Positions 1-64,000 of a stretch of DNA of 64,000 nt are shown here, piece after piece. The number at the start of each line of letters is the position of its first letter. Positions within the stretch are counted from its first letter, which is position 1. The position numbers and the translations under genes were made by a program. Source of the stretch: Oceanimonas pelagia (GTDB lineage: Bacteria > Pseudomonadota > Gammaproteobacteria > Enterobacterales > Aeromonadaceae); assembly GCF_030849025.1 (NCBI RefSeq), contig NZ_CP118224.1:3117001-3181000 (forward strand), given 5' to 3'. Under the pieces are notes generated by a model. It was not told the DNA's origin, made no database searches, and saw nothing but the letters and a program-made list of their open reading frames with translations.

Positions 1-120
1 TACGCCTTCCGCCAGCACCTCACCATCCTTTACCAGTACGGCGCCGAACGGCTGGCCACCCCTGGCCACGTTGTCCTTCGCCAGCGCTATGCTGGCCTTC
101 AGGAAGTCCAAATCCGCCAT
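1..120 (-). CDS. Nucleoside/guanine deaminase family protein, 5' end only
   Basis: The first 40 codons of a minus-strand gene that runs off the left edge of the window. The visible protein begins MADLDFLKASIALAKDN and continues with the GGQPFGAVLVKDG stretch typical of the N-terminal strand region of the zinc cytidine/deoxycytidylate-like deaminases, closest in style to nucleoside and guanine deaminases. The zinc-binding HAE and PCxxC motifs would lie outside the window, so the substrate cannot be judged. A GGGAGT-like ribosome site lies just upstream of the ATG. Purine deamination would suit the nearby racemase/permease operon, but that link is inference. Confidence 0.7.
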   Translation of the reverse strand, partial: MADLDFLKASIALAKDNVARGGQPFGAVLVKDGEVLAEGV

Positions 121-222
121 TCCCTTTTACTCCCAGATAAAACGGCGACCCAGGGCCGCCGCGTCATTTTAAGTAAAATCAGTAAGTTGGCATCATAACC
201 GGAGGGGCACGCCGGTCAAGCT

Positions 223-918
223 TCAGAAGTCGGCAAAGATATGCTTGAGGTTGACGTCTTCCTCTGCCGGCGGTTCCAGCTGCAGCCGGGCCTCGATCTC
301 GTTAAGGTGGTCGATCATCAGCTGCACCGCCCGCTCGGTGTGGTGGCCGGCAATGGCTTCCAGCAGCTCATTGTGCTCGCTGCAGGGCCCGGCATGATGA
401 TGGCCCTTGCGCACGCCGCTTTGCTGATACAGGGCCACGATCAGTGACGAGCGGGGAATGATCTCGTGCAGAAAGGAAGTCAGCACCGGCTTGTTGGCCA
501 GCTTGCCAATCAGCAGGTGAAACTCGCCCGAAAGACGAATGCGCAGGCTCTGATCCCCCTGCTCCAGTGCCTGGTGCTCTTTTTCCAGGTGTTCCTGCAG
601 CAGCTTTTTCTCCCTCAGGGTGCACTTGCTCGCCAGCTCCCGCACCAGCTCGGCCTCAATCAGCCGGCGAGCCTGAAAAATGTCCCTCGCCTCTTCCGGT
701 GAGGGCTCGGCCACAAAGGCGCCACTGTTGGGCACCAGGTTGACCAGCTTGTGATAGGACAGCTGCAGCAGCAGCTTGCGTACAAAGCCCCTGCTCAGGC
801 CAAAGGTGTCGCACAGCTCTTCTTCCTTCAGCCGGGTACCCGGCAGCAGCTTGTGGGCAACGATCGCCTCCCAGATACGCTGGTAAACCTTGTCCAGATC
901 CGTGTTTTTATTATTCAT
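223..918 (-). CDS. GntR-family transcriptional regulator with FCD ligand domain
   Basis: A 231-residue regulator. The N-terminal winged helix (about residues 10-75) has the GntR pattern LPGTRLKEEELCDTFGLSR. The helical C-terminal part (about 85-215) is an FCD domain, with the FQARRLIEAELVRELA entry helix and metal-site-like histidines in EFH and SEHNELLEAI. FCD regulators sense small organic acids or purine catabolites. I chose the ATG at 918 rather than an upstream in-frame start because an AGGACA ribosome site precedes it. A site fitting TNGTNNACNA lies about 110 bp upstream (1026-1037), and two perfect ones lie in the racemase/permease operon promoter near 8 kb, so this protein may control both. 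That is inference. Confidence 0.85.
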   Translation of the reverse strand: MNNKNTDLDKVYQRIWEAIVAHKLLPGTRLKEEELCDTFGLSRGFVRKLLLQLSYHKLVNLVPNSGAFVAEPSPEEARDIFQARRLIEAELVRELASKCTLREKKLLQEHLEKEHQALEQGDQSLRIRLSGEFHLLIGKLANKPVLTSFLHEIIPRSSLIVALYQQSGVRKGHHHAGPCSEHNELLEAIAGHHTERAVQLMIDHLNEIEARLQLEPPAEEDVNLKHIFADF

Positions 919-1025
919 TGGCTTGTCCTGTGTGCTCGGCCGGGCGAGCGCGTCATGGCCTCGCCGCCATCCCGTAAACCGCGGTGAAAAGACCACCGTT
1001 TAACCCGAGATTAACATAGCTTCAC

Positions 1026-1037
1026 ATTGTCAACAAT
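1026..1037. promoter_or_regulatory. Possible GntR/FCD operator upstream of the regulator gene
   Basis: ATTGTCAACAAT has inverted arms ATTGT/ACAAT around CA and fits the TNGTNNACNA operator pattern of FadR/FCD-type GntR regulators. It lies between the regulator (start 918, minus) and the protease gene (start 1390, plus). Autoregulation is inferred; a single short match could arise by chance. Confidence 0.4.
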
Positions 1038-1389
1038 CAGGTGCTCATTCGTTAAGAAACTCGCCCTCCGCTACCGCTGAGAGCGGACTGGCATGGCTCC
1101 CGTGCGACGCCCGCTGACGTAAGGCCGGCACGGAGCGCCCGATCACGACGGCGCACCGGCCGGCGGGGCAATGCCGCGGGCTACCGGGGCAAACACCCGC
1201 GGACGACCAGCCGCCACACCGCCGTCGGCCCGACTGAAACTGGCGGGGCCGGGGTCACCCCGCTAGCATTTTACCTGACCGCCGCCCGGAGCGCCCCATA
1301 CGGCGCCAACCCGAGACCGGCGCGTCAGGCACAGTGGCATCATAACCGCGCTCCGCCATGCGAAGGCCGGGCGAACGAGGAACCTCAGG
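1038..1389. other. Intergenic region, no gene seen
   Basis: About 350 bp of very GC-rich DNA between the GntR regulator and the secreted protease. I found no convincing ORF, RNA or recognisable promoter, only short GC-rich inverted repeats near 1240-1262 just upstream of the protease. Confidence 0.5.
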
Positions 1390-3471
1390 ATGAACTTCAA
1401 ACCAAGCACTCCCCTTGCCGGGTGTCTGATGTCACTGCTGGTGACGTTTGCCGCCCAGGCCACGCCCGGGTTCGACGGCAACCCCGACAATCTGCCTCCC
1501 GGCCGGCTGAAATCCCAGATCGAAAGGCTGCCCCTCCCCGCCCGGCAGCGGGCCCTGGAGTGGCTCGAGCGGCTCAATATTCCCACTCAGGACTTCGAGT
1601 TCCTGCGGGCCGACCAGGACGGCGCCATTTTCTATGAAGACACCGTGCTGCCGGAACAGGGCGAGGCGCCGGCCATCGACGAGGTGGCCGAGCCACTGAC
1701 GGTGGCGCCGGAAGACACCTTCTTTCTGCACAGCCGGCCCGGCGCCGGCAAGGTGGTGTTCCTCGACTTTGACGGCCATGTGCTCAGCAACACCGCCTGG
1801 AGCACCGCTCCTCTCTACGCCAGGCCTTACGATACCGATGGCAGCCCGAACAGTTTCAGCGACGCCGAGCGCAGCCGCATTGCCGAAATCTGGCACCGAA
1901 TCGCCGAAGACATGGCGCCGTTCGACATCGACGTTACCACAGAGGCGCCTGCGGCCTTTGGCCCGAACGTGGGCCATGTGCTGATCACCGAAGACACCGA
2001 CGAATTCGGCACGCCCATGCCGGCGGCGGGCGCCGGCGGCGTTGCCTATGTGGACGTCTGGGGACGCAGCAACTACGAGTACTACTCACCGGCGCTGGTG
2101 TATGCCAACAATCTGGGGCCCTATGTGTCGGCCTGGGTGGCCGAAGCGGCGACCCACGAGCTGGGGCACAACCTGGGGCTCAGCCACGACGGCACCTCCA
2201 CCCAGGGTTACTACGGCGGCCACGGCGCCGGCTATGTTTCCTGGGGCCCGATCATGGGAGTAGGTTACTATGCGCAGGTCACCCAGTGGAGCCGGGGCGA
2301 ATACGCCGGCGCCAACAACACCCAGAACGATATTCAGATCATCGGCAACAAGCTGGGCATACGTGCCGATGATCACGGCAACGACCTGACCAGTGCCACC
2401 CCGCTGCTCGCCGATGCCGCCGGCAACATCCATTCCACCTCACCGGAAATCGATCCCGGCAACCTGGCACCGGACAACAAGGGCATCATCGAAACGGCAC
2501 AAGATCGGGATCTGTTCCGCTTCGACACTGCCGCCGGCCCCGTATCCCTGACCGTCACCCCGGCCTGGGACAGCTTTTATAACGACGGCCGCCGCGGCGC
2601 CAACCTCGACATTCGGGCCAGCCTGTACGACGCCGAAGGCAAGCTGGTGATCAGCGCCGACCCGCAGAACGACACCATGGCGCACATCGAGCAGACCCTG
2701 GCGGCGGGCCGCTATTACCTGGAGGTGACCGGGGTCGGCAACAGCGTGACCCCCTACAGCGATTACGGCAGCCTGGGCATGTATTTCATCTCGGGCAGCC
2801 TGACCCCGGCTCAGGGCGACACCACCGCCCCGGCGCCCAATCCGGCAGGCTGGTGGGCCACGCCGCCCACGGCGCAGGGAACCGACCGCATCGACATGGC
2901 GGTGCACCCGGCCAGCGACGATTCCGGCCTGGTGCAGTACCAGTTTCTGTGCGTCGCCGGTGGCAGCGGCTGCAGTAACAGCCCCTGGCAGGAGGGCACC
3001 GGCTACAGCGCCACCGGGCTGCAACCCGGCACCGGCTACAGCTTTCAGGTCAAGGCCAGAGACCCGTCCGGCAACGAAACCGCCCTGTCGGCGGTGCGTT
3101 CTGCCACCACCGGGAATGACGGCAACCAGCCGCCGGTGGCGGTGGACGACAGCGCCAGCGTCAAGCTCGGCGGCACACTGACCATAGACGTGCTCGCCAA
3201 CGACAGCGATCCCGACGGTGATGCACTCACCATCAGCGACTTTACCCAGGGCAGCAAGGGCTCGGTGGCACTGGTCGACAACCGGCTGGTGTACAGCAGC
3301 GGCAACAAGCGCGGCGGCGATACCCTGAGCTATACCATCAGCGATGGTCAGCATACCGCGACCGCCATCCTCAACATCAATATCAGCCCCAAAGGCCAGA
3401 GCGACGGCGACGACAGCGGCGATGGTGGCGGCGGTGGCAGCGGCAAATGCCACCCCAAAAAAGGCTGCTGA
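1390..3471 (+). CDS. Secreted metzincin-like zinc metalloprotease with PPC, Fn3 and cadherin-like domains
   Basis: A 693-residue exported protein. Residues 1-24 form a signal peptide ending AQA. The catalytic region contains HELGHNLGLSHDG at residues 256-268, the extended HExxHxxGxxHD zinc site of reprolysin-like metzincins, and a probable Met-turn at Met289 (PIMGVGYY). After it come a PPC-type beta domain (about 370-465, starting DRDLFRFD), an Fn3-like domain (about 485-575), and a cadherin/Ig-like repeat (about 580-668, with DVLANDSDPDGDALT). The tail is Gly/Asp-rich and ends GKCHPKKGC. It is likely secreted to digest extracellular protein. The substrate is unknown. The gene is monocistronic, with its own terminator. 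Confidence 0.85.
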   Translation: MNFKPSTPLAGCLMSLLVTFAAQATPGFDGNPDNLPPGRLKSQIERLPLPARQRALEWLERLNIPTQDFEFLRADQDGAIFYEDTVLPEQGEAPAIDEVAEPLTVAPEDTFFLHSRPGAGKVVFLDFDGHVLSNTAWSTAPLYARPYDTDGSPNSFSDAERSRIAEIWHRIAEDMAPFDIDVTTEAPAAFGPNVGHVLITEDTDEFGTPMPAAGAGGVAYVDVWGRSNYEYYSPALVYANNLGPYVSAWVAEAATHELGHNLGLSHDGTSTQGYYGGHGAGYVSWGPIMGVGYYAQVTQWSRGEYAGANNTQNDIQIIGNKLGIRADDHGNDLTSATPLLADAAGNIHSTSPEIDPGNLAPDNKGIIETAQDRDLFRFDTAAGPVSLTVTPAWDSFYNDGRRGANLDIRASLYDAEGKLVISADPQNDTMAHIEQTLAAGRYYLEVTGVGNSVTPYSDYGSLGMYFISGSLTPAQGDTTAPAPNPAGWWATPPTAQGTDRIDMAVHPASDDSGLVQYQFLCVAGGSGCSNSPWQEGTGYSATGLQPGTGYSFQVKARDPSGNETALSAVRSATTGNDGNQPPVAVDDSASVKLGGTLTIDVLANDSDPDGDALTISDFTQGSKGSVALVDNRLVYSSGNKRGGDTLSYTISDGQHTATAILNINISPKGQSDGDDSGDGGGGGSGKCHPKKGC

Positions 3472-3486
3472 TAGCGGCCATGTCGT

Positions 3487-3515
3487 AAAAAGCCCTGCAT
3501 TCGCAGGGCTTTTTT
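3487..3515. terminator. Bidirectional intrinsic terminator
   Basis: AGCCCTGC ATTC GCAGGGCT stem-loop flanked by an A-run on the left and T-run on the right, between the convergent protease and NCS1 permease genes. It can serve both strands. Confidence 0.85.
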
Positions 3516-3542
3516 GATCCTTGATGCCGGAGCGCCAGCGGG

Positions 3543-4976
3543 TCAGCCCCGGGCTCTGGGCATCAGCCAGTAATAGAAAATGCCGCCCAGGGCCGCACCT
3601 ATCAGCCAGCCATAACCGTTGAGATCACTGAGCGCCGGCACCCATACGGTGGCAACGGAAAATACCGCCGCCATGGCAAAGGCGGTGAGCGCCTTTTTGT
3701 TCCAGCCACTCTGATAGAAGTAGGCTCCCTGCGGATCCCGGGAAAACAGTTGCTGCATGTTCAGCTGCTGCCGTTTCACCAGGTAGTAATCCACCACGAT
3801 AATGCCGTAGAAGGGCGCGACGATGGCCCCCAGGGCATTCACAAACCCGGGAATGCCGATCTGGCTGATCACCGACACCCACAGCGCGCCCACAAAGAAG
3901 GCCACCACGGCGGTAATAAGCCCACCGATACGGAAACTGATTACCTTGGGAAACAGGTTGGCCAGGTCATAGGCCGGCGGAATGAAGTTGGCCACCAGAT
4001 TGATGCCCACGGTGGCGGCAAAGAAGGTCAGCGCCGCAATAATGGTCAGCGGCAGCGAGTCCACCCGCTCAACAATGTCGGCCGGGTTGGTCAGCGCCTC
4101 GCCAAACAGCACCAGGGTACCGGCGGTGATGATCAGCGCAATAAAGGAGAAGAACGCCACATTGAGCGGCAGTCCCACCAGATTACCGATCTTCATTTCC
4201 CGTTCGCTGCGCACAAAGCGGGTAAAGTCACCGAAGTTGATCACCACGGCGGCGAAATAAGCCACCATGGTGCCCACAATGGCGGTAAAGGCCGCCAGGT
4301 CACTGCCCTGATAGTCACCGCCGCCATCAAAAATGGTGGCCACCGCCGGCAGCAGCTGATCGCCGGCCTGGTACCAGACAATGGCCATCAGCACCAGCAT
4401 CACCACATAGACCAGCGGCCCGGCCCAGTTGAGAAAGGTTTTGATCTTGTCGATCCCCTGCCAGAACAGCAGGATCTGGAACAGCCAGACGATCACAAAC
4501 GACAGCCAGGCGGTGCCCGACAGCCCGAGATATTCGCTGTCACCGGCGCCCCACAGGGCGGTCAGCAGCAGGGTCACGGCGGTGGAGGCAAAATAGGTCT
4601 GCACCCCGTACCAGAAGATACCGATAATGGCCCGCAGCATGGCCGGAAAGTTGGCACCGCGCACCCCCATGCTGGAGCGGATCATCACCGGAAAGGGAAT
4701 ACCGTATTTGACGCTGGGCTTGCCGGTCAGGTTGACCAGCACCATTACGATAAAGCCGGCCAGTATAATGGCCGCCATCACCGCCCAGCCGTTGAGACCG
4801 TAACTGAGAAACAGCGAAGCGGCCAGGGTATAACCGAACAGACTCTGAATATCGTTGGACCAGACGTTGAAGATTTCAAACCAGCCCCAGCTGCGATCCT
4901 TGTGCTTGATGGGGGCCAGATCCTCGTTGTAAAGCAGAGGATCGTGATGGGTAATTTCGAGTTGCTTGTCGTCCAT
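3543..4976 (-). CDS. NCS1-family nucleobase/hydantoin/allantoin permease (second copy of the operon)
   Basis: A 477-residue inner-membrane symporter with about 12 hydrophobic segments. The N-terminus NEDLAPIKHKDRSWGWFEIFNVWSND carries the NCS1 signature (W followed by N-W-S near TM1). These carriers import nucleobases, hydantoins or allantoin with Na+ or H+. The ATG at 4976 is preceded by an AGGGAGAT ribosome site; 12 further upstream in-frame codons have none. It is the last gene of the four-gene minus-strand operon, 38 bp after the cysteine-less racemase-like gene. The pairing with a racemase-like gene suggests a ring-ureide substrate such as a hydantoin or allantoin. That is inference from the neighbours. 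Confidence 0.88.
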   Translation of the reverse strand: MDDKQLEITHHDPLLYNEDLAPIKHKDRSWGWFEIFNVWSNDIQSLFGYTLAASLFLSYGLNGWAVMAAIILAGFIVMVLVNLTGKPSVKYGIPFPVMIRSSMGVRGANFPAMLRAIIGIFWYGVQTYFASTAVTLLLTALWGAGDSEYLGLSGTAWLSFVIVWLFQILLFWQGIDKIKTFLNWAGPLVYVVMLVLMAIVWYQAGDQLLPAVATIFDGGGDYQGSDLAAFTAIVGTMVAYFAAVVINFGDFTRFVRSEREMKIGNLVGLPLNVAFFSFIALIITAGTLVLFGEALTNPADIVERVDSLPLTIIAALTFFAATVGINLVANFIPPAYDLANLFPKVISFRIGGLITAVVAFFVGALWVSVISQIGIPGFVNALGAIVAPFYGIIVVDYYLVKRQQLNMQQLFSRDPQGAYFYQSGWNKKALTAFAMAAVFSVATVWVPALSDLNGYGWLIGAALGGIFYYWLMPRARG

Positions 4977-5014
4977 GGCGTTTATCTCCCTTGAAAACGC
5001 AAATAAAGACAATG

Positions 5015-5674
5015 TCAGCCGGCGTTGAGCGCAGCCAGCGCATCACGCGTAGCGGCGGCGACCGGCACAATCAATGGCATGTCAAAACGGGATTGCAACC
5101 GCAGCGCCGACCCGGTCAGCGGGCCGCCACCGATGATCACCGCCTCGGCCCCTCCCTGTTCGGCGGACTGACGTACCGCCTCGGCCAGGGCCGCATCCAG
5201 CGCTTCGGCTGAGTGCACCAGCTCGGCGGGATGGCCCGGGGTCACCCAGGCTCCGGCATACTGTTCAGCATAGCCAAGCCGGCCCGCCTTTTGCTCAAAC
5301 GACGCCAGCAGCTCCGCATTCGGAGTAATGGTGGCAATGGCAAAACGGCGGCCGTGCCCGGCTGCTGCGTGAAAGGCCGACTCGGCAATGCCGAATACCG
5401 GAATGCCGACCCGCTCACGCAGTTCATCCAGCGCCGGGTCGCCAAAGGCGGCGATCACCAGTGCCGAGGCCCCGTCGGCGGCCGCCGCCAGCCCCAGCTC
5501 AATCACGCCGGCAGCGGCGGTAGCAATCTCCGCGGGCGTGGTCAGCAACGCCGGTGCCGCCGCGTTGCTGACGCCCGTTACCGGAATGCGGCCGGCCTCC
5601 CGCTGCGCCAGCGCCACCATGGCGGCGGTGGTATGGACACTGGAGTTGGGATTGATCAGAACCAGTCTGGACAT
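5015..5674 (-). CDS. Asp/Glu/hydantoin racemase-fold protein lacking both catalytic cysteines
   Basis: A 219-residue protein with the racemase-fold landmarks LINPNSS at the N-terminus, AAFGDP around 75-80 and GIAESAFH around 95-102. Active hydantoin/Asp/Glu racemases use two cysteines. Here the first position is Ala76 (AAFGDP instead of ACFGDP) and the second is Gly183 (IGGGPLTG instead of LGCAGMS). The paralogue at 7212-7946 keeps both cysteines. This protein may therefore be a binding protein, a different enzyme or a decayed copy. The frame is intact, with a GAGG ribosome site upstream. It lies between two NCS1 permeases, so it probably acts on the same transported compound. Confidence 0.82.
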   Translation of the reverse strand: MSRLVLINPNSSVHTTAAMVALAQREAGRIPVTGVSNAAAPALLTTPAEIATAAAGVIELGLAAAADGASALVIAAFGDPALDELRERVGIPVFGIAESAFHAAAGHGRRFAIATITPNAELLASFEQKAGRLGYAEQYAGAWVTPGHPAELVHSAEALDAALAEAVRQSAEQGGAEAVIIGGGPLTGSALRLQSRFDMPLIVPVAAATRDALAALNAG

Positions 5675-5704
5675 GGCACCGGGCTCCTCTGGTTAAACGA
5701 AAGT

Positions 5705-5729
5705 GGCCCCGCACCATAAGTGCGGGGCC
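5705..5729 (-). other. Strong intercistronic stem-loop
   Basis: GGCCCCGCAC and GTGCGGGGCC form a perfect 10-bp stem with a 5-nt loop, directly downstream of the 5736-7124 permease gene and before the next racemase-like gene. On the minus strand only a weak, broken T-tract follows, so it may be a partial terminator or an RNA-stabilising hairpin that lets the two halves of the operon be expressed at different levels. Confidence 0.6.
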
Positions 5730-5735
5730 TGGGGG

Positions 5736-7124
5736 TCAGTTGCGGAAGCGCTGACAGGGCTTCCAGTACTGCATCAGCAGGTAGTAGGTCAGACCGGCCG
5801 GGATCAGACTGGCATACCAGGATACCGAGGAGAAGGTCAGAGCCACCACGGCACCGGTGAGGGCGGCAACCACGGCGGCGTAGTTCACGCCTTTGTAGGG
5901 GCCGTTCTCGTCATACAGCTTGCCGAGATCCAGCTTGCGACGACGCAGGATGAAGTAGTCCACCACCATCACCGCAAAGATGGGACCGAGGAAGGCAGAG
6001 TAGGTCTGTACGAACAGTTGCAGACCGGCGGAAGATTCTTCCTTCACCAGCTCCCAGGGGAAGGTGCAGAAGGCCAGCAGACCCACAATAATGGTGGAGG
6101 TGCGGAACTTCAGCTTGAACACGTCCATCAGGATGTAGGTGGGCGGCACCACGTTGTTCAGTACGTTGGTGGTCACCTGGGCAAAGGCGATGAACAGCAG
6201 GGTGATGATCAGCAGCGGGGTATTGTCCACGGCGCTGGAGAACACCTGAATGGGGTCGGACACACCGGTGGCACCGGAGACCATCAGGCCAATCAGGCCC
6301 ATAAACAGGGTGCAGGGCAGAATGGACATGGCGTAGATGGTGGTCAGCAGACCCGGCTTGGTGCCTTCCTTCAGCTCACGGGAGTAATCGCTCACGTTCA
6401 GCATCATGGTGCTGTAAATGCCGAGGAACAGCATGGTCGCGCCCCAGAAGGGCACACCCCAGGTGCCTTCCATGTTCACCAGGTTGGCAGTGATCTCGTC
6501 ACCGTAGCGGTTGATCACGCTCCAGAACATGTACACCAGCGCCAGCAGAATAAAGCCGCTGCCCACGTTTTCCAGCCACTTGATGCCCTGGAAGCCAAAG
6601 ATGGACAGGCCGATCTGCAGGAACTGGAACAGCACGAAGAACAGTACCAGGTTGTCGAACCCGAACAGGGTGGCCGACACCGCGTTCAGGGCGCCGGCGC
6701 CGATCCAGCTCTGAAAGCCGTACCAGACAATGGCGGGTATGGCCCGCACCAGGCCGGGGAAGCGGGTGCCGGAAAAGCCAAAGGCGGCCCGGGCCTGCAC
6801 CATAAAGGGAATGCCGTACTTGTAGCCGGCGGCACCGTTCAGGGCCAGCGCAATGCCGATCACAAAACAGCCGATGGCAATGGCCACCACCGCCTGCACC
6901 AGGTTGAGGGTGCCAACAATGCTGGAGCCCATGGTAAAGGTGCCGATCGACACGCACCCACCGAACCAGGCCAGCAGGTAGGACACCCGGCCCATAATGC
7001 GGTGCTTCTGGGGTGCCAGGGATTCTTCCCCGGCCTTCTTGTCGTGGCCAGCGGCGGGTGCCGGTTCGGCCTTGCCGGTGGTCATGGGAATGGCGGCTTC
7101 GCTGTTTACATTCTGAATAGCCAT
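5736..7124 (-). CDS. NCS1-family nucleobase/hydantoin/allantoin permease (first copy of the operon)
   Basis: A 462-residue inner-membrane carrier of the nucleobase:cation symporter-1 family. After an extended hydrophilic N-terminus rich in Ala and Lys (about residues 1-40) come about 12 membrane segments. Conserved stretches include YKYGIPFMVQARAAFGFSG, which follows TM2-3 in NCS1 carriers, and a C-terminal VMVVDYFILRRRKLD loop. It is not a close copy of the permease at 3543-4976, so the two probably have different substrates. An AGGACT ribosome site precedes the ATG. It follows the intact racemase by 87 bp, and a strong stem-loop lies just after its stop. Confidence 0.88.
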   Translation of the reverse strand: MAIQNVNSEAAIPMTTGKAEPAPAAGHDKKAGEESLAPQKHRIMGRVSYLLAWFGGCVSIGTFTMGSSIVGTLNLVQAVVAIAIGCFVIGIALALNGAAGYKYGIPFMVQARAAFGFSGTRFPGLVRAIPAIVWYGFQSWIGAGALNAVSATLFGFDNLVLFFVLFQFLQIGLSIFGFQGIKWLENVGSGFILLALVYMFWSVINRYGDEITANLVNMEGTWGVPFWGATMLFLGIYSTMMLNVSDYSRELKEGTKPGLLTTIYAMSILPCTLFMGLIGLMVSGATGVSDPIQVFSSAVDNTPLLIITLLFIAFAQVTTNVLNNVVPPTYILMDVFKLKFRTSTIIVGLLAFCTFPWELVKEESSAGLQLFVQTYSAFLGPIFAVMVVDYFILRRRKLDLGKLYDENGPYKGVNYAAVVAALTGAVVALTFSSVSWYASLIPAGLTYYLLMQYWKPCQRFRN

Positions 7125-7211
7125 AGTCTAGTCCTCGGTATTCCGTCACGTGAGGGCGTTGCCGCCCTCATCCTGCGCCGGCCGTCGTTGGCCGAGCGAT
7201 TACGGGTGGGT

Positions 7212-7946
7212 TCAGGCGATTTTCAGTCCCTTGCCCGGTGCGGCCAGCTCGGGGCGTGGCCAGTTAAAGGTCAGCACCTTGCTGGTGCCCAGTTTCATGT
7301 CCACCATGGCCTCGCACAGCTTGACTGCGGCCACGGTGCCGTCGATAACCGGAATACCGATCTCGCGTTCGATATACTCCCGGTGCGCCGACATGCCGGC
7401 GCAGCCCAGTACAATGGCCTCCGCCTTGTCTTCTGCCATGGCCAGCCGGCACTCGGCAATCACCTTGGCGATGGCGGTGTCCGGCGAGGTGGCCAGATCC
7501 AGTACCCGCATGGGGGTGGTGCGAATGCGCTTGCAGTGCTCGTTAAAGCCGTAGCGGCTGACCAGGTGCTCGGTCATGAATCGCACCCGGGGGGCGGTGG
7601 TCACCACGCTGAAACAGGCACCGGCCATGCTCGCCATATGAAAGGCCGCCTCGGCAATGCCCAGCACCGGCTTGTCGGTGAGCTCGCGGGCGGCATACAA
7701 GCCGGGGTCGCCAAAACAGGCCAGCACATAGGCGTCGATGTTTTCTTCCCGCTCGCCCCTGGCCACTTCTTCCAGCACGCCGGGCACCGCCAGGGCTTCG
7801 TCGTAAAAGCTTTCAATGGAGGCCGGACCAGTGGCCGGGCTCACCGCCAGCACCTGGGTATCGGGCCGGGCCACGCTGTCGGCGAGCTGCTGCAGCGCAT
7901 CGGTAAACGCCTGGGTGGTGTTAGGGTTGATAATCTTGATCCGCAT
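7212..7946 (-). CDS. Hydantoin/allantoin racemase family protein
   Basis: A 244-residue Asp/Glu/hydantoin racemase-family enzyme. Such enzymes interconvert stereoisomers of hydantoins or allantoin by a two-cysteine acid-base mechanism in the cytoplasm. Both cysteines are present: Cys77 in LACFGDPG and Cys182 in LGCAGMS. The N-terminal INPNTT motif and the GIAEAAFH segment also fit. An AAGGAGT ribosome site precedes the ATG. It is the first gene of the minus-strand operon and sits directly behind the promoter with two palindromic operators. Allantoin racemase (HpxA-like) and hydantoin racemase (HyuA-like) are both possible; sequence alone does not decide. Confidence 0.85.
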   Translation of the reverse strand: MRIKIINPNTTQAFTDALQQLADSVARPDTQVLAVSPATGPASIESFYDEALAVPGVLEEVARGEREENIDAYVLACFGDPGLYAARELTDKPVLGIAEAAFHMASMAGACFSVVTTAPRVRFMTEHLVSRYGFNEHCKRIRTTPMRVLDLATSPDTAIAKVIAECRLAMAEDKAEAIVLGCAGMSAHREYIEREIGIPVIDGTVAAVKLCEAMVDMKLGTSKVLTFNWPRPELAAPGKGLKIA

Positions 7947-7977
7947 ACAGACTCCTTGTTTACAGAAAAACGGGTAA

Positions 7978-8023
7978 ATCGTTAACGATTTTGATTATGA
8001 GCTAATCGTTAACGATCTGTAAA
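7978..8023 (-). promoter_or_regulatory. Operon promoter with two perfect 12-bp palindromic operators
   Basis: On the minus strand, TTTACA (8018-8023) and CATAAT (7994-7999) are separated by 18 bp and form a good sigma-70 promoter. The palindrome ATCGTTAACGAT occurs twice, at 8005-8016 between -35 and -10, and at 7978-7989 over the expected start point, with centres 27 bp apart. Both fit the FadR/FCD-type GntR operator TNGTNNACNA. Their placement predicts repression, most simply by the GntR/FCD regulator at 223-918. The protein-site pairing is inference. Confidence 0.8.
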
Positions 8024-8256
8024 CACGCTTGTGAATTATGCCTTTAGCCACAGCCAGTCACTCCCCAGGAAGCACACTCGGCCCCTCACGCCAGAAAACC
8101 AAACTCAAAAGTCTGATTAATAAGCAAAAAACAAGAAACCAAAAGCCGAGAAACCGGCCTAAAAGCCTCATTCAGCACTTATTTATGGCCATCATTGTCA
8201 CAAAAAGAAAAAATAATTGTTATCTATTTTGTGATCCAGCACACGGAAAACGGCAA
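8024..8256. other. AT-rich intergenic region, no gene seen
   Basis: About 230 bp upstream of the racemase/permease operon promoter and downstream of the YeeN-like gene. A 73-codon reading frame exists from 8038 but has low-complexity, lysine- and arginine-rich content and no ribosome site, so I do not call it. No RNA structure other than the adjacent terminator was seen. Confidence 0.5.
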
Positions 8257-8286
8257 TAAAAAAACCCTCCAAAAGGAGGGTTTTAA
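8257..8286 (-). terminator. Intrinsic terminator of the YeeN-like gene
   Basis: CCCTCC AAAA GGAGGG stem with an A-run on the plus-strand left side, which reads as a T-run after the stem on the minus strand. Confidence 0.85.
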
Positions 8287-8308
8287 CATTCCATACGAGC
8301 CAGTGTGA

Positions 8309-9025
8309 TCAGTATTCGGCGTTGTGATAAACGTTCTGCACATCGTCCACGTCGTTGAGCATGTCGAGGAAGCGCTCCATCTGAGCCACGTCGTCGCCAC
8401 TGATCTGGACCGTGGTCTGGGGCACGAACTGAATGGCGTCCACCTCGAAGTCGATGCCTTCAAAGGCTTCGCTCAGGGCCTGCTTGGCCTTGAAATACTC
8501 GGTCTGGGGGGCAAACACAGTGATCTTGCCGTCTTCCAGCTCGATGTCGGTGACATCCACATCGGCCATCATCAGGGCCTCCAGCACGGCTTCCTCGTCG
8601 TCACCCTCAAACACCAGAATGGCGCAGTGATCAAACATGTGGCTGACGGTGCCGGAACTGCCCAGCTTGGCCTTAACCTTGTTGAAGCACTGGCGCACGT
8701 CACCAATGGTGCGGTTGGGGTTGTCGGTGAGGCAGTCGACGATCACCATGCAGTTGCCGGGACCAAAACCTTCATAGCGGGCCGGGGAAAAGTCTTCACC
8801 GGCGCCGCTGGTGGCCTTTTGCAGGGCCTTTTCAATCACGTGGGAAGGCACCTGGTCTTTTTTGGCGCGTTCGATCAGGCCACGCAGGCTCAGGTTGCCA
8901 TCAGGGTCGGCGCCCCCCGCCTTGGCGACCACGTAGATTTCGCGGCCGTACTTGCTGTAGACCTTGCTCTTGGCGTTGGCGGTCTTGGCGATGGATTCTT
9001 TGCGGTTTTGATAGGCTCTGCCCAT
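8309..9025 (-). CDS. YebC/PmpR-family protein, YeeN-like branch
   Basis: A 238-residue TACO1/YebC-fold protein. The N-terminus [19 protein letters not shown] followed by [15 protein letters not shown] is the YeeN-type variant rather than the canonical MAGHSKWANIKHRK start of YebC. The central [18 protein letters not shown] and the C-terminal TTVQISGDD segments are conserved across the family. Some members bind DNA as regulators and others help translation of proline-rich stretches; which applies here cannot be told. The ATG at 9025 matches the family start, in preference to a longer in-frame extension. The gene has its own terminator, and a separate canonical yebC would be expected elsewhere. 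Confidence 0.88.
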
Positions 9026-9091
9026 GGCGTGATCTCGTCGTTCAACAAAAAGAGCACGAATTTTACACACAGAGCCGAAGCAGGTCTATTT

Positions 9092-9802
9092 TCAGTAGCC
9101 GGCAAATTCCTCGGTGCGCACCCGGTCGTCGGACACGCCCGCCCCCGCCAGCACCGACCTCATGGCACTCACCAGCCCGGGGGGACCGTCCAGATAGTAA
9201 AGCGGCTCGCTCAGCTCCACCACGTGGCGGCGCAGCATGGCTTCATCCAGGTGCCCCTGCTCCCCCGGCCAGTTCGGATCCTGGGTCAGAATGGTCACCA
9301 GTTCGTAATTGCTGCGCCCGGCGCAGGCCTGCTGCAGCTCATGGAGAAAGGCGGCGTCCCCCAGGCGGCGGTTGGCGTAGAACAGGGTCACAGCGCGGTT
9401 GTCGCCTTCTTCCAGCAACTGCAACAGCATGCTGCGCACCGGCGTAATGCCAATGCCGCCGGTGATGAACACCAGGGGCGCATCCCCCTCGACGGGCAGC
9501 ACAAAATTACCGTAAGGCCCCTTGAGGGTAAGCACGGCGCCGGGCGCGAGCCCGCCCAGCACCCGCTTGAAGGCGGTGTCGCGCAGCCGGGTAGCCACCA
9601 TCAGCTCGCTTTCCGCCGGTGCCGAAGCCAGCGACAGGATGCGGCCATTGCCCTCACCGTCGGTTTCCGGCGGGTCCTTGAGCACCAGCCGCACGCACTG
9701 ACCGGCGGTAAACTCAAAGCCGCCGGGCTTGTCGAAAAACAGCGCCAGGGTGCCGTCGGCTACCGGCTCGGTGCGTTTGAGGGTGATGTCGTAACTGGCC
9801 AT
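9092..9802 (-). CDS. Ferredoxin-NADP reductase-like FAD/NAD(P)H oxidoreductase
   Basis: A 236-residue flavoenzyme of the FNR superfamily. An N-terminal FAD-binding beta barrel (about 1-100) has the RILSLAS segment in the place of the RxYS flavin-binding motif. The NAD(P)H-binding domain (about 105-236) has ITGGIGITPVRSML and ends with EEFAGY. It contains no iron-sulfur cluster motif, so it should pass electrons between NAD(P)H and a separate partner. The gene lies 18 bp after a small conserved gene (9821-10141) on the same strand and is probably cotranscribed with it. The physiological acceptor is unknown. Confidence 0.85.
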   Translation of the reverse strand: MASYDITLKRTEPVADGTLALFFDKPGGFEFTAGQCVRLVLKDPPETDGEGNGRILSLASAPAESELMVATRLRDTAFKRVLGGLAPGAVLTLKGPYGNFVLPVEGDAPLVFITGGIGITPVRSMLLQLLEEGDNRAVTLFYANRRLGDAAFLHELQQACAGRSNYELVTILTQDPNWPGEQGHLDEAMLRRHVVELSEPLYYLDGPPGLVSAMRSVLAGAGVSDDRVRTEEFAGY

Positions 9803-9820
9803 GGCTGTGTCTCCGCTGGG

Positions 9821-10141
9821 TCAGACCTCGATATCCAGCATGGCATCGGCGTGACCGTCGAGGGCGTGGTAGCGCCGGTCGATCACCGCCAGCCGGCGGC
9901 TCATGGCCGGGCTGGGGCCAATCAGGCACACCGCCCCCTGATGCAGGCTTAGCCAAGCCTCAAGGGCTTCTTCCCAACGGTTGCGCTGGCGTTGCCGGTC
10001 GCGCGGACGAATGGCCACATAGGGCTGCACCGCCCGAATCACCGGAATGGCCGGACGACGCACGTTATCGGCGCGTGCCGCCTCGGTGGCCGGCTGGGCC
10101 TGGTTGGGCGGCAGGTTGGGCAGGATCACGGGTATCGCCAT
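9821..10141 (-). CDS. Conserved small protein of unknown function
   Basis: A 106-residue protein beginning MAIPVILPNLPPNQAQ, with a proline-rich N-terminus, a basic arginine-rich middle (RPRDRQRQRNRWEEALEAW) and an acidic end. I recognise no domain, signal peptide or membrane segment. A CAGGGAA ribosome site precedes the ATG at 10141, which I prefer over a longer upstream frame. It ends 18 bp before the FNR-like flavoenzyme, so the two are probably translated from one message and may work together. Confidence 0.6.
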   Translation of the reverse strand: MAIPVILPNLPPNQAQPATEAARADNVRRPAIPVIRAVQPYVAIRPRDRQRQRNRWEEALEAWLSLHQGAVCLIGPSPAMSRRLAVIDRRYHALDGHADAMLDIEV

Positions 10142-10224
10142 GCAACATTCCCTGATGAGGCGCTTGCCTTGCTGACTGTGCCTTTGACTATAGCCCAGCC
10201 CGGCGCCCAAACGTGCCTTTGCGC

Positions 10225-10995
10225 TCAGTCTTTATGCTGCAGAAAGCGGCGAATGTGCTCGGCGGTGGCCTCGGGGTGGGAGATAAAGGGCGCATGGGAC
10301 GCCTTGGGCTCAACGTGGCTGGCGCTGTTTGGAGCCAGGGCGTCGGTGAGTGACGCCGCCTTGCGCGGCACCAGACCGTCCAGGCGGCCATAGAGCCGCA
10401 GCAATGGCATTTCCAGCTGCGCCAGTTGCGCCCGCAGATCCACTTCACCCAGCAGGCCCAGACCCGCCGCCAGGGCTTGCGGATCCGGGGCCGGCTTGCT
10501 GGCCAGGCTGTCCCGCAGCCGGCGAATGTCGTCCCGGGCATGCTCGCTGCCCATGGCTTGCAGCGCCAGAAAGCGGTTCACCACCAGTTGGTGATCTTCC
10601 GCCAGCTGCTGCTCAAAGCCGCTCAGCACCTCGGGCCGGATGCCGGGCCAGCCGGCGTCGCTGACAAACCGGGGGGAACTGGCCAGGGTGATCAGCGCAC
10701 TCACCCGCCTGGGTGCCTGCAACGCCGCCTGAGTGGCCACCAGTCCCCCAAGAGACCAGCCCAGCCAGGCGGCCCGCTCCGGCACCACCGCCAGCACGCT
10801 GTCGGCCCAGTCGGCCAGACTGCTGCCAACCGGCAAAGGAGCACTGTGCCCAAAGCCCGGCAAGTCCACGATGTGCAGGCAAAAGTCCGTCTCCAGCCGG
10901 GCCGCCAGCCCGCGCCAGACCGCGCCGTTCATGCCCCAGCCGTGCAGCAGCACCAGATGCGGGCCTCGCCCGTGTTGTTCTGTATATACACTCAT
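10225..10995 (-). CDS. bioH: Pimeloyl-ACP methyl ester carboxylesterase BioH
   Basis: A 256-residue alpha/beta hydrolase. It has the oxyanion HGWGMNG stretch near residue 20, the nucleophile Ser81 in GWSLGG, an Asp in GRLDGLVPR near 205 and a His in SHAPF near 232, which complete the triad. BioH removes the methyl group from pimeloyl-ACP methyl ester and thereby ends pimelate synthesis for biotin. The bioH-comF-nfuA order is as in Escherichia coli. The start codon at 10995 lies only 27 bp from the divergent comF start, so the promoters of the two genes must reach into each other's coding region. Confidence 0.93.
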   Translation of the reverse strand: MSVYTEQHGRGPHLVLLHGWGMNGAVWRGLAARLETDFCLHIVDLPGFGHSAPLPVGSSLADWADSVLAVVPERAAWLGWSLGGLVATQAALQAPRRVSALITLASSPRFVSDAGWPGIRPEVLSGFEQQLAEDHQLVVNRFLALQAMGSEHARDDIRRLRDSLASKPAPDPQALAAGLGLLGEVDLRAQLAQLEMPLLRLYGRLDGLVPRKAASLTDALAPNSASHVEPKASHAPFISHPEATAEHIRRFLQHKD

Positions 10996-11022
10996 TGCAT
11001 GTTTCCTTATCACGACCACGCC

Positions 11023-11712
11023 ATGATACGGCCCCTGCTCGCCCGCTTACAATCCGGCTCCTTGTGGTGGGGCCAGTGCCTGTTGTGCCGGCAGGACTGC
11101 CACGACGCCGCGCTGCTGTGCCAACACTGTCGCAACGAGTTGCCGGTGCTGGAACATCCCTGCCCCGGCTGTGCCTGTCCGCTGCCCATGGCCGGTGCCC
11201 GCTGCGGCCACTGCCAGAAGCGGCCGCCGCCCTGGCAGCGCATGCAGGTACTGGCTCCCTATGAGGCCCCATTTAACCGGCTGGTGCACGACCTCAAGTA
11301 CCACGGCCGGCTGCTCAACGGCCGCCTGCTGGGACAGCTGCTGGCCGAGCGGCTCTTGCCGCCCTGGCCCGAGGCGGTGCTGCCGGTGCCGCTGCACTGG
11401 TGGCGGCGGCTGCGCCGGGGCGGCAACCAGGCGGAGGAAATTGCCCGAGGACTGCCGCCGGCCCTGACGGTCGATCACCGCCTGCTGCGCCGGGTCCGGG
11501 CCACGGCCGCGCAAACGCATTTGAGCAAGGCCGAGCGCCGGCGCAACCTCACCGGTGCCTTTACCACCGCTTCCTGCCCCTACCGCCATGTGGCGCTGCT
11601 GGATGACGTCATCACCACCGGCGCCACCATGGCCGAGCTGACCCGGCTGTTGCAGGCGCACGGAGTGGAGCGGGTGGAAGTGTGGGCGGTGTGCCGCACT
11701 CTTGAACACTGA
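11023..11712 (+). CDS. comF: ComF/GntX-family phosphoribosyltransferase-like protein
   Basis: A 229-residue ComF-family protein. The N-terminal half carries four CxxC-type pairs (CLLCRQDC, CQHCRNE, CPGCACP, CGHCQK), a likely zinc-binding module. The C-terminal half is a type I phosphoribosyltransferase fold with the PRPP loop VALLDDVITTGATMAE. In competent bacteria ComF helps DNA uptake; E. coli GntX (YhgH) supports use of DNA as a nutrient. The ATG at 11023 is chosen; an in-frame ATG at 10999 would add eight residues and would nearly touch the bioH start. No clear ribosome site marks either. Confidence 0.88.
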   Translation: MIRPLLARLQSGSLWWGQCLLCRQDCHDAALLCQHCRNELPVLEHPCPGCACPLPMAGARCGHCQKRPPPWQRMQVLAPYEAPFNRLVHDLKYHGRLLNGRLLGQLLAERLLPPWPEAVLPVPLHWWRRLRRGGNQAEEIARGLPPALTVDHRLLRRVRATAAQTHLSKAERRRNLTGAFTTASCPYRHVALLDDVITTGATMAELTRLLQAHGVERVEVWAVCRTLEH

Positions 11713-11783
11713 CGGCTATTCAAGGCCCGGCAACAGGAGTATGATAAAAGTTGAGTTGTTTAGTCAGGTTTACGAGGATAGCA

Positions 11784-12362
11784 ATGATTACGATTTCCGA
11801 AACCGCCCAGGGACACTTCCGCAAATTGCTGTCACAACAGCCGGAAGGCACCAATATTCGCGTCTTTGTGGTTAACCCGGGCACCCCCAATGCCGAGTGC
11901 GGAGTCTCCTACTGTCCTCCCGATGCAGTGGATCACGATGACACCCACCTGCCCTTTGACGGCTTTGAAGCCATCGTCGATCCCCAGAGTGCGCCCTTTC
12001 TGGAAGAGGCCGAAATCGACTTTGTCACCGATCAGATGGGCTCCCAGCTCACCCTGAAGGCGCCCAACGCCAAGATGAGCAAGGTGCCCGACGACGCGCC
12101 CCTGGCCGACCGGGTGGAGTACGTGTTGCAGTCCCAGATCAACCCGGGCCTGGCCAGCCACGGCGGCAAGGTAGTGCTCACCGAGATCACCGCAGACGGC
12201 CTCGCCATTCTGCAGTTCGGCGGTGGTTGCAACGGGTGCTCCATGGTCGACGTCACCCTGAAGGAAGGCATCGAGAAACAGTTGCTCGAGCTGTTTCCGG
12301 GTGAACTCACCGGCGTACGCGACGCCACCGAACACCAGCGCGGCGAACACTCCTACTACTGA
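11784..12362 (+). CDS. nfuA: Fe-S biogenesis protein NfuA
   Basis: A 192-residue two-domain Fe-S carrier. The N-terminal degenerate A-type domain (about 1-95) lacks the full A-type cysteine set. The C-terminal Nfu domain has Cys149 and Cys152 in [11 protein letters not shown], which bind a 4Fe-4S cluster at a dimer interface. NfuA passes clusters to targets such as aconitase and lipoyl synthase under oxidative or iron stress. The ATG at 11784 matches the family start MITISETAQ. It follows comF by 71 bp and ends at a strong terminator. Confidence 0.96.
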
Positions 12363-12381
12363 GTGGCTCGGCCCGAACGCG

Positions 12382-12408
12382 AAAAGGAGCCATAAGGCTC
12401 CTTTTTTT
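12382..12408 (+). terminator. Intrinsic terminator of nfuA
   Basis: AAAAGGAGCC ATAA GGCTCC stem-loop followed by seven T residues, 20 bp after the nfuA stop. Confidence 0.9.
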
Positions 12409-12446
12409 GCTTCTGTGTTCGCTGCGGATTTAGCCTTCCGGCCCTG

Positions 12447-13447
<1,001 letters not shown>

Positions 13448-13448
<1 letters not shown>

Positions 13449-13930
13449 CAGGCGTCGGCCTGTTGTTGCTGCTGGGCGCGCTGCACGTGGGCGGCAAACA
13501 GGGCGTCGAAGTTCACCGGCGCCAGGTTCAGCTGCGGGAAGGAGCCCTTGTTCACCAGGCCGGCCACGGTTTCGCGGGCGTAGGGGAACAGAATGTTGGG
13601 GCAGAAAGAGCCCAGACAATGTGCCAGCTGGGGCTCAGCCATGTTGCCGATGGTGAACACCCCGGCCTGCTGAATTTCGCACAGGTAAACGGTTTCGTTT
13701 TCGCCCATGTTGCAGGTCACGGTCAGGGTCAGCACCACTTCAAACACGTTGTCACCCAGGCGGGCGCTCTTGGTGTCGAGATCCAGCTTCACCTCGGGCT
13801 TCCACTCTTTCTGGAACACCAGGGGCGTGCCCGGGGCTTCAAAGGACACGTCCTTCAGGTAAATGCGCTGGATCTGGAATTCTACCTGCTGTTGCGCCTG
13901 GGCATCGGCGCCGTTTGCTGCTTCGGCCAT
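13448..13930 (-). CDS. secB: Protein-export chaperone SecB
   Basis: A 160-residue cytoplasmic chaperone, tetrameric in the family, that keeps secretory precursors unfolded and hands them to SecA. The [19 protein letters not shown] segment and the [14 protein letters not shown]-terminal helix are diagnostic. Upstream on the same strand is yibN and downstream is gpsA with overlapping stop/start. In E. coli grxC lies between yibN and secB; here only 33 bp separate them, so grxC is not at this locus. Confidence 0.97.
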
Positions 13931-13963
13931 GAAACTATCCTTTTGCTCAATGGGTGGTAAAAA

Positions 13964-14392
13964 TTAGCGCTTGGTCACCGGCAGGTTCTGGGTTCGCCAG
14001 TCGGCCATGCCGCCGCGCAGGGTAAACACCTGGCCAAAACCGGCCTTGCTCAGCAACCGGCCGGCACTGGCGGTGGTCATGCCGCTTTCGCACACCAGCA
14101 CCAGGGGCTTGTCCTTGTACTTCTCGATCAGATTCAGGTTGTTGGCCTTGAGCTGAGCGTGAGGCACGTTCACGGCACCGGCGATATGGCCCTTGCGGAA
14201 TTCTTCCGCCGGGCGAATGTCGACCACGGCCGCATTCTGCTTGTTGATCAGCATGACCGCTTCCTGGGCCGGAACCACCTTCACCTTTGACAGGCGGGAA
14301 ATAATCGAGGTGTATACCACCGCCGAGGCCAGGCCCAGCCAGACCATGGTCAGCAGCGGGTGCCGGGCGGCAAAATCAAGGTACTCTTGCAT
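13964..14392 (-). CDS. yibN: Membrane-anchored rhodanese-like protein YibN
   Basis: A 142-residue protein with one N-terminal transmembrane helix (about 13-31) followed by a single rhodanese domain. The active-site loop is VCESGMTTA with Cys101. The domain faces the cytoplasm if the usual N-out topology applies. YibN homologues sit upstream of secB in many gammaproteobacteria, which supports the name; the sulfur substrate is unknown. The ATG at 14392 is used because the longer in-frame extension has no ribosome site and poor composition. Confidence 0.88.
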   Translation of the reverse strand: MQEYLDFAARHPLLTMVWLGLASAVVYTSIISRLSKVKVVPAQEAVMLINKQNAAVVDIRPAEEFRKGHIAGAVNVPHAQLKANNLNLIEKYKDKPLVLVCESGMTTASAGRLLSKAGFGQVFTLRGGMADWRTQNLPVTKR

Positions 14393-14609
14393 GATGTTAC
14401 TTCTTGCGTATCGAAAGACGGAAAAGCCCGAGTATACATGGGGACTCGTCAAATAACAGCCGCCTTGGCCGCCCGCAGGGAGGCCCGGATCACCCTGTGG
14501 CAAATACCCCTGCCCCTTGTCTGGTGACCAATTCGGCAGTTGTAGTAATATGACACACAAGTTTCAGTTGCTCGCTTCAAGCTTTCAAATAACAACATAG
14601 GGTTACACC

Positions 14610-16142
14610 ATGAACTCGACCAAAAAGCCCCTGGTACTGCTCATTCTCGACGGCTGGGGGTACAGCGAAAAAACCGAACACAACGCCATTCACACCGCCC
14701 GCACACCGGTGCTCGATGGCCTGATGAAAACCCGCCCTTCCACCCTGATCTCCACCTCCGGCCACGATGTGGGCCTGCCCGACGGCCAGATGGGCAACTC
14801 CGAAGTGGGCCATGTCAATATCGGCGCCGGCCGCATCGTTTATCAGGAGCTGACCCGCATCGGCAAGGCCATTGCCGACGGCGACTTCTTTACCAACCCG
14901 GCCCTGACCCAGGCCGTGGACGGCGCCGTGAGCAAGGGTCGCGCGGTGCACATCATGGGCCTGCTGTCGCCGGGTGGCGTGCACAGCCACGAAGATCACA
15001 TTGCCGCCATTGTGGAGCTGGCCGCCCAGCGCGGTGCCGGTGAAATTTACCTGCACGCCTTTCTCGACGGCCGCGATGTGCCGCCCCGTTCTGCCCGGAG
15101 TTCACTCGAACGTTTTGACGGTTTGTTTACAAAATTGGGCAAGGGCCGGCTGGCCAGCGTGATCGGTCGCTACTACGCCATGGATCGCGACAACCGCTGG
15201 GAGCGGGTGCACACTGCCTACGACCTGCTGACCCGGGGCAAGGCCGGGTTCCATGCCGCTTCCGGCGTGGACGCACTGCAGGCCGCCTACGACCGGGGCG
15301 AGAACGATGAGTTCGTCAACGCCACCGTGGTGGGCGCGCCGGTCACCATGCAGGATGGCGACGCCGTCATCTTTATGAACTTCCGTGCCGACCGGGCCCG
15401 GGAGCTGACCCGCGCCTTTGTTGAAGACGACTTCGCCGGCTTTGAGCGCAGCCTGCGCCCGGCACTGACCGACTTCGTCATGCTCACCGAATACGCCGCC
15501 GACATTCACACCAGTTGCGCCTATCCGCCGGTGCGGCTGGAAAACACCCTTGGTGAATGGCTGGCGGATCACGGCAAGACCCAGCTGCGCATTTCGGAAA
15601 CCGAGAAATACGCCCACGTCACCTTCTTCTTTAACGGCGGCATTGAGGCGTGCTTCAAGGGCGAGCAGCGCGAGCTTATCCCCAGCCCCAAGGTGGCCAC
15701 CTACGATCTGCAGCCGGAAATGAGCGCCGGGCTGCTCACCGACAAGCTGGTGGAAGCCATTGAGAGCGGTGAGTTCGACGTGATTATCTGCAACTACCCC
15801 AACGGCGACATGGTGGGCCATACCGGCGTATTCGAGGCGGCGGTGAAAGCCTGCGAGGCGGTGGACCAGTCCATCGGCCGGGTGGTGGAGGCCCTGGCAA
15901 AGGTGGGCGGCGAAGCGCTGATCACCGCCGATCACGGCAACGCCGAACAAATGGTCAATCCGCAAACCGGCCAGGCCCACACCGCCCACACCAACCTGCC
16001 GGTGCCGCTGATTTACATCGGCCGCGATGCCACCCCGGTGGAAGGCGGCCGGCTGTCGGATCTGGCGCCCACCATGCTGAGCCTGATGGGGCTGGAAATC
16101 CCGCCGCAAATGACTGGCAAGCCTCTGATGGTTCTGAAATAA
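14610..16142 (+). CDS. gpmI: 2,3-bisphosphoglycerate-independent phosphoglycerate mutase
   Basis: A 510-residue manganese-dependent enzyme that interconverts 3- and 2-phosphoglycerate in glycolysis and gluconeogenesis. It belongs to the alkaline phosphatase superfamily. LILDGWGY holds the first metal Asp, and Ser64 in [13 protein letters not shown] is the phosphorylated nucleophile. The inserted transferase domain (about 77-310) is full length, and [11 protein letters not shown] near the C-terminus gives the second metal site. The gpmI-envC order matches E. coli. The ribosome site is weak, within TAGGGTT. Confidence 0.97.
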
Positions 16143-16152
16143 TCACAGCCCT

Positions 16153-17379
16153 ATGGGCGCACCAAGACTGATTGTTTCAATATTGCTGAGCACCGGCCTG
16201 ATGGCCGGTGCTTGCGCATGGGCGGATGACAGCAAGGATCTGAACAACGTCAAGGGCCAGATCAACCGTCAACAGCAGGATATTCAGGCGCAGCAGCGAG
16301 AGCTGAAGGCCCTGCAGCAACAGCTGGCCAAGGACGAAAAGGCCATCTCCGCCCTGGCCCGGGAGCTGAACCAGACCCGGAACCGGCTGCAAGACAACGA
16401 GCGGGAGCTGGCCCGGCTCGAGCGGGAGCACCACTCCCTCAATCGCCAGGCCGACGAACAACGGCAGCAGCTGGCCACTCAGCTGCGCGCCGCCTATCAG
16501 AACGGCCGCCACGACTACCTCAAGCTGCTGCTCAACGGTCAGGACAGCAGCGACATCGATCGCCTGCTGCACTATTACGCCCACCTCAATCAGGCCCGGG
16601 CCGATGCCCTGCAACAACTCGCGGATATTCGCCGCCAGCTGGCCGACAACCGCCGCCGGGCCGAGCAGGGCCGGGCCCGGCTGAAGGAGCTGCTGGCGGG
16701 CCAGCAACAGCAACAGCAGTCGCTGCAGCAGCGCCAGAACGAGCGCAACCAGACCGCCAGGAAAATTAACGCGCAACTGGAGCAGGGCAACCGCCGGCTG
16801 GCCAACCTGCAACAGGCCGCCAGCCACCTGGAGCAACAGATCAAAATTGCCCGGGAGCGGGCCGAGCGGGAAGCACGGGAGCGTCAGGAACGAGAACGCC
16901 TTGAACGGGAGCGGCTGGCCGCGGCCCGCAACCAGGGCGGCCCGCCGGGGCACACGCCGGTAGTGGCCAAAACTCAGGGCAACTTTGGTGGCCTGGCCAA
17001 GGGCACCCTGCCCTGGCCGCTCAAGGGCACCCTGCTGCACCGGTTTGGTGCCGCCCGCACCAGCCAGCTTAACTGGAAGGGTCTGCTGATTGGCGCTCCC
17101 GCCGGGCGGGAAGTGAGTGCCGTGGCCAACGGCCAGGTGGTGTACGCCGACTGGCTCAACGGCTTTGGCATGGTGATGGTCATCGACCACGGCAAGGGCT
17201 ATTTAAGCCTGTACGGCCACAACCAGTCTCTGCTGCTGGGCCCGGGTGACAAGGTAAAAGCCGGCCAGGCCATTGCCCTCAGCGGTGAAAGCGGCGGCCA
17301 GGACAAACCCGGCCTGTATTTCGAAATCCGCTACCGGGGTCAGGCCATCGATCCCCTGCCCTGGCTGCGCCGGGGCTAG
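16153..17379 (+). CDS. envC: Murein hydrolase activator EnvC
   Basis: A 408-residue periplasmic protein. Residues 1-25 are a signal peptide ending AWA. A long coiled coil (about 30-255, rich in Gln, Arg and Glu) is the part that binds FtsEX. The C-terminal LytM domain (about 290-405) activates amidases AmiA/AmiB during septum splitting. The LytM zinc ligands are degenerate, with IDHGKGYLSLYGHN in place of the full HxxH set, which is normal for EnvC because it is a non-enzymatic activator. ftsE and ftsX are also in this window at 24.3-25.9 kb. Confidence 0.94.
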   Translation: MGAPRLIVSILLSTGLMAGACAWADDSKDLNNVKGQINRQQQDIQAQQRELKALQQQLAKDEKAISALARELNQTRNRLQDNERELARLEREHHSLNRQADEQRQQLATQLRAAYQNGRHDYLKLLLNGQDSSDIDRLLHYYAHLNQARADALQQLADIRRQLADNRRRAEQGRARLKELLAGQQQQQQSLQQRQNERNQTARKINAQLEQGNRRLANLQQAASHLEQQIKIARERAEREARERQERERLERERLAAARNQGGPPGHTPVVAKTQGNFGGLAKGTLPWPLKGTLLHRFGAARTSQLNWKGLLIGAPAGREVSAVANGQVVYADWLNGFGMVMVIDHGKGYLSLYGHNQSLLLGPGDKVKAGQAIALSGESGGQDKPGLYFEIRYRGQAIDPLPWLRRG

Positions 17380-17389
17380 GCTGCGCCAC

Positions 17390-17641
17390 TCAGGCCGTGG
17401 CGGCCTCCAGCTCACCAATCAGCCAGAGCGCCTCTTCCCGGCTGCTGCCGCACACGTCGTCGGCGGGCCTGAAACGGGCGCACAGCGCCGGCCGCTCGGG
17501 CTGGCCGAACAGCGCGCAACGCATGTCTTCCAGCAGATGAGCACAGGGCACCCCCGCCGGCTTGCCATTTGGCATGCCCGGCAGCGGCGCACTGATGCTG
17601 GGGGCAATACAGCAGGCACCGCAGTTCGTCCGGCAATCCAT
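17390..17641 (-). CDS. YkgJ-type cysteine-cluster protein
   Basis: An 83-residue protein with the N-terminal CRTNCGACC cluster and later CAH, RCALF and CARF cysteines, the eight-cysteine pattern of the YkgJ/Fe-S or zinc cluster family (DUF upf0153-like). No membrane segment is present. The ATG at 17641 shares bases with the chaC stop and has a GGAGAG ribosome site; a GTG at 17647 is a less likely alternative. Translational coupling to chaC suggests a linked role, but function is unknown. Metal or Fe-S binding is inferred from the cysteines. Confidence 0.8.
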   Translation of the reverse strand: MDCRTNCGACCIAPSISAPLPGMPNGKPAGVPCAHLLEDMRCALFGQPERPALCARFRPADDVCGSSREEALWLIGELEAATA

Positions 17642-18180
17642 CAGCACTCTCCTTCAACGGGCGGCAGCAGCGCCGCCAGCCCGGCCACATGCTCGTCGTA
17701 CACGCCCTGGCGCGCCAGCGCCTCGGCCAGGTTGAGCAGGTATTCCCGGTTGCTGCCGCTGGGGCCATGGGCGCCGGCTATCTGCGCCGCCATTTCCGCC
17801 AGGGGCGCTTCCCCCAGAAAGGCGGCATTGTGCTCGGTGGCGAGGTAAATCAGTCCGTCTTCGGCACCGCCATCGTCAAACCGCACCGCCACCCGCGCCC
17901 GCAGATAGCCGTTCTTTTCCCGCAGATCGAGCTGGGCCAGCACGGCGGGCTCGATGCGGTAGGCCATGCCGTGGCACAGGGCCCCCGGCTGACGCACCAG
18001 GGTGGCCACCCGGCCCGGCGCCGCCGGCGTGCCGCGGTGATCGTGGGAGCCCTGCCAGAAACGGCGCGCCCAGCCGTGAATGCAGGCCGGACGACGTTCA
18101 ATAAAGGCAAAGTCCGCCTTCCAGATAAGGGAGCCATAGCCGAACAGCCAGAAGCTGTCGTGCTCGTCAAAGTGGGTCAT
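17641..18180 (-). CDS. chaC: Gamma-glutamylcyclotransferase ChaC
   Basis: A protein of about 179 residues that cleaves glutathione to 5-oxoproline and Cys-Gly. The substrate loop FGYGSLIWK (about residues 12-20) and the catalytic Glu region LREKNGYLR are both present. Such enzymes are cytoplasmic and help recycle glutathione. The start is uncertain: the ATG at 18180 fits the family length, but an in-frame ATG at 18213 would add 11 residues, and neither has a strong ribosome site. The gene is divergent from panM and overlaps the cysteine-cluster gene downstream. Confidence 0.88.
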   Translation of the reverse strand: MTHFDEHDSFWLFGYGSLIWKADFAFIERRPACIHGWARRFWQGSHDHRGTPAAPGRVATLVRQPGALCHGMAYRIEPAVLAQLDLREKNGYLRARVAVRFDDGGAEDGLIYLATEHNAAFLGEAPLAEMAAQIAGAHGPSGSNREYLLNLAEALARQGVYDEHVAGLAALLPPVEGEC

Positions 18181-18320
18181 GGCGCGGTTCTGCGCCCGGG
18201 TGTCAAAGCTCATGAAGGTGATCACGGTGAAAAACACGGCGCCATAATGCCGCCGGACGACCCGTTTGTCGAACCGTGAGCGTGTTAGAATGGCCGTTTT
18301 TATGGCTAAGGAGCGGCATC

Positions 18321-18692
18321 ATGCGCCTCACCGTACATCACCTCACTGAACTGCCCGAGCGCCACAGAGCCCACGCGGAGCTCATTCTGCAGGACCACCT
18401 CCTGCCCGAGGGCCAGCCCTTTCTGCTGGCCACCTTCAACGACCGCGCCGTGGCCCTGGCCTGGCGCCAGGGAGAACACATCGGCTTTTTCGCGGTGCGC
18501 GACCTCACCCGCCGCCGGGGCGTGGGCAGCGAGCTGCTGCGCCGGCTGAAAGAGGACGCCGTGGCCGCGGGCCTGACCCGGCTTGAGCTGGATCTGGCCC
18601 GGGCCCCTGCCGGCGAAGCGGCCGGACTGGCCGCCTTTTTCACCGCCCGCGGCTTTGAGCAGAAGGACGGAGTGCTAAGCTGTTCCCTGTAA
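18321..18692 (+). CDS. panM: PanM/PanZ-type GNAT acetyltransferase-fold protein
   Basis: A 123-residue GNAT-fold protein. The acetyl-CoA loop VRDLTRRRGVGSELL is nearly that of E. coli PanZ (VREVTRRRGVG), and the N-terminus MRLTVHHL matches MKLTIIRL. PanM binds acetyl-CoA and triggers self-cleavage of pro-PanD, which makes the beta-alanine precursor of coenzyme A, and also mediates feedback. A TAAGGAG ribosome site precedes the ATG at 18321. No panD lies nearby. A generic GNAT of other function remains possible because the rest of the protein is divergent. Confidence 0.7.
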   Translation: MRLTVHHLTELPERHRAHAELILQDHLLPEGQPFLLATFNDRAVALAWRQGEHIGFFAVRDLTRRRGVGSELLRRLKEDAVAAGLTRLELDLARAPAGEAAGLAAFFTARGFEQKDGVLSCSL

Positions 18693-18721
18693 CCTGACGG
18701 TTAAAAACAGGGGGAACGGTA

Positions 18722-20098
18722 ATGAAAACACGTATCGAACGGGACTCCATGGGCGAGATCGCGGTGCCGGAGCAGGCACTCTATGGCGCCCAGACCCAGC
18801 GCGCCATCAACAACTTCCCCATTTCGGGCCAACCCCTGCCGCCGGCCTTTATTCATGCAGTGGCGGCCATCAAGGCCGGCTGTGCCCATGCCAATGCCGA
18901 GCTGGGCCGGCTGGGACAGGACAAGGCCGATGCCATTGTGCAGGCCGCCCGCAGCGTGATGGCCGGCGAGCACGACGATGCCTTTCCGGTAGACGTGTTT
19001 CAGACCGGCTCGGGCACCAGCACCAACATGAACGTCAACGAGGTGCTGGCGCGGCTGGCCAGCCGGCATCTGGGCCAGCCGGTACACCCCAACGACGACG
19101 TCAACATGGGACAGAGCTCCAACGACGTGATCCCGTCGGCCATACATGTCAGCGCCGCCCTCGCCTGCAGCCGCGAGCTGTTGCCGGCCCTGTATCAGCT
19201 GGAGCAGACCCTGCTCGGCAAGGGCGAGCAATTGCGGCACAAGGTAAAAACCGGCCGCACGCATTTGATGGACGCCATGCCTCTGCGCCTTGATCAGGAG
19301 CTGGGCGGCTGGGCCACTCAGGTGCAGTATGGCCGCGACCGGTTGCAGGGCATGCAGAGCCGGCTGCAACAGCTGGCCCTGGGTGGCACCGCCATCGGCA
19401 CCGGCATCAACGCCGATCCGCGTCAGGCCGGACTGGCCTGTGACTACCTCAACCGCCACACCGGGCTCGATTTCTGCCCGGCGGACGACTACTTCTACGC
19501 CCTGAGCTGTCAGGACACGGCGGTGGAGCTGTCGGGCCAGCTCAGGACCCTGGCGGTGGCACTGATGAAAATTGCCAACGATCTGCGCTGGATGAACTCG
19601 GGGCCGCTCACCGGCCTGGCGGAAATTCAGCTGCCGGCGTTGCAGCCAGGCTCCTCCATCATGCCCGGCAAGGTTAATCCGGTGGTGCCCGAGGCGGTGG
19701 CCATGGTGGCGGCCCAGGTGATCGGCCTGGATGCGGCCAACACGGTGGCGGGGCAATCGGGCAATTTTCAGCTCAACGTCATGCTGCCGCTGGTGGCCAG
19801 CAACCTGCTCACCATGATCACACTGCTGGCCAACAGCGCTCCCTTGCTGGCCAAAGCCATCGACGGCTTCACCCTCAACGAGGCGCACCTCAATGAAAAT
19901 CTGGCCCGCAACCCCATACTGGTGACGGCGCTGAACCCGGTGATCGGCTATGCAAAAGCGGCGGACATCGCCAAAAAGGCCTATGCCGAATGCCGCCCCA
20001 TTCTGGAGGTGGCCCTGGAAGAAACCGAGCTGTCGGAAGAAGAACTGCGCGAACTGCTGGACCCGGCCGCTCTGACCCGGGGCAGCCAGCAGAGCTAG
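18722..20098 (+). CDS. fumC: Class II fumarate hydratase FumC
   Basis: A 458-residue oxygen-stable fumarase that interconverts fumarate and malate in the TCA cycle. The superfamily signature GSSIMPGKVNP lies at about residues 310-320, with the mobile catalytic serine. TGSGTSTNMNVNEV (about 97-110) and GRTHLMDAMPLRL (about 177-189) form the other active-site regions. It starts 29 bp after panM with a GGGGGAACG ribosome site, so it may be cotranscribed with it. The 3' end overlaps the convergent photolyase gene by 4 bp. Confidence 0.96.
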   Translation: MKTRIERDSMGEIAVPEQALYGAQTQRAINNFPISGQPLPPAFIHAVAAIKAGCAHANAELGRLGQDKADAIVQAARSVMAGEHDDAFPVDVFQTGSGTSTNMNVNEVLARLASRHLGQPVHPNDDVNMGQSSNDVIPSAIHVSAALACSRELLPALYQLEQTLLGKGEQLRHKVKTGRTHLMDAMPLRLDQELGGWATQVQYGRDRLQGMQSRLQQLALGGTAIGTGINADPRQAGLACDYLNRHTGLDFCPADDYFYALSCQDTAVELSGQLRTLAVALMKIANDLRWMNSGPLTGLAEIQLPALQPGSSIMPGKVNPVVPEAVAMVAAQVIGLDAANTVAGQSGNFQLNVMLPLVASNLLTMITLLANSAPLLAKAIDGFTLNEAHLNENLARNPILVTALNPVIGYAKAADIAKKAYAECRPILEVALEETELSEEELRELLDPAALTRGSQQS

Positions 20099-21438
20099 GC
20101 CAGCGGCACCAGCGGCGCCGGGTAATCCAGCAATTGCTCACCGCGCTGGTGGCTTTCTACCTGCTCCAGGGTGACCGGGCCCAGCTCGGGCAGCCACTGG
20201 TGCAGGTGGATAAGCCCGGGATCATACTGGCGCCATTGCCGGTGCGGGTTGAACCGGCGCCCCTGGCACGGATCGTGGCCGGTGCCGGCGATATAGGCCC
20301 AGTTGCCCCAGTTGCTGGCCACGTCAAAGTCCACCAGATACCGCTCAAAAAAACGCGCGCCCAGCCGCCAGTCCAGCCCCAACTCGTGAATGAGGCAGCT
20401 GGCCAGGTTCTGCCGCAGACGGTTGGAGCAAAACCCGGTGGCCATCAGCTCCTTCAGGCCGGCGTCGATCATCGGCCAGCCGGTACGGGCATTACACCAG
20501 GCCTGCCAGTATGCGGCATTAAACTCGCCAGTCACCGCTCGGCCGGTAAGACCGCCAGCGGCAAACAACTGTCTGTCGTGTACCCGCAGCGACCAGTGAA
20601 AATACTCCCGCCACAGCAACTCAAAGCGCAGCCAGTAGCTGTGCTCGTCACTGCCCCAGTGCTGCTCGTACGCCAGAATTTGGTGCCACACGGTGCGGGG
20701 TGAGAGGCAGCCCCAGGCCAGGGCGGCGCTGAGATGGCTGGAGAAATAGCGGCCAGTCAGCTCGTTGCGGCTGGCCTTGTAATGGCTCAGGGCCCGTCGT
20801 TCAAACAGGTAATGCGTAAGCCAGCCTTGTGCCGCCGTTTCGCCTCCGTGCCAGGCGGGATGGACCGGCTCACCGGGCCACTTCGGCCAGCCAATGCCGG
20901 AGGTTAACGGACAGGTCGCCGCGCGCAGCCGGCCGAGATCCACGGCCGGTTGTGGTGCCGGCACCGGCCAGGCCGGTTTTTTCTCCACCTGTTGACGAAA
21001 GCCGGTAAAGCTGGCGGGAAACCTCTCACATAACGGCGCCACCTGCTGGGGCGCAAACAATGGCTGGGCCTCAAAGGTATGCAGGAGCACACCGGCGTCA
21101 TGCAGCCGGGTCAGCCAGCCGGCCTCTTCCGGCGCCTGAGCGGCGTGGGTCACCAGCTCAAAGGGCTGGCGTTCGTGCCAGGCCAGCAGCAGCTCAGCCG
21201 GGTCACCTTGCAGCAGGGTAAGCGCAAACGGCGCCAGCCGCGCGCTCAAGTCGGTCAGCGCCTGCTGCAAATAGGCCGACCTGGCCGCGCCCAGCCGGTG
21301 CAGCCCGTACTCATCGGTTGTCCGCCAGTGCGCCGGCAGTATAAACACCGCCGCCGTCTGGCCCCGGTAATCCGCCAGGTGCTGCCAGCCGGCATTATCC
21401 TCCAGGCGCAGATCGTTGCGCAGCCACAGCAGCCGCAT
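20095..21438 (-). CDS. Cryptochrome/photolyase family protein, probably DASH type
   Basis: A 447-residue FAD-containing photolyase-family protein. The N-terminal alpha/beta domain (MRLLWLRNDLRLEDN) holds the antenna cofactor. The C-terminal helical domain has the FAD-binding segment NWGNWAYIAGTGHDP near residue 385, followed by GRRFNPHRQWRQYDP, characteristic of cry-DASH proteins. These repair cyclobutane dimers in single-stranded DNA or act as light sensors. It is the last gene on this strand after glpX but separated from it by a terminator, so it probably has its own promoter. Confidence 0.88.
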   Translation of the reverse strand: MRLLWLRNDLRLEDNAGWQHLADYRGQTAAVFILPAHWRTTDEYGLHRLGAARSAYLQQALTDLSARLAPFALTLLQGDPAELLLAWHERQPFELVTHAAQAPEEAGWLTRLHDAGVLLHTFEAQPLFAPQQVAPLCERFPASFTGFRQQVEKKPAWPVPAPQPAVDLGRLRAATCPLTSGIGWPKWPGEPVHPAWHGGETAAQGWLTHYLFERRALSHYKASRNELTGRYFSSHLSAALAWGCLSPRTVWHQILAYEQHWGSDEHSYWLRFELLWREYFHWSLRVHDRQLFAAGGLTGRAVTGEFNAAYWQAWCNARTGWPMIDAGLKELMATGFCSNRLRQNLASCLIHELGLDWRLGARFFERYLVDFDVASNWGNWAYIAGTGHDPCQGRRFNPHRQWRQYDPGLIHLHQWLPELGPVTLEQVESHQRGEQLLDYPAPLVPLA

Positions 21439-21451
21439 GGCTTGCTCCTCA

Positions 21452-21483
21452 CAAAAAAGAACCCGGTACGCAGACCGGGTTCG
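21452..21483 (-). terminator. Intrinsic terminator of the can-glpX operon
   Basis: GAACCCGGT and ACCGGGTTC form a stem with a short loop; on the minus strand it is followed by six T residues. It lies between glpX and the photolyase gene. Confidence 0.85.
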
Positions 21484-21509
21484 AGCAGAGAGTCATTCAA
21501 AACAAGGCG

Positions 21510-22517
21510 TTACAGAATGATTTCCTGCAGCCTGGGATCCTTGCGCGACAGAATATGGGTGGAGCGAATGCGGCGCACGGTGCGCGACTTGCCGCGGATC
21601 ACCAGGGTCTCGGTATGAGCATAGTTGCCGTCGCTGCTGATGCCTTCCAGCAGGTCCCCCTTGGTAATGCCGGTGGCGGAGAAGATGACGTTGTCGGTGC
21701 GGGCCATGTCTTCCAGTTTGAGCACGGCACCCACCTCGATGCCCATCTGCTTGCAGCGCTCGATCTCGGCCTGGCCGGCGGCCAGGTTTTCCTCGCTCGG
21801 TCCCTTCACCTCGTAACGGGGCAACAGGCGCGCCTGCATGTCGCCGTCCAGGGAGCGCACCACGGCGGCGGAGATGACCCCTTCGGGAGCGCCGCCCACA
21901 CCGTAGAGCATGTCCACTTCGCTCTCGGGAATACAGGCCAGAATGGAGGCGGCCACGTCACCGTCGGGAATGGCGAACACCCGCACGCCCAGGGCCTGCA
22001 TGGTCTTGATGGCCTTGTCGTGGCGCGGCTTGGCCAGGGTGATCACGGTAAAACGCGACAGCGGCTTGTTCAGCGCCCGGGCCACCGCCTTGATGTTCTG
22101 CTCGATGGACTTGTTGAGGTCGATGGCACCCTTGGCACCGGCACCGACAATGAGCTTTTCCATGTACATGTCGGGGGCGCGCAGAAAGGCGCCCTTTTCA
22201 CCCACCGCCATCACCGCCAGGGCGTTGGACTGGCCCATGGCGGTCATGCGGGTGCCTTCGATGGGGTCCACGGCAATGTCCACTTCATCGCCGCCCTGGC
22301 CGACCTTTTCGCCGATGTAGAGCATGGGCGCCTCGTCAATCTCGCCCTCGCCGATCACCACTTCGCCGCTGATCTCGATTTCGTTCAGCACATGGCGCAT
22401 GGCTGCCACGGCGGCGCCGTCGGCAATGTTTTTGTCGCCCCGGCCCAGCCACTTGTAGCCGGCCAGTGCGGCGGCTTCGGTCACACGGGAGAATTCGATG
22501 GCCAGTTCACGTCTCAT
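21510..22517 (-). CDS. glpX: Class II fructose-1,6-bisphosphatase GlpX
   Basis: A 335-residue manganese-dependent phosphatase of gluconeogenesis. The metal-binding segments GEGEIDEAPMLYIGE and DPIEGTRM (about residues 57-95) and the GGAPEG loop near 187 are all present. It lies 22 bp after the carbonic anhydrase gene, so the two form an operon that ends at the terminator at 21452-21483. In E. coli glpX belongs to the glpFKX operon; here that linkage is absent and the enzyme is instead paired with bicarbonate supply. Confidence 0.95.
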   Translation of the reverse strand: MRRELAIEFSRVTEAAALAGYKWLGRGDKNIADGAAVAAMRHVLNEIEISGEVVIGEGEIDEAPMLYIGEKVGQGGDEVDIAVDPIEGTRMTAMGQSNALAVMAVGEKGAFLRAPDMYMEKLIVGAGAKGAIDLNKSIEQNIKAVARALNKPLSRFTVITLAKPRHDKAIKTMQALGVRVFAIPDGDVAASILACIPESEVDMLYGVGGAPEGVISAAVVRSLDGDMQARLLPRYEVKGPSEENLAAGQAEIERCKQMGIEVGAVLKLEDMARTDNVIFSATGITKGDLLEGISSDGNYAHTETLVIRGKSRTVRRIRSTHILSRKDPRLQEIIL

Positions 22518-22539
22518 GAAAGGTTTCCTACTGATTTTG

Positions 22540-23193
22540 TTATTTTTCGCCCAGAATGCGCTGGCGGAAAATGCGGTAAACGTCGGGAATTTGATCCATG
22601 CCGGTCACGCATACATCCAGATCGTGCAGGCGGCCGTCCTTGATGCCGTATACCCAGCCATGCACCGACAGGGGTTGCCCCTGCTTCCAGGCATTCTGCA
22701 CTATGGTGGTGTGGCACAGATTGGCCACCTGTTCGACCACGTTCAGCTCGCACATGTAATCTTCCCGCGTCTGCTGATCCTCGATCGCGTTCAGCGCTTC
22801 CTCGTGCTTGTGGCAGATGTCCTTGATGTTGCGCAGCCAGTTGTCGATGAGCCCCAGCTCCTTGTTCTGCATGGCCGCCAACACACCGCCACAGCCATAG
22901 TGGCCACAGATAATGATGTGCTTCACCTTGAGCACTTCAACGGCATATTGTACCACCGACAGGCAGTTGAAGTCCGTATGCACCACCAGGTTGGCCACAT
23001 TGCGGTGCACGAACACATCGCCGGGCAGCAGGCCGGTCAGCTGGTTGGCGGGCACCCGGCTGTCGGAACAGCCGATCCACAGGTATTCCGGCGCCTGCTG
23101 CAGCGACAGCTTTTCAAAGAACGCCGGATCTTCCGCCTTGATGCGTTCGGACCATTCCCGGTTGTTATCAAACAAATGCTTCAATATTTTCAT
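22540..23193 (-). CDS. can: Beta-class carbonic anhydrase Can
   Basis: A 217-residue zinc enzyme that interconverts CO2 and bicarbonate for biosynthetic carboxylations. Zinc ligands and active-site residues are Cys42, Asp44 and Arg46 in GCSDSRV, and His98 and Cys101 in CGHYGCGG. The ATG at 23193 follows an AGGTAG ribosome site and matches the E. coli Can start MKDIDTL-like position. It is the first gene of the can-glpX pair, and its promoter lies just after the rpoH terminator. Confidence 0.95.
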
Positions 23194-23238
23194 GGTACTA
23201 CCTGCCATGTTGTGATTCGGTATTTTTAAAATAGGCGG

Positions 23239-23264
23239 AAAAAAGGCCCCGCGAGGGGCCTTTT
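23239..23264 (-). terminator. Intrinsic terminator of rpoH
   Basis: AAGGCCCC GCGA GGGGCCTT stem-loop with a six-residue T-run on the minus strand, 35 bp beyond the rpoH stop. Confidence 0.9.
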
Positions 23265-23298
23265 AAACACCGAAGAATGCCGCGAACATTCGCCGCGG

Positions 23299-24171
23299 TT
23301 ATGCCTCCATGGCGGCCTTGAGCTTTTTCAGTGCGGTTTTCTCCAGCTGGCGAATACGCTCGGCGGACACGCCGTATTCGTCGGCCAGGCTCTGCAGCGT
23401 GGTCTTGTCGTCTTCCTCCAGCCAGCGCGCCTGAATAATGCGCTGGCTGCGCTCATCGAGGGCGTTCAGGGCGGCGCGCAGGCGACGGTTGGCGGTTTGC
23501 TCCCAGTTGGCTTCTTCCACCTGGGTGGCCACGTCGGAGCTTTTGTCTTCCAGGTAGTGCACCGGGGCAAAGCTGCCTTCGCGCTCGTCGTCGTCGGAGG
23601 CCAGGTCAAAGGCCTGATCCTGGGCACTCATGCGCGATTCCATCTCCAGCACTTCCGAGGGCGACACGCCCAGATCCTCGGCCACCCGGTTCACTTCCTG
23701 CTGGTTAAACCAGCCCAGGCGTTTCTTGGACTTGCGCAGGTTGAAGAACAGCTTGCGCTGGGCCTTGGTGGTGGCCACCTTGACCACGCGCCAGTTGCGC
23801 AGCACGTATTCGTGAATTTCGGCCTTGATCCAGTGCACCGCAAAAGACACCAGCCGCACACCCACGCCCGGGTCGAAACGCTTGACCGCCTTCATCAGGC
23901 CGATGTTGCCTTCCTGGATCAGATCCGCCTGGGGCAGGCCGTAGCCGGCATAACTCTTGGCAATGTGCACCACAAAACGCAGGTGCGACATCACCAGCTG
24001 ACGCGCCGCGGCCAGATCGCCCTCATTCTGCAGGCGTTCGGCCAGGGACTTTTCTTCCTCCGCACTGAGCACGGGAATGGTGTTCACCGCCTGGATATAG
24101 GCCTCCAGGCTGCCCTGAGGCACCAGGGCAAAATGGCGCTGAAAATCTGTCGTCATCAAACTCGTGTTCAT
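23299..24171 (-). CDS. rpoH: RNA polymerase sigma-32 factor RpoH
   Basis: A 290-residue heat-shock sigma factor. Region 2 includes [19 protein letters not shown]. The RpoH box [12 protein letters not shown] near residues 132-143 is diagnostic and needed for core binding and control by chaperones and FtsH. Region 4 ends in an HTH ([19 protein letters not shown]). The ATG at 24171 with a CGGAG ribosome site matches the family start; a longer upstream frame is noise. It lies next to the ftsY-ftsE-ftsX operon on the same strand, as in E. coli, with 160 bp available for its own promoters. Confidence 0.97.
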
Positions 24172-24331
24172 TACATGACTCCGTGTAAACGGCTTCGGTT
24201 GCCTGCTCTGCAATGACTGGGTCGATTCGGCCGGCGCATGCCAGCGAGCAAAATTTATGGATCCACCACCAAAAGTCAAGACAGGCACCGGGCTTTGCTG
24301 CACCCATAAGACCACAGTCCGGCGCCATGGT

Positions 24332-25282
24332 TCAAGCCGGCTCTATGGCCCTTATGTGACGGCGCACGGAAAAACCGGATGCCAGCAGGCTTAAAAAGGT
24401 CCCCGTCAGCACCAGCAGCAGGCTTTCGTTCAGCCCCAGCCCCAGCAATTCAAAGTCGCTCTGATACAGGGCCGCTAGGGCACTGACCTTGTGGCTGAGC
24501 CAAAACACCATGATCAGCGTGAGCCACCAGGCCAGCAGGCCGCCGATAATGCCGTACCACAGCCCCACGTAGAGAAAGGGCCGGTGAATAAAGCCGTCGG
24601 TGGCGCCCACCAGCTTCATGACCTCGATTTCGTAACGGCAGCTGAGAATATTCAGCCGCAGGGTATTGCTTACCACCAGCAGCACCCCGGCCAGCAACAG
24701 CACCGCCATGCCCACCACCGCCTGGCGCAGCAGTTCCACTATGCCCGACAGCCGGGCCAGCCAGGCCATGTCGAGACGGGCCGTGGCCACCAGCGGCTCG
24801 GCGTTCATATCGGCCAGCAGCAGCTCGGCCATGTCGGGCTGACGGCCGCTTTCCGACAGGTTCAGGATCAGCACCGCCGGCAGCGGGTTTTGCTCAAGCA
24901 GGTCCAGCGCCTCGGCAAAACCGGCGGCACCGCTGAAGTCCGCCAGCCCCTGCTCCGGGCTGATGTAGGTCACCTTGTCAATTTCACTCATGCCTTCCAG
25001 CCGGGTCTGCAACGCCTTTATCTGATCTTCACCGCTGTTTTGCTTGAGATAGAGGCTGATCTGCGCCTGGCTCTGCCAGAAGCTGCTCACCGACTCGGCG
25101 TTTTTCAGCAACACGTAGAAACTGGCCGGCAGTGCCAGACTCACACCCAGCACGGCAATGGTCATCAGTGAGCTGAGCGGCGTACGCCACAGCTCACCCA
25201 GGCTGGCAAACAACTGGCGCAGGTGATCCACCCAGTACATGGCCAGACGCTGGTGCCAGGCCAGCTTGTGGGTTCCGCTCAT
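24332..25282 (-). CDS. ftsX: Cell division ABC permease-like protein FtsX
   Basis: A 316-residue inner-membrane protein with four transmembrane helices (about residues 38-62, 190-215, 243-268, 285-305) and a large periplasmic loop between the first two, where EnvC docks. With FtsE it transmits the division signal to EnvC (encoded at 16153-17379) and the amidases. Its ATG overlaps the ftsE stop by 4 bp. The N-terminus is extended relative to the membrane start, which is normal in gammaproteobacteria. Confidence 0.95.
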
Positions 25283-25944
25283 GCTTGCTCTTCCTCCTGC
25301 ATGCGCCCGGCGTTCAGACGCAGGGTGCGGTAGCGCTGGGCATTGATGAGGCCGGTGTCGTGGGTGGCGATCAGCACGCTGACCCCCACCCGGTTGAAGG
25401 CTTCGAACAGCCGCAGAATGTCCATCGACAGTTCGGGATCCAGGTTGCCGGTGGGCTCATCCGCCAGCAACAGCAACGGCTTGTTGACAATGGCCCGGGC
25501 GATGCCCACCCGCTGCTGCTCGCCGCCGGAGAGCATGGGCGGAAAGTAACGATCCTTGCCGTGCAGGCCCACCTTGTCGAGGGCCGCCGACACCCGTCGC
25601 TGGATGTCGTGATGACTGTAGCCTTCAATCACCAGCGGCAGCGCCACGTTGTCGAACACGGTACGGCCGTTGATCAGGTGGTGATCCTGAAAAATCATGC
25701 CGATACGCCGGCGCACAAAGGGAATGTCCCTGCGGGCAATGCGGCTGACATTGCGGCCGTTGAAATAGACCTGGCCGTCGCTGGGCCGCTCCATCACGCT
25801 GATCAGCTTGAGCAGGGTGCTTTTACCGGCCCCGGAGTGGCCGGTAAGGTATGCCATTTCACCCTTCTCCAAATGAAAGCTGACTTTTTGCAGCGCCTGA
25901 AAGCCGCCGCTGTATACCTTGCTAACCTGCTCAAAGCGGATCAT
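25279..25944 (-). CDS. ftsE: Cell division ATP-binding protein FtsE
   Basis: A 221-residue ABC ATPase. Walker A is GHSGAGKST (about 36-44), the signature [14 protein letters not shown] (about 139-152), and Walker [13 protein letters not shown]. It couples ATP hydrolysis to FtsX-dependent activation of septal amidases at the FtsZ ring. It begins directly after the ftsY stop and overlaps ftsX by 4 bp, so ftsY-ftsE-ftsX are translated as one operon. Confidence 0.97.
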
Positions 25945-27534
25945 TTAGTCTTCCCGGCTGAAAAGCGCCTCGATAAATTCCGAGGCATTAAAGGGACGCA
26001 GATCGTCGATTTTTTCGCCCACGCCAATATAGCGAATGGGAATGCCAAACTTGTCGGCCACCGCGAAGATCACTCCGCCCTTGGCGGTGCCGTCCAGCTT
26101 GCTCAGGGTAATGCCGGTAATGGGCACGGCATCGTTGAAGATCCTGGCCTGGCTGAGGGCGTTCTGGCCGGTACCGGCGTCCAGGGTAAGCATGATTTCG
26201 TGGGGCGCCGCCGGGTCGATTTTCTGCATCACCCGCACGATTTTCTTCAGCTCTTCCATCAGGTGCGCCTTGTTCTGCAGGCGACCGGCGGTGTCGGCGA
26301 TCAGCACATCCACCTTACGGGCTTTCGCGGCTTCCACCGCGTCATAAATCACCGAGGCGGCATCGGCACCGGTGTGCTGGGCGATCACCGGAATGTTGTT
26401 GCGCTCGCCCCACACCTGCAGTTGCTCCACCGCCGCGGCGCGGAAGGTATCGCCGGCGGCCAGCATCACCGACTTGCCCTCGGCCTGGAACTGGCGGGCC
26501 AGCTTGCCGATGGTGGTGGTCTTGCCCACGCCGTTGACGCCCACCATCAGAATGACGTAAGGCTTGTGCTCGCTGTCGATTACCAGCGGCTGTTCCACCT
26601 TGGCGAGAATGCTGCCCATTTCTTCCTTCAGCAGCTCATACAGGGCCTCGCCGTCCTTGAGCTGCTTGCGGCTGGCCTGGCTGGTGAGGTTGTCGATGAT
26701 CGACATGGTGGTTTCCACCCCCAGATCGGCGGTGAGCAGCTGGGTTTCCAGCTCCTCGAACAGGTCGTCGTCAATCTTCTTGCCGCGGAACAGACCAAAG
26801 AAACCCGAGCCCAGATTTTGCCGGGTTTTCAGCAAACCTGCCTTGAGCCGGGCAAAAAAGCCTTTTTTCGGAGATTTTGCGGTCTCTTCAGCGGCCAGAC
26901 GCGCCTGTTCTTCGGCCTCCCTGGCCAGGCGTTCCTGCTCGGCGACTTCCGCTTCCGCAGCCAGTCGTGCTTCTTCCTCTACCGCCTGCCGGGCTTCTTC
27001 CGCCGCTTGCGCTTCGGCCGCCAGCCGCGCTTCTTCCGCCGCCTTGGCCTCGGCCGCCAGCCGCGCTTCTTCCGCCGCTTGCGCTTCGGCCGCCAGCCGG
27101 GCTTCTTCCGCCGCTTGCGCTTCGGCCGCCAGCCGGGCCTCTTCCACCGCCTTCGCCTCGGCCGCCAGCCGGGCCTCTTCCGCCGCCTTCGCCTCGGCCG
27201 CCAGCCGGGCTTCTTCCGCCGCCTTCGCCTCGGCCGCCAGCCGGGCTTCTTCCACCGCCTTCGCTTCGGCCGCCAGACGAGCCTCTTCCGCCGCTTGCGC
27301 TTCGGCCGCCAGCCGGGCTTCTTCCGCCGCCTTCGCCTCGGCCGCCAGACGAGCCTCTTCCGCCCGCGCCCCGGCTTCCTGTTGTGCTAATTGCGCTTCA
27401 ACTTCCGCACCATGACCGGCTTCCGCTTCCGACTCCACCGCATCCTGGGGGACTTGCTGTTCCTGTACCTCTTCCGGCTGCTCATCTTTCTTTTTGCCAA
27501 AGCCCAGCCAGGAGAAAAAACCTTTTTTCGCCAT
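25945..27534 (-). CDS. ftsY: Signal recognition particle receptor FtsY
   Basis: A 529-residue SRP receptor GTPase that docks ribosome-SRP complexes at the inner membrane. The N-terminal acidic A domain is long and contains ten near-identical 12-residue units of the type EEARLAAEAKAA (about residues 59-178), a predicted charged helix. The NG domain follows, with GVNGVGKTTTIGKLA, DTAGRLQ and LSKLDGTAKGG GTP-binding motifs. The ATG at 27534 gives the family start MAKKGFFSWLG; an in-frame upstream ATG is unlikely. First gene of ftsY-ftsE-ftsX. Confidence 0.96.
   Translation of the reverse strand: MAKKGFFSWLGFGKKKDEQPEEVQEQQVPQDAVESEAEAGHGAEVEAQLAQQEAGARAEEARLAAEAKAAEEARLAAEAQAAEEARLAAEAKAVEEARLAAEAKAAEEARLAAEAKAAEEARLAAEAKAVEEARLAAEAQAAEEARLAAEAQAAEEARLAAEAKAAEEARLAAEAQAAEEARQAVEEEARLAAEAEVAEQERLAREAEEQARLAAEETAKSPKKGFFARLKAGLLKTRQNLGSGFFGLFRGKKIDDDLFEELETQLLTADLGVETTMSIIDNLTSQASRKQLKDGEALYELLKEEMGSILAKVEQPLVIDSEHKPYVILMVGVNGVGKTTTIGKLARQFQAEGKSVMLAAGDTFRAAAVEQLQVWGERNNIPVIAQHTGADAASVIYDAVEAAKARKVDVLIADTAGRLQNKAHLMEELKKIVRVMQKIDPAAPHEIMLTLDAGTGQNALSQARIFNDAVPITGITLSKLDGTAKGGVIFAVADKFGIPIRYIGVGEKIDDLRPFNASEFIEALFSRED
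27001..27360 (-). repeat. Ten tandem 36-bp repeats within ftsY
   Basis: Ten in-frame 36-bp units encode variants of EEARLAAEA[KQ]A[AV]. Units differ only by K/Q and A/V exchanges and silent changes, so the array has probably expanded by slippage or recombination. Repeat number may vary between strains. Confidence 0.9.
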
Positions 27535-27666
27535 TATTGCCACTACTCGCTGTTGTTCGGGACGATTAGGACTGGCCGTCATTCGGCCGCTTCTTTAGAA
27601 TATCCGTCCCTTAATGGGTGCAAAACCGCCTTATACTAGCACTTTATTGAAAGACGGCGAAACGAG

Positions 27667-28266
27667 ATGGCAAAAGCAAAACCGGCAAAAAAACCCACTG
27701 CGGCCACGGGGCAGATACGGCTGATCGGCGGCCAGTGGCGTGGCCGAAAATTGCCGGTATTACACAGTGAAGGGCTCAGACCCACCACCGACAGAATCAA
27801 GGAAACCCTGTTCAACTGGCTGATGTTCGAGATTCGCGGCAGCCGTTGTCTGGATCTGTTTGCCGGCAGCGGCAGCCTGGGCTTTGAAGCCCTGTCCCGC
27901 CATGCCGCCGAGGTGGTAATGGTGGAAAAAGACACCACTGTGGCCGCCCAGCTCAAGCGCAACCTGGCTTCCCTGCCGGCGGCGCCGGGTACCGTCATTC
28001 AGGCCGACGCCGTGCAATATTTACAGCAAGCGGCCACGCCCTTTGATGTGGTATTTCTCGATCCCCCCTTTCACAAGGAACTGTTACCCCAGGTTTGTGA
28101 GCGGCTGGAACAAAACGGCTGGCTTGCCGAGAACGCCCTTATTTATATCGAGCGGGAACAGGGTCTGGCATTGCCCACCCTGCCCGACCACTGGTCTCTG
28201 CACAAAGACAAGCAGGCCGGCCAGGTCAGTTATCAACTCTATCAAAGGGAGCAAGTGAAAACATGA
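27667..28266 (+). CDS. rsmD: 16S rRNA (guanine-966-N2)-methyltransferase RsmD
   Basis: A 199-residue SAM-dependent methyltransferase that modifies G966 of 16S rRNA on the assembled 30S subunit. The N-terminal basic segment AKAKPAKKPTAATGQIRLIGG is a likely RNA contact. DLFAGSGSLGFEALSR is the SAM-binding motif, and VVFLDPPFH is the catalytic (D/N)PPF motif. The gene is divergent from ftsY, as in E. coli, and its stop overlaps the start of the DUF1145 gene. Confidence 0.95.
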   Translation: MAKAKPAKKPTAATGQIRLIGGQWRGRKLPVLHSEGLRPTTDRIKETLFNWLMFEIRGSRCLDLFAGSGSLGFEALSRHAAEVVMVEKDTTVAAQLKRNLASLPAAPGTVIQADAVQYLQQAATPFDVVFLDPPFHKELLPQVCERLEQNGWLAENALIYIEREQGLALPTLPDHWSLHKDKQAGQVSYQLYQREQVKT

Positions 28267-28547
28267 AGGTACTCAACCTGCTGATGCGGCTGGTGATGCT
28301 GGTATTCTGGGCCGGCATCATTTACGCCCTGATCGGCCCCGGCTTTGAGGAAGCCGGATCCATGCCGATGATCCTGGGCGCCGTGGTGCTGGTGATGCAC
28401 GGCCTGCAAATGCTGATGCTGAAACAGGTGGCGAGCCTGCTGAACCCCAGTGTCGGGGACTATCTGGAAGTGCTGGTGTTCGGCTCCTTTGCCATGCACC
28501 GTCACCGCAACCGCCTGAAAGCGCTGAGCGAGCAGCAAAAGCGCTGA
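28263..28547 (+). CDS. yhhL: DUF1145 membrane protein (YhhL-like)
   Basis: A 94-residue inner-membrane protein with two or three hydrophobic helices, starting MKVLNLLMRLVMLVFWAG. It follows rsmD with a 4-bp ATGA overlap, as yhhL does in E. coli. Function is unknown. The basic C-terminus (HRHRNRLKALSEQQKR) should face the cytoplasm. Confidence 0.85.
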   Translation: MKVLNLLMRLVMLVFWAGIIYALIGPGFEEAGSMPMILGAVVLVMHGLQMLMLKQVASLLNPSVGDYLEVLVFGSFAMHRHRNRLKALSEQQKR

Positions 28548-28548
28548 A

Positions 28549-28869
28549 CTATGGCTTCGGATCTGCGGGTCCGGAGCCACACCGCCAGCAAATCTCAAAG
28601 CTGGCGTCGTTTTCCTCGCCGCACTGTCCGCAATGCCAGCTTCGCTTTTCCTTGCGCTGATAGCCCTGTAAAAACGTCCGCGCCCGCTGCCAGTCTTTTT
28701 CCTGTACCAGCAGGGTCACCTGAGCCACATCCATGGGCAGCTCACCCAGGGCACCCGACAAGGCTTCGCCTCGCAGTTGCACCGCCATGCCCCGGCTTTC
28801 CAGCGCGCCCTTGAGGGTGTGCGCCTCCAGGCTGTTGGCTGCTTCAAACACCGCTATCCAGTTGTTCAT
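28549..28869 (-). CDS. DUF2007 protein with C-terminal zinc ribbon
   Basis: A 106-residue protein. The first part (about 1-70) is a DUF2007 fold, seen in MNNWIAVFEAANSLEAHTLKGAL with the central gain-of-loop GELPMDVAQVTLLV. The C-terminus has CGQCGEENDASFEICWRCG, a zinc-ribbon-like motif resembling RanBP2 zinc fingers. It is convergent with the rsmD-yhhL pair and lies downstream of csrB on the same strand; the csrB terminator separates them. Function is unknown. Confidence 0.8.
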   Translation of the reverse strand: MNNWIAVFEAANSLEAHTLKGALESRGMAVQLRGEALSGALGELPMDVAQVTLLVQEKDWQRARTFLQGYQRKEKRSWHCGQCGEENDASFEICWRCGSGPADPKP

Positions 28870-28891
28870 GCCTGCCTTCCGAACACGCGAA

Positions 28892-29166
28892 TAGAAAAAG
28901 GGGGTGACATCATGTCACCCCCTTTTGGGTTGTCGTATGGTTAGTCCGTAAACCAAGTTGCTCCCTGCAATCCCTGACAATACCTTTTCCTTAAGGTGAT
29001 CCTCTTACCGTTCCGTCGGCGCGTCCTTATGGTCATCCTGACCGCAGTTCATCCTGAGCTGCTTGACTGTCTCCGTCCTGGGAGGTGTCCCTTACCGCGT
29101 CCTGCGGGGTTCCTTTTGCCTTACCTGGCAGCCGGTCTGTCCTGACCCACTTCCTTGCTCCTTGCA
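28892..29166 (-). ncRNA. csrB: CsrB small regulatory RNA
   Basis: On the minus strand this stretch carries about 17 GGA motifs, many as AGGA or AGGGA in predicted loops, for example GCAGGACGCGGTAAGGGACA and CTCCCAGGACGGAG. These closely match E. coli csrB segments. It ends in a perfect 15-bp stem (28896-28910 with 28912-28926) followed by a five-residue T-run. CsrB sequesters the translational repressor CsrA and so controls carbon flow, motility and biofilm. The start is set from the promoter at 29173-29200 and is approximate. No protein-coding frame is credible here. Confidence 0.92.
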
Positions 29167-29172
29167 CCACTA

Positions 29173-29200
29173 ACTATAGAGGACTTTGATTTTGCCTCAA
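29173..29200 (-). promoter_or_regulatory. Promoter of csrB
   Basis: On the minus strand TTGAGG (29195-29200) and TATAGT (29173-29178) are separated by 16 bp, giving a start near 29166. The -10 is strong. Confidence 0.7.
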
Positions 29201-29337
29201 GTCACCGAACGGCAAAAAACGCATGCCCACCACCGAGGATACCGACGCACAAAAAACACAACCATTTGTTTATAAAGAAAATTCAACAGAACGCCCACCA
29301 TTATTCCGCAACCAAAATCGCCTTTTCCCACAGGCAA

Positions 29338-29355
29338 AGTGAGAGATCTCGCACA
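29338..29355. promoter_or_regulatory. Possible UvrY/GacA binding site upstream of csrB
   Basis: AGTGAGAGATCTCGCACA is a near-palindrome resembling the response-regulator box TGTAAG-N6-CTTACA. It is centred about 180 bp upstream of the predicted csrB start, comparable to the distant UvrY site of E. coli csrB. Response-regulator control of csrB is well established in the lineage; this particular site is inference. It also lies about 100 bp before sseA. Confidence 0.55.
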
Positions 29356-29456
29356 CGCGGGCAGGGTGTTGTCGCCATGGCCCGCCACAGCCACAAAAAG
29401 GCTGGCGCGCCCGACGGCGCTTACTTAGGATAATCCTGTCTATCAAGGGAGGTTTT

Positions 29457-30314
29457 ATGAACAAACTGGAATTACCGTCGCCACTGGTAACATCCCACTG
29501 GCTGGCTCAACACCTGAACCATCCCGGACTGGTGGTGCTGGACGCCAGCTGGCACATGCCCGCCAGCGGTCGCAGTGGTTTTGAGGAATGGCAGCGGCAA
29601 CGCATTCCCAGTGCCCGCTATTTTGACTTTGACGGCCGCATCAAGGATCAGCGCGCCAGCCTGCCCCATATGCTGCCGGACGAAGACCTGTTTGCCCGCG
29701 AGGTGTCAGCCCTTGGCATCAGCAATCACCATAACATCGTGATCTACGACAGCCTGGGCATCTTTGCCGCCCCCCGGGCCTGGTGGATGTTCCGCGCCAT
29801 GGGCCACGACAGAGTGGCCGTGCTCAACGGTGGCCTGCCCGCCTGGCAGGGTGCCGGTCAGCCCCTGGAACAGGGCCCGCCCGCCGCCGTGGTTCCCGGC
29901 CGCTTTACCGCCCGCCGTCAGCCCCGGTGGATTGCCGACGCCGCTATGGTTGAGCAAGCCCTGCAGAACAACGATTACCGGGTGCTGGATGCCCGCAGCC
30001 GCGAGCGCTTCAGCGGGGCCACCGCCGACCCCCGCCCCGGTGTGCGCCCCGGCCATATGCCCGGCGCCGTTTGTCTGCCCTTTAACGAGTTGCTGAAAGA
30101 CGGCCACCTGCTGCCCGTTGAGCAACTGAGTACCGCCTTTGCGTCTCTGGTCAGCCCTGAGCAAAAGCTGATTTGCAGCTGCGGCTCGGGCGTCACCGCC
30201 GCCATTCTGGCGCTGGCCGCCGAGCGGGCCGGCTATCACCAGATTGCCGTGTACGACGGCTCCTGGGCCGAATGGGGCGGCGCTTCCCACCTGCCGGTGG
30301 AACAGAACCAGTAA
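29457..30314 (+). CDS. sseA: 3-mercaptopyruvate sulfurtransferase SseA
   Basis: A 285-residue cytoplasmic enzyme of two rhodanese domains. It moves sulfur from 3-mercaptopyruvate to cyanide or thiols. The N-terminal domain contains the inactive-type RYFDFDGRIKD region. The C-terminal active loop CGSGVTAA has Cys242 as the sulfur carrier; the GSGVTA form rather than CRKGxT marks mercaptopyruvate over thiosulfate. An AAGGGAGG ribosome site precedes the ATG. The gene has its own terminator and the csrB control region lies upstream. Confidence 0.93.
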   Translation: MNKLELPSPLVTSHWLAQHLNHPGLVVLDASWHMPASGRSGFEEWQRQRIPSARYFDFDGRIKDQRASLPHMLPDEDLFAREVSALGISNHHNIVIYDSLGIFAAPRAWWMFRAMGHDRVAVLNGGLPAWQGAGQPLEQGPPAAVVPGRFTARRQPRWIADAAMVEQALQNNDYRVLDARSRERFSGATADPRPGVRPGHMPGAVCLPFNELLKDGHLLPVEQLSTAFASLVSPEQKLICSCGSGVTAAILALAAERAGYHQIAVYDGSWAEWGGASHLPVEQNQ

Positions 30315-30318
30315 ACAA

Positions 30319-30342
30319 AAAACCCGCCGGTCGGCGGGTTTT
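30319..30342. terminator. Bidirectional intrinsic terminator between sseA and yijD
   Basis: AAAACCCGCCG and CGGCGGGTTTT form a stem with a two-base loop between the convergent sseA and yijD genes; A- and T-runs on both sides allow use in both directions. Confidence 0.85.
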
Positions 30343-30361
30343 CCATTTCACGGGCAGACGT

Positions 30362-30739
30362 TTACTTCTGCGCTTCGGCCTTGGGCGCCGGGCGTTCGGC
30401 CACCCCCATCTTGATGGCCAGCCAGATCACCAGCACCAGGGTAATCATCACCGACAGGTAGTTGGTGCCCATTTCCGGAAACTGGGTGCGCAAAAAGGCG
30501 GAATAGCCAAATACGCCGATCAGAAAACTCAGCAGGGCGCAGACCGGAGTGTCACCTTCCATGGGCGAGCTCAGATACTCCTGATACAGCATGTGGGCAG
30601 CCAGCACCAGCGAGATAATGGGGAAAATGGAAAACGCCAGTTCGCTCACACTGAGGGTGGCCAGGGTGGCGTTGCCACACAGACCCACCAGCAGTGCCAG
30701 CAAAATGGGTTTACGGCGAATATTCTTGTTTCCAGACAT
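30362..30739 (-). CDS. yijD: YijD-family inner-membrane protein
   Basis: A 125-residue membrane protein with about four helices. The FPIISLVLAAHMLYQEYL segment and the overall length match E. coli YijD, which also follows fabR. It starts 23 bp after fabR with an AGGAAGGA ribosome site, so the two are cotranscribed. Function is unknown; the link to fabR suggests a membrane lipid role. Confidence 0.88.
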   Translation of the reverse strand: MSGNKNIRRKPILLALLVGLCGNATLATLSVSELAFSIFPIISLVLAAHMLYQEYLSSPMEGDTPVCALLSFLIGVFGYSAFLRTQFPEMGTNYLSVMITLVLVIWLAIKMGVAERPAPKAEAQK

Positions 30740-30762
30740 AGTGATCCTTCCTGATTTAAGGC

Positions 30763-31374
30763 CTAGAGCCGTTTTGCCTTGTTATATGCATCTGCGCCCT
30801 TGGCGATCATGCGCAGCTGCAGAATCATGCGCTCCGCCAGCACGGCACGCTCTTCCTCGTTCATGTCCAGCGCATCGGCGCCGGCACTGAATACCAGCGT
30901 GACCATGGCCTGGGCCTGGGCCTCGGCATAGTCGCGGCTGGTTTTCTGCTTCTCTTCCAGGTAGTCGGTCAGTTCGGCGGTAAAATGCTGAATTTCCCGG
31001 GCCACTGCCTGACGAAAAGCCGCAGAGGTGCCCGACCGCTCCCGCAACAACAGGCGGAACACGTCGGGACTGCTGTCGATAAACTCCATAAAGGTCTTTA
31101 CCGAAATCTGAATCACACTGCCGCCGTCGGCAATGCGCTGGCGCGCCTGGCGCATCAGCTGGCGCAGGGTCAGACCACCTTCATCGACCAGGGTCAGCCC
31201 CAGCTCTTCCATGTCCTTGAAATGACGGTAGAAGGACGTTGGCGCCAGCCCGGCCTCCCGGGCCACCTCGCGCAGGCTGAGACTGGAAAAGCTGCGCTCG
31301 GCACTGAGCTGACGAAATGCGGCTTCCACCAGAGACCGCCGGGTCTTTTCTTTTTGTTGCGCGCGAACGCCCAC
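30763..31374 (-). CDS. fabR: HTH-type repressor FabR
   Basis: A 203-residue TetR-family repressor of unsaturated fatty acid synthesis (fabA, fabB). The N-terminus [19 protein letters not shown] and the HTH region [19 protein letters not shown] are almost identical to E. coli FabR, as is the [15 protein letters not shown] ligand-domain segment. A GTG start codon is used. It is first in the fabR-yijD operon. It senses the ratio of unsaturated to saturated acyl chains on acyl-CoA or acyl-ACP. Confidence 0.95.
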
Positions 31375-31589
31375 GACACACCACGCTCAAAACTTTAATG
31401 GTCGAATCATACCTTGTTGTGCCGAACCGGTCAGCCCCGATTGGTCAATTTGTGATTGCCCGCAGAACCGGCCTCGAGCGAACCGAAAATGCCTGTGCTG
31501 AATGGCGCTCAATCGGCGCCGAACTTGCCCTATCTTTCGCTTAAATGTCCTCGGTTATCCCTATTGCCATCTGCACTCCCGGGTTTCCT

Positions 31590-31618
31590 TTGACAAAAAC
31601 TCTGCAAAACTCCATAGT
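31590..31618 (+). promoter_or_regulatory. Sigma-70 promoter of the NSS transporter gene
   Basis: TTGACA (31590-31595) and CATAGT (31613-31618) with the ideal 17-bp spacer; start expected near 31625. The rest of the 31375-31682 gap shows no gene. Confidence 0.8.
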
Positions 31619-31644
31619 CTTCGCCATTTTCTATTGAAGCAAAC

Positions 31645-31662
31645 TGTACAGTTAAATTTACA
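31645..31662 (+). promoter_or_regulatory. TyrR-like box before the NSS transporter gene
   Basis: TGTACAGTTAAATTTACA matches the TyrR consensus TGTAAA-N6-TTTACA in 11 of 12 fixed positions. It lies about 20-38 bases after the predicted transcription start, where TyrR would repress. It also contains the palindrome AACTGTACAGTT (31642-31653), so another regulator could be involved. TyrR itself is not in this window. Confidence 0.6.
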
Positions 31663-31682
31663 TCCATCAGGAGCACGCGAAC

Positions 31683-33032
31683 GTGAATGCAAGGGCGCAG
31701 TTCAGCAGCAAGCTGGGATTTGTCATGGCCGCCGCCGGCTCGGCCATCGGTGTCGGTAACATATGGGGCTTTCCTACGCAGGCGGCCAGCAACGGCGGTG
31801 GTGCCTTTCTGCTGGTGTATCTGCTGATGATAGCGCTGCTGGGCTATCCCATGCTGGTGGCCGAAATCACCATTGGCCGACACGGCCAGGCCGGCCCCTT
31901 TCACGCCCTGCAAAAACTCACCGGCAATCGCAGCGGCAGGGCCCTGGCCGGCCTGGTGGGGTTGGCGGCGGTGGTCACCGTCAGTCTGATCTTCACCTTT
32001 TACGCCATCGTCTCGGGCTGGTTTATCGCCTTTGCCCTGGAGCCGGCGGCGCAATTGCTGGGGCTGAACGCCGGGGCCGGCTGGCTGACCGCCTTTTCCA
32101 CCTCGCGCAACCTGGTGTTTACCCTGATGTTCGCCCTGCTGAGCCTGTATGTGGTCAGCCGCGGCCTGGAACAGGGCATTGAAAAGTGGTCGAGCCGGCT
32201 GATGCCGCTGCTGCTGCTGATGCTGGTGGTGCTCACCGGCTACATGCTCACCCAGCCCGGCGCCGGCGAGGGCCTGAAGGCCTATCTGGTGCCCGACTTC
32301 TCCCGGGTACTGAACCGGGACGTGCTGATCGGCGCCCTGGGCCAGAGCTTTTTCTCCCTGTCGCTGGGCGCGGCGGTAATGATGCTGTATGGCTCCTACC
32401 TCAGCCGCCAGTCCAGCATTCCGGCGCTGGCGGCCCAGGTCACCCTGCTCGACACCAGCGTGGCCTTCCTCGCCGGCCTGCTGATTTTGCCGGCCATGTA
32501 CGTGGCCCAGCACAACGGCGTGGCCATTTTCGCCGAGGACGGCAGCCTGCTGAGCTCAGACACCCTGGTGTTCTCGGTGCTTCCGGCGCTGTTTGAGACC
32601 ATGGGCCAGGCCCAGTATCTGATCGCCTTTGCCTTTTTCGTGCTGATGATAGTGGCGGCGCTGACGTCTTCCATTTCCATGCTGGAGGCGCCGGTGTCGC
32701 TGGCCATGGAAAGCACCGGCATGTCGCGCATCAGGGCCACCTGGCTGATGACCGCCCTGTGCACCCTGGTCAGCGTGATCATCGTGTTCAATTTCGGCAG
32801 CCTGTTTGGCCTGGTGATCACCGCCACCACCCAGTATGCCCAGCCGCTGGTCAGCCTGTGCATCACCCTTTACGCCGGCTGGGTATGGCAGCGCAACAAG
32901 GTGCTGGCCGAGCTCAAGGCCGGCTGCCCCGAGGTAGAGCAGGACCTGTTCTGGAAGATCTGGCCCTGGTATGTGCGCTTTGTCTGCCCGGTGCTGGTGC
33001 TGGTGGTAATCATTCAGTCTATCGGCGGCTGA
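31683..33032 (+). CDS. Sodium-dependent NSS-family transporter, possibly for an aromatic amino acid
   Basis: A 449-residue neurotransmitter:sodium symporter family protein with about 11 membrane helices. The N-terminal FVMAAAGSAIGVGNIWGFP is the TM1 signature with the unwound Na+/substrate site, and GGGAFLLVYLL forms TM2. Bacterial members import amino acids such as tryptophan or tyrosine. The start is a GTG at 31683 with an AGGAGC ribosome site. A TyrR-like box in the leader points to an aromatic substrate, which is inference. Monocistronic, with a terminator at 33060-33080. Confidence 0.88.
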   Translation: MNARAQFSSKLGFVMAAAGSAIGVGNIWGFPTQAASNGGGAFLLVYLLMIALLGYPMLVAEITIGRHGQAGPFHALQKLTGNRSGRALAGLVGLAAVVTVSLIFTFYAIVSGWFIAFALEPAAQLLGLNAGAGWLTAFSTSRNLVFTLMFALLSLYVVSRGLEQGIEKWSSRLMPLLLLMLVVLTGYMLTQPGAGEGLKAYLVPDFSRVLNRDVLIGALGQSFFSLSLGAAVMMLYGSYLSRQSSIPALAAQVTLLDTSVAFLAGLLILPAMYVAQHNGVAIFAEDGSLLSSDTLVFSVLPALFETMGQAQYLIAFAFFVLMIVAALTSSISMLEAPVSLAMESTGMSRIRATWLMTALCTLVSVIIVFNFGSLFGLVITATTQYAQPLVSLCITLYAGWVWQRNKVLAELKAGCPEVEQDLFWKIWPWYVRFVCPVLVLVVIIQSIGG

Positions 33033-33059
33033 GCCCGACTTTCACATCGACAACAACAG

Positions 33060-33080
33060 GGGCCGCATTGCGGCCCTTTT
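33060..33080 (+). terminator. Intrinsic terminator of the NSS transporter gene
   Basis: GGGCCGC ATT GCGGCCC stem-loop followed by TTTT, 27 bp after the stop. Confidence 0.8.
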
Positions 33081-33097
33081 GCTTTTTCCCCAGTAAC

Positions 33098-35278
33098 CTA
33101 GCGAGTCACTTCGTCGTCCGGGGCACTCAGGCCGGCGGCCAGGCGGGTGCCCTGCTCCTCGTCGGCCAGGGCCAGCAGAAAGGCATATTCCCGGGCCAGC
33201 TCGTGGTAAGACTCAAACCGGCCTGACTTGCCGCCGTGGCCGCTGTCCATGTCGCAGTGCAGCAGCAGCAGGTTGTCGTCGGTCTTCATCTCGCGCAGCT
33301 TGGCCACCCACTTGGCGGGCTCCCAGTACTGCACCTGGGAGTCGTGCAGGCCGGTGGTAACCAGCATGTTGGGGTAGGCCTGGGGCTTGACCTGATCATA
33401 GGGGCTGTAGGACTTCATGTAGTGGTAATAGTCAGCGTCGTTGGGATTGCCCCACTCGCCGTATTCACCGGTGGTGAGCGGAATCGACTCGTCCAGCATG
33501 GTGGTCACCACGTCCACGAACGGCACCGCCGCCACCACGCCCTTGTACAGCTCCGGCGCCATGTTGACCACGGCCCCCACCAGCAGGCCGCCGGCGCTGC
33601 CGCCCGAGGCAAACACATTGTGCTTGTCGCCGTAGCCCTGCTGCACCAGGTGTCTGGTCACATCGATAAAATCGTTAAAGGTGTTTTGCTTGCTCATCAG
33701 CCGGCCCTGCTCATACCAGTCCCGGCCCAGCTCCTCGCCACCGCGCACATGGGCGATGGCATAGACAAAGCCCCGGTCGAGCAGGCTCAGCCGGGCGCTG
33801 CTGAAATCCGGATCCATGCTGGCGCCGTAAGAGCCGTAGGCATAGACCAGCAGCGGGTTACCGCCATCCTGGCTGAATGTGTCGGCCCGGTATACCAGCG
33901 ATACCGGCACCCGGGCGCCGTCCCGGGCGGTCACCCAGACCCGCTCGCTGCGGTAATCGTCGGGATTGTAATTATCACCTACATATTGCTGCTTGAGCTC
34001 CCGCCGCTCCTGGGTGTCCATGTTCACTTCATAAATGGTCACCGGCCGGGTCATGGAGGAATAGCCGTAGCGCAGCCAGGGAGTGTCGGCTTCCGGGTTG
34101 GTGCCCAGCCAGCTCACATAGGCGGGATCGTCAAACTGGATCTGGCGTTCGCGACCGTCATGACGGTTTATCTGGCGCAGGTGCAGCAGGCCCTCGCTGC
34201 GCTCCTCCAGCACCAGCCAGTCACGGAACAGGGCAAAACCTTCCAGCAGCACCTCGTCCCGGGCGGGCACCACCGGCTGCCACCGTTCGGGGTTGCCGGC
34301 GCTATCGGTCACATAGAGACCGAAATTGGCGCCATCCTTGTTGGAGCGCACGTAAAAACGGCCCTCGAAATGCTCCAGGTCATATTCATGGCCATGCCGG
34401 CGGGGCAGAAACACTTGAGGCTCGGCGGTGGGATCACCGGCGGGGATCATACGGACTTCACTGGCATCGGTGTTCCAGGCGCCGATAAAAATCATGTCGC
34501 CGGAGCGGCTCTTGTAGAGGCTGGTGTAGAAACTGCTGTCCTGCTCCTCGTGCACCAGCACGTCTTCGCGCTGATCGGTGCCAAGGGTGTGACGATACAC
34601 CTGGAACGGCAGCAGGGTGCCGGCGTCCTGTTTCACGTAAAACAGGGTCTTGCCGTCTTTGGCCCACACCAGATTGCCGGAGGTATTTTCCAGCACCTCG
34701 GGGTAGAGCTCGCCGGTATCCAGCGACTTGAAGCGGATCTGATACTGACGACGGGACAGAAAGTCTTCGGAAAACGCCAGGGTACGCTGATCCGGGCTCA
34801 CCGCCATCTGGCCCTGCTCGTAATAGGACTGACCCTCGGCGCGCTGGTTGCCGTCGAGCAGCACCTGCACCTGTTCCGGCTGACCATCGGCATAGCGCTC
34901 GGCAATGCCGTATTCCTGACCCTGCTGATAACGGGTGCGATACCACCAGCCCTGCTTAAGATAGGGAACCGTGTTGTCGTCCTGGCGAATGCGCGCCACC
35001 ATCTCCTGAAACAGCTCCTGCTGCAGATCGTCGAGGGGGGTCATCACCCGCTCGCTGTAGCGGTTTTCCTGCTCCAGATAACTGAGCACATCGGGGTTCG
35101 CGCGTTCGTCGTCGCGCATCCAGTGATAGTTGTCCACGCGAAAATCGTCGTGGTTAAACAGCACGTGGGGAATTTTCTTGGCGACAGGCGGTTTTACTTC
35201 CACGTCGGTTCCTTTGGCATAGGGTTTGGCACACGCCACCCATGCTAACATCAGGCAAAGCCGTACCCTATTGCGCAC
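33098..35278 (-). CDS. ptrB: Oligopeptidase B-like S9 serine peptidase with N-terminal signal sequence
   Basis: A 726-residue prolyl oligopeptidase-family protein that cleaves short peptides after basic residues. The N-terminal propeller begins at IPHVLFNHDDFRVDNYHWMRDD. The catalytic domain has Ser561 in GGSAGG and His681 in DSGHGG; the Asp lies between them. Unlike the cytoplasmic enterobacterial enzyme (about 686 residues), it has about 27 extra N-terminal residues with a hydrophobic LCLMLAWVACA stretch that looks like a signal peptide or lipobox. The GTG start has an AAAGGAG ribosome site. Export is inferred. Confidence 0.9.
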   Translation of the reverse strand: MRNRVRLCLMLAWVACAKPYAKGTDVEVKPPVAKKIPHVLFNHDDFRVDNYHWMRDDERANPDVLSYLEQENRYSERVMTPLDDLQQELFQEMVARIRQDDNTVPYLKQGWWYRTRYQQGQEYGIAERYADGQPEQVQVLLDGNQRAEGQSYYEQGQMAVSPDQRTLAFSEDFLSRRQYQIRFKSLDTGELYPEVLENTSGNLVWAKDGKTLFYVKQDAGTLLPFQVYRHTLGTDQREDVLVHEEQDSSFYTSLYKSRSGDMIFIGAWNTDASEVRMIPAGDPTAEPQVFLPRRHGHEYDLEHFEGRFYVRSNKDGANFGLYVTDSAGNPERWQPVVPARDEVLLEGFALFRDWLVLEERSEGLLHLRQINRHDGRERQIQFDDPAYVSWLGTNPEADTPWLRYGYSSMTRPVTIYEVNMDTQERRELKQQYVGDNYNPDDYRSERVWVTARDGARVPVSLVYRADTFSQDGGNPLLVYAYGSYGASMDPDFSSARLSLLDRGFVYAIAHVRGGEELGRDWYEQGRLMSKQNTFNDFIDVTRHLVQQGYGDKHNVFASGGSAGGLLVGAVVNMAPELYKGVVAAVPFVDVVTTMLDESIPLTTGEYGEWGNPNDADYYHYMKSYSPYDQVKPQAYPNMLVTTGLHDSQVQYWEPAKWVAKLREMKTDDNLLLLHCDMDSGHGGKSGRFESYHELAREYAFLLALADEEQGTRLAAGLSAPDDEVTR

Positions 35279-35426
35279 GCGTCACTCCTTTTCGCTTTGT
35301 CGAAAAAACAAACGAATATTATCTACAGAATACGACGCCAGCCAGAAAAACAGCATAAAAATGCCGAATCAAACGAAAAGAAATGCCAAATGAAGCCGCT
35401 CACGGCGGCCTTTTAAAGAGAAGTGA

Positions 35427-35741
35427 TTACTTACGTTGCCAGCGACCATCGGCCCGTTGCACAAATTGCCCGGCCGGGGTGCGTTCGATATTGAGCTGAC
35501 CGGCCCGGCTTTGCACCACCGCCAGGCTGGTACCGGTCTTCCGGGCAATATCCCGGTAGCTGTCGAGACGCTTGCGGTTAATGTCACTGACAATGGCGTT
35601 GACCTGGGCATTGCCCTGCACCGCTCCTACCAGGCCGTTGAGTTGTTCGCCAACCAGCCCCTGCTGCTTGGCCTGTTGCAAATCCAGCGCCCAGGCCGAC
35701 AGGCTCAGGGTTGCCGCCAGAAACATCGCCAACCATCGCAT
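35427..35741 (-). CDS. ydbL: YdbL-family (DUF1318) exported protein
   Basis: A 104-residue protein with a signal peptide ending AWA. The mature part (LQQAKQQGLVGEQLNGLVG, then QRADGRWQRK) matches E. coli YdbL, a putative chaperone for YdbH-YnbE. It is the last gene of the ydbH-ynbE-ydbL operon, in the same order as E. coli. It probably helps the envelope lipid-transport complex assemble; that role is inferred from homologues. Confidence 0.9.
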   Translation of the reverse strand: MRWLAMFLAATLSLSAWALDLQQAKQQGLVGEQLNGLVGAVQGNAQVNAIVSDINRKRLDSYRDIARKTGTSLAVVQSRAGQLNIERTPAGQFVQRADGRWQRK

Positions 35742-35750
35742 ATTTCCCCC

Positions 35751-35933
35751 TCAGAACAGTTCCTGCTCTTGTTCAAACAGTTTTTCCAGCTCCCGGTCCA
35801 CGCGCACCCGAATCTCGTGATCCACCTTGACGTTCAGATTCACCGTAATGGGCTTGTCGGGCACCACCACTTCCACTCTGGGAGTGCAGGCGGCCAGCAA
35901 CAGGCCTGCCAGCACCACGGCTGTTCGCTTCAT
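35751..35933 (-). CDS. ynbE: YnbE-family outer-membrane lipoprotein
   Basis: A 60-residue lipoprotein. The lipobox LLAAC gives a lipidated Cys at about residue 16, followed by TPRVEVVVPDKPITVNLNV. It pairs with YdbH; in E. coli YnbE forms a beta-strand stack at the YdbH C-terminus to bridge to the outer membrane. Its ATG overlaps the ydbH stop by 4 bp. Confidence 0.9.
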   Translation of the reverse strand: MKRTAVVLAGLLLAACTPRVEVVVPDKPITVNLNVKVDHEIRVRVDRELEKLFEQEQELF

Positions 35934-37717
35934 TGATTGCTCTCCCCTTGCAGGCTCGCCGGCAGCCGGTCACCGAGCTGCCCGGCAAAGCGCAGGCTTG
36001 CCAGCAACTGTAACAGGTTTTCCTGATGCCGGTAATTGAAGTTCACCGGGTGTATTTTTCCCATCACCGGTGCCTGGCCCTCCAGCCGGGTCAGCACCAC
36101 CGCCTCGCCGTCCGGCGTCATCGACACGGCGGCGTCGAGGCTCTGGTAACGCAGATCCTCCAGCATGCCCAAGGTCAGCCCCAGAGACAGGTTGTCCTCG
36201 GCGCTGGCGGCCAGGGCGTCACCGGCCTGATAAGACACCCAACCGTCCCGCCCCCACAACCGGCCGTTGTGCACGCTGAGGCGGCCATTCAGCACAAAAG
36301 GCAACCGGCCATGCAGGCGGCCGTCACCGGTCAGCCCCGGCAGCGCCGCCAGGCTCAGCAGGCGCGCCAGGGAAAGGTCCTGCAGGTGCAGCTCGCCCTG
36401 TGTGTGAGCACTCAGTTTCATGGGCGACAGCGCCAGCCGGCCCTCCAGCACCCGGCCGGTGAGCCCGGACAACCACAAACCATTCCCGCGCCAGTCGAGG
36501 GCGGCGTGAATGTTGGTGATCGGCACTCCGGTATTCAGCTCACCAATGGCCAGGCCGCTGTCCGGCGCCAGGCTGAATTGCCCCTGCCGCCAGGCCAGCC
36601 CCAGTTTCCCAGCCACTTTCCGGGCAAGCAGCTCGCCCCGGCGCAGCCGGCCATCGCTCAGGGCCAGCTCCAGCGTCAGCCCTTGGGTGGCATTCAGCAG
36701 GTTGCCGGCTCGCCCCGCCAGGCGCAGCTCGCCGTCTTCTACTTCAAGGGCGGGCAGGGTCAGCCAGCCATTCAGCCAGGCGGCCACCGCCGCCAATGGT
36801 AGTGTCTGCTCGGGCAGGGTCAGGGCCAGGCCCTGTTGCCAGTGCCAGTGAGCGCCCACTTGCACTGCCGGGCTCAGCCGCAGCCGCGCCTCGCCCTGCG
36901 CCTGTCCGGCCAGCACCAGTTCCAGCTCGGCCCCGGGCAGCGACCGTTGCTGCCAGCGCCCCCCCTGCCAGGCCAGCGTCCAGCGGCCGGTGCCCTTGAG
37001 CGGCACCGGGCCCGCCGGGCGCAGTGTCAGCCCGCGCAAACGCAACTGCCGCCAGCCCAGTTCGGCAATGGTCAGGCGCGTGCCGGGCCGCCATTGCCAG
37101 CCGGCCTGAGTGGTGTTCAGCCGCCCGTCCAGGCGCAGCCGGCCCGACAGCGGCGCCGGCAGGGCAGTGCTGGCATTCAGTTGCAGCGCCTGCCCCGGAA
37201 ACCAGTGCCCCTGCAGGTGCACCGGCCCCTGCAGCGACGGCACCAACAAGCGCCCGGGCAGCTCGCCCTGCCAGCGCCAGCCGTCCTGCTCGGGCGTCAG
37301 GGTCAGCGCGAGCAGGCCCCCGTCGGTGTGCCAGTCGATCATCACGGCGCCGTCAGCGCGGCGCAGCCGGGCCGGCCCGCTCAGCACAGCGTCGGCGGGC
37401 AGGTACAGGGTGAGGTGTTCAATGGCAAAATCCACCGGTGGCAGGGTCAGCAGCAACGACAGGGCATCGCCCTCACCTTTCGCGCCCTGGTTACCGCTGC
37501 GGGAGCAGGTGAGATCCAGACTCAGGGAGGCCAGGCGGCCGGTCAGCCGGCCGTCTTGCCAGTGCAGGCGAAAGTCCTGCGCCCGCTCCCGGGGGCAGGC
37601 CGGCACCTGAGCGCGCGCCAGGCTGGCGTTCAGCTCCAGCCAGGCCGGCAAGCCCTGAGCCACTGCCGGCCCGGGCCAGAGCAGCGTCAGCAACAGGCCG
37701 CAGACCAGCCTGCTCAT
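35930..37717 (-). CDS. ydbH: YdbH-like AsmA-family intermembrane protein, short form
   Basis: A 595-residue exported protein with an N-terminal signal/anchor (MSRLVCGLLLTLLWPGPAVA) and a long beta-rich body. Its position before ynbE and ydbL identifies it as YdbH, a member of the AsmA/TamB-type bridges that move phospholipid between membranes. E. coli YdbH has about 880 residues, so this one is shorter by almost 300; the missing length is in the body, and no frameshift is evident. The C-terminus has the interface with YnbE. It is divergent from the DUF2500 gene. Confidence 0.85.
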   Translation of the reverse strand: MSRLVCGLLLTLLWPGPAVAQGLPAWLELNASLARAQVPACPRERAQDFRLHWQDGRLTGRLASLSLDLTCSRSGNQGAKGEGDALSLLLTLPPVDFAIEHLTLYLPADAVLSGPARLRRADGAVMIDWHTDGGLLALTLTPEQDGWRWQGELPGRLLVPSLQGPVHLQGHWFPGQALQLNASTALPAPLSGRLRLDGRLNTTQAGWQWRPGTRLTIAELGWRQLRLRGLTLRPAGPVPLKGTGRWTLAWQGGRWQQRSLPGAELELVLAGQAQGEARLRLSPAVQVGAHWHWQQGLALTLPEQTLPLAAVAAWLNGWLTLPALEVEDGELRLAGRAGNLLNATQGLTLELALSDGRLRRGELLARKVAGKLGLAWRQGQFSLAPDSGLAIGELNTGVPITNIHAALDWRGNGLWLSGLTGRVLEGRLALSPMKLSAHTQGELHLQDLSLARLLSLAALPGLTGDGRLHGRLPFVLNGRLSVHNGRLWGRDGWVSYQAGDALAASAEDNLSLGLTLGMLEDLRYQSLDAAVSMTPDGEAVVLTRLEGQAPVMGKIHPVNFNYRHQENLLQLLASLRFAGQLGDRLPASLQGESNQ

Positions 37718-37785
37718 GGTAAAAATCCACTTGCGTCGTCTGGCACAGGTCTTAAGCTGAAGCCAGCAACAAGGGAGGAGCCTGT

Positions 37786-38142
37786 ATGGACAAGTTTGTG
37801 CTCTGGGCCATTGTCATCATCGCCTTTGTGGTGCTCGGGCGGCAACTGTACCGGCGGTTTTACGACCATATTCAGCCTCAACACAGCCTCAGGGTGGTGA
37901 TCACCGGCAAGCGGGTGCGCAAGTTCATGGGCCGCACCCGCCAGGAAGAAACCGACCTGCCCCCGCCCCGGGTCAGTTACTATGTCAGTTTTCGGCCCCA
38001 CAGCGGCGGCCGGGAACGGGAGTTTCGGGTCAGTGAGCACCTTTACGAGCAACTTGTTCCCAATGCCACCGGCACCCTGGTGATCAAGGGCCGGCGCTTT
38101 ATCGCCTTTGAGCCGGACGAGGTTATCCTGGATAACGACTGA
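37786..38142 (+). CDS. DUF2500 membrane-anchored protein (YhhM-like)
   Basis: A 118-residue protein with one N-terminal membrane helix (about 4-20) and a soluble beta domain containing YYVSFRPHSGGREREFRVSE and GTLVIKGRRFIAFEP, the DUF2500 pattern seen in YhhM. Function is unknown. A GGGAGG ribosome site precedes the ATG. The end overlaps the convergent DUF411 gene by 20 bp. Confidence 0.85.
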   Translation: MDKFVLWAIVIIAFVVLGRQLYRRFYDHIQPQHSLRVVITGKRVRKFMGRTRQEETDLPPPRVSYYVSFRPHSGGREREFRVSEHLYEQLVPNATGTLVIKGRRFIAFEPDEVILDND

Positions 38143-38551
38143 ACACCGTGGTGGTGCCCTGCTCGTCAAAGCTCAGTACCTCATAGGGCGTGCCGGGAAT
38201 GTCCATGCCCGGCGCACTTTGCGGCATACCGGGAATGGTCAGGCCGCGCACCTCGGGCCGCTGCTCCAGCAACCGCTTCACGTCCGCCGCCGGCACGTGG
38301 CCCTCGATCACATAGCCACCCACTTCGGCGGTATGGCAGGAAGCCAGACCCTGTTTCACCCCAGCCCGGACCTTGATGGCGCCCATGTGCTCGGTGTCGA
38401 TGCTGTTCACCTCAAAGCCGGACTCGCGCATGTGCTCCACCCAGTCTTCGCAGCAACCACAGGTGGGTGACTTATAGACGGTGACCTGAGCCGGTGCGGC
38501 CAGCACCGGCCCCGCCAGCAGCAGTGCCAGACTCAATAAACTCTTTTTCAT
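38123..38551 (-). CDS. DUF411 exported metal-binding protein
   Basis: A 142-residue protein with a signal peptide ending LAAP. The mature part has KSPTCGCCEDW near residue 27, then CHTAEVGGYVIEGHVPA with a conserved Cys-His, and a thioredoxin-like pattern. DUF411 proteins are linked to copper handling in several bacteria. No copper-responsive site was seen upstream. Overlaps the DUF2500 gene tail. Confidence 0.88.
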   Translation of the reverse strand: MKKSLLSLALLLAGPVLAAPAQVTVYKSPTCGCCEDWVEHMRESGFEVNSIDTEHMGAIKVRAGVKQGLASCHTAEVGGYVIEGHVPAADVKRLLEQRPEVRGLTIPGMPQSAPGMDIPGTPYEVLSFDEQGTTTVFSRYPG

Positions 38552-38671
38552 TGGGAATTACCTCTCTTGTTCAGGCGGCTCCGGGTCCGCCGTCGCCGGT
38601 ATTCAGGGCGGCGCCAAACGGTTATGCTAGCGTCACTCATTTTTCATTCTACCGCTTTGTCCGGAGTCAAC

Positions 38672-39061
38672 ATGTCTTATCTTGCCGTCAAGCACGCCCA
38701 CATGATGTTCGCCATGATCAGCATAGTGCTGTTCATGCTGAGAGCCTGGCTGGCCGTGCCCTCGCCCGCCCGGATCAGCAACAAACTGCTGAAAATTCTG
38801 CCGCACGTCAACGATACCCTGCTGCTGCTGTGCGGCATCTGGCTGGCGGTGAACATTAACCAGATCCCCTTTGGCAACAGCCCCTGGCTCACCGCCAAGG
38901 TAGTGGGCCTGGTGCTTTACATTATTGTCGGCACCATCGCCATCAAGCGCGGCAAGACTCAGGGGCAACGGCTGATCGCGGCCCTGGCCTCCATCGCCAT
39001 CTTTGCCTACATCTACGGCGCCGCCGTGAGCAAGTCGCCGCTGTCCTGGCTGGCACTCTAA
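38672..39061 (+). CDS. sirB2: SirB2-family inner-membrane protein
   Basis: A 129-residue membrane protein with four helices, starting MSYLAVKHAHMMFAMIS. The SirB2 family is named from Salmonella invasion regulation but is a conserved membrane protein of unknown biochemistry. A CCGGAG ribosome site precedes the ATG at 38672, in preference to an upstream in-frame ATG. The end overlaps the M14 peptidase by 4 bp. Confidence 0.88.
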   Translation: MSYLAVKHAHMMFAMISIVLFMLRAWLAVPSPARISNKLLKILPHVNDTLLLLCGIWLAVNINQIPFGNSPWLTAKVVGLVLYIIVGTIAIKRGKTQGQRLIAALASIAIFAYIYGAAVSKSPLSWLAL

Positions 39062-40629
39062 TCCCGCCGATCCGGCGCGGCTCCTGCGGCGCCGGGCTCG
39101 CTCGGCCACACCGGGAATACCGGAAACCGCCCCGGCGCCAGCCAGCGCCAGTCCGCCTCCTGATACAGGCTGTTGCTCGAGCGCGGATCCAGCATCAGCG
39201 CCGCCAGCGGCCCCAGCGGCTGCTCGGTGGGCACCAGCAAATCCCCCGGGCCCAGCCTGACCACAGCGGGCCGTGAAGCCACCTCGGCCCGCCATTTTTC
39301 CCGCACCCCCGGCCGTGAAGCGGGTTGTGGCAGCACCGTCTCAATCTGCAACCGCTCGGCGGCCAGCATCCGCGGCGCCCGCACCGTGTCAAAGCGAATA
39401 TGATGCCGGCTCAGCCAGCGGGCCATGCGCTCCCGCTCCCGGGTCACCGCATAGGCCGGCGGCAGGGCCACCGGCTCGCCGGTGAGAATGGTATTGTGGT
39501 TGGCAAAGGGGTGCCATTCACGCCGTCCGTCCACCAGCCGCACTAGGGGCAGCCAGACCTCGGGCCGGTCGGCATTCAGGCCAAACTGCACATCCATCCA
39601 CAGGGTGCGGCCATCACCGGCCCTTGAACGCCAGCCGTGGCGGGCCTGGCGCGACACCGACACCAGCCGGGCACTGTCTTCGGCGGCCAGCTGCAACAGA
39701 CTGAGCAGCGCCAGATGCTGTTTGCGCACCCGCTCGGCAATGTTGCGCGGCGTGGCATACCTTCCGGCCTTGTTGTCGAGCCGGCTTTCCACCAGCACCG
39801 ACACCCGCCCCTGCAGGGCGGCGTAGTTGCGCAGGTTAGTAATGCCCAGCCCGCCCCGGGCCACGAGCTGGCCGAGGCGCGTAACCTCACCCCGGTAGGC
39901 TTCGGCCCGCACGCCGGCACCGCTCACCCGGCGCAGCAGCGCCGGCAGCAAAAAATGTTCGCCGTAGTCCAGCAGGCGGGCATCGATATTGGGGTTGTTG
40001 CCCACCTCGAACTGCACTTCCACATCGGTGAGCCAGCCCTGCTGTTTGGTAAGCACCCGCTTCCAGATGCCGGACTCGTGGGCGTCGTATACCAGATCCG
40101 GATCAAAGCTGTGCAGTGCGTTCACCAGCAGGCGGGTTTCACCGGCGTTGAGTGCCACATAGTCGATATTGGTATTGTCGTTATTGGCATTATGCCGGCG
40201 GGACAGATCCCGCCCGTCCGGGTTGGCCAGGGCCACCAGCACCAGGTTGAGGCGCTTGAGCAGATCCGCGTGTTCACCCGCAGCCAGCTCCCGCGCCAGC
40301 TGCAGCACCGCCTCGGCGCCGGCCGGCTCATTGCCGTGCTGGGCCGCCAGCACCAGCACGGTGGCCTTGTCCGGCTCGGGCCGGTAGCTGCGCAGAAAGG
40401 CCGGCGATGACGACACCAGCAGGGCGTCAATGGAACGGCCACCGGCGGAATTGCCCAGCGACACCAGCCGGGCCTGTTCCAGGCGGTCATCAAGCTCCGC
40501 CAGGTAACGGCCGGTGTCGCGACTGTCGGGCAACACCAAAAAGTGTGCTTTTTCCAGAGGGGTGGGTGGAATAACGGCAGCCCAGGCAAGGCTGCTGCAC
40601 CACAGCGCCAGTATCGCCAGCAACCTCAT
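39058..40629 (-). CDS. Secreted M14-family zinc carboxypeptidase-like protein
   Basis: A 523-residue exported protein with signal peptide ending AWA. The M14 zinc site is present: His98 and Glu101 in AQHGNEPAG and His184 in YDAHESG. The substrate region NPDGRDLSRRHNANNDNTN fits the family. The C-terminal half (about 300-520) carries an extra beta region of unknown role. It likely trims carboxyl ends of peptides or peptidoglycan-derived peptides. The ATG at 40629 is chosen over a GTG 12 bases upstream. Confidence 0.85.
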   Translation of the reverse strand: MRLLAILALWCSSLAWAAVIPPTPLEKAHFLVLPDSRDTGRYLAELDDRLEQARLVSLGNSAGGRSIDALLVSSSPAFLRSYRPEPDKATVLVLAAQHGNEPAGAEAVLQLARELAAGEHADLLKRLNLVLVALANPDGRDLSRRHNANNDNTNIDYVALNAGETRLLVNALHSFDPDLVYDAHESGIWKRVLTKQQGWLTDVEVQFEVGNNPNIDARLLDYGEHFLLPALLRRVSGAGVRAEAYRGEVTRLGQLVARGGLGITNLRNYAALQGRVSVLVESRLDNKAGRYATPRNIAERVRKQHLALLSLLQLAAEDSARLVSVSRQARHGWRSRAGDGRTLWMDVQFGLNADRPEVWLPLVRLVDGRREWHPFANHNTILTGEPVALPPAYAVTRERERMARWLSRHHIRFDTVRAPRMLAAERLQIETVLPQPASRPGVREKWRAEVASRPAVVRLGPGDLLVPTEQPLGPLAALMLDPRSSNSLYQEADWRWLAPGRFPVFPVWPSEPGAAGAAPDRRD

Positions 40630-40828
40630 GACAGGCACCAAAAGAGTAAGTTATTTCAGATAGTTATAGCCGTATTACAGCGCTGCAGGCAAGCGCACAC
40701 CGCGTCAGAAATGGTCCCGGTCTGGCCATCTGTAGAAAAATGGCGACACTCGCTCCCGAAAAGGTTGCGTCAAAACTTGTCACACCCCCTGCCTAGGATA
40801 CAATCATCCCAAGCAAGAGGGCATAACC

Positions 40829-41791
40829 ATGAGTAAGAAACTGCTGAGACAACTGACCCTGGCGCGCTGTGTTCCCTATCGTCCATACAAGCTGACCGCG
40901 CGCCAGCTGCAAGAGAAACTGGAAGAAGAAGGAATTCAGGTCAGCCTGCGGACCGTGCAGCGGGATCTGGAAGAAATGTCGGGCATGGGCCTGTTCGATC
41001 TGACCTCGGACGATCGCAGCAAACCCCATGGCTGGTGTTTCGAACGCAATGGTTTGAACGACTTCGCTAACTTTATGCCGCTGAGCCTGGCCATGGCGCT
41101 GAAAACCTGGAACGACCAGGCCGCCGATCTGCTGCCGGCCAGTGTGCTCACCGAACTCAACCCGATCATCGACAAGGCCACCCAGGTCATTAACGACAGC
41201 CAGAGCGAACTGGCCGGCCGCTGGATGGAAAACGTGGTGCAGCTGCCCAGGCCGTTCCCGGGCAGCCCGGAAATGCGTCGCGCCACTACCATTCGCGACG
41301 CCCTGTGGCGGGGCCGCAAGTTCAGCGCCGAGATCAAGCGGCTGATCAAGGGCCGCACCGTGTGGCTGCGCTACGAGCAGGTCAACCCGCTGGGCATCGT
41401 CACCCGCAAGGACGGCCCCATGCTGCTGTGCACCGTGTCGGACATGGATCCCAAGATCTACGGCATTCCCTTTGAGCACATCAAGGACGTGGAGCTCACC
41501 AGCCGGCCGGTGACCCAGCCGCGGGAGTTCAGCGTGCACAAGCTGATTCGTGAAAAAGGCTATCAGGAAGAGGCGGAAACCATCCACTTTGTCGGCCGCG
41601 TGACCAACACCGGACGCCCGCTGCTGGAAGAAACCATTCCGGGCCACAATCCCCGATTGACCCGTTATGACAAGCAAAGCATGATGGTGGAAACCGACGT
41701 GAAAGATTCGCCTGAATTTCGTCGCTGGCTCACCGACATGGCCGGCAAGGTAGAAATCCTGGCGCCGGAATCACTGAAAACCCCCAAGTAA
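40829..41791 (+). CDS. WYL-domain transcriptional regulator
   Basis: A 320-residue protein. The N-terminal winged HTH (about 1-60; RQLQEKLEEEGIQVSLRTVQRDLEEM) is DeoR/HTH_11-like. The middle to C-terminal part is a WYL domain, a ligand-sensing SH3-like fold that often binds nucleic acids or nucleotides and controls DNA-damage or phage-defence genes. It lies directly upstream of the FtsZ-family gene, with an intrinsic terminator between them. It may control that gene, though the target is inferred from position. Confidence 0.85.
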   Translation: MSKKLLRQLTLARCVPYRPYKLTARQLQEKLEEEGIQVSLRTVQRDLEEMSGMGLFDLTSDDRSKPHGWCFERNGLNDFANFMPLSLAMALKTWNDQAADLLPASVLTELNPIIDKATQVINDSQSELAGRWMENVVQLPRPFPGSPEMRRATTIRDALWRGRKFSAEIKRLIKGRTVWLRYEQVNPLGIVTRKDGPMLLCTVSDMDPKIYGIPFEHIKDVELTSRPVTQPREFSVHKLIREKGYQEEAETIHFVGRVTNTGRPLLEETIPGHNPRLTRYDKQSMMVETDVKDSPEFRRWLTDMAGKVEILAPESLKTPK

Positions 41792-41810
41792 CGGCTTCAA
41801 CACCGATGAC

Positions 41811-41841
41811 AAGGGCTGACTGGTTCAGCCCTTTTGTTTTT
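41811..41841 (+). terminator. Intrinsic terminator in the leader of the FtsZ-family gene
   Basis: AAGGGCTGA and TCAGCCCTT form a 9-bp stem with a 5-nt loop, followed by TTTT and GTTTTT. It ends only 15 bp before the FtsZ-family ATG, leaving just the ribosome site ACGGAGACC between. It ends WYL-gene transcription but leaves no room for a separate promoter for the next gene. Confidence 0.8.
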
Positions 41842-41855
41842 CCACGGAGACCAGG

Positions 41856-42938
<1,083 letters not shown>

Positions 42939-42958
42939 ACGCCAGCGCACAGAAACGC

Positions 42959-42988
42959 AAAAGGCCGACGCAAGCGTCGGCCTTTTTT
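42959..42988. terminator. Bidirectional intrinsic terminator after the FtsZ-family gene
   Basis: GGCCGACGC AA GCGTCGGCC stem with A-run and six-T run, between the convergent FtsZ-family gene and gltS. Confidence 0.85.
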
Positions 42989-43004
42989 ATGCGGAAATTC
43001 AGGC

Positions 43005-44213
43005 TCAACCGAACACGTTCAGGCACCAGGTAATGGCAGGAATGGCCACAATGTCGATCAGCACGGCACCGCACAAGGGGGCCACGATAAAAGCCTTGTG
43101 GGAGAACACCCGGTAACGGTCGCACACCGCCCCCATGTTGGCCACGGCATTGGGAGTAGCGCCCAGACCATGGCCCACAAAACCGGCACAGAGCACGGCG
43201 GCGTCGTAGTTGCCACCCATCAGCCGGAACATCAGGAAGTAGGCCAGCATGATAATCGCCAGGGTCTGAATAACCAGGATGATCAGCAGCGAGCCGCCCA
43301 GATCCGCCAGCTGCCACAGTTTCAGCGACATCATCGCCATGGTCAGGAAGATGCCCAGGCAGAAGTCCCCGATCACGTTGTTGGCGCTGTCGGACAGCGG
43401 CAGCAGCCGCACCACTTCATTCAGGTTGCGGATCAGAATGGCCACAAACATGGCGCCCACGTAGGACGGCAGAATAATGTCGAACTGCTCACGCAGGTTA
43501 CCGCTCAGCCACAGGCCCACCACCATGGTACACAGCACCAGGGCCACGCTCTTCAGCAGCAGGGTGCCGGTCACCGGCTCGCGGCTCGGCTTTTCCGACT
43601 CTTTCAGCGCTTCCAGCTCATGCACCTGCTCGGCCTCAATGACCACGCCATGGCGCTTGATCAGCAGCCGGGCCACGGGCGCACCCAGCAGGCCGCCGGC
43701 CACCATGCCAAAGGTGGCCGCCGCCAGCGCCGCCGTGGTGGCACCGGTTACCCCCAGCGCCTCGGCCTCGGGACCAAAAGCGGCGGCGGCGCCAAAGCCA
43801 CCTTCCAGCGACACCGCACCGGCCATCAGGCCCAGCAGCGGGTGCTCACCCAGCGCAGAGGCAATGCCGATGCCGATGCCATTCTGCATCAGTGCCAGCA
43901 ACCAGCAGGCCACCAGGTACACCCCCAGCACCTTGCCGCCCTTTTTCAGCAGCGCCAGGCTGCCGCCCAGGCCCACGGTGGCAAAAAAAGCGATCATCAG
44001 CGGGCTTTGCAGCGCCAGATCGAACTGAAACTCCACCTGGGCCCAGTCCCGGGCCAGCCAGGCGAACACGGCAAAGCCAAAGCCACCGATCACCGGGGCC
44101 GGCACGCACAGCTGGTGCAGCACCGGAATGCGCCGTTGCAGATACATGCCCAGCATCAGCAGCAGCGCCGCCAGGGTGGTGGTGGTCATCACATCGAATG
44201 AAATCACGTTCAT
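43005..44213 (-). CDS. gltS: Sodium/glutamate symporter GltS
   Basis: A 402-residue inner-membrane carrier of the ESS family with about ten helices in two inverted halves. The paired re-entrant-loop motifs are GAVSLEGGFGAAAAFGPE and GFVGHGLGATPNAVANM. It imports glutamate with Na+. It is downstream of hutG on the same strand, 34 bp away, so glutamate transport and histidine breakdown to glutamate are probably cotranscribed. An IclR regulator heads this cluster. Confidence 0.93.
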   Translation of the reverse strand: MNVISFDVMTTTTLAALLLMLGMYLQRRIPVLHQLCVPAPVIGGFGFAVFAWLARDWAQVEFQFDLALQSPLMIAFFATVGLGGSLALLKKGGKVLGVYLVACWLLALMQNGIGIGIASALGEHPLLGLMAGAVSLEGGFGAAAAFGPEAEALGVTGATTAALAAATFGMVAGGLLGAPVARLLIKRHGVVIEAEQVHELEALKESEKPSREPVTGTLLLKSVALVLCTMVVGLWLSGNLREQFDIILPSYVGAMFVAILIRNLNEVVRLLPLSDSANNVIGDFCLGIFLTMAMMSLKLWQLADLGGSLLIILVIQTLAIIMLAYFLMFRLMGGNYDAAVLCAGFVGHGLGATPNAVANMGAVCDRYRVFSHKAFIVAPLCGAVLIDIVAIPAITWCLNVFG

Positions 44214-44247
44214 AAAACTTCCCTATAGATACAGCTTGAGGGGTCTG

Positions 44248-45198
44248 TCAGCCGGTGAGCCGGGCCAACAGACGGGCGGCCACGCGGGCCGTGAGAGACT
44301 GGTGATCACGGGCCGGATTGAGCTCGGCAATATCGGCCATCATCACCTTGTTGCTGGCAAGAATGCGCTCCAGCGCCGCTTCCAGCAGACCCATGTCCAT
44401 GCCCCGCACCGCCGGCGCACTCACGCCGGGGGCCAGGCTGGCGGGCAATACATCCAGGCAAATGGTCAGGTAAATCAGGTCTACCTCGGCCAGGGCCTGG
44501 TCCAGGGCGTCGAACATGGGCACCGGGTTCCAGCTGGTCAGCTGTTCATCCAGCACAATGCGGGTGTTCAGCTGCCCGGCCCGTTCAAACAGCGCCGCCG
44601 TATTGTGGCAGCGGCTCACACCAATGCAGGTGTAGTGAAAAGGCGTGCCCAGCTGCTCGCACAGCAGGGCGCACTGGTTAAAGGGCGTGCCGGAGCTGGC
44701 CCGGGCGGAGCGGCGCAGATCCAGATGGGCGTCGAAGTTGATGATGCCCACCCGGGGCAGTGCCGGCTGATCCTGCAGGTGCCGCATCAGACCGGTAAAG
44801 CTGCCATAGGCAATTTCATGGCCGCCGCCCAGGCCGACTACCCGGTGGCCGGCACCGAGCAGCCGGGCCACCTGTTCGGCATAGAGCGACTGGGCCAGCT
44901 CCAGCTCGTCTTCATGGCAAATCACATCACCGGCGTCGTACAGCGGCTGCTCGCCGTGCCACGACAGGTTGGCGGCGGCGGCCCGCAGGGCCCTGGGGCC
45001 CTGGGCGGCGCCGGGATTGCCCTGGTTGCGGCGCACGCCGGCGTCGCTGCAAAAGCCAAGCAGCGCCACCCCGGCCGGAGACGATCCGGCCAGCGACTGC
45101 ACCTGCTGATGCCAGCGCCGGGCCAGGGGGCCTTCTTCGGTATCAACACGGCCCTGCCATACGTTCATGTCGGCCAGTTTGTAGGTGGTTTGCTTCAT
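44248..45198 (-). CDS. hutG: Formimidoylglutamase HutG
   Basis: A 316-residue ureohydrolase-family manganese enzyme that releases formamide from N-formimidoyl-glutamate in the last step of histidine degradation. Metal-site motifs are GGGHEIAYGS, NFDAHLDLR and the TICLDVLPAS segment in place of SxDxDxxDP. The ATG at 45198 follows a CAGGAGT ribosome site. No other hut genes (hutH, hutU, hutI) are in the window, so the enzyme is detached from the usual cluster. It lies between an IclR regulator and gltS. Confidence 0.9.
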   Translation of the reverse strand: MKQTTYKLADMNVWQGRVDTEEGPLARRWHQQVQSLAGSSPAGVALLGFCSDAGVRRNQGNPGAAQGPRALRAAAANLSWHGEQPLYDAGDVICHEDELELAQSLYAEQVARLLGAGHRVVGLGGGHEIAYGSFTGLMRHLQDQPALPRVGIINFDAHLDLRRSARASSGTPFNQCALLCEQLGTPFHYTCIGVSRCHNTAALFERAGQLNTRIVLDEQLTSWNPVPMFDALDQALAEVDLIYLTICLDVLPASLAPGVSAPAVRGMDMGLLEAALERILASNKVMMADIAELNPARDHQSLTARVAARLLARLTG

Positions 45199-45219
45199 GG
45201 TTGACTCCTGCATATTGGT

Positions 45220-45942
45220 TCAGTAACTCATGGCGCCCAGGCGCTGGGCGGCGTCACAGGTCCAGCGAATCCACTGGCCGGCGGCGGTGCCCACCCGCTC
45301 GGCCGGCGCCATCAGGCTGATGCCGCCCAGCAGGTGCTCCCGGCTGCTCAGCACCGGCACGCTCACCCCCCAGATATTCTGGTCTATCTCCCCTTCCGAC
45401 ACTGCGTAACCCTGCTCACTCACGCGGGCCAGCTCGGCCCGCAGCGTTGCCTGGTCGGCGGGGGCCAGGTCGGCCAGCACCGCCTCGCGCAAGGTCTCAT
45501 CGGCAAAGGCCAGCAGCGCCTTGGCGCTGGCCCCCCGCAGCAGCGGCTGGGAATGGCCCTTCTGATAGCAGCAGCGCAGGGCCTGGGGGCTGTCGATCAT
45601 TTCCACGCACAGGGCGCGGCGGCCCGACAGCATCATCAGGGCGGCACTTTCCCCGGTGCGCACCGCCAGCTCGCTGAGCAGAGGGCGGGCCCAGGTGAGC
45701 ACGCTGTTGTGCTGCTCAAAGCCCGCCGCCAGCTGCACCGCCATGGGGCCGGGGGCGTAATGGCCGCTGTGGCGCTCCTGCACCAGCGACCAGCGCGCCA
45801 GGGTACCCAGGTAACGATAGGTGCTCGACAGCGGCAGCCCGGTGTGCTCGGCCAGGGCCCGGGCGGTAAGCGGCTCCGGGGCCACGGCCAGTGCCGACAG
45901 CAGTGCAAAAACCTTGTCCTGGGATGGTGTTTTTTCAGCCAT
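45220..45942 (-). CDS. IclR-family transcriptional regulator
   Basis: A 240-residue regulator. The N-terminal winged HTH is ALAEHTGLPLSSTYRYLGTL, and the C-terminal IclR ligand domain follows (about 75-240, with KALLAFADETLREAV and EGEIDQNIWGVSVPV). It precedes hutG by 22 bp on the same strand, with an AGGAGG ribosome site. It probably controls hutG and gltS, replacing the HutC-type repressor that usually controls hut genes. An inverted repeat upstream (45998-46014) is a possible autoregulatory site. Confidence 0.88.
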   Translation of the reverse strand: MAEKTPSQDKVFALLSALAVAPEPLTARALAEHTGLPLSSTYRYLGTLARWSLVQERHSGHYAPGPMAVQLAAGFEQHNSVLTWARPLLSELAVRTGESAALMMLSGRRALCVEMIDSPQALRCCYQKGHSQPLLRGASAKALLAFADETLREAVLADLAPADQATLRAELARVSEQGYAVSEGEIDQNIWGVSVPVLSSREHLLGGISLMAPAERVGTAAGQWIRWTCDAAQRLGAMSY

Positions 45943-45997
45943 AACGTCCTCCTGGGGCCGCGACCTTCGCTCAGAAAGCGACCGGTGTAAAACTTAA

Positions 45998-46014
45998 TTC
46001 TCAGAATGTGAGAA
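45998..46014. promoter_or_regulatory. Inverted repeat upstream of the IclR regulator gene
   Basis: TTCTCA GAATG TGAGAA is an inverted repeat about 60 bp before the IclR start. A regulator site, perhaps for autoregulation, is plausible. Confidence 0.45.
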
Positions 46015-46147
46015 ATAATGGCAATTTAAATGCGCTTATTCCACCAATGTGAAAAGAGAGACGTATTGGCGCAGAGTGACGGGAGCCCATGAACACGACG
46101 GCCGGAACGGCGCGGTAACGGGCAGGAGGAAGCGTGAAAAACGAACG
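46015..46147. other. Intergenic region, no gene seen
   Basis: Part of the roughly 420-bp gap between the IclR gene and the EEP-family gene. Apart from the inverted repeat at 45998-46014 and the possible RNA at 46148-46230, I see no ORF with a ribosome site and no other structure; 46231-46362 likewise looks empty. Confidence 0.45.
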
Positions 46148-46230
46148 AAAAAAGGGGCAGGCCAAACGGCCTGCCCCGATATGAAGAAATTCAGCGAAAT
46201 CTCCGGGTCACCATCCCGGACGACTGAAAC
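46148..46230 (-). ncRNA. Possible structured small RNA with intrinsic terminator
   Basis: On the minus strand, two successive structures can form. The first (46190-46228) is an extended hairpin: an outer TTCAG/CTGAA stem encloses an inner TCCGGG/CCCGGA stem with a 7-nt loop. The second (46154-46177) is GGGGCAGGCC AAAC GGCCTGCCCC read on the plus strand, followed on the minus strand by six T residues. It lies at least 130 bp after the EEP-family stop. It could be a free sRNA or the 3' end of that message; I could not place a promoter. Confidence 0.4.
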
Positions 46231-46362
46231 TTCGAAAGCAATCTAGGGTCTCGCGAAGCATTTAATCGTTAAAAATGGTCGTTTCCCAGCCTTTCATCCC
46301 CAATGTTTGATATTGCTCCCGTTATTGATTTTCAGCACCGTGAAAGCGTGAAGACTCTCACA

Positions 46363-47478
46363 TCACAAGGCGATGTCCACCCACACCAAGCGGTGATCCG
46401 ACCCCAGGGCGCGCCGCGCCGGGCGGCCCTGGCCGCGCCAGAACCAGCCGGCCTCGTCCTGCTCCGGCGTGGGCCAGTGCACGCCGCTGGCCAGCGCCCT
46501 GAGCCCGGCCCCGGGCAGCACATAATCCAGCCGCAGACCGTTGACATGGGTCCAGTAACCCGGGTGGCCCCGGCGCGGTTCGAAGGTTCGCAACCGGCGG
46601 GCACCCGCCGATGCCGGCCGCAGCCGCCCCCGGCTGACCGCCTGATGCAGCAATGGATCTGCCAGCAGGGCGCGGGTCCGGGAGCGAAAGCCGTTGCCGT
46701 CCACTGGATCCGCGTTCAGATCGCCCAGGATCACAAAATCGGCACCGGCCTCGAGCCCGCCCCGTGCGCCATCATCGTCCACCAGATAGTCCCCCTTCCC
46801 CGGGCGAATGTAATCGTGCCAGAGCCGCAGTTCGTCGTGATTGCGGCAGCTGTTGCGCCGCTCCGGGCCCTCATCGATGGGCGGCGCCGGATGGCTGGCG
46901 AGCAGATGCAGCACCCGGCCGCCGGGCAGGCGCACCGGCACATCAACATGGTTTTTCGACGACAGCGGCAAAAACGCCAGCACCTCGGGACCGTAGTAAG
47001 GCTCACCATCGAGCCGAGGCAGGCGGGCGCCGGGCATGCTTTGCCATAAAAACCGACGAAATGTGCGCACGCTGCCGGTATCCAGCGGAAACCGTGACAA
47101 GATGGCAAAGCCGTACTGGCCGTGAAAGGCGCCAAAGCCCAGCCCGTCTTGCGGCAACACCGGCACCGGGCCGCCGTCGAGCGCCAGCGGCCCGGTCAGC
47201 CCGGTGTTGACCGGCGCCAGATAGCGGTAGGGGTAGTCAATACCGTGCTCGCCCGCCGCCAGATAATGCTCGGCAAAGGCCGAGAGATGACGGCTGTCGC
47301 CGGCATCTCCGGTATGGTCGAATTCGTTCAGCAGAACAATGTCGGGCCGCACACGCCGCACCATGGCGGCCACATGGCGCAGTTGCGGGCTGCCCTGCCC
47401 CCCAATTTCGGCGGCCAGGGCGCCGGGCGCACTGCGATCCAGCGCCACATTAAAGCTGGCGATTCGTATTTTTTGCAC
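46363..47478 (-). CDS. Endonuclease/exonuclease/phosphatase-family protein
   Basis: A 371-residue protein with the EEP fold. The N-terminal ASFNVALDR, ILLNEFDHT, the ILGDLNADP metal motif near residue 270 and GSDHRLVWVDI at the C-terminus give the phosphodiesterase active site. No signal peptide is clear. The family includes nucleases, sphingomyelinases and inositol phosphatases, so substrate cannot be named. The start appears to be a GTG at 47478. It is divergent from the DUF3634 gene. Confidence 0.82.
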   Translation of the reverse strand: MQKIRIASFNVALDRSAPGALAAEIGGQGSPQLRHVAAMVRRVRPDIVLLNEFDHTGDAGDSRHLSAFAEHYLAAGEHGIDYPYRYLAPVNTGLTGPLALDGGPVPVLPQDGLGFGAFHGQYGFAILSRFPLDTGSVRTFRRFLWQSMPGARLPRLDGEPYYGPEVLAFLPLSSKNHVDVPVRLPGGRVLHLLASHPAPPIDEGPERRNSCRNHDELRLWHDYIRPGKGDYLVDDDGARGGLEAGADFVILGDLNADPVDGNGFRSRTRALLADPLLHQAVSRGRLRPASAGARRLRTFEPRRGHPGYWTHVNGLRLDYVLPGAGLRALASGVHWPTPEQDEAGWFWRGQGRPARRALGSDHRLVWVDIAL

Positions 47479-47545
47479 GGAAGTGATTGCCTTTGGCGTT
47501 CAAAATGTCATCATTTTGCATTCAATGTTTTCAGGGAAGAAAACC

Positions 47546-47866
47546 ATGTTTGGCACACTGGCCGCAACCTCCGCCTTGCTGTTTGCGCTGCTCTATCTGC
47601 TGCGCCGGCGTCAGGAAAGCTTCTGCATCACCATTCAGGGTGAACAGCTCAGGGTGAAACGCGGCACCCCTCCTCCCGATCTGCTGCAGCACTGCCGGCA
47701 AATGGTGCACGACGCCCGTACCCTGAGAGGCACCATTCGCGGCTTTCGCCGGGGCAACGAGGTGGTGCTGATGTGCTCCCGCAGCATTCCCGCCTCCTAC
47801 CGCCAGGATATTCGCCTGCTGTGGCAGAAACAGCCGCGCTCGGTCACCCACAAAAGACCAAAATGA
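47546..47866 (+). CDS. DUF3634-type small membrane-anchored protein
   Basis: A 106-residue protein with one N-terminal membrane helix (MFGTLAATSALLFALLYLL) and a basic soluble domain with CRQMVHDARTLRGTIRGF and RSIPASYRQDIR, a pattern I match to DUF3634. An AGGGAAG ribosome site precedes the ATG. Function is unknown. The lipoprotein gene follows 68 bp downstream. Confidence 0.7.
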   Translation: MFGTLAATSALLFALLYLLRRRQESFCITIQGEQLRVKRGTPPPDLLQHCRQMVHDARTLRGTIRGFRRGNEVVLMCSRSIPASYRQDIRLLWQKQPRSVTHKRPK

Positions 47867-47934
47867 GTCTCACTCTTGACTTGCCCGGCGTTTCCCGCTT
47901 TGCTGGTTATATTACATTTTCAAGAGACCACACC

Positions 47935-48624
47935 ATGAAAAAACTCAGCCCGCTGCTGCTCTGCGCCCTGCTGGCCGCCTGTGCCGGCAAACCCGACGCC
48001 GGCGCCGATGCCAAGGCCGACACTCCAAGCCAAAGCACCCGGAACGGCGCTCAGGAACAGGGCCCCGTTACCCCCAAGGGCGAGTTTGCCCAGATCGACG
48101 TCAGCCGCTCGCAGCAGGCAATGGACGACATCACCGGCGGCAAGGCCGACACCATCAACACCATTTTGCAGCGCCCCAACGACTATGCGCCGCCGGTGCT
48201 GTATCTGATGTCGGCCATCATGTTCGACAACGACTATCAGGATCAGGGCACCTTCTGGTATTACGCCGCCCAGCTGCGCGCCCGCAGCGACGCCAACAAG
48301 TCGGGCGACGAAACCACCCACGCCGCCGTCAGCCGGCTGAATCAGCGTTTTGGCGTTCGCATCGGCCCCCACTCCCTGGGTAACCCGGAGCGGCTCAAGG
48401 CCATTGTCAACCAGGTGCTGAAGTGGGACAGCGAGCAAACCCGCAACTACGATCCGCGCTGGATTGCCCTGCAGGGCCAGGACGTGGTCACCGAAACCCA
48501 GGTCGACTTTGCCCCTCGGGAGAAGTGGCAGGAAATCGACGCCCTCACCCGCAATCAATATCGCCAGGGGCTGGAGCAGGCCCTGAACGAAATCCGTGCC
48601 AGGCAGTCCGAGCAAGCGCAGTAA
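47935..48624 (+). CDS. Predicted lipoprotein of unknown function
   Basis: A 229-residue protein. Residues 1-15 form a lipoprotein signal ending LLAAC. A short Ala/Asp-rich linker precedes a soluble helical part with DITGGKADTINTILQRPND, NPERLKAIVNQVLKWDSEQ and WQEIDALTRNQYRQGLEQ. I do not recognise the family. It lies between the DUF3634 gene and a cytochrome b gene, about 128 bp from each side or less, and may share a transcript with one of them. Confidence 0.65.
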   Translation: MKKLSPLLLCALLAACAGKPDAGADAKADTPSQSTRNGAQEQGPVTPKGEFAQIDVSRSQQAMDDITGGKADTINTILQRPNDYAPPVLYLMSAIMFDNDYQDQGTFWYYAAQLRARSDANKSGDETTHAAVSRLNQRFGVRIGPHSLGNPERLKAIVNQVLKWDSEQTRNYDPRWIALQGQDVVTETQVDFAPREKWQEIDALTRNQYRQGLEQALNEIRARQSEQAQ

Positions 48625-48752
48625 CAGTGCCCCAGCCGCCATTGAACATCCCGGTCTTTACCGGGATGTTTTATTTTGGCACCCTCGCTGCATTACATGG
48701 CCATACCAAGCCGCCCGCTGCCGGGTGGCTGGGCACGCGGAGACCCCTTGCT

Positions 48753-49427
48753 ATGAGCACATCCCCTTCTTCCCCGGTTCACGTCTGGGACTGGTCGGTA
48801 CGCCTGTTTCACTGGAGCCTGCCGGCGCTGCTGGGCCTGCTGTGGTATTACGCCGGTGAAGACATGGACAAACACATGCTGTTTGCCCAGCTGCTGCTGG
48901 GGCTGCTGCTCTACCGGGTGATCTGGGGCTTTGTGGGCACCCCCTACGCCCGCTTTAACCACTTTCTCTATCACCCGCGCCATGTGCTGGCCTATGTGCG
49001 CGCCAGCCTGCGCCCGCAAAAACCCGTCTACCTCAGCCATAACCCCCTGGGCGGCGTCATGGTGCTGGTGCTGCTGGGCGGCCTGCTGCTGCAGGGCGGC
49101 ACCGGGCTCTTTGCCACCGACGACATCTTCTATACCGGCCCGCTTTACGACTATGTGAGCGGTGACACCGCCGAGCAGATGACCCGCTGGCACAAGCGCT
49201 GGTTTTACTGGGGCCTGCTGGTGCTGGTGGGGCTGCATGTGTGTGCCGTGCTGCTTTACCGGCTGCGGGGAGAAAACCTGGTGGGCCCCATGATCACCGG
49301 TCGCAAGCAGGCCCCCGCCGGGCGGGTCGCGGATCACCTGCAACAAGCGCACCGCTTTCCCTGGGTGCGCTTTGCGCTGACCGCCGGCGTCGCCTGGGGC
49401 ACGGTGACGGCATTATTTCAGTTGTAA
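48753..49427 (+). CDS. Cytochrome b561-type di-haem membrane protein
   Basis: A 224-residue integral protein with about four to five helices. VWDWSVRLFHWSLPALL gives the first haem-ligand His, HKRWFYWGLLVLVGLHVCAVLLY gives later His ligands, which is the bacterial cytochrome b561 pattern. Such proteins pass electrons from the quinone pool to a periplasmic partner. A cytochrome c' gene is convergent on the other side of the terminator. The ATG at 48753 has a GGAG ribosome site, and the longer frame upstream is in a different coding style. Confidence 0.85.
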   Translation: MSTSPSSPVHVWDWSVRLFHWSLPALLGLLWYYAGEDMDKHMLFAQLLLGLLLYRVIWGFVGTPYARFNHFLYHPRHVLAYVRASLRPQKPVYLSHNPLGGVMVLVLLGGLLLQGGTGLFATDDIFYTGPLYDYVSGDTAEQMTRWHKRWFYWGLLVLVGLHVCAVLLYRLRGENLVGPMITGRKQAPAGRVADHLQQAHRFPWVRFALTAGVAWGTVTALFQL

Positions 49428-49430
49428 ATA

Positions 49431-49463
49431 AAAAAAACGCCGGGGCAAGCCCCGGCGTTTTTT
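49431..49463. terminator. Bidirectional intrinsic terminator
   Basis: AACGCCGGGGC AA GCCCCGGCGTT stem with A- and T-runs, between the convergent cytochrome b and cytochrome c' genes. Confidence 0.9.
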
Positions 49464-49483
49464 ATTGGCCAGAGGGCAGCGCC

Positions 49484-49942
49484 TTAGTCCTTGCGATATT
49501 CGTCGTGGCAGCCCTTGCAGGTTTTGAACAGGGCACCGGCCGCCTGGCGCGCCTGGGCCTGATCAAAGCCTTCTTCACCGGACACCTGCACCAGATTCTT
49601 CAGGGCTTCGCCAAAGTCCTTGCCCTTGGCCTGCATACCTTCCCGGTCTTCCCAGCCCTTGTCCAGCATGTTGCTGGCTGCCACACCCCGGGTTTCGGGG
49701 AAATAGGTTTCGCCCAGCAGGCTGGCGGCGTTGCTCATGTTAATGGCGCGCTGGTGCAGGGCGGCGGCGTCAAAGTCGATGTCGCCCTTGGCCATGCCAC
49801 CAATCACCCCTGCCTGGGCGGCCATCACCTGATACAGGGACTGGCGATATTTCACCGCGTCTTCGGGCTTGAACAGGTTGGCCTGGGCAGAAACGGAGGC
49901 GGCAAACAGGCCGGCGCTCATGATCAGTGCTGTTTTCAACAT
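49484..49942 (-). CDS. Periplasmic cytochrome c'
   Basis: A 152-residue protein with a signal peptide ending SAQA. The haem is bound near the C-terminus by CKGCH (Cys142, Cys145, His146), the position typical of four-helix cytochrome c'. These bind NO and other gases and protect against nitrosative stress. An AGGAGC ribosome site precedes the ATG. It is convergent with a cytochrome b561 gene, a common electron-transfer pairing. Confidence 0.9.
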   Translation of the reverse strand: MLKTALIMSAGLFAASVSAQANLFKPEDAVKYRQSLYQVMAAQAGVIGGMAKGDIDFDAAALHQRAINMSNAASLLGETYFPETRGVAASNMLDKGWEDREGMQAKGKDFGEALKNLVQVSGEEGFDQAQARQAAGALFKTCKGCHDEYRKD

Positions 49943-50159
49943 TGCTTTGCTCCTGGTAAGTAAGAGAAGTGCTCAAAAGGCTCCATTTTCAATTGGCAAT
50001 CAACGGTATATCACTCATTCACCGGAATCTAGCGCAATCCCGTTAAAGCCGGTTTGCAACATTCCGCTAACAGGATCCGCCTCACAAATGATCCCACCAC
50101 ATTCAGCCTCTGCAATACTGTGAAGAGACCTTGACACTCACCGCAACAAGGAGCCCTGC

Positions 50160-50576
50160 ATGTATCAGCACATCATGATTCCCGTCGACCTGGCTCACGC
50201 CGACCGGCTTGAAAAAGCCCTGAACACGGGTGCCGATCTGGCCCGGCTGTATGATATTCCCGTGTGTTATGTGGGCGTGTCGTCCAGCGCCCCCGGCGAG
50301 GTGGCACACAATCCGCAGGAGTTTGAACAAAAGCTGAAGCGCTTTGCCAGCGAGCAGGCGGCCAGACACCGGCTGCGCGAGGTGAGCAGCCGGGCCTGCA
50401 TCAGCCCGGATCCGGCGGTGGATCTCGACCGGACCCTACTCAAGGCGGTGAAAGCCAGTGGCGCCGATCTGGTGGTCATGGCCTCGCACGTGCCCGGCCT
50501 GGCCGAGCACCTGTTTGCCTCCAACGCCGGCTACGTGGCCAGTCATGCCGAAGTCTCTGTGCTGGTGGTGCGCTGA
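50160..50576 (+). CDS. Universal stress protein, UspA family
   Basis: A 138-residue single-domain Usp. MYQHIMIPVDLAH starts the family fold, and GADLVVMASHVPGLAEHLFASNAGYV replaces the usual Gly-rich ATP loop, partly lacking the GxxGxS pattern, so ATP binding is uncertain. Monocistronic. Function under starvation or respiratory stress is family-based inference. Confidence 0.85.
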   Translation: MYQHIMIPVDLAHADRLEKALNTGADLARLYDIPVCYVGVSSSAPGEVAHNPQEFEQKLKRFASEQAARHRLREVSSRACISPDPAVDLDRTLLKAVKASGADLVVMASHVPGLAEHLFASNAGYVASHAEVSVLVVR

Positions 50577-50750
50577 GGCGCACCACCAAAAAAACATAAC
50601 GACACTAATCAAATAATGTGGGTTCACCGAACGCACCGCCAGGAACAATGCACCAGTAAACAATCAGTTATACTCCACCCTGATTCACAGGTTCACATTT
50701 ACCACCCTCAAAGGTTGATCATTACACCCCTAACCTTTAGGCTACTCACA

Positions 50751-50772
50751 ATTAATTGAACGTTCAATTAAT
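50751..50772. promoter_or_regulatory. Perfect BetI-type palindrome upstream of the BCCT transporter
   Basis: A perfect 22-bp palindrome with the core TTAATTGAACGTTCAATTAA, 270 bp before the transporter. It contains TTGAACGTTCAA, the core of BetI (TetR-family choline repressor) operators. This points to choline-responsive, osmoprotection-linked control. No betI gene lies in the window. The rest of the 50577-51000 gap shows no gene. Confidence 0.7.
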
Positions 50773-50999
50773 GAATTGTACGCACCGGTGCAACACGCCA
50801 CACGATACAACGGCGGCAACCGGGCAGACCCCGTGCCGCCCGCGTAAAGGAGTGTTTCAGCCCGGCCAGAGCGACCATTCAGTTTTTACCTATCGCAATC
50901 GCAGCATCCGCCGCCGACCGGGCGATAGTTAAGACCTGATCTGCGCCTTACTGCGCAGATGGACGCTTCTTTTGTGTACCAACAACAGGAGAAAACACA

Positions 51000-51044
51000 G
51001 TGTCTTTGATAAATAAGGAAATAATCGGGGGCGAGCAACAATGA
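51000..51044 (+). CDS. Possible 14-codon leader ORF coupled to the BCCT gene
   Basis: GTG-initiated MSLINKEIIGGEQQ, preceded by an AGGAG ribosome site nine bases away and ending in TGA that overlaps the transporter ATG (ATGA). The spacing suggests real translation and coupling rather than chance. It could regulate the transporter or supply an N-terminal piece. The evidence is only position and ribosome site. Confidence 0.45.
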   Translation: MSLINKEIIGGEQQ

Positions 51045-52258
51045 CCACATTGCTGTCTGCAGGGATCCTGCTTACCTTCGCCGCCATCGCCCTGATCCTT
51101 TACCGCTGGGGCAACATTCGCTGCATCGGCGTCACCCCGGTACGCACCTTCACCTTTATCGCCATTCTCTTTACCTCCGGCCTGGACGTGGGCCTGATCA
51201 TGTTCCCGCTCACCGAGTTCGCCGGCTACGCCGATCTGGCCGCCAGTCCGGAGTATGGCTTCAGCAACCCGCTGGCCATCGAGTTCGGCTTCTGGGGCTT
51301 TCTGATCTGGGGCTTCTACTTTCTGACCTGCTTCTATTTCTGTGTGATCGAGCCGCGGACAGGCTTTTTTGAGCTGGCGCCGGTCAAGTTCATCAACAAC
51401 ATGGTGATCATCGGCACCTGCGCCTTTACCGCCTTTTTGCTGCTGAGCAACCTGCCCTGGTACATGCCGGACGTGGGCGACGGCAGCCGTGTGGTGGGCA
51501 GCTTCTACCTGATCGTACTGCTGGTAATCGCCGCCGCCGTGTATTCCAGCACCAGCCTGCGTTACGTGAAAATCCTCAGCCTGGGCACCAGCTGGCTGTT
51601 CATCGCCCTGATTGCCGTCATGGGGGGCAGCGCCTTTATCGGCACCGGCAATGCCCTGGCCGAATTCGCCGGCACCTTTGCCCTGCTGGGGGACTATTTC
51701 GGCAACCTGCACCGCTTTGTGCTGCCCATCAATGACTACCACGAGTTCTATCTGTACTGGTGGTTCTCCTGGAGCATCATGATCGGCCAGTTTACCGCCC
51801 GGTTTGTGGGTGGCCTGCGCACCTGGCAACTGCTGGCGGCCATGCTGATCTTTCCGTCTCTGGCCATCGGCACCTGGTTCAGCGTGCTCTATTACTTCCA
51901 CATCAACGAGCTGAGCACCGCCGGTTTCTTTAACTGGGCCATGGTGGTGGTGGGCATCTCCATGGTGATCAACTCGCTCGACTCGCTGATACGGCTTTAT
52001 ACCGACAACCTCGGCCTGTCGGTGTCCCGGCTGGGCAAGGTGCGTTATTTCGCCGGCAACCTGGTGGTGCTGGCCGCGCTGACCCTGCTGTTCCGGCTCG
52101 ACTTTCTGGAGATCCAGTGGGTGGGCGCGCTGGTGATCGGGCTGTTCTTTGCCTGTGCCGGCTATATGCTGCTGTATAAGCGCGCCGAGGTGCTGGCGAT
52201 AGAGGATTCCCCTACCAGCAACCGCATGGATTACCGCAAACTGGAGTGGGTGAACTGA
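51041..52258 (+). CDS. BCCT-family choline/betaine/carnitine transporter, short form
   Basis: A 405-residue inner-membrane carrier of the betaine-choline-carnitine family. YWWFSWSIMIGQFTARFVGG is the BCCT signature in TM8, and GFWGFLIWGFYFLTCFYF is the matching earlier segment. It is about 100 residues shorter than classical BetT or OpuD, with a shorter N-terminus. Importing choline or a related compound would fit the BetI-type palindrome upstream. The start is coupled to a small upstream ORF. Monocistronic. Confidence 0.87.
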   Translation: MTTLLSAGILLTFAAIALILYRWGNIRCIGVTPVRTFTFIAILFTSGLDVGLIMFPLTEFAGYADLAASPEYGFSNPLAIEFGFWGFLIWGFYFLTCFYFCVIEPRTGFFELAPVKFINNMVIIGTCAFTAFLLLSNLPWYMPDVGDGSRVVGSFYLIVLLVIAAAVYSSTSLRYVKILSLGTSWLFIALIAVMGGSAFIGTGNALAEFAGTFALLGDYFGNLHRFVLPINDYHEFYLYWWFSWSIMIGQFTARFVGGLRTWQLLAAMLIFPSLAIGTWFSVLYYFHINELSTAGFFNWAMVVVGISMVINSLDSLIRLYTDNLGLSVSRLGKVRYFAGNLVVLAALTLLFRLDFLEIQWVGALVIGLFFACAGYMLLYKRAEVLAIEDSPTSNRMDYRKLEWVN

Positions 52259-52264
52259 GCGCCG

Positions 52265-52894
52265 TTATTCCCGGCTGAAGACCAGATCGCCATAATAGCC
52301 GACAGCGGTGCCGCCACCGTTGTCGGCGTCGGTCATGACGGCCACGCCTTCAAGGTAGCGAAAATCCTTGCCGAACAACCGGCGCAAATCCTCCCTGAGG
52401 TTGCGTTTTTCCCGCACCCAGCCCGGATTGGGCCCCTGCTGCAGCGCCAGCATCATGGCCTGGTTGCCGGCAAAGGGATTGGGCCAGTGCCGCCCCGCCG
52501 GCAGCTCCCGGGTCCACACATAACTGATGGCCCGGCTGCTGAGCCGGGTCCAGCCGTCGCGCACCACCACATAGACCCGCAGCGCAAAGTCGTCGCCGGC
52601 CTTGGTCTGCTCGCGGGCGGTGCCCGCAAACCGCTCCACCCGCCATTGCCAGCTGAGCCAGGGGGTGGCCTGCAGATCGATGCGCCCTTCGTAAAACAGC
52701 CCCGAGGCCGCCCCCCGGCTCTCGGCCCGCAGCACCTGCCGCCCCAGCTCGGGGTCGGGCACCAGCCGGTAATGGGTGCGGCCCGCAAAGCGCTTTTGTT
52801 GCCAGCCCAGCATATCGGCCGGGGCAAAGGTCAGCGCCTGCGCCGGTATCGCCACCAGCAAGAGCAACAGCATGGCAAAAAGACGAGAGCGCAT
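52265..52894 (-). CDS. DUF3047 exported protein
   Basis: A 209-residue protein with a signal peptide ending AQA. The body LSWQWRVERF, GDDFALRVYVVVRDG and AVMTDADNGGGTAVGYYGDLVF is the DUF3047 pattern, of unknown function. Convergent with the BCCT gene, 6 bp apart. Confidence 0.82.
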   Translation of the reverse strand: MRSRLFAMLLLLLVAIPAQALTFAPADMLGWQQKRFAGRTHYRLVPDPELGRQVLRAESRGAASGLFYEGRIDLQATPWLSWQWRVERFAGTAREQTKAGDDFALRVYVVVRDGWTRLSSRAISYVWTRELPAGRHWPNPFAGNQAMMLALQQGPNPGWVREKRNLREDLRRLFGKDFRYLEGVAVMTDADNGGGTAVGYYGDLVFSRE

Positions 52895-52933
52895 GGCGAT
52901 TTCCGCAAAAAGGATCTTCTGCCAGTATAGGTA

Positions 52934-53218
52934 TTACTCCCAGCGCGCCCACCACAGCGCCACCGGCAGCAGCAGATTAAGCAGTACCGTCAGCCAGAAC
53001 ACCGCCTGAAACGACGGCTTGCGCGACTTGTGCCGCAGCCAGTGCCGCGCCAGCCAGGCGCCGGGCCAACCCCCCAGCAGCGCCAGCCCGTGCAGGGTGC
53101 GCTCGCGCACTCGCCACTGCCCCAGGCGGGCGGCGCGCTTGTCCCACCAGTAAACCCCAAAGGTGATCAGGCTGAGCAACCCATACCACAACGCCAGCCC
53201 GGCGTAGACCCGAATCAT
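52934..53218 (-). CDS. DUF1294 membrane protein
   Basis: A 94-residue protein with two or three hydrophobic helices and the YWWDKRAARLGQWRVRERTLH segment followed by GGWPGAWLARHWLRHKSRK, the DUF1294 pattern. Function is unknown. A CAGGAGA ribosome site precedes the ATG. It is divergent from acuR and shares the operator-bearing intergenic region. Confidence 0.85.
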   Translation of the reverse strand: MIRVYAGLALWYGLLSLITFGVYWWDKRAARLGQWRVRERTLHGLALLGGWPGAWLARHWLRHKSRKPSFQAVFWLTVLLNLLLPVALWWARWE

Positions 53219-53246
53219 GTATTTCTCCTGTGTGCATTGTATTTTA

Positions 53247-53261
53247 TAGACACTCAGTCTA
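53247..53261. promoter_or_regulatory. AcuR-type operator before acuR
   Basis: TAGAC ACTCA GTCTA, an inverted repeat 11 bp before the acuR ATG and 29 bp from the DUF1294 ATG. The same TAGAC-N5-GTCTA pattern recurs before acuI. Autoregulation by AcuR is the simplest reading. Confidence 0.75.
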
Positions 53262-53272
53262 AATTAATTGCC

Positions 53273-53902
53273 ATGAACGCTTTCACACCCAAACGGCGGG
53301 GCCGGCCACCGCGCCAGCCCCGCGCTAACCCCGACACCCGCGACGCCCTCATTCGTTGCGGCGTGGAGATATTGACCGAGCAGGGCTTTGTGGCCACCGG
53401 CATCGACGGCGTGCTCAAACGGGTGGGCGTGCCCAAGGGCTCCTTTTACCACTATTTCGACAGCAAGGAAGCCTTTGGCCGGGCGATCATGGAGCGCTAC
53501 GCCGGCTATTTCGCCGCCAAGCTGGATCGCTGGCTGCTGGATGAGACCACTCCGCCCCTGCAGCGCATTGAGCATTTTATGCAGGATGCCATGGCCGGCA
53601 TGGCCCGCCACCAGTATCAACGCGGCTGCCTGGTGGGCAACCTGTGCCAGGAAGTGACCATACTGCCCGCCAGTTACCGCGAGCAGTTGCAGACCATACT
53701 GCAAGACTGGGAACAACGGCTGGCAACCTGCCTGCAACTGGCCGCCGAGCGGGGTGACATTGCCGCCGGTGCCGACTGCAACCAGCTGGCCGAACTGTTC
53801 TGGATTGGCTGGGAAGGGGCCGTGCAGCGGGCCCGCATAGTACAAAGCAATGCCCCCATGGCGTTGTTCGGCAAGGAGTTTCTGGCCCGGCTGCCACGCT
53901 GA
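53273..53902 (+). CDS. acuR: TetR-family regulator AcuR
   Basis: A 209-residue TetR-family protein. A basic N-terminus (PKRRGRPPRQPRANPDTR) precedes the HTH GIDGVLKRVGVPKGSFYHYF. In Rhodobacter AcuR represses acuI and DMSP-lyase genes and is relieved by acrylate. The operator sits right before the ATG and I see no ribosome site, so the message may be leaderless. It precedes acuI on the same strand, with a matching operator between them. Confidence 0.85.
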   Translation: MNAFTPKRRGRPPRQPRANPDTRDALIRCGVEILTEQGFVATGIDGVLKRVGVPKGSFYHYFDSKEAFGRAIMERYAGYFAAKLDRWLLDETTPPLQRIEHFMQDAMAGMARHQYQRGCLVGNLCQEVTILPASYREQLQTILQDWEQRLATCLQLAAERGDIAAGADCNQLAELFWIGWEGAVQRARIVQSNAPMALFGKEFLARLPR

Positions 53903-53923
53903 GGCTTTTTTGACACCCATTTA

Positions 53924-53938
53924 TAGACGACTGGTCTA
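53924..53938 (+). promoter_or_regulatory. AcuR-type operator before acuI
   Basis: TAGAC GACTG GTCTA, the same pattern as before acuR, with the acuI ribosome site AAAGGAG starting four bases later. It indicates a separate AcuR-controlled promoter for acuI. Confidence 0.75.
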
Positions 53939-53955
53939 AATAAAGGAGCCACACC

Positions 53956-54942
53956 ATGTTCAACGCCATTCTGCTCAATCAGACTGATGATAAAACCACT
54001 CAGGCATCGCTCACGCAGCTTGCACCCGCCGATCTGCCCGAGGGCGAGGTAGAAGTACGGGTGGAGTGGAGCACCCTAAACTACAAGGACGCCCTGGCCA
54101 TAACCGGCAAGGGCCCCATAGTGCGCCGCTTCCCCATGGTGCCGGGGGTGGACCTGGCCGGTGTGGTGGAGCACAGCAAGAGTGACCGGTGGCGCCCCGG
54201 TGACCGGGTGCTGGTGAACGGCTGGGGCGTGGGCGAGCAGCACTGGGGGGGGCTGGCCCAGCGGGCCCGGATGCAGGCGGGCTGGATGACCCGGCTGCCG
54301 GAAAATCTCAGCGGCCGTCAGGCCATGGCCATTGGCACCGCCGGCTACACCGCCATGCTGTGCCTGATGGCGCTGGAACGCCACGGCCTGACCCCGGAGC
54401 AGGGCGAGGTGCTGGTCACCGGTGCCAGCGGTGGCGTGGGCAGCCTGGCCATTATGCTGCTGGCGCAACGGGGTTATCGGGTAGTGGCCTCCACCGGCCG
54501 CATGGAAGAAAAGGACTACCTCACCGCCCTGGGCGCCGCCGAGGTCATGCCCAGAGACGCACTCTCCGCCCCCGGCAAACCTCTGGCCAGGGCCCGCTGG
54601 GCCGCCGTGGTGGACTCGGTGGGCAGTCACACCCTGGCCAATGCCTGCGCCCAGACCCGGGAAGACGGCCTGGTGGCCGCCTGTGGCCTGGCCCAGGGCA
54701 TGGACTTTCCGGCCACCGTGGCGCCCTTTATTCTGCGCGGCGTGACCCTGCTGGGCATTAACAGCGTGACCCGGCCCCAGGGCGAGCGGGAGCAGGCCTG
54801 GGCCCGGCTGGCCGATGAGCTGGACACCGGCCTGCTGGAGCAAAACACCCGGGAAATTGGCCTGAGCGAAGCCATTGACGCCGCGCATGCGTTGCTGGCC
54901 GGCCGGGTGCGTGGCCGGCTGGTGGTGGACGTGAACCGCTGA
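53956..54942 (+). CDS. acuI: Acrylyl-CoA reductase AcuI (MDR family)
   Basis: A 328-residue NADPH-dependent MDR enzyme that reduces toxic acrylyl-CoA to propionyl-CoA, a step of DMSP and acrylate breakdown. LNYKDALAITGKGPIVRRFP is the N-terminal substrate-side motif and VTGASGGVGSLAIML the NADPH site. No zinc ligands are needed. An AAAGGAG ribosome site precedes the ATG. No DMSP lyase gene is seen in the window. Oxidoreductase YhdH is the closest relative outside this context. Confidence 0.9.
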   Translation: MFNAILLNQTDDKTTQASLTQLAPADLPEGEVEVRVEWSTLNYKDALAITGKGPIVRRFPMVPGVDLAGVVEHSKSDRWRPGDRVLVNGWGVGEQHWGGLAQRARMQAGWMTRLPENLSGRQAMAIGTAGYTAMLCLMALERHGLTPEQGEVLVTGASGGVGSLAIMLLAQRGYRVVASTGRMEEKDYLTALGAAEVMPRDALSAPGKPLARARWAAVVDSVGSHTLANACAQTREDGLVAACGLAQGMDFPATVAPFILRGVTLLGINSVTRPQGEREQAWARLADELDTGLLEQNTREIGLSEAIDAAHALLAGRVRGRLVVDVNR

Positions 54943-54943
54943 T

Positions 54944-56740
54944 TCACTCGTCCGCCTGCCGCCGCTGCTGTTGTTGCAACCACCAGAGCTGGGCATAAAG
55001 CCCGGCTTTGGCCAGCAACTGCGCGTGATTGCCCTGCTCGGCAATGCGGCCGTCCTGCATCACCAGAATATGATCGGCGTCCACTATGGTGGACAGCCGG
55101 TGAGCGATCACCAGGCTGCTCTGGCCCCGGGATACCTCGCGAATGGCCTGCAATATGCTGCGTTCGGAGCGGCTGTCCAGGGACGAGGTGGCCTCGTCAA
55201 ACACCAGTATCGGCGGGCGTTTCAGAATGGTGCGGGCAATGGCCACCCGCTGCTTTTCGCCGCCGCTGAGTTTGAGACCCCGCTCTCCCACCAGGGTGGC
55301 GCTGCCTTCGGGCAGGCTGGCAATAAAGTCGCTCAGGTGCGCCAGGCGAATGGCCTCTTTCACCTCCTGCTCGCCGGCGTCGATACGGCCATAACGGATG
55401 TTGTCGTAAATGGAGGCGTTAAACAGCACGGTATCCTGCGGCACTATGCCGATGGCCCGGCGCAGCGAGGCCTGGCTCACGCTGCGTATGTCCTGACCGT
55501 CGATCAGAATGGCGCCCTCGCCCACCTCGTAAAACCGAAACAGCAGCTTCACCAGGGTGGACTTGCCCGAGCCGCTGGCCCCCACCACCGCCAGCTTTTG
55601 CCGGGGCCTGAGGGTAAAGCTCAGATCGTGCAGAATCTGCCGGTCGGGGCGATAGCCAAAGCTGACGTTACGAAACTCGATTTCGCCCCGGCAGACCTTA
55701 AGCTCGGGCGCATGCTCCACATCGTTGATTTGCGGCCGGCGGCGCAGCAGCGCAAACATGCGCTCAATGTTGGCCAGCGAGCCCTTCATCTCCCGGTACA
55801 CAAAACCGAGAAAATTCAGCGGCAGAAACAGCTGCATCATAAAGGCGTTGATCAGCACAAAGTCGCCCAACGTCATGGTGCCCGCTACCACCTGCTGGCC
55901 CGCCAGTATCATCATGGCGGTCATGGCCACGGCAATGATCAGCGCCTGGCCGCCGTTCAGGGCAAACAGGCTGAGCCGGTTGTTGCGCCGGGCCCGCTCC
56001 CACTCCGCCAGATCCTGGTCGTAGCGGCCCGCCTCGTACTGCTCGTTGTTGAAGTATTTCACCGTTTCAAAGTTGAGCAGGCTGTCTACCGCCCGGCTGT
56101 GGGTCTGCGAGTCGGCCTTGTTGGCGGCGCGCACAAAGCCGGTGCGCCAGTCGGTGGCCACCACCGACCAGGCCACGTACACCACCACGGCGCCCAGGGT
56201 AATGAGCGCAAACCACACCGAGTAGTTGATCAGCAGCAGTGCCGTGACCAGGCCGATCTCCAGCAGGGTAGGCACGATATTGAACACCATAAAGCGCAGC
56301 AAAAAGCCCACCCCGGTCACACCCCGCTCTATGTCGCGGGACAGGCCGCCGGTGCTGCGGTTGAGGTGAAAGTCGAGCTCCAGCCGGTGCAGGTGGTTGA
56401 ACACACTCAGGCCAATGCGGCGCATGGCCCGCTCGGTAACCCGGCCAAACAGGGCATCGCGAATTTCGCCAAACAGCACATTGGCAAAGCGTACCGTGCC
56501 ATAGGCCAGCAGCAGCCCCAGGGGCAGCGCCACTACCGTGCTGACGGCGGAGTCCATACCATCGACGATGTATTTGAGAATAAAGGGCAGGCCCACGCTG
56601 GCCAGCTTGGCCGCCACCAGGCACAACAGCGCCAGGCCAATGCGGCCCTTGTAGGCCAGCAGGTAAGGAACAAGCGTTTTCAGGGTGCGAATATTGATGG
56701 TGGCGTCATCCATATCCGGGTGGTACGAGCCTCGGCGCAT
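54944..56740 (-). CDS. Atm1-like ABC exporter (permease-ATPase fusion)
   Basis: A 598-residue homodimeric exporter half. Six membrane helices (about 20-330) are followed by an ABC ATPase domain: Walker A VGASGSGKST near 393, signature LSGGEKQRVAIARTI and VFDEATSSLD. The NFETVKYFNNEQYE coupling region matches Atm1/HMT1-type exporters of glutathione-linked sulfur or heavy metals. The start is uncertain: ATG at 56740 or 56713, neither with a clear ribosome site; close spacing to the DUF2459 gene suggests translational coupling from 56740. Confidence 0.88.
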   Translation of the reverse strand: MRRGSYHPDMDDATINIRTLKTLVPYLLAYKGRIGLALLCLVAAKLASVGLPFILKYIVDGMDSAVSTVVALPLGLLLAYGTVRFANVLFGEIRDALFGRVTERAMRRIGLSVFNHLHRLELDFHLNRSTGGLSRDIERGVTGVGFLLRFMVFNIVPTLLEIGLVTALLLINYSVWFALITLGAVVVYVAWSVVATDWRTGFVRAANKADSQTHSRAVDSLLNFETVKYFNNEQYEAGRYDQDLAEWERARRNNRLSLFALNGGQALIIAVAMTAMMILAGQQVVAGTMTLGDFVLINAFMMQLFLPLNFLGFVYREMKGSLANIERMFALLRRRPQINDVEHAPELKVCRGEIEFRNVSFGYRPDRQILHDLSFTLRPRQKLAVVGASGSGKSTLVKLLFRFYEVGEGAILIDGQDIRSVSQASLRRAIGIVPQDTVLFNASIYDNIRYGRIDAGEQEVKEAIRLAHLSDFIASLPEGSATLVGERGLKLSGGEKQRVAIARTILKRPPILVFDEATSSLDSRSERSILQAIREVSRGQSSLVIAHRLSTIVDADHILVMQDGRIAEQGNHAQLLAKAGLYAQLWWLQQQQRRQADE

Positions 56741-56747
56741 GGGTCAG

Positions 56748-57401
56748 TCAGTTGTGTGAAGAATACCCCTGAGCATACTCCCCTTTGGCGGAACGGGCCT
56801 GACGCATCAGTGCCCCGGCGGTAAACGCCAGCGCCGGGCGCAGGGGCAGCCCCGCCGCCACCAGCCGCCGGGCCACCCAGGTGTTGCAGGTGTGCAGCAA
56901 ATGGTACGACTCCACCGAGGCATAAAAACGGCCGCCGCCATAGCGCCCCGCGCCCACGTCCCTTAAATTGCCCGCCTCGTTGCGGGCAAAGGACGCCGCC
57001 ACCTCGCCCAGCAGCCGCTCCATGCTGGCGGGGGGTACGCCCAGTTCCAGCACCGGCAGCCCGGCAAACGCCACCGCCGGTGACTGCGACAACGGCACCA
57101 GGTGCAGCACGGTATCCGTGGGCCAGAGCAGGGCCCTGAGCGCCAGCCCGGCCCCCCCTTGCTCATGCTGATAAAAGGCCCGGTCGCCCCAGCCCACCTC
57201 GATAAAACGGGCGGCAGAAAAGGCTGCTTTCAATTCCGGCAAATGCCGCTGCAGCTCAGCCGCCGGCAGCACCAGCCCCACATGCCGGCCGTGATCCACC
57301 AGATAAAGTGCTTGCCCTTGCTCCCCCGCCGGCCGCCACTCACTCGCCGCACCACAACCGGTGCAGAGCAAGGAAAACAGCAGTACAAGACGAAAGAGCA
57401 T
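56748..57401 (-). CDS. DUF2459 lipoprotein
   Basis: A 217-residue lipoprotein with lipobox LLCTGC. The body LYLVDHGRHVGLVLPAAEL, IEVGWGDRAFYQHE and the TCNTWVARRL motif are those of the DUF2459 family, of unknown function, with a Cys-His arrangement that resembles cysteine-peptidase folds. Probably cotranscribed with the ABC exporter, 7 bp downstream. Confidence 0.85.
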   Translation of the reverse strand: MLFRLVLLFSLLCTGCGAASEWRPAGEQGQALYLVDHGRHVGLVLPAAELQRHLPELKAAFSAARFIEVGWGDRAFYQHEQGGAGLALRALLWPTDTVLHLVPLSQSPAVAFAGLPVLELGVPPASMERLLGEVAASFARNEAGNLRDVGAGRYGGGRFYASVESYHLLHTCNTWVARRLVAAGLPLRPALAFTAGALMRQARSAKGEYAQGYSSHN

Positions 57402-57490
57402 GGTGGCCTTTGAAGTGATGGGATGTTTCTTGAGTATTGCAGGCCTGAAAAAGCCAACCCATTACCACTTGGGCCTACAGCCAGTATTTG

Positions 57491-58021
57491 TCATGGTTTG
57501 GTTTTGGCATACACCATGGTGCTGCTGACTTGACCGTCTGGCAGCTTGCGATCATTGCGAAAAATACCTTCAAGTTCATAACCACAACGTTCTGCCACTG
57601 CGCGACTCTTGTGGTTACCCACGGCCATTTTTATCTCAACTCTCCTGGCACCAAGTTCATCAAATGCGTACTTCTCGATCACTTTTACCGCTTCTGTTAC
57701 ATAGCCAGAGCCGGCATGTGAGCTTCTTATCCAGTAACCAATCTCAAAGAAAGGGATTTCCTTGTCACGAATAATCAGCCCAACTGTACCTAAAAAGCAG
57801 CCAGACACCTTCTCGACAAGTGAAAACCGCAGTTCGTCTTCGAATTTCTCAAAGTTAGTAATGGCCCGCTCTGTATTTTTTAAGGACTCTTCTTCAGTCA
57901 ATGCAAAGGGGACCCAATCCAGGAACTGGCTCAGCTCGACCTTGCTTTCACGAATGGCCTCCAACATTAACGAAGCATGATCCATAGACGGAGCTAGTAT
58001 TTTGAGCCTGCAGCTTTCCAT
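57491..58021 (-). CDS. RimJ/RimL-like GNAT acetyltransferase of low GC content
   Basis: A 176-residue GNAT protein. FEIGYWIRSSHAGSGYVTEAV and RRVEIKMAVGNHKSRAVAERCGYELEG are the acetyl-CoA and substrate regions of the RimJ/RimL group, which acetylate protein N-termini or small molecules. GC content is about 45 %, against about 70 % in the adjacent genes, which suggests recent acquisition. An AAGGAG ribosome site precedes the ATG at 58021; a GTG two codons upstream is too close to it. Substrate unknown. Confidence 0.85.
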   Translation of the reverse strand: MESCRLKILAPSMDHASLMLEAIRESKVELSQFLDWVPFALTEEESLKNTERAITNFEKFEDELRFSLVEKVSGCFLGTVGLIIRDKEIPFFEIGYWIRSSHAGSGYVTEAVKVIEKYAFDELGARRVEIKMAVGNHKSRAVAERCGYELEGIFRNDRKLPDGQVSSTMVYAKTKP

Positions 58022-58187
58022 TCCCACTCACTCCTTTTCTCAAAAAAAACTATGTAAACATCTGTTTGGTAAGGTTTTATAACACAATGCAAGGTAAAGA
58101 CATTTGTACATAAAACGCAAGGTTTCGCATGAACCCGACACCTCCTTGCTATAAGCTGGTGCTTTCATCTATGTGAAGGAAAGGCCG

Positions 58188-59147
58188 ATGGAACAGCTAC
58201 CGCAACAGTGCATTTATCGCCTGCAGCTTGGGGGTGAGAACGGGCTGCAGCCGCTGGCCGAAGGTGAGCCGGCGGCGGCGCCGGTGTGGCTGCATCTGGA
58301 CTATGAGCAGCCCGAGAGCGCCGGCTGGCTGCACACCACGCCGCTGATCCACGACAGCGCCCGGGACACCCTGCTGGGCCAGAGCAGCCGGCCCAAGCTG
58401 GTGCGCCAGGGCGACAACCTGCTGCTGACCCTGCGGGGCATCAACCACAACCAGGGCGACAGCCCGGAAGAGATGGTGGCGCTGCGCATTTACATTACGC
58501 CCCAGCTGATTATCAGCAGCCGGCACCGGCCCCTGCTGTCGGAGCGGGACGTGTACGAGCAGCTCGCCGACAGCGAAGGCCCGGTCACGCAGGGGGACTG
58601 GCTGGTGGAGATGTGCGACGCCCTCACCGACCGGGCCGGCGAGTTTGTGGAAAGCCTGCACGATCAAATTCTGGAACTGGAAGAGCGCATTCTGGAGCAG
58701 GAAAGTCCGGCCCAGGGCCAGCTGGGCCGTATTCGTAAACAATTGATTCTGGTACGCCGCTACCTTTCCCCCCAGCGGGATCTGGTGGCGAGGCTGGCCA
58801 GCGAGAAAATCGGCTGGCTCAATGACGACGATCGCCGCCGCCTGCTCGACATTGCCGACCGGCTGCGCCGCTGGCTGGACGATCTCGACGCCGGCGTGGC
58901 GCGCACCGCCGTGCTGGCGGACGAGGTCAATAACCTGATGGCCGAAGCCACTAACCAGCGCGCCTATCAGATGTCGATTATGGCGCTGCTGTTTCTGCCC
59001 GCCAGCTTTCTTACCGGCCTGTTCGGCATCAACCTGGCGGGCATGCCGGGGGCCGACAACCCCGCCGCCTTCTGGATTTTCTGCCTGAGCCTGCTGGCCC
59101 TGGGCGGCGGCCTGGGGTTCTGGCTGCACCGCAATCGCTGGTGGTAA
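58188..59147 (+). CDS. zntB: Zinc transporter ZntB (CorA family)
   Basis: A 319-residue CorA-family channel/transporter. The large cytoplasmic domain (about 1-255) is followed by two C-terminal helices. The loop after the first is FGINLAGMPG, a ZntB-like change from the GMN of CorA magnesium channels. ZntB moves zinc ions with protons. It is convergent with a Zur-box-controlled ABC importer, so zinc handling is clustered here. An AAGGAAAGG ribosome site precedes the ATG. Confidence 0.9.
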   Translation: MEQLPQQCIYRLQLGGENGLQPLAEGEPAAAPVWLHLDYEQPESAGWLHTTPLIHDSARDTLLGQSSRPKLVRQGDNLLLTLRGINHNQGDSPEEMVALRIYITPQLIISSRHRPLLSERDVYEQLADSEGPVTQGDWLVEMCDALTDRAGEFVESLHDQILELEERILEQESPAQGQLGRIRKQLILVRRYLSPQRDLVARLASEKIGWLNDDDRRRLLDIADRLRRWLDDLDAGVARTAVLADEVNNLMAEATNQRAYQMSIMALLFLPASFLTGLFGINLAGMPGADNPAAFWIFCLSLLALGGGLGFWLHRNRWW

Positions 59148-59148
59148 G

Positions 59149-60528
59149 TCAGCCCAGGGTCAACACCCGGTCCGCCACCTTGTTCACCAGCGCCGCCTCG
59201 TGGCTCACCAGCAGCAGGGCACAGCCCCGTTCCCGGGCCAGATCGGTCAGCAATTTGATGGTGTGCTGCTGGGTCACCAGATCCAGCCGCGAGGTGGGCT
59301 CGTCGGCAAACAGCAGCACCGGCTCCAGCAGCAGAATGCGCAGGATTGCCAGCCGCTGCAGCTCGCCCCCCGACACTTCGCGGGGCAGGCGATCCAGCAG
59401 ATTCAGAGACAGCCCCTGGCGGGGCAGCAGCCGCTCCACTTCGGCCCAGTCCTTGCGGTGCAGTTTCACCAGATCCTGCAGGCCCTGGCCCAGGCGGCAT
59501 TCCGGGGCAAAGGCGGCGGGCGGATCCTGATACAGCTTCTGGTAGCGAGTGCGAGGCAGGCTGGCATCGCGCCATACCGTGCCGGCGTCCGGCTCCAGCA
59601 ACCCAAGGCAAATGCTGCCCAGGGTGCTCTTGCCGCAGCCGCTCGGGCCCACCACCCCCATGATCTCGCCGGCGTTCAGCTCAAAGGAAACATCACTGAA
59701 CAGGCGGCGGCCGCCCCGGGACTTGGCCAGCCCTTCCACTTTAAGCACGCGCTCACCGGCGCCGGCCGGCGCCAGGGCCGGCCAGGCGTCGGGCTCCGCC
59801 GCCAGCAGGGCCCGGCCATAGTCGCTCACCGGCGCCTTCAGCACCTCTTTCGCCGGGCCGGATTCCAGCACCTCGCCATTGCGCACTATCATCACCTCGC
59901 CGCCGAGCTGGCGGGCCACGGCAATGTCGTGGGTAATGGTGAGCAAGCCACCCCCCGCCTCGGCCACCTGCCTGAGCAGCCCGGTCACTTGATCCCGGCT
60001 GCCGGCGTCCAGGCCCTTGGTGGGCTCGTCGGCAATCACGATATCGGCGCCGCCGGTGCTGGCGGCGGCAAAGGCCAGCCGCTGCATCATGCCCCCCGAG
60101 AGCTGGCCCGGCAGCCGATCAAGGGCATGATCCAGGCCAAGCCGGGTCAGATCCTCTTTGGCCAGCCGCCGGGCTTCAGGCCAGTCCCGGTCCGCCAGGT
60201 AGCGATAGCCCTCGGCCACCTGATCCACCGCCTTCATGGTGGGGTCCAGCGCCAGCCAGGGCTCCTGGGGTAGCATGGTGAGCCGGCGGCCCCACAGTTT
60301 GCGCCGCTCGGCGGCGGGCCGGCCGCTGAGCTCTTCGCCCCGCAGCCAGAGCCGGCCTTCCACCCGCAGCGCCGCCGGCAGGTTGCCCATAATGGCCTGG
60401 GCAATCAGGCTTTTGCCGGAGCCGGTTTCCCCCAGCAGGGTCAGCGGCCGTCCGGCGGTAAGGGTAAACGACAGCGGCCGCACTATGCCGGGCACCGCCA
60501 GTTGCTGTGCTTTCAGCAATTCGGTCAT
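59149..60528 (-). CDS. Fused double ABC ATPase of a peptide/nickel-class importer
   Basis: A 459-residue protein with two complete ABC modules (DppD/DppF-like). The first has GETGSGKS, LSGGMMQRLAFA; the second GPSGCGKST, VSGGELQRLAI. It powers the permease pair upstream. Its ATG overlaps the permease stop by 4 bp. It ends 1 bp from the zntB stop on the other strand. Fusion of both ATPases is common in nickel and metallophore importers. Confidence 0.9.
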   Translation of the reverse strand: MTELLKAQQLAVPGIVRPLSFTLTAGRPLTLLGETGSGKSLIAQAIMGNLPAALRVEGRLWLRGEELSGRPAAERRKLWGRRLTMLPQEPWLALDPTMKAVDQVAEGYRYLADRDWPEARRLAKEDLTRLGLDHALDRLPGQLSGGMMQRLAFAAASTGGADIVIADEPTKGLDAGSRDQVTGLLRQVAEAGGGLLTITHDIAVARQLGGEVMIVRNGEVLESGPAKEVLKAPVSDYGRALLAAEPDAWPALAPAGAGERVLKVEGLAKSRGGRRLFSDVSFELNAGEIMGVVGPSGCGKSTLGSICLGLLEPDAGTVWRDASLPRTRYQKLYQDPPAAFAPECRLGQGLQDLVKLHRKDWAEVERLLPRQGLSLNLLDRLPREVSGGELQRLAILRILLLEPVLLFADEPTSRLDLVTQQHTIKLLTDLARERGCALLLVSHEAALVNKVADRVLTLG

Positions 60529-61361
60529 GGTTTGCGGCCTCCCGCCAGCAGGTTAAGGGCCAGCACCAGCAGAAACACCGCCGCTATGGGTTGCAGCAGT
60601 ATCCAGGGGGCCTCGTGGTAATAGGGCAACAGCTCGGTCATCATCAGGCCCAGCTCGGCGGTGGGCGGGCGCAGCCCGACGCTGACAAAACCCAGGGCGG
60701 CAATGGCCAGAATGGCAGTGGCGGCGCCAAAGGCACCCAGGGTCAGCACCACGGGCGCCAGCGCCGGCCACAGGTGACGGCGCACTATATAGCCGGGGCC
60801 AAAGCCCAGCAGGCGCGAGGCCTCGATTTGCGGCGACGCCATCAGGGTACGGGTGGTCAGGCGCACCACGCGAAAATATTCAATCCACAGCACCAGGGCA
60901 ATGCCCACATACAGGGTCCAGAAATTGCCCGGCGCCAGGGCCACCAGCAGCAGCACCAGCAACAGCCCGGGCAGGGCCAGCAGGGTGTCGGCCAGCACGC
61001 CCAGCGCCCGGTCTACCCAGCCGCCGCGCCAGCCGGCAAGCACGCCCAGCAGCACGCCGGGCACGGCGGCGGTCACCACGCCCAGCAGCGACAGGCCCAA
61101 AGACAACTGCACCGCCGAGCTCATACGCGCCAGCATGCTGCGGCCCAGGTGATCGGTGCCAAACGGTTCGGCTGCTCCCGGCGCGGCCAAAATGCGACTG
61201 TAATTCTGCTTTACCGGATCCAGATCCATCACCAGCGGCAACACAAAGCCAAACAGGGCCAGGGCCAGCAACAGGCCGGCACCCCAGCGCTGACGGGTGT
61301 TCAGCCACCGGCGACCGCCGGCTTGGGCCGCCGGGGCGGCAAGGTCAGTCACCTGGCTCAT
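60525..61361 (-). CDS. ABC importer permease, DppC-like
   Basis: A 278-residue inner-membrane permease with about six helices. The N-terminal arm ends near the first helix (GLLLALALFGFVLPLVM), and the EAA-like loop EASRLLGFGPGYIVRRHLWPALAP contacts the ATPase. Its start overlaps the preceding permease by 4 bp, and an AAGGAGAG ribosome site is present at 61361. Confidence 0.9.
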   Translation of the reverse strand: MSQVTDLAAPAAQAGGRRWLNTRQRWGAGLLLALALFGFVLPLVMDLDPVKQNYSRILAAPGAAEPFGTDHLGRSMLARMSSAVQLSLGLSLLGVVTAAVPGVLLGVLAGWRGGWVDRALGVLADTLLALPGLLLVLLLVALAPGNFWTLYVGIALVLWIEYFRVVRLTTRTLMASPQIEASRLLGFGPGYIVRRHLWPALAPVVLTLGAFGAATAILAIAALGFVSVGLRPPTAELGLMMTELLPYYHEAPWILLQPIAAVFLLVLALNLLAGGRKP

Positions 61362-62293
61362 ACTTCTCTCCTTCTCGGATCGATACGGTGGCACAACAGG
61401 TCCACCAGGGCGTTCAGCAGTACGAACATCAGCCCCAGCACCAGGGCGGTGCCCTGGATCATGGGCACGTCCCGCGCCACGATGGCGTGCACCAGGGCAT
61501 GGCCGATGCCGGGCCAGGCAAACAGGGTTTCCACCACCACCACGCCTTCGATCAGATACACCAGTTGCATGGCCTGATGGGCCAGCACCGGCACCGCCAC
61601 ATTACGCAGGCCATGGCGCATAAACACTCGGCCCTCGCTCAGCCCCTTGGTGCGGCCAAAGGCGTAATAGGCGGAGTCGGCCACGCCCTGCATGGCGTTG
61701 CGGCTCACTCGGCAGGCCACCGCCGCCAGCCCCAGGGCCAGGGTCAGCGCCGGCAGCAGGGTGTGGGCGGCGGTGCCATGGCCGGCGGCGGGCAGCCAGC
61801 CCAGCTGCACCGCCAGCAACATCACCAGCAAAATGCCGATCACAAACTGAGGCAGGGCCCGCAGCACGGTGGCCAGCACCAGGGTCAGCCGGTCCAGCCG
61901 GCCGCCGGGCCTGAGCCCGGCGAGCAGGCCAAGGGGCGGCCCCAGCAACAGCGACAGGCCCACCGCGGCCACGGCCAGGGTGAAGGAGTGGCCCAGCTGG
62001 TGACGCAATTCCTCAATGACAGGGTCGCCGCTCACCAGGGAGTTGCCCAGGTCGAGCCGCAGCAGATCCCACAGCCACTGGCCCAGGGCCTGCCAGGCGG
62101 GCAGGCCCAGTCCCAGCTCGGCCTGCACCGCGGCGGCGGCGGCGGCATTTACATGGTCATAACCATAACGGCCGGCGGCAATGCGAAAGGCCATGTCGCC
62201 GGGCAGCGCCTGGGTGAGCACAAAGGTCAGCACGCCCACCATCAGCGCCACCAGCACCGCCTGCATCAGCCGATAGCTTAATACCGGTATCAC
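61358..62293 (-). CDS. ABC importer permease, DppB-like
   Basis: A 311-residue permease with about six helices and the FGRTKGLSEGRVFMRHGLRNVAVP coupling loop. A GTG at 62293 overlaps the substrate-binding protein stop as GTGA, the usual coupled start in such operons, so I prefer it to a GTG three codons upstream. DppB-type permease of a peptide/nickel family importer. Confidence 0.88.
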   Translation of the reverse strand: MIPVLSYRLMQAVLVALMVGVLTFVLTQALPGDMAFRIAAGRYGYDHVNAAAAAAVQAELGLGLPAWQALGQWLWDLLRLDLGNSLVSGDPVIEELRHQLGHSFTLAVAAVGLSLLLGPPLGLLAGLRPGGRLDRLTLVLATVLRALPQFVIGILLVMLLAVQLGWLPAAGHGTAAHTLLPALTLALGLAAVACRVSRNAMQGVADSAYYAFGRTKGLSEGRVFMRHGLRNVAVPVLAHQAMQLVYLIEGVVVVETLFAWPGIGHALVHAIVARDVPMIQGTALVLGLMFVLLNALVDLLCHRIDPRRREV

Positions 62294-63810
62294 TGGGCCC
62301 ACCTCATGTCGCTCACGCGATAGCTGCGCTCAAAGGGATCCATGCTGAAGCCCTCAACCTGCCTGGATACGGCGGCGGTCTGCTGATACCAGGCCACGGG
62401 AATCACCGGCAGCTGCTCATGCAAAATGGTGGCGGCTTCACGGCGCAATGCGGCGGTATCCTGGTCCTGGGTGGCGGTCAGCAGTTGCTGCAAAATCTCG
62501 CCCAGGCGCTCGGAGTGCCAGTTCATCGCGCCCCAGTCGCCGCCGTTCGGTCCAAAGTCCTGCAGCAGGGTGCCCAGAGGATCGGGCACCAGGGCAAAGT
62601 TGCGGGCCATCAGCCCCAGCTCCAGGGTACCGTCCCGGTGACCGGCGGGTATTTCACTGGAGTTGGCCACGTTCACCGCCAGCTCCACCCCCAGCTCCCG
62701 CCACTGATCCTGAATGGCGGTGGCCAGCAGGGGCAGCTCGGGCCGGTCGGAGAAGGTGGTCAGGGTCAGTTTAAAGGGCGTGCCGTTGCGGCTGAGCATG
62801 CCCTTGTCGTTCGCCTGCCAGCCCAGCCCGGCAAGCAGGGCCTTGGCCTGTTGCAGATCCCGCTCGGCACCGCTCACCTGGCTCAGGTGCCAGTCGGTCA
62901 TGGACGGCGGAAACAGCTGGCCGGCACCGGCCTCGGGGGTGCGCAGCAGGGCCACCGCCATGCCGGTGCGCTCCAGCGCCAGACTCAGGGCCCGGCGCGC
63001 CTCGGGCTCGGCCAAAAAGGGATGCCCGGCGTTTACCTTCAGGGTCACGGTGCGGGGAATGGCCACGGCCTGCACGGCGAGTTTGGCATTGCGCTGCAGC
63101 CGGGCTCGGCTTGCCGGATCCAGGGTAAACACGACATCGGCATCGCCGCTTTCGGCCATCAGTGCCCGGGTTTCGCCCCGGCCGGCGGCCAGGTAGCTGA
63201 GCCGTTCAATGGCCGGGGCTTCACCCCAGTAATCCTGAAAGACTCCGGCGGTCAGCTTTTGCGGCATTTGCAGCTGTTCAATGCGGTAGGGGCCGGTGCC
63301 AATGACCTGGGTGGCTTCGCCCGCCTCGTTGTAGGACGCCGGCGCCAGTATCTGCACCGAGCTGTGCGCCAGCAGGGCCGGCAGCGGCGCAAAGGGACTG
63401 CGCAGCCGCACCACCACCTCGTTGCCTTCGGCGGCAATGGCCGCCACCGGCGCCTGACTCAGCATGCCCGGTTTGGCCAGGGCCAGGTTCAACGCCTGCA
63501 CGGCCACCTCGGCGGTCAGCGGGCTGCCGTCGTGAAACTGCACGCCCGGGCGCAGGCGAAAGCGCCAGGTCAGCCGGTCTTCAGACAGCGTCCAGCTTTC
63601 GGCCAGGCCGGCCTCGGGCTGGCCCCGATCGTCGACCTCTACCAGGGTCTCGCTGATCTGCAGCCGAGTGTAAACATAACCGGCCTTGGCGGGGTCTGTG
63701 CTGCCAATCTCCCAGGGCGCGACGATGTCGAGCACGCCTTCGGTGGCATGAGAAACAGCGGTAACGGCCAGCAGGCCGGCACCGAGCAGGATCGAACGGG
63801 GTTGCAACAT
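62290..63810 (-). CDS. Family 5 extracytoplasmic solute-binding protein of a Zur-linked ABC importer
   Basis: A 506-residue periplasmic binding protein with signal peptide (MLQPRSILLGAGLLAVTAVSHA). The SBP_bac_5 family binds peptides, nickel-chelates or opine-type metallophores. LRPGVQFHDGSPLTAEVAVQAL is the family signature. First gene of a four-gene importer operon, with a Zur box over its promoter (63847-63861), so zinc or a zinc-chelate is the probable cargo. That is inferred from the site. Confidence 0.9.
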   Translation of the reverse strand: MLQPRSILLGAGLLAVTAVSHATEGVLDIVAPWEIGSTDPAKAGYVYTRLQISETLVEVDDRGQPEAGLAESWTLSEDRLTWRFRLRPGVQFHDGSPLTAEVAVQALNLALAKPGMLSQAPVAAIAAEGNEVVVRLRSPFAPLPALLAHSSVQILAPASYNEAGEATQVIGTGPYRIEQLQMPQKLTAGVFQDYWGEAPAIERLSYLAAGRGETRALMAESGDADVVFTLDPASRARLQRNAKLAVQAVAIPRTVTLKVNAGHPFLAEPEARRALSLALERTGMAVALLRTPEAGAGQLFPPSMTDWHLSQVSGAERDLQQAKALLAGLGWQANDKGMLSRNGTPFKLTLTTFSDRPELPLLATAIQDQWRELGVELAVNVANSSEIPAGHRDGTLELGLMARNFALVPDPLGTLLQDFGPNGGDWGAMNWHSERLGEILQQLLTATQDQDTAALRREAATILHEQLPVIPVAWYQQTAAVSRQVEGFSMDPFERSYRVSDMRWAQ

Positions 63811-63846
63811 GGGGGCTACCTGAACAGAAGAATGAATGGTTGATAT

Positions 63847-63861
63847 TGTTATAATATAACA
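63847..63861. promoter_or_regulatory. Zur box upstream of the ABC importer operon
   Basis: TGTTATAATATAACA, a perfect palindrome with centre A, is the core of the gammaproteobacterial Zur consensus GAAATGTTATAATATAACATTTC. It sits 37 bp before the substrate-binding protein start and overlaps a -10-like TATATT on the minus strand. It also holds a TATAAT on the plus strand, so it could affect the divergent gene as well. Confidence 0.8.
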
Positions 63862-63977
63862 TCACAAATATCCTTCATCCTCCCTCTTCAATGCAAGCAT
63901 TTTTTAGTGAGCAGGGTCTCTGTGACCAAACCCATGAGCCATGCTTGTAGCTGACCCTCTTTCAAGGAGAGATTCAA

Positions 63978-64000
63978 ATGAAGAAATTCTTCTGTGGTCT
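63978..64000 (+). CDS. 5' end of an unidentified gene
   Basis: The first seven complete codons (MKKFFCG) of a plus-strand gene that continues past the window. AAGGAGA seven bases upstream is a strong ribosome site, and the start suggests a signal peptide. It is divergent from the Zur-box operon, 168 bp away. Confidence 0.5.

Follow-up and report, generated by a model that had tools for sequence, protein, structure and literature searches.

Zur control of an ABC importer of the kind analysed here is already known from Paracoccus denitrificans, in which pden1341 was induced 16-fold in zinc-depleted medium and 8.2-fold with a chelator, and in which Zur bound the pden1341 promoter in gel shifts (PMC5387054). 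In the parts of that paper available to us, the importer is described as having no known substrate and its direct control by Zur is termed somewhat unusual. No second clear Zur-controlled case and no named substrate were found in the literature searched, which does not prove their absence, and no measured ligand for any member of the clade was found there. For the nickel-binding protein NikA, the accessible portions of three reports give His416 as the metal ligand and Arg137 as the carboxylate ligand (PMC11091072, PMC2667541, PMC7312458).

In this study, we analysed a stretch of 64,000 nucleotides from Oceanimonas pelagia that spans contig positions 3117001-3181000 and is referred to as the window, in which four genes on the minus strand encode a complete importer. 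These comprise a periplasmic solute-binding protein of family 5 with 506 aa (62290..63810; Pfam PF00496, SBP_bac_5, 218.8 bits), an inner-membrane permease B of the DppB/NikB type (61358..62302; PF00528, BPD_transp_1, 132 bits), an inner-membrane permease C of the DppC/NikC type (60525..61394; PF00528, 79.3 bits), the true start of which may be an internal ATG, and a fused double ABC ATPase of 459 aa (59149..60528), in which Pfam ABC_tran was matched in two stretches and whose translation contains two Walker A motifs (GETGSGKS and GPSGCGKS) and two signature motifs (LSGGMMQ and VSGGELQ). The best NCBIfam model for permease B was Opp2B, with 264 bits, which is under the cut-off of 350. Since the four reading frames overlap end to end, the binding protein, the two permeases and the ATPase are likely to share one transcript, in agreement with the complete SBP_bac_5-DppB-DppC-fused ATPase operon named in the preliminary description. 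The convergent zntB gene given there was also recovered, encoding a CorA-family zinc transporter on the plus strand (58173..59147; NCBIfam NF007092, 457.6 bits vs 292) and lying outside the importer operon. On the other side, the divergent plus-strand gene that begins at 63978 (63978..64000, continuing past the window end) had been named as a place to look for a TonB receptor or nicotianamine-synthase-like gene and turned out to encode a glutathione-peroxidase-like protein of 179 aa instead (Pfam GSHPx, 91.7 bits). Genes resembling 5-oxoprolinase subunits are situated beyond it.

The palindrome described earlier over the importer promoter was located at 63847-63861, without strand assignment, as an exact match to TGTTATAATATAACA in the form of a perfect 7-1-7 inverted repeat, with the ATG of the binding-protein gene 36 bp downstream. 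A mean of 0.08 matches to TGTTATAATATAACA at up to 3 mismatches was obtained in 100 shuffles of the window, and the real window contains 3, namely both strands of the 63847-63861 site and one further match at 14541 (3 mismatches). Throughout the 3.59 Mb genome only five places match TGTTATAATATAACA with up to 2 mismatches, and the four others each precede zinc genes: one box lies between znuA and the divergent znuC-znuB (L008), one between zigA and a divergent DUF1826 gene (L009), one before a zrgA-family gene that is followed by ABC genes (L007) and one before a COG0523 (cobW-domain) gene (L010). ZnuA, encoded elsewhere in the genome (322 bits vs a cut-off of 268), and ZigA scored above the NCBIfam cut-offs, the zrgA-family gene scored above the Pfam cut-off (168 vs 27) and below that of NCBIfam (127 vs 185), and the L010 gene scored above the Pfam cobW cut-off and below all NCBIfam cut-offs. 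With up to 3 mismatches allowed, 19 matches were counted over both strands of the genome vs 23 for the reversed pattern, so that the weaker genomic matches carry no meaning. Zur itself is encoded in the genome (NF008646, 170 bits vs a cut-off of 167). Five family-5 binding proteins were identified in the genome, and only that at 62290-63810 has the box beside it; the four TonB receptors identified there all lack a Zur box. A sigma-70 consensus scan of 63780-64000 revealed no promoter. When eight loci of the same genus were aligned, the box was the longest conserved non-coding block as judged by eye.

An orthologue of the binding protein was identified in 21 of 75 family genomes (E up to 1e-40, the window's own genome included), and the box adjoins it in all 21 with up to 2 mismatches when the centre base is left free. 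The 33 control loci, consisting of the four other family-5 proteins of the same genome and 29 of the family and scanned over their whole length of about 4 kb, included none with up to 2 mismatches and two with 3. A search of named genomes found 281 relatives, the best 80 of which were analysed, some of them repeating the family genomes; these 80 include Zobellella, Oceanimonas, Halomonas kin, Aeromonas, Erwinia and Pantoea, and also Rhizobium, Azospirillum, Paracoccus, Cupriavidus, Methylorubrum and others. The box (up to 3 mismatches, within 460 bp upstream) was present in 49 of the best 80 vs 23 of 2669 background windows of the same size, and some of those 23 may be true boxes of neighbouring genes. 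Zinc-type genes (ZigA, DUF1826, Znu/Azt/Tro type and ZrgA, at 50 bits or more and up to about 8 kb on each side) were detected near 20 of the best 80 relatives; a box or a zinc gene was found in 65 and neither in 15. Where the importer is embedded in an extended series of zinc genes, as in L046 and L108, the box precedes an upstream gene. One relative (L099) belongs to Paracoccus denitrificans DSM 413, its binding protein being 52% identical over the best segment, and its upstream box contains GTAATATAATAACAT, identical to the pden1341 motif in Table 7 of PMC5387054; the L099 protein was therefore taken as Pden1341. In a phylum sample of 398 genomes the protein occurs in 17 (E up to 1e-100, the window included), and nine of the other 16 survey loci carry the first type of box at a distance of at most 450 bp. 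In a further one (L176) the box stands before upstream zinc-type genes (TroB type and DUF1826); L176 and L179 look like loci already among the 80. The genome-wide targets of the box, the presence of Zur, the 21 of 21 orthologues and the P. denitrificans precedent, as far as PMC5387054 was available, strongly support the Zur control claimed in the preliminary description, and the importer operon is very probably under Zur and zinc control, being predicted to be on only when zinc is scarce.

Among the 15 relatives of the best 80 with neither box nor zinc gene, four have a cobalamin riboswitch, one (L101) has a TonB receptor and no link of any kind was found in ten. The riboswitch leads the importer operon in L113, L118, L088 and L070 (116-129 bits vs 31.5). 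The Rfam search covered 20 of the 80 loci, all 15 of those just mentioned included, and all 16 survey loci; a crude core-motif scan of the 80 loci missed L088 and L070 and so does not amount to a survey. The cobalamin riboswitches of L106 and L076 were not counted, being on the other strand or more than 4 kb away. Directly upstream of the importer and with the same orientation, a TonB receptor gene is located at three of the 80 loci (L101, L113 and L118) and at three survey loci (L180, L182 and L183), and the five receptors tested, L183 not among them, all passed a siderophore-receptor NCBIfam model (340-391 bits vs 223.5). The TonB receptor is the only link in L183, and it is combined with a second type of Zur box in L180 and L182. 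According to the part of PMC545781 available to us, ATGCAACNNNGTTGCAT is the Zur box predicted for Desulfovibrio, and its core is TGCAACNNNGTTGCA, copies of which precede the TonB-importer operons of L182 (exact) and L180 (1 mismatch); a match at that level was found anywhere in 5 of 96 loci. Two near-copies of TGCAACNNNGTTGCA before the azt-zigA genes of L079, with 2 mismatches each, are weak, equally good ones being found in 44 of the 96 loci. In survey locus L186 a NikR gene is divergent from the importer (114.5 bits vs 83 for one model, below two other cut-offs), and a GTGTGA-N15-TCACAC repeat, read by eye, lies between the two. The divergent regulator of L101 belongs to the Fur family, but with 48.6 bits for PerR and 24 for Zur it reached none of the cut-offs, and the best matches to Fur boxes in the six TonB-importer loci had at least 7 mismatches of 19. 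No metal link was found at the survey loci L185 and L191; the gene divergent from the L191 importer was rejected as a TonB receptor, only an autotransporter model having matched. In the literature on C. metallidurans, as far as it was accessible, no Zur box sequence for that species was found.

A quick tree of 79 rows was used to place these loci, in which the 4 outgroup rows do not form one group. Zur-linked members share groups of 95% support or more with L113/L118, with L186 and with the TonB loci, and L088 and L070 form a pair whose branch is deep and unresolved. Because L088/L070 stand on this separate deep branch, the riboswitch may have been acquired twice. At least five label changes are needed on the tree, with labels set by hand that predate the second Zur box type and the L070 riboswitch (L180 and L182 are labelled TonB, and L070 none); the label Zur of L091 rests on a 34-bit DUF1826 hit. 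Swaps among three metal switches and a repeated TonB partner fit a metal-complex carrier better than a peptide carrier, and this pattern, read from genome sequences, points to a metal-chelate importer with a swapped regulator rather than to a peptide importer.

The binding protein was also compared with NikA, CntA and DppA, as the preliminary description had proposed. Its AlphaFold model has a pLDDT of 92.2, and the nearest solved folds include NikA and CntA (Foldseek, VIA-align 2), with a TM of 0.84-0.85 to unliganded NikA 1uiu. In structural score, family-5 binders of peptide, glutathione or heme come close to NikA, and the GsiB-type YliB exceeds it. By sequence, the nearest characterised relatives are nickel-binding proteins; SBP_bac_5 is the sole Pfam match, and no ZnuA-type domain was found in the binding protein. 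The likeness to NikA holds for the fold and not for the two ligand residues, the window protein having Gly423 at the position of NikA His416 and Ser151 at that of Arg137. NikA His416 is kept in none of 75 members, and Arg137 is kept in 27 and absent in 48. Since both residues are missing from the window protein, NikA's way of holding a chelate has not been retained. His391, at the position of NikA Gln385, is invariant in all 75 members and may be a ligand residue. The cut-offs of the models for all three reference proteins were missed, those of the two NikA NCBIfam models with 205 vs 600 and 166 vs 393 bits.

On this evidence we consider it probable that the operon encodes a zinc-starvation importer of a divalent-metal chelate, the most likely cargo in the window lineage being a zinc complex. 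When zinc is sufficient, zinc-loaded Zur would occupy the box at 63847-63861 and the operon would be off; when zinc falls, Zur would depart, and the binding protein, the two permeases and the fused double ATPase would be made. The binding protein would then capture a small divalent-metal complex in the periplasm, in the window lineage most likely zinc held by a chelator of the amino-acid or aminocarboxylate type from the surroundings, and the whole complex would be carried into the cytoplasm alongside the work of ZnuABC. Small zinc complexes are proposed to enter through porins because the four TonB receptors identified in the genome all lack the box. The chelate-bound zinc suggested in the preliminary description became more likely through the TonB receptors, cobalamin riboswitches and NikR gene of the relatives, and we still infer the chelate cargo, zinc as its metal and its passage through porins. 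More tentatively, and with somewhat less than even confidence, the clade as a whole may be regarded as one metal-neutral chelate carrier, the use of which would be set by the promoter switch: either type of Zur box would assign it to zinc, a cobalamin riboswitch to cobalt and NikR to nickel; it would have a site of its own in which His391 replaces NikA His416, and the window lineage, without a dedicated outer-membrane receptor, would feed on small zinc complexes of others. The riboswitch-linked clade could carry a corrinoid instead. In water, in soil and on plants, most of the zinc that bacteria encounter is complexed, yet the best-known importers of zinc transport the free ion. If the clade carries zinc chelates, it would constitute a widespread second route of zinc uptake, and the swaps between control by zinc, by the cobalt vitamin and by nickel would show how a single carrier comes to serve different metals. 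With the residues named above and the relative from P. denitrificans, the question of the cargo can be tested directly.

Family 5 is mainly a peptide family, and the fold of the window protein is close to those of DppA, YliB/GsiB and glutathione-binding proteins, so that import of a metal-free nutrient (a di- or tripeptide, histidine, cysteine or a glutathione fragment) that helps in zinc shortage, for example as the source of an intracellular zinc buffer, has to be considered; the divergent glutathione-peroxidase-like gene and the 5-oxoprolinase-subunit-like genes beyond it also speak for it. This reading is nevertheless unlikely, given that the cut-offs for DppA, OppA and GsiB were missed (74 vs 1005, 56 vs 947 and 82 vs 594 bits) and that a peptide importer would have no need of the zinc genes, cobalamin riboswitches, NikR gene and TonB receptors seen in the relatives. 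Some of the same neighbours, the riboswitches and nikR, agree with import of a cobalt or nickel complex to replace scarce zinc, in which case Zur would merely set the timing, and so does the nickel-binding nature of the nearest characterised sequence relatives. Given that the window copy and 65 of the 80 best relatives are accompanied by a Zur box or zinc gene, and that the nickel ligand His416 of NikA occurs in none of the 75 members, we regard a cobalt or nickel cargo as improbable.

CntA is related to the binding protein in fold and sequence, and dipeptide-type importers occur in zincophore clusters according to the accessible part of PMC7438024. That the importer serves to retrieve an opine metallophore made by the cell itself, in a system resembling those of staphylopine or pseudopaline, is still very improbable here, because the CntA model was missed with 105 vs 800 bits and the genes read next to the operon included no synthesis gene, whether opine- or nicotianamine-synthase-like; the opine cargo considered in the preliminary description is thus unsupported. 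A search for the opine dehydrogenase domain PF10100 gave no match in the 75 family genomes or in the phylum sample of 398, and none in any control genome either. That the palindrome is a chance match in AT-rich DNA and the operon is not regulated by zinc has a negligible probability: with up to 3 mismatches allowed, the pattern is indeed not more frequent than its reversed control, but the site is an exact 15-mer, conserved in 21 of 21 orthologous loci, found at none of the 33 control loci and accompanied by the P. denitrificans relative, and this reading was rejected on the basis of the conservation and the control loci.

Compared with described systems, the window importer is similar to the Pden1338-1344 region of P. 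denitrificans (COG0523, two hypothetical proteins and a cluster C ABC importer) in its homologous binding protein, two permeases and single ATPase gene and in the Zur box before the binding-protein gene, L099 having a ZigA-like gene upstream; it differs in standing alone with its own box beside zntB and in having a box of the gamma-proteobacterial form. With NikABCDE of E. coli it shares the fold of the binding protein and the types of permease and ATPase, whereas it has neither His416 nor Arg137, its ATPases are fused, a Zur box replaces control by NikR and its scores are under the NikA cut-offs. CntABCDF of S. aureus has two ATPase genes (CntD and CntF) in place of the one fused gene of the window, where no opine synthesis genes were seen beside the operon and the score is far under the CntA cut-off. 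ZnuABC and AztABCD are likewise members of Zur regulons, as given in the part of PMC5387054 available, and some relatives of the window importer have AztC-like or Znu-type neighbours; according to the same source, these systems belong to cluster A-I and bind the metal directly, whereas the importer of the window belongs to family 5.

Cobalamin riboswitches were found to lead operons of the importer clade at four of the loci that hold the best 80 of 281 importer relatives, namely at positions 5327-5535 of L113, 5359-5567 of L118, 7668-7852 of L088 and 7457-7640 of L070, and in two of these four (L113 and L118) the gene of a siderophore-type TonB receptor sits between the riboswitch and the importer. 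Among the same best relatives, a ZrgA zinc-uptake protein gene scoring above the NCBIfam cut-off lies directly 3' of the importer operon in L092 (12631-13338) and L100 (12608-13336). A small protein assigned by Pfam to DUF6525 is encoded directly 5' of the importer in L091 (7626-7922) and L106 (7625-7906), and similar frames were found in L083, L095, L100 and L112. In several alphaproteobacteria, the importer is directly preceded by the DUF6525 protein or its like.

At L186, a locus from the 398-genome phylum survey, an importer relative (45% identical) is divergent from a NikR gene on the minus strand (8152-8598), and a NikR-like repeat was seen by eye in the gap between the two.

In the Oceanimonas genome, a pxpABC-like set of putative 5-oxoprolinase genes lies just beyond the window end (L006, 13732-16096), assigned by Pfam (LamB/YcsF, 325 bits; CT_A_B, 289 bits) and, for the middle gene, by eye. 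An ABC exporter with membrane and ATPase domains by Pfam is encoded on the minus strand at window positions 54944-56740, a few genes from zntB, and appears ATM1/HMT1-like by eye. Exporters of this kind are tied to glutathione and metals. In one relative, the Oceanisphaera psychrotolerans record (L018, L034 and L044), the binding-protein frame is disrupted in its first part and the box is retained.

A putative second type of Zur box, a TGCAACNNNGTTGCA-like palindrome, was located ahead of the TonB-importer operons of two survey loci, approximately 86 bp (L180) and 48 bp (L182) 5' of the TonB open frame, and weaker copies at 2834-2879 of L079 precede an azt-zigA cluster. These palindromes match the Zur box predicted for Desulfovibrio in PMC545781, and this type may range beyond Desulfovibrio.
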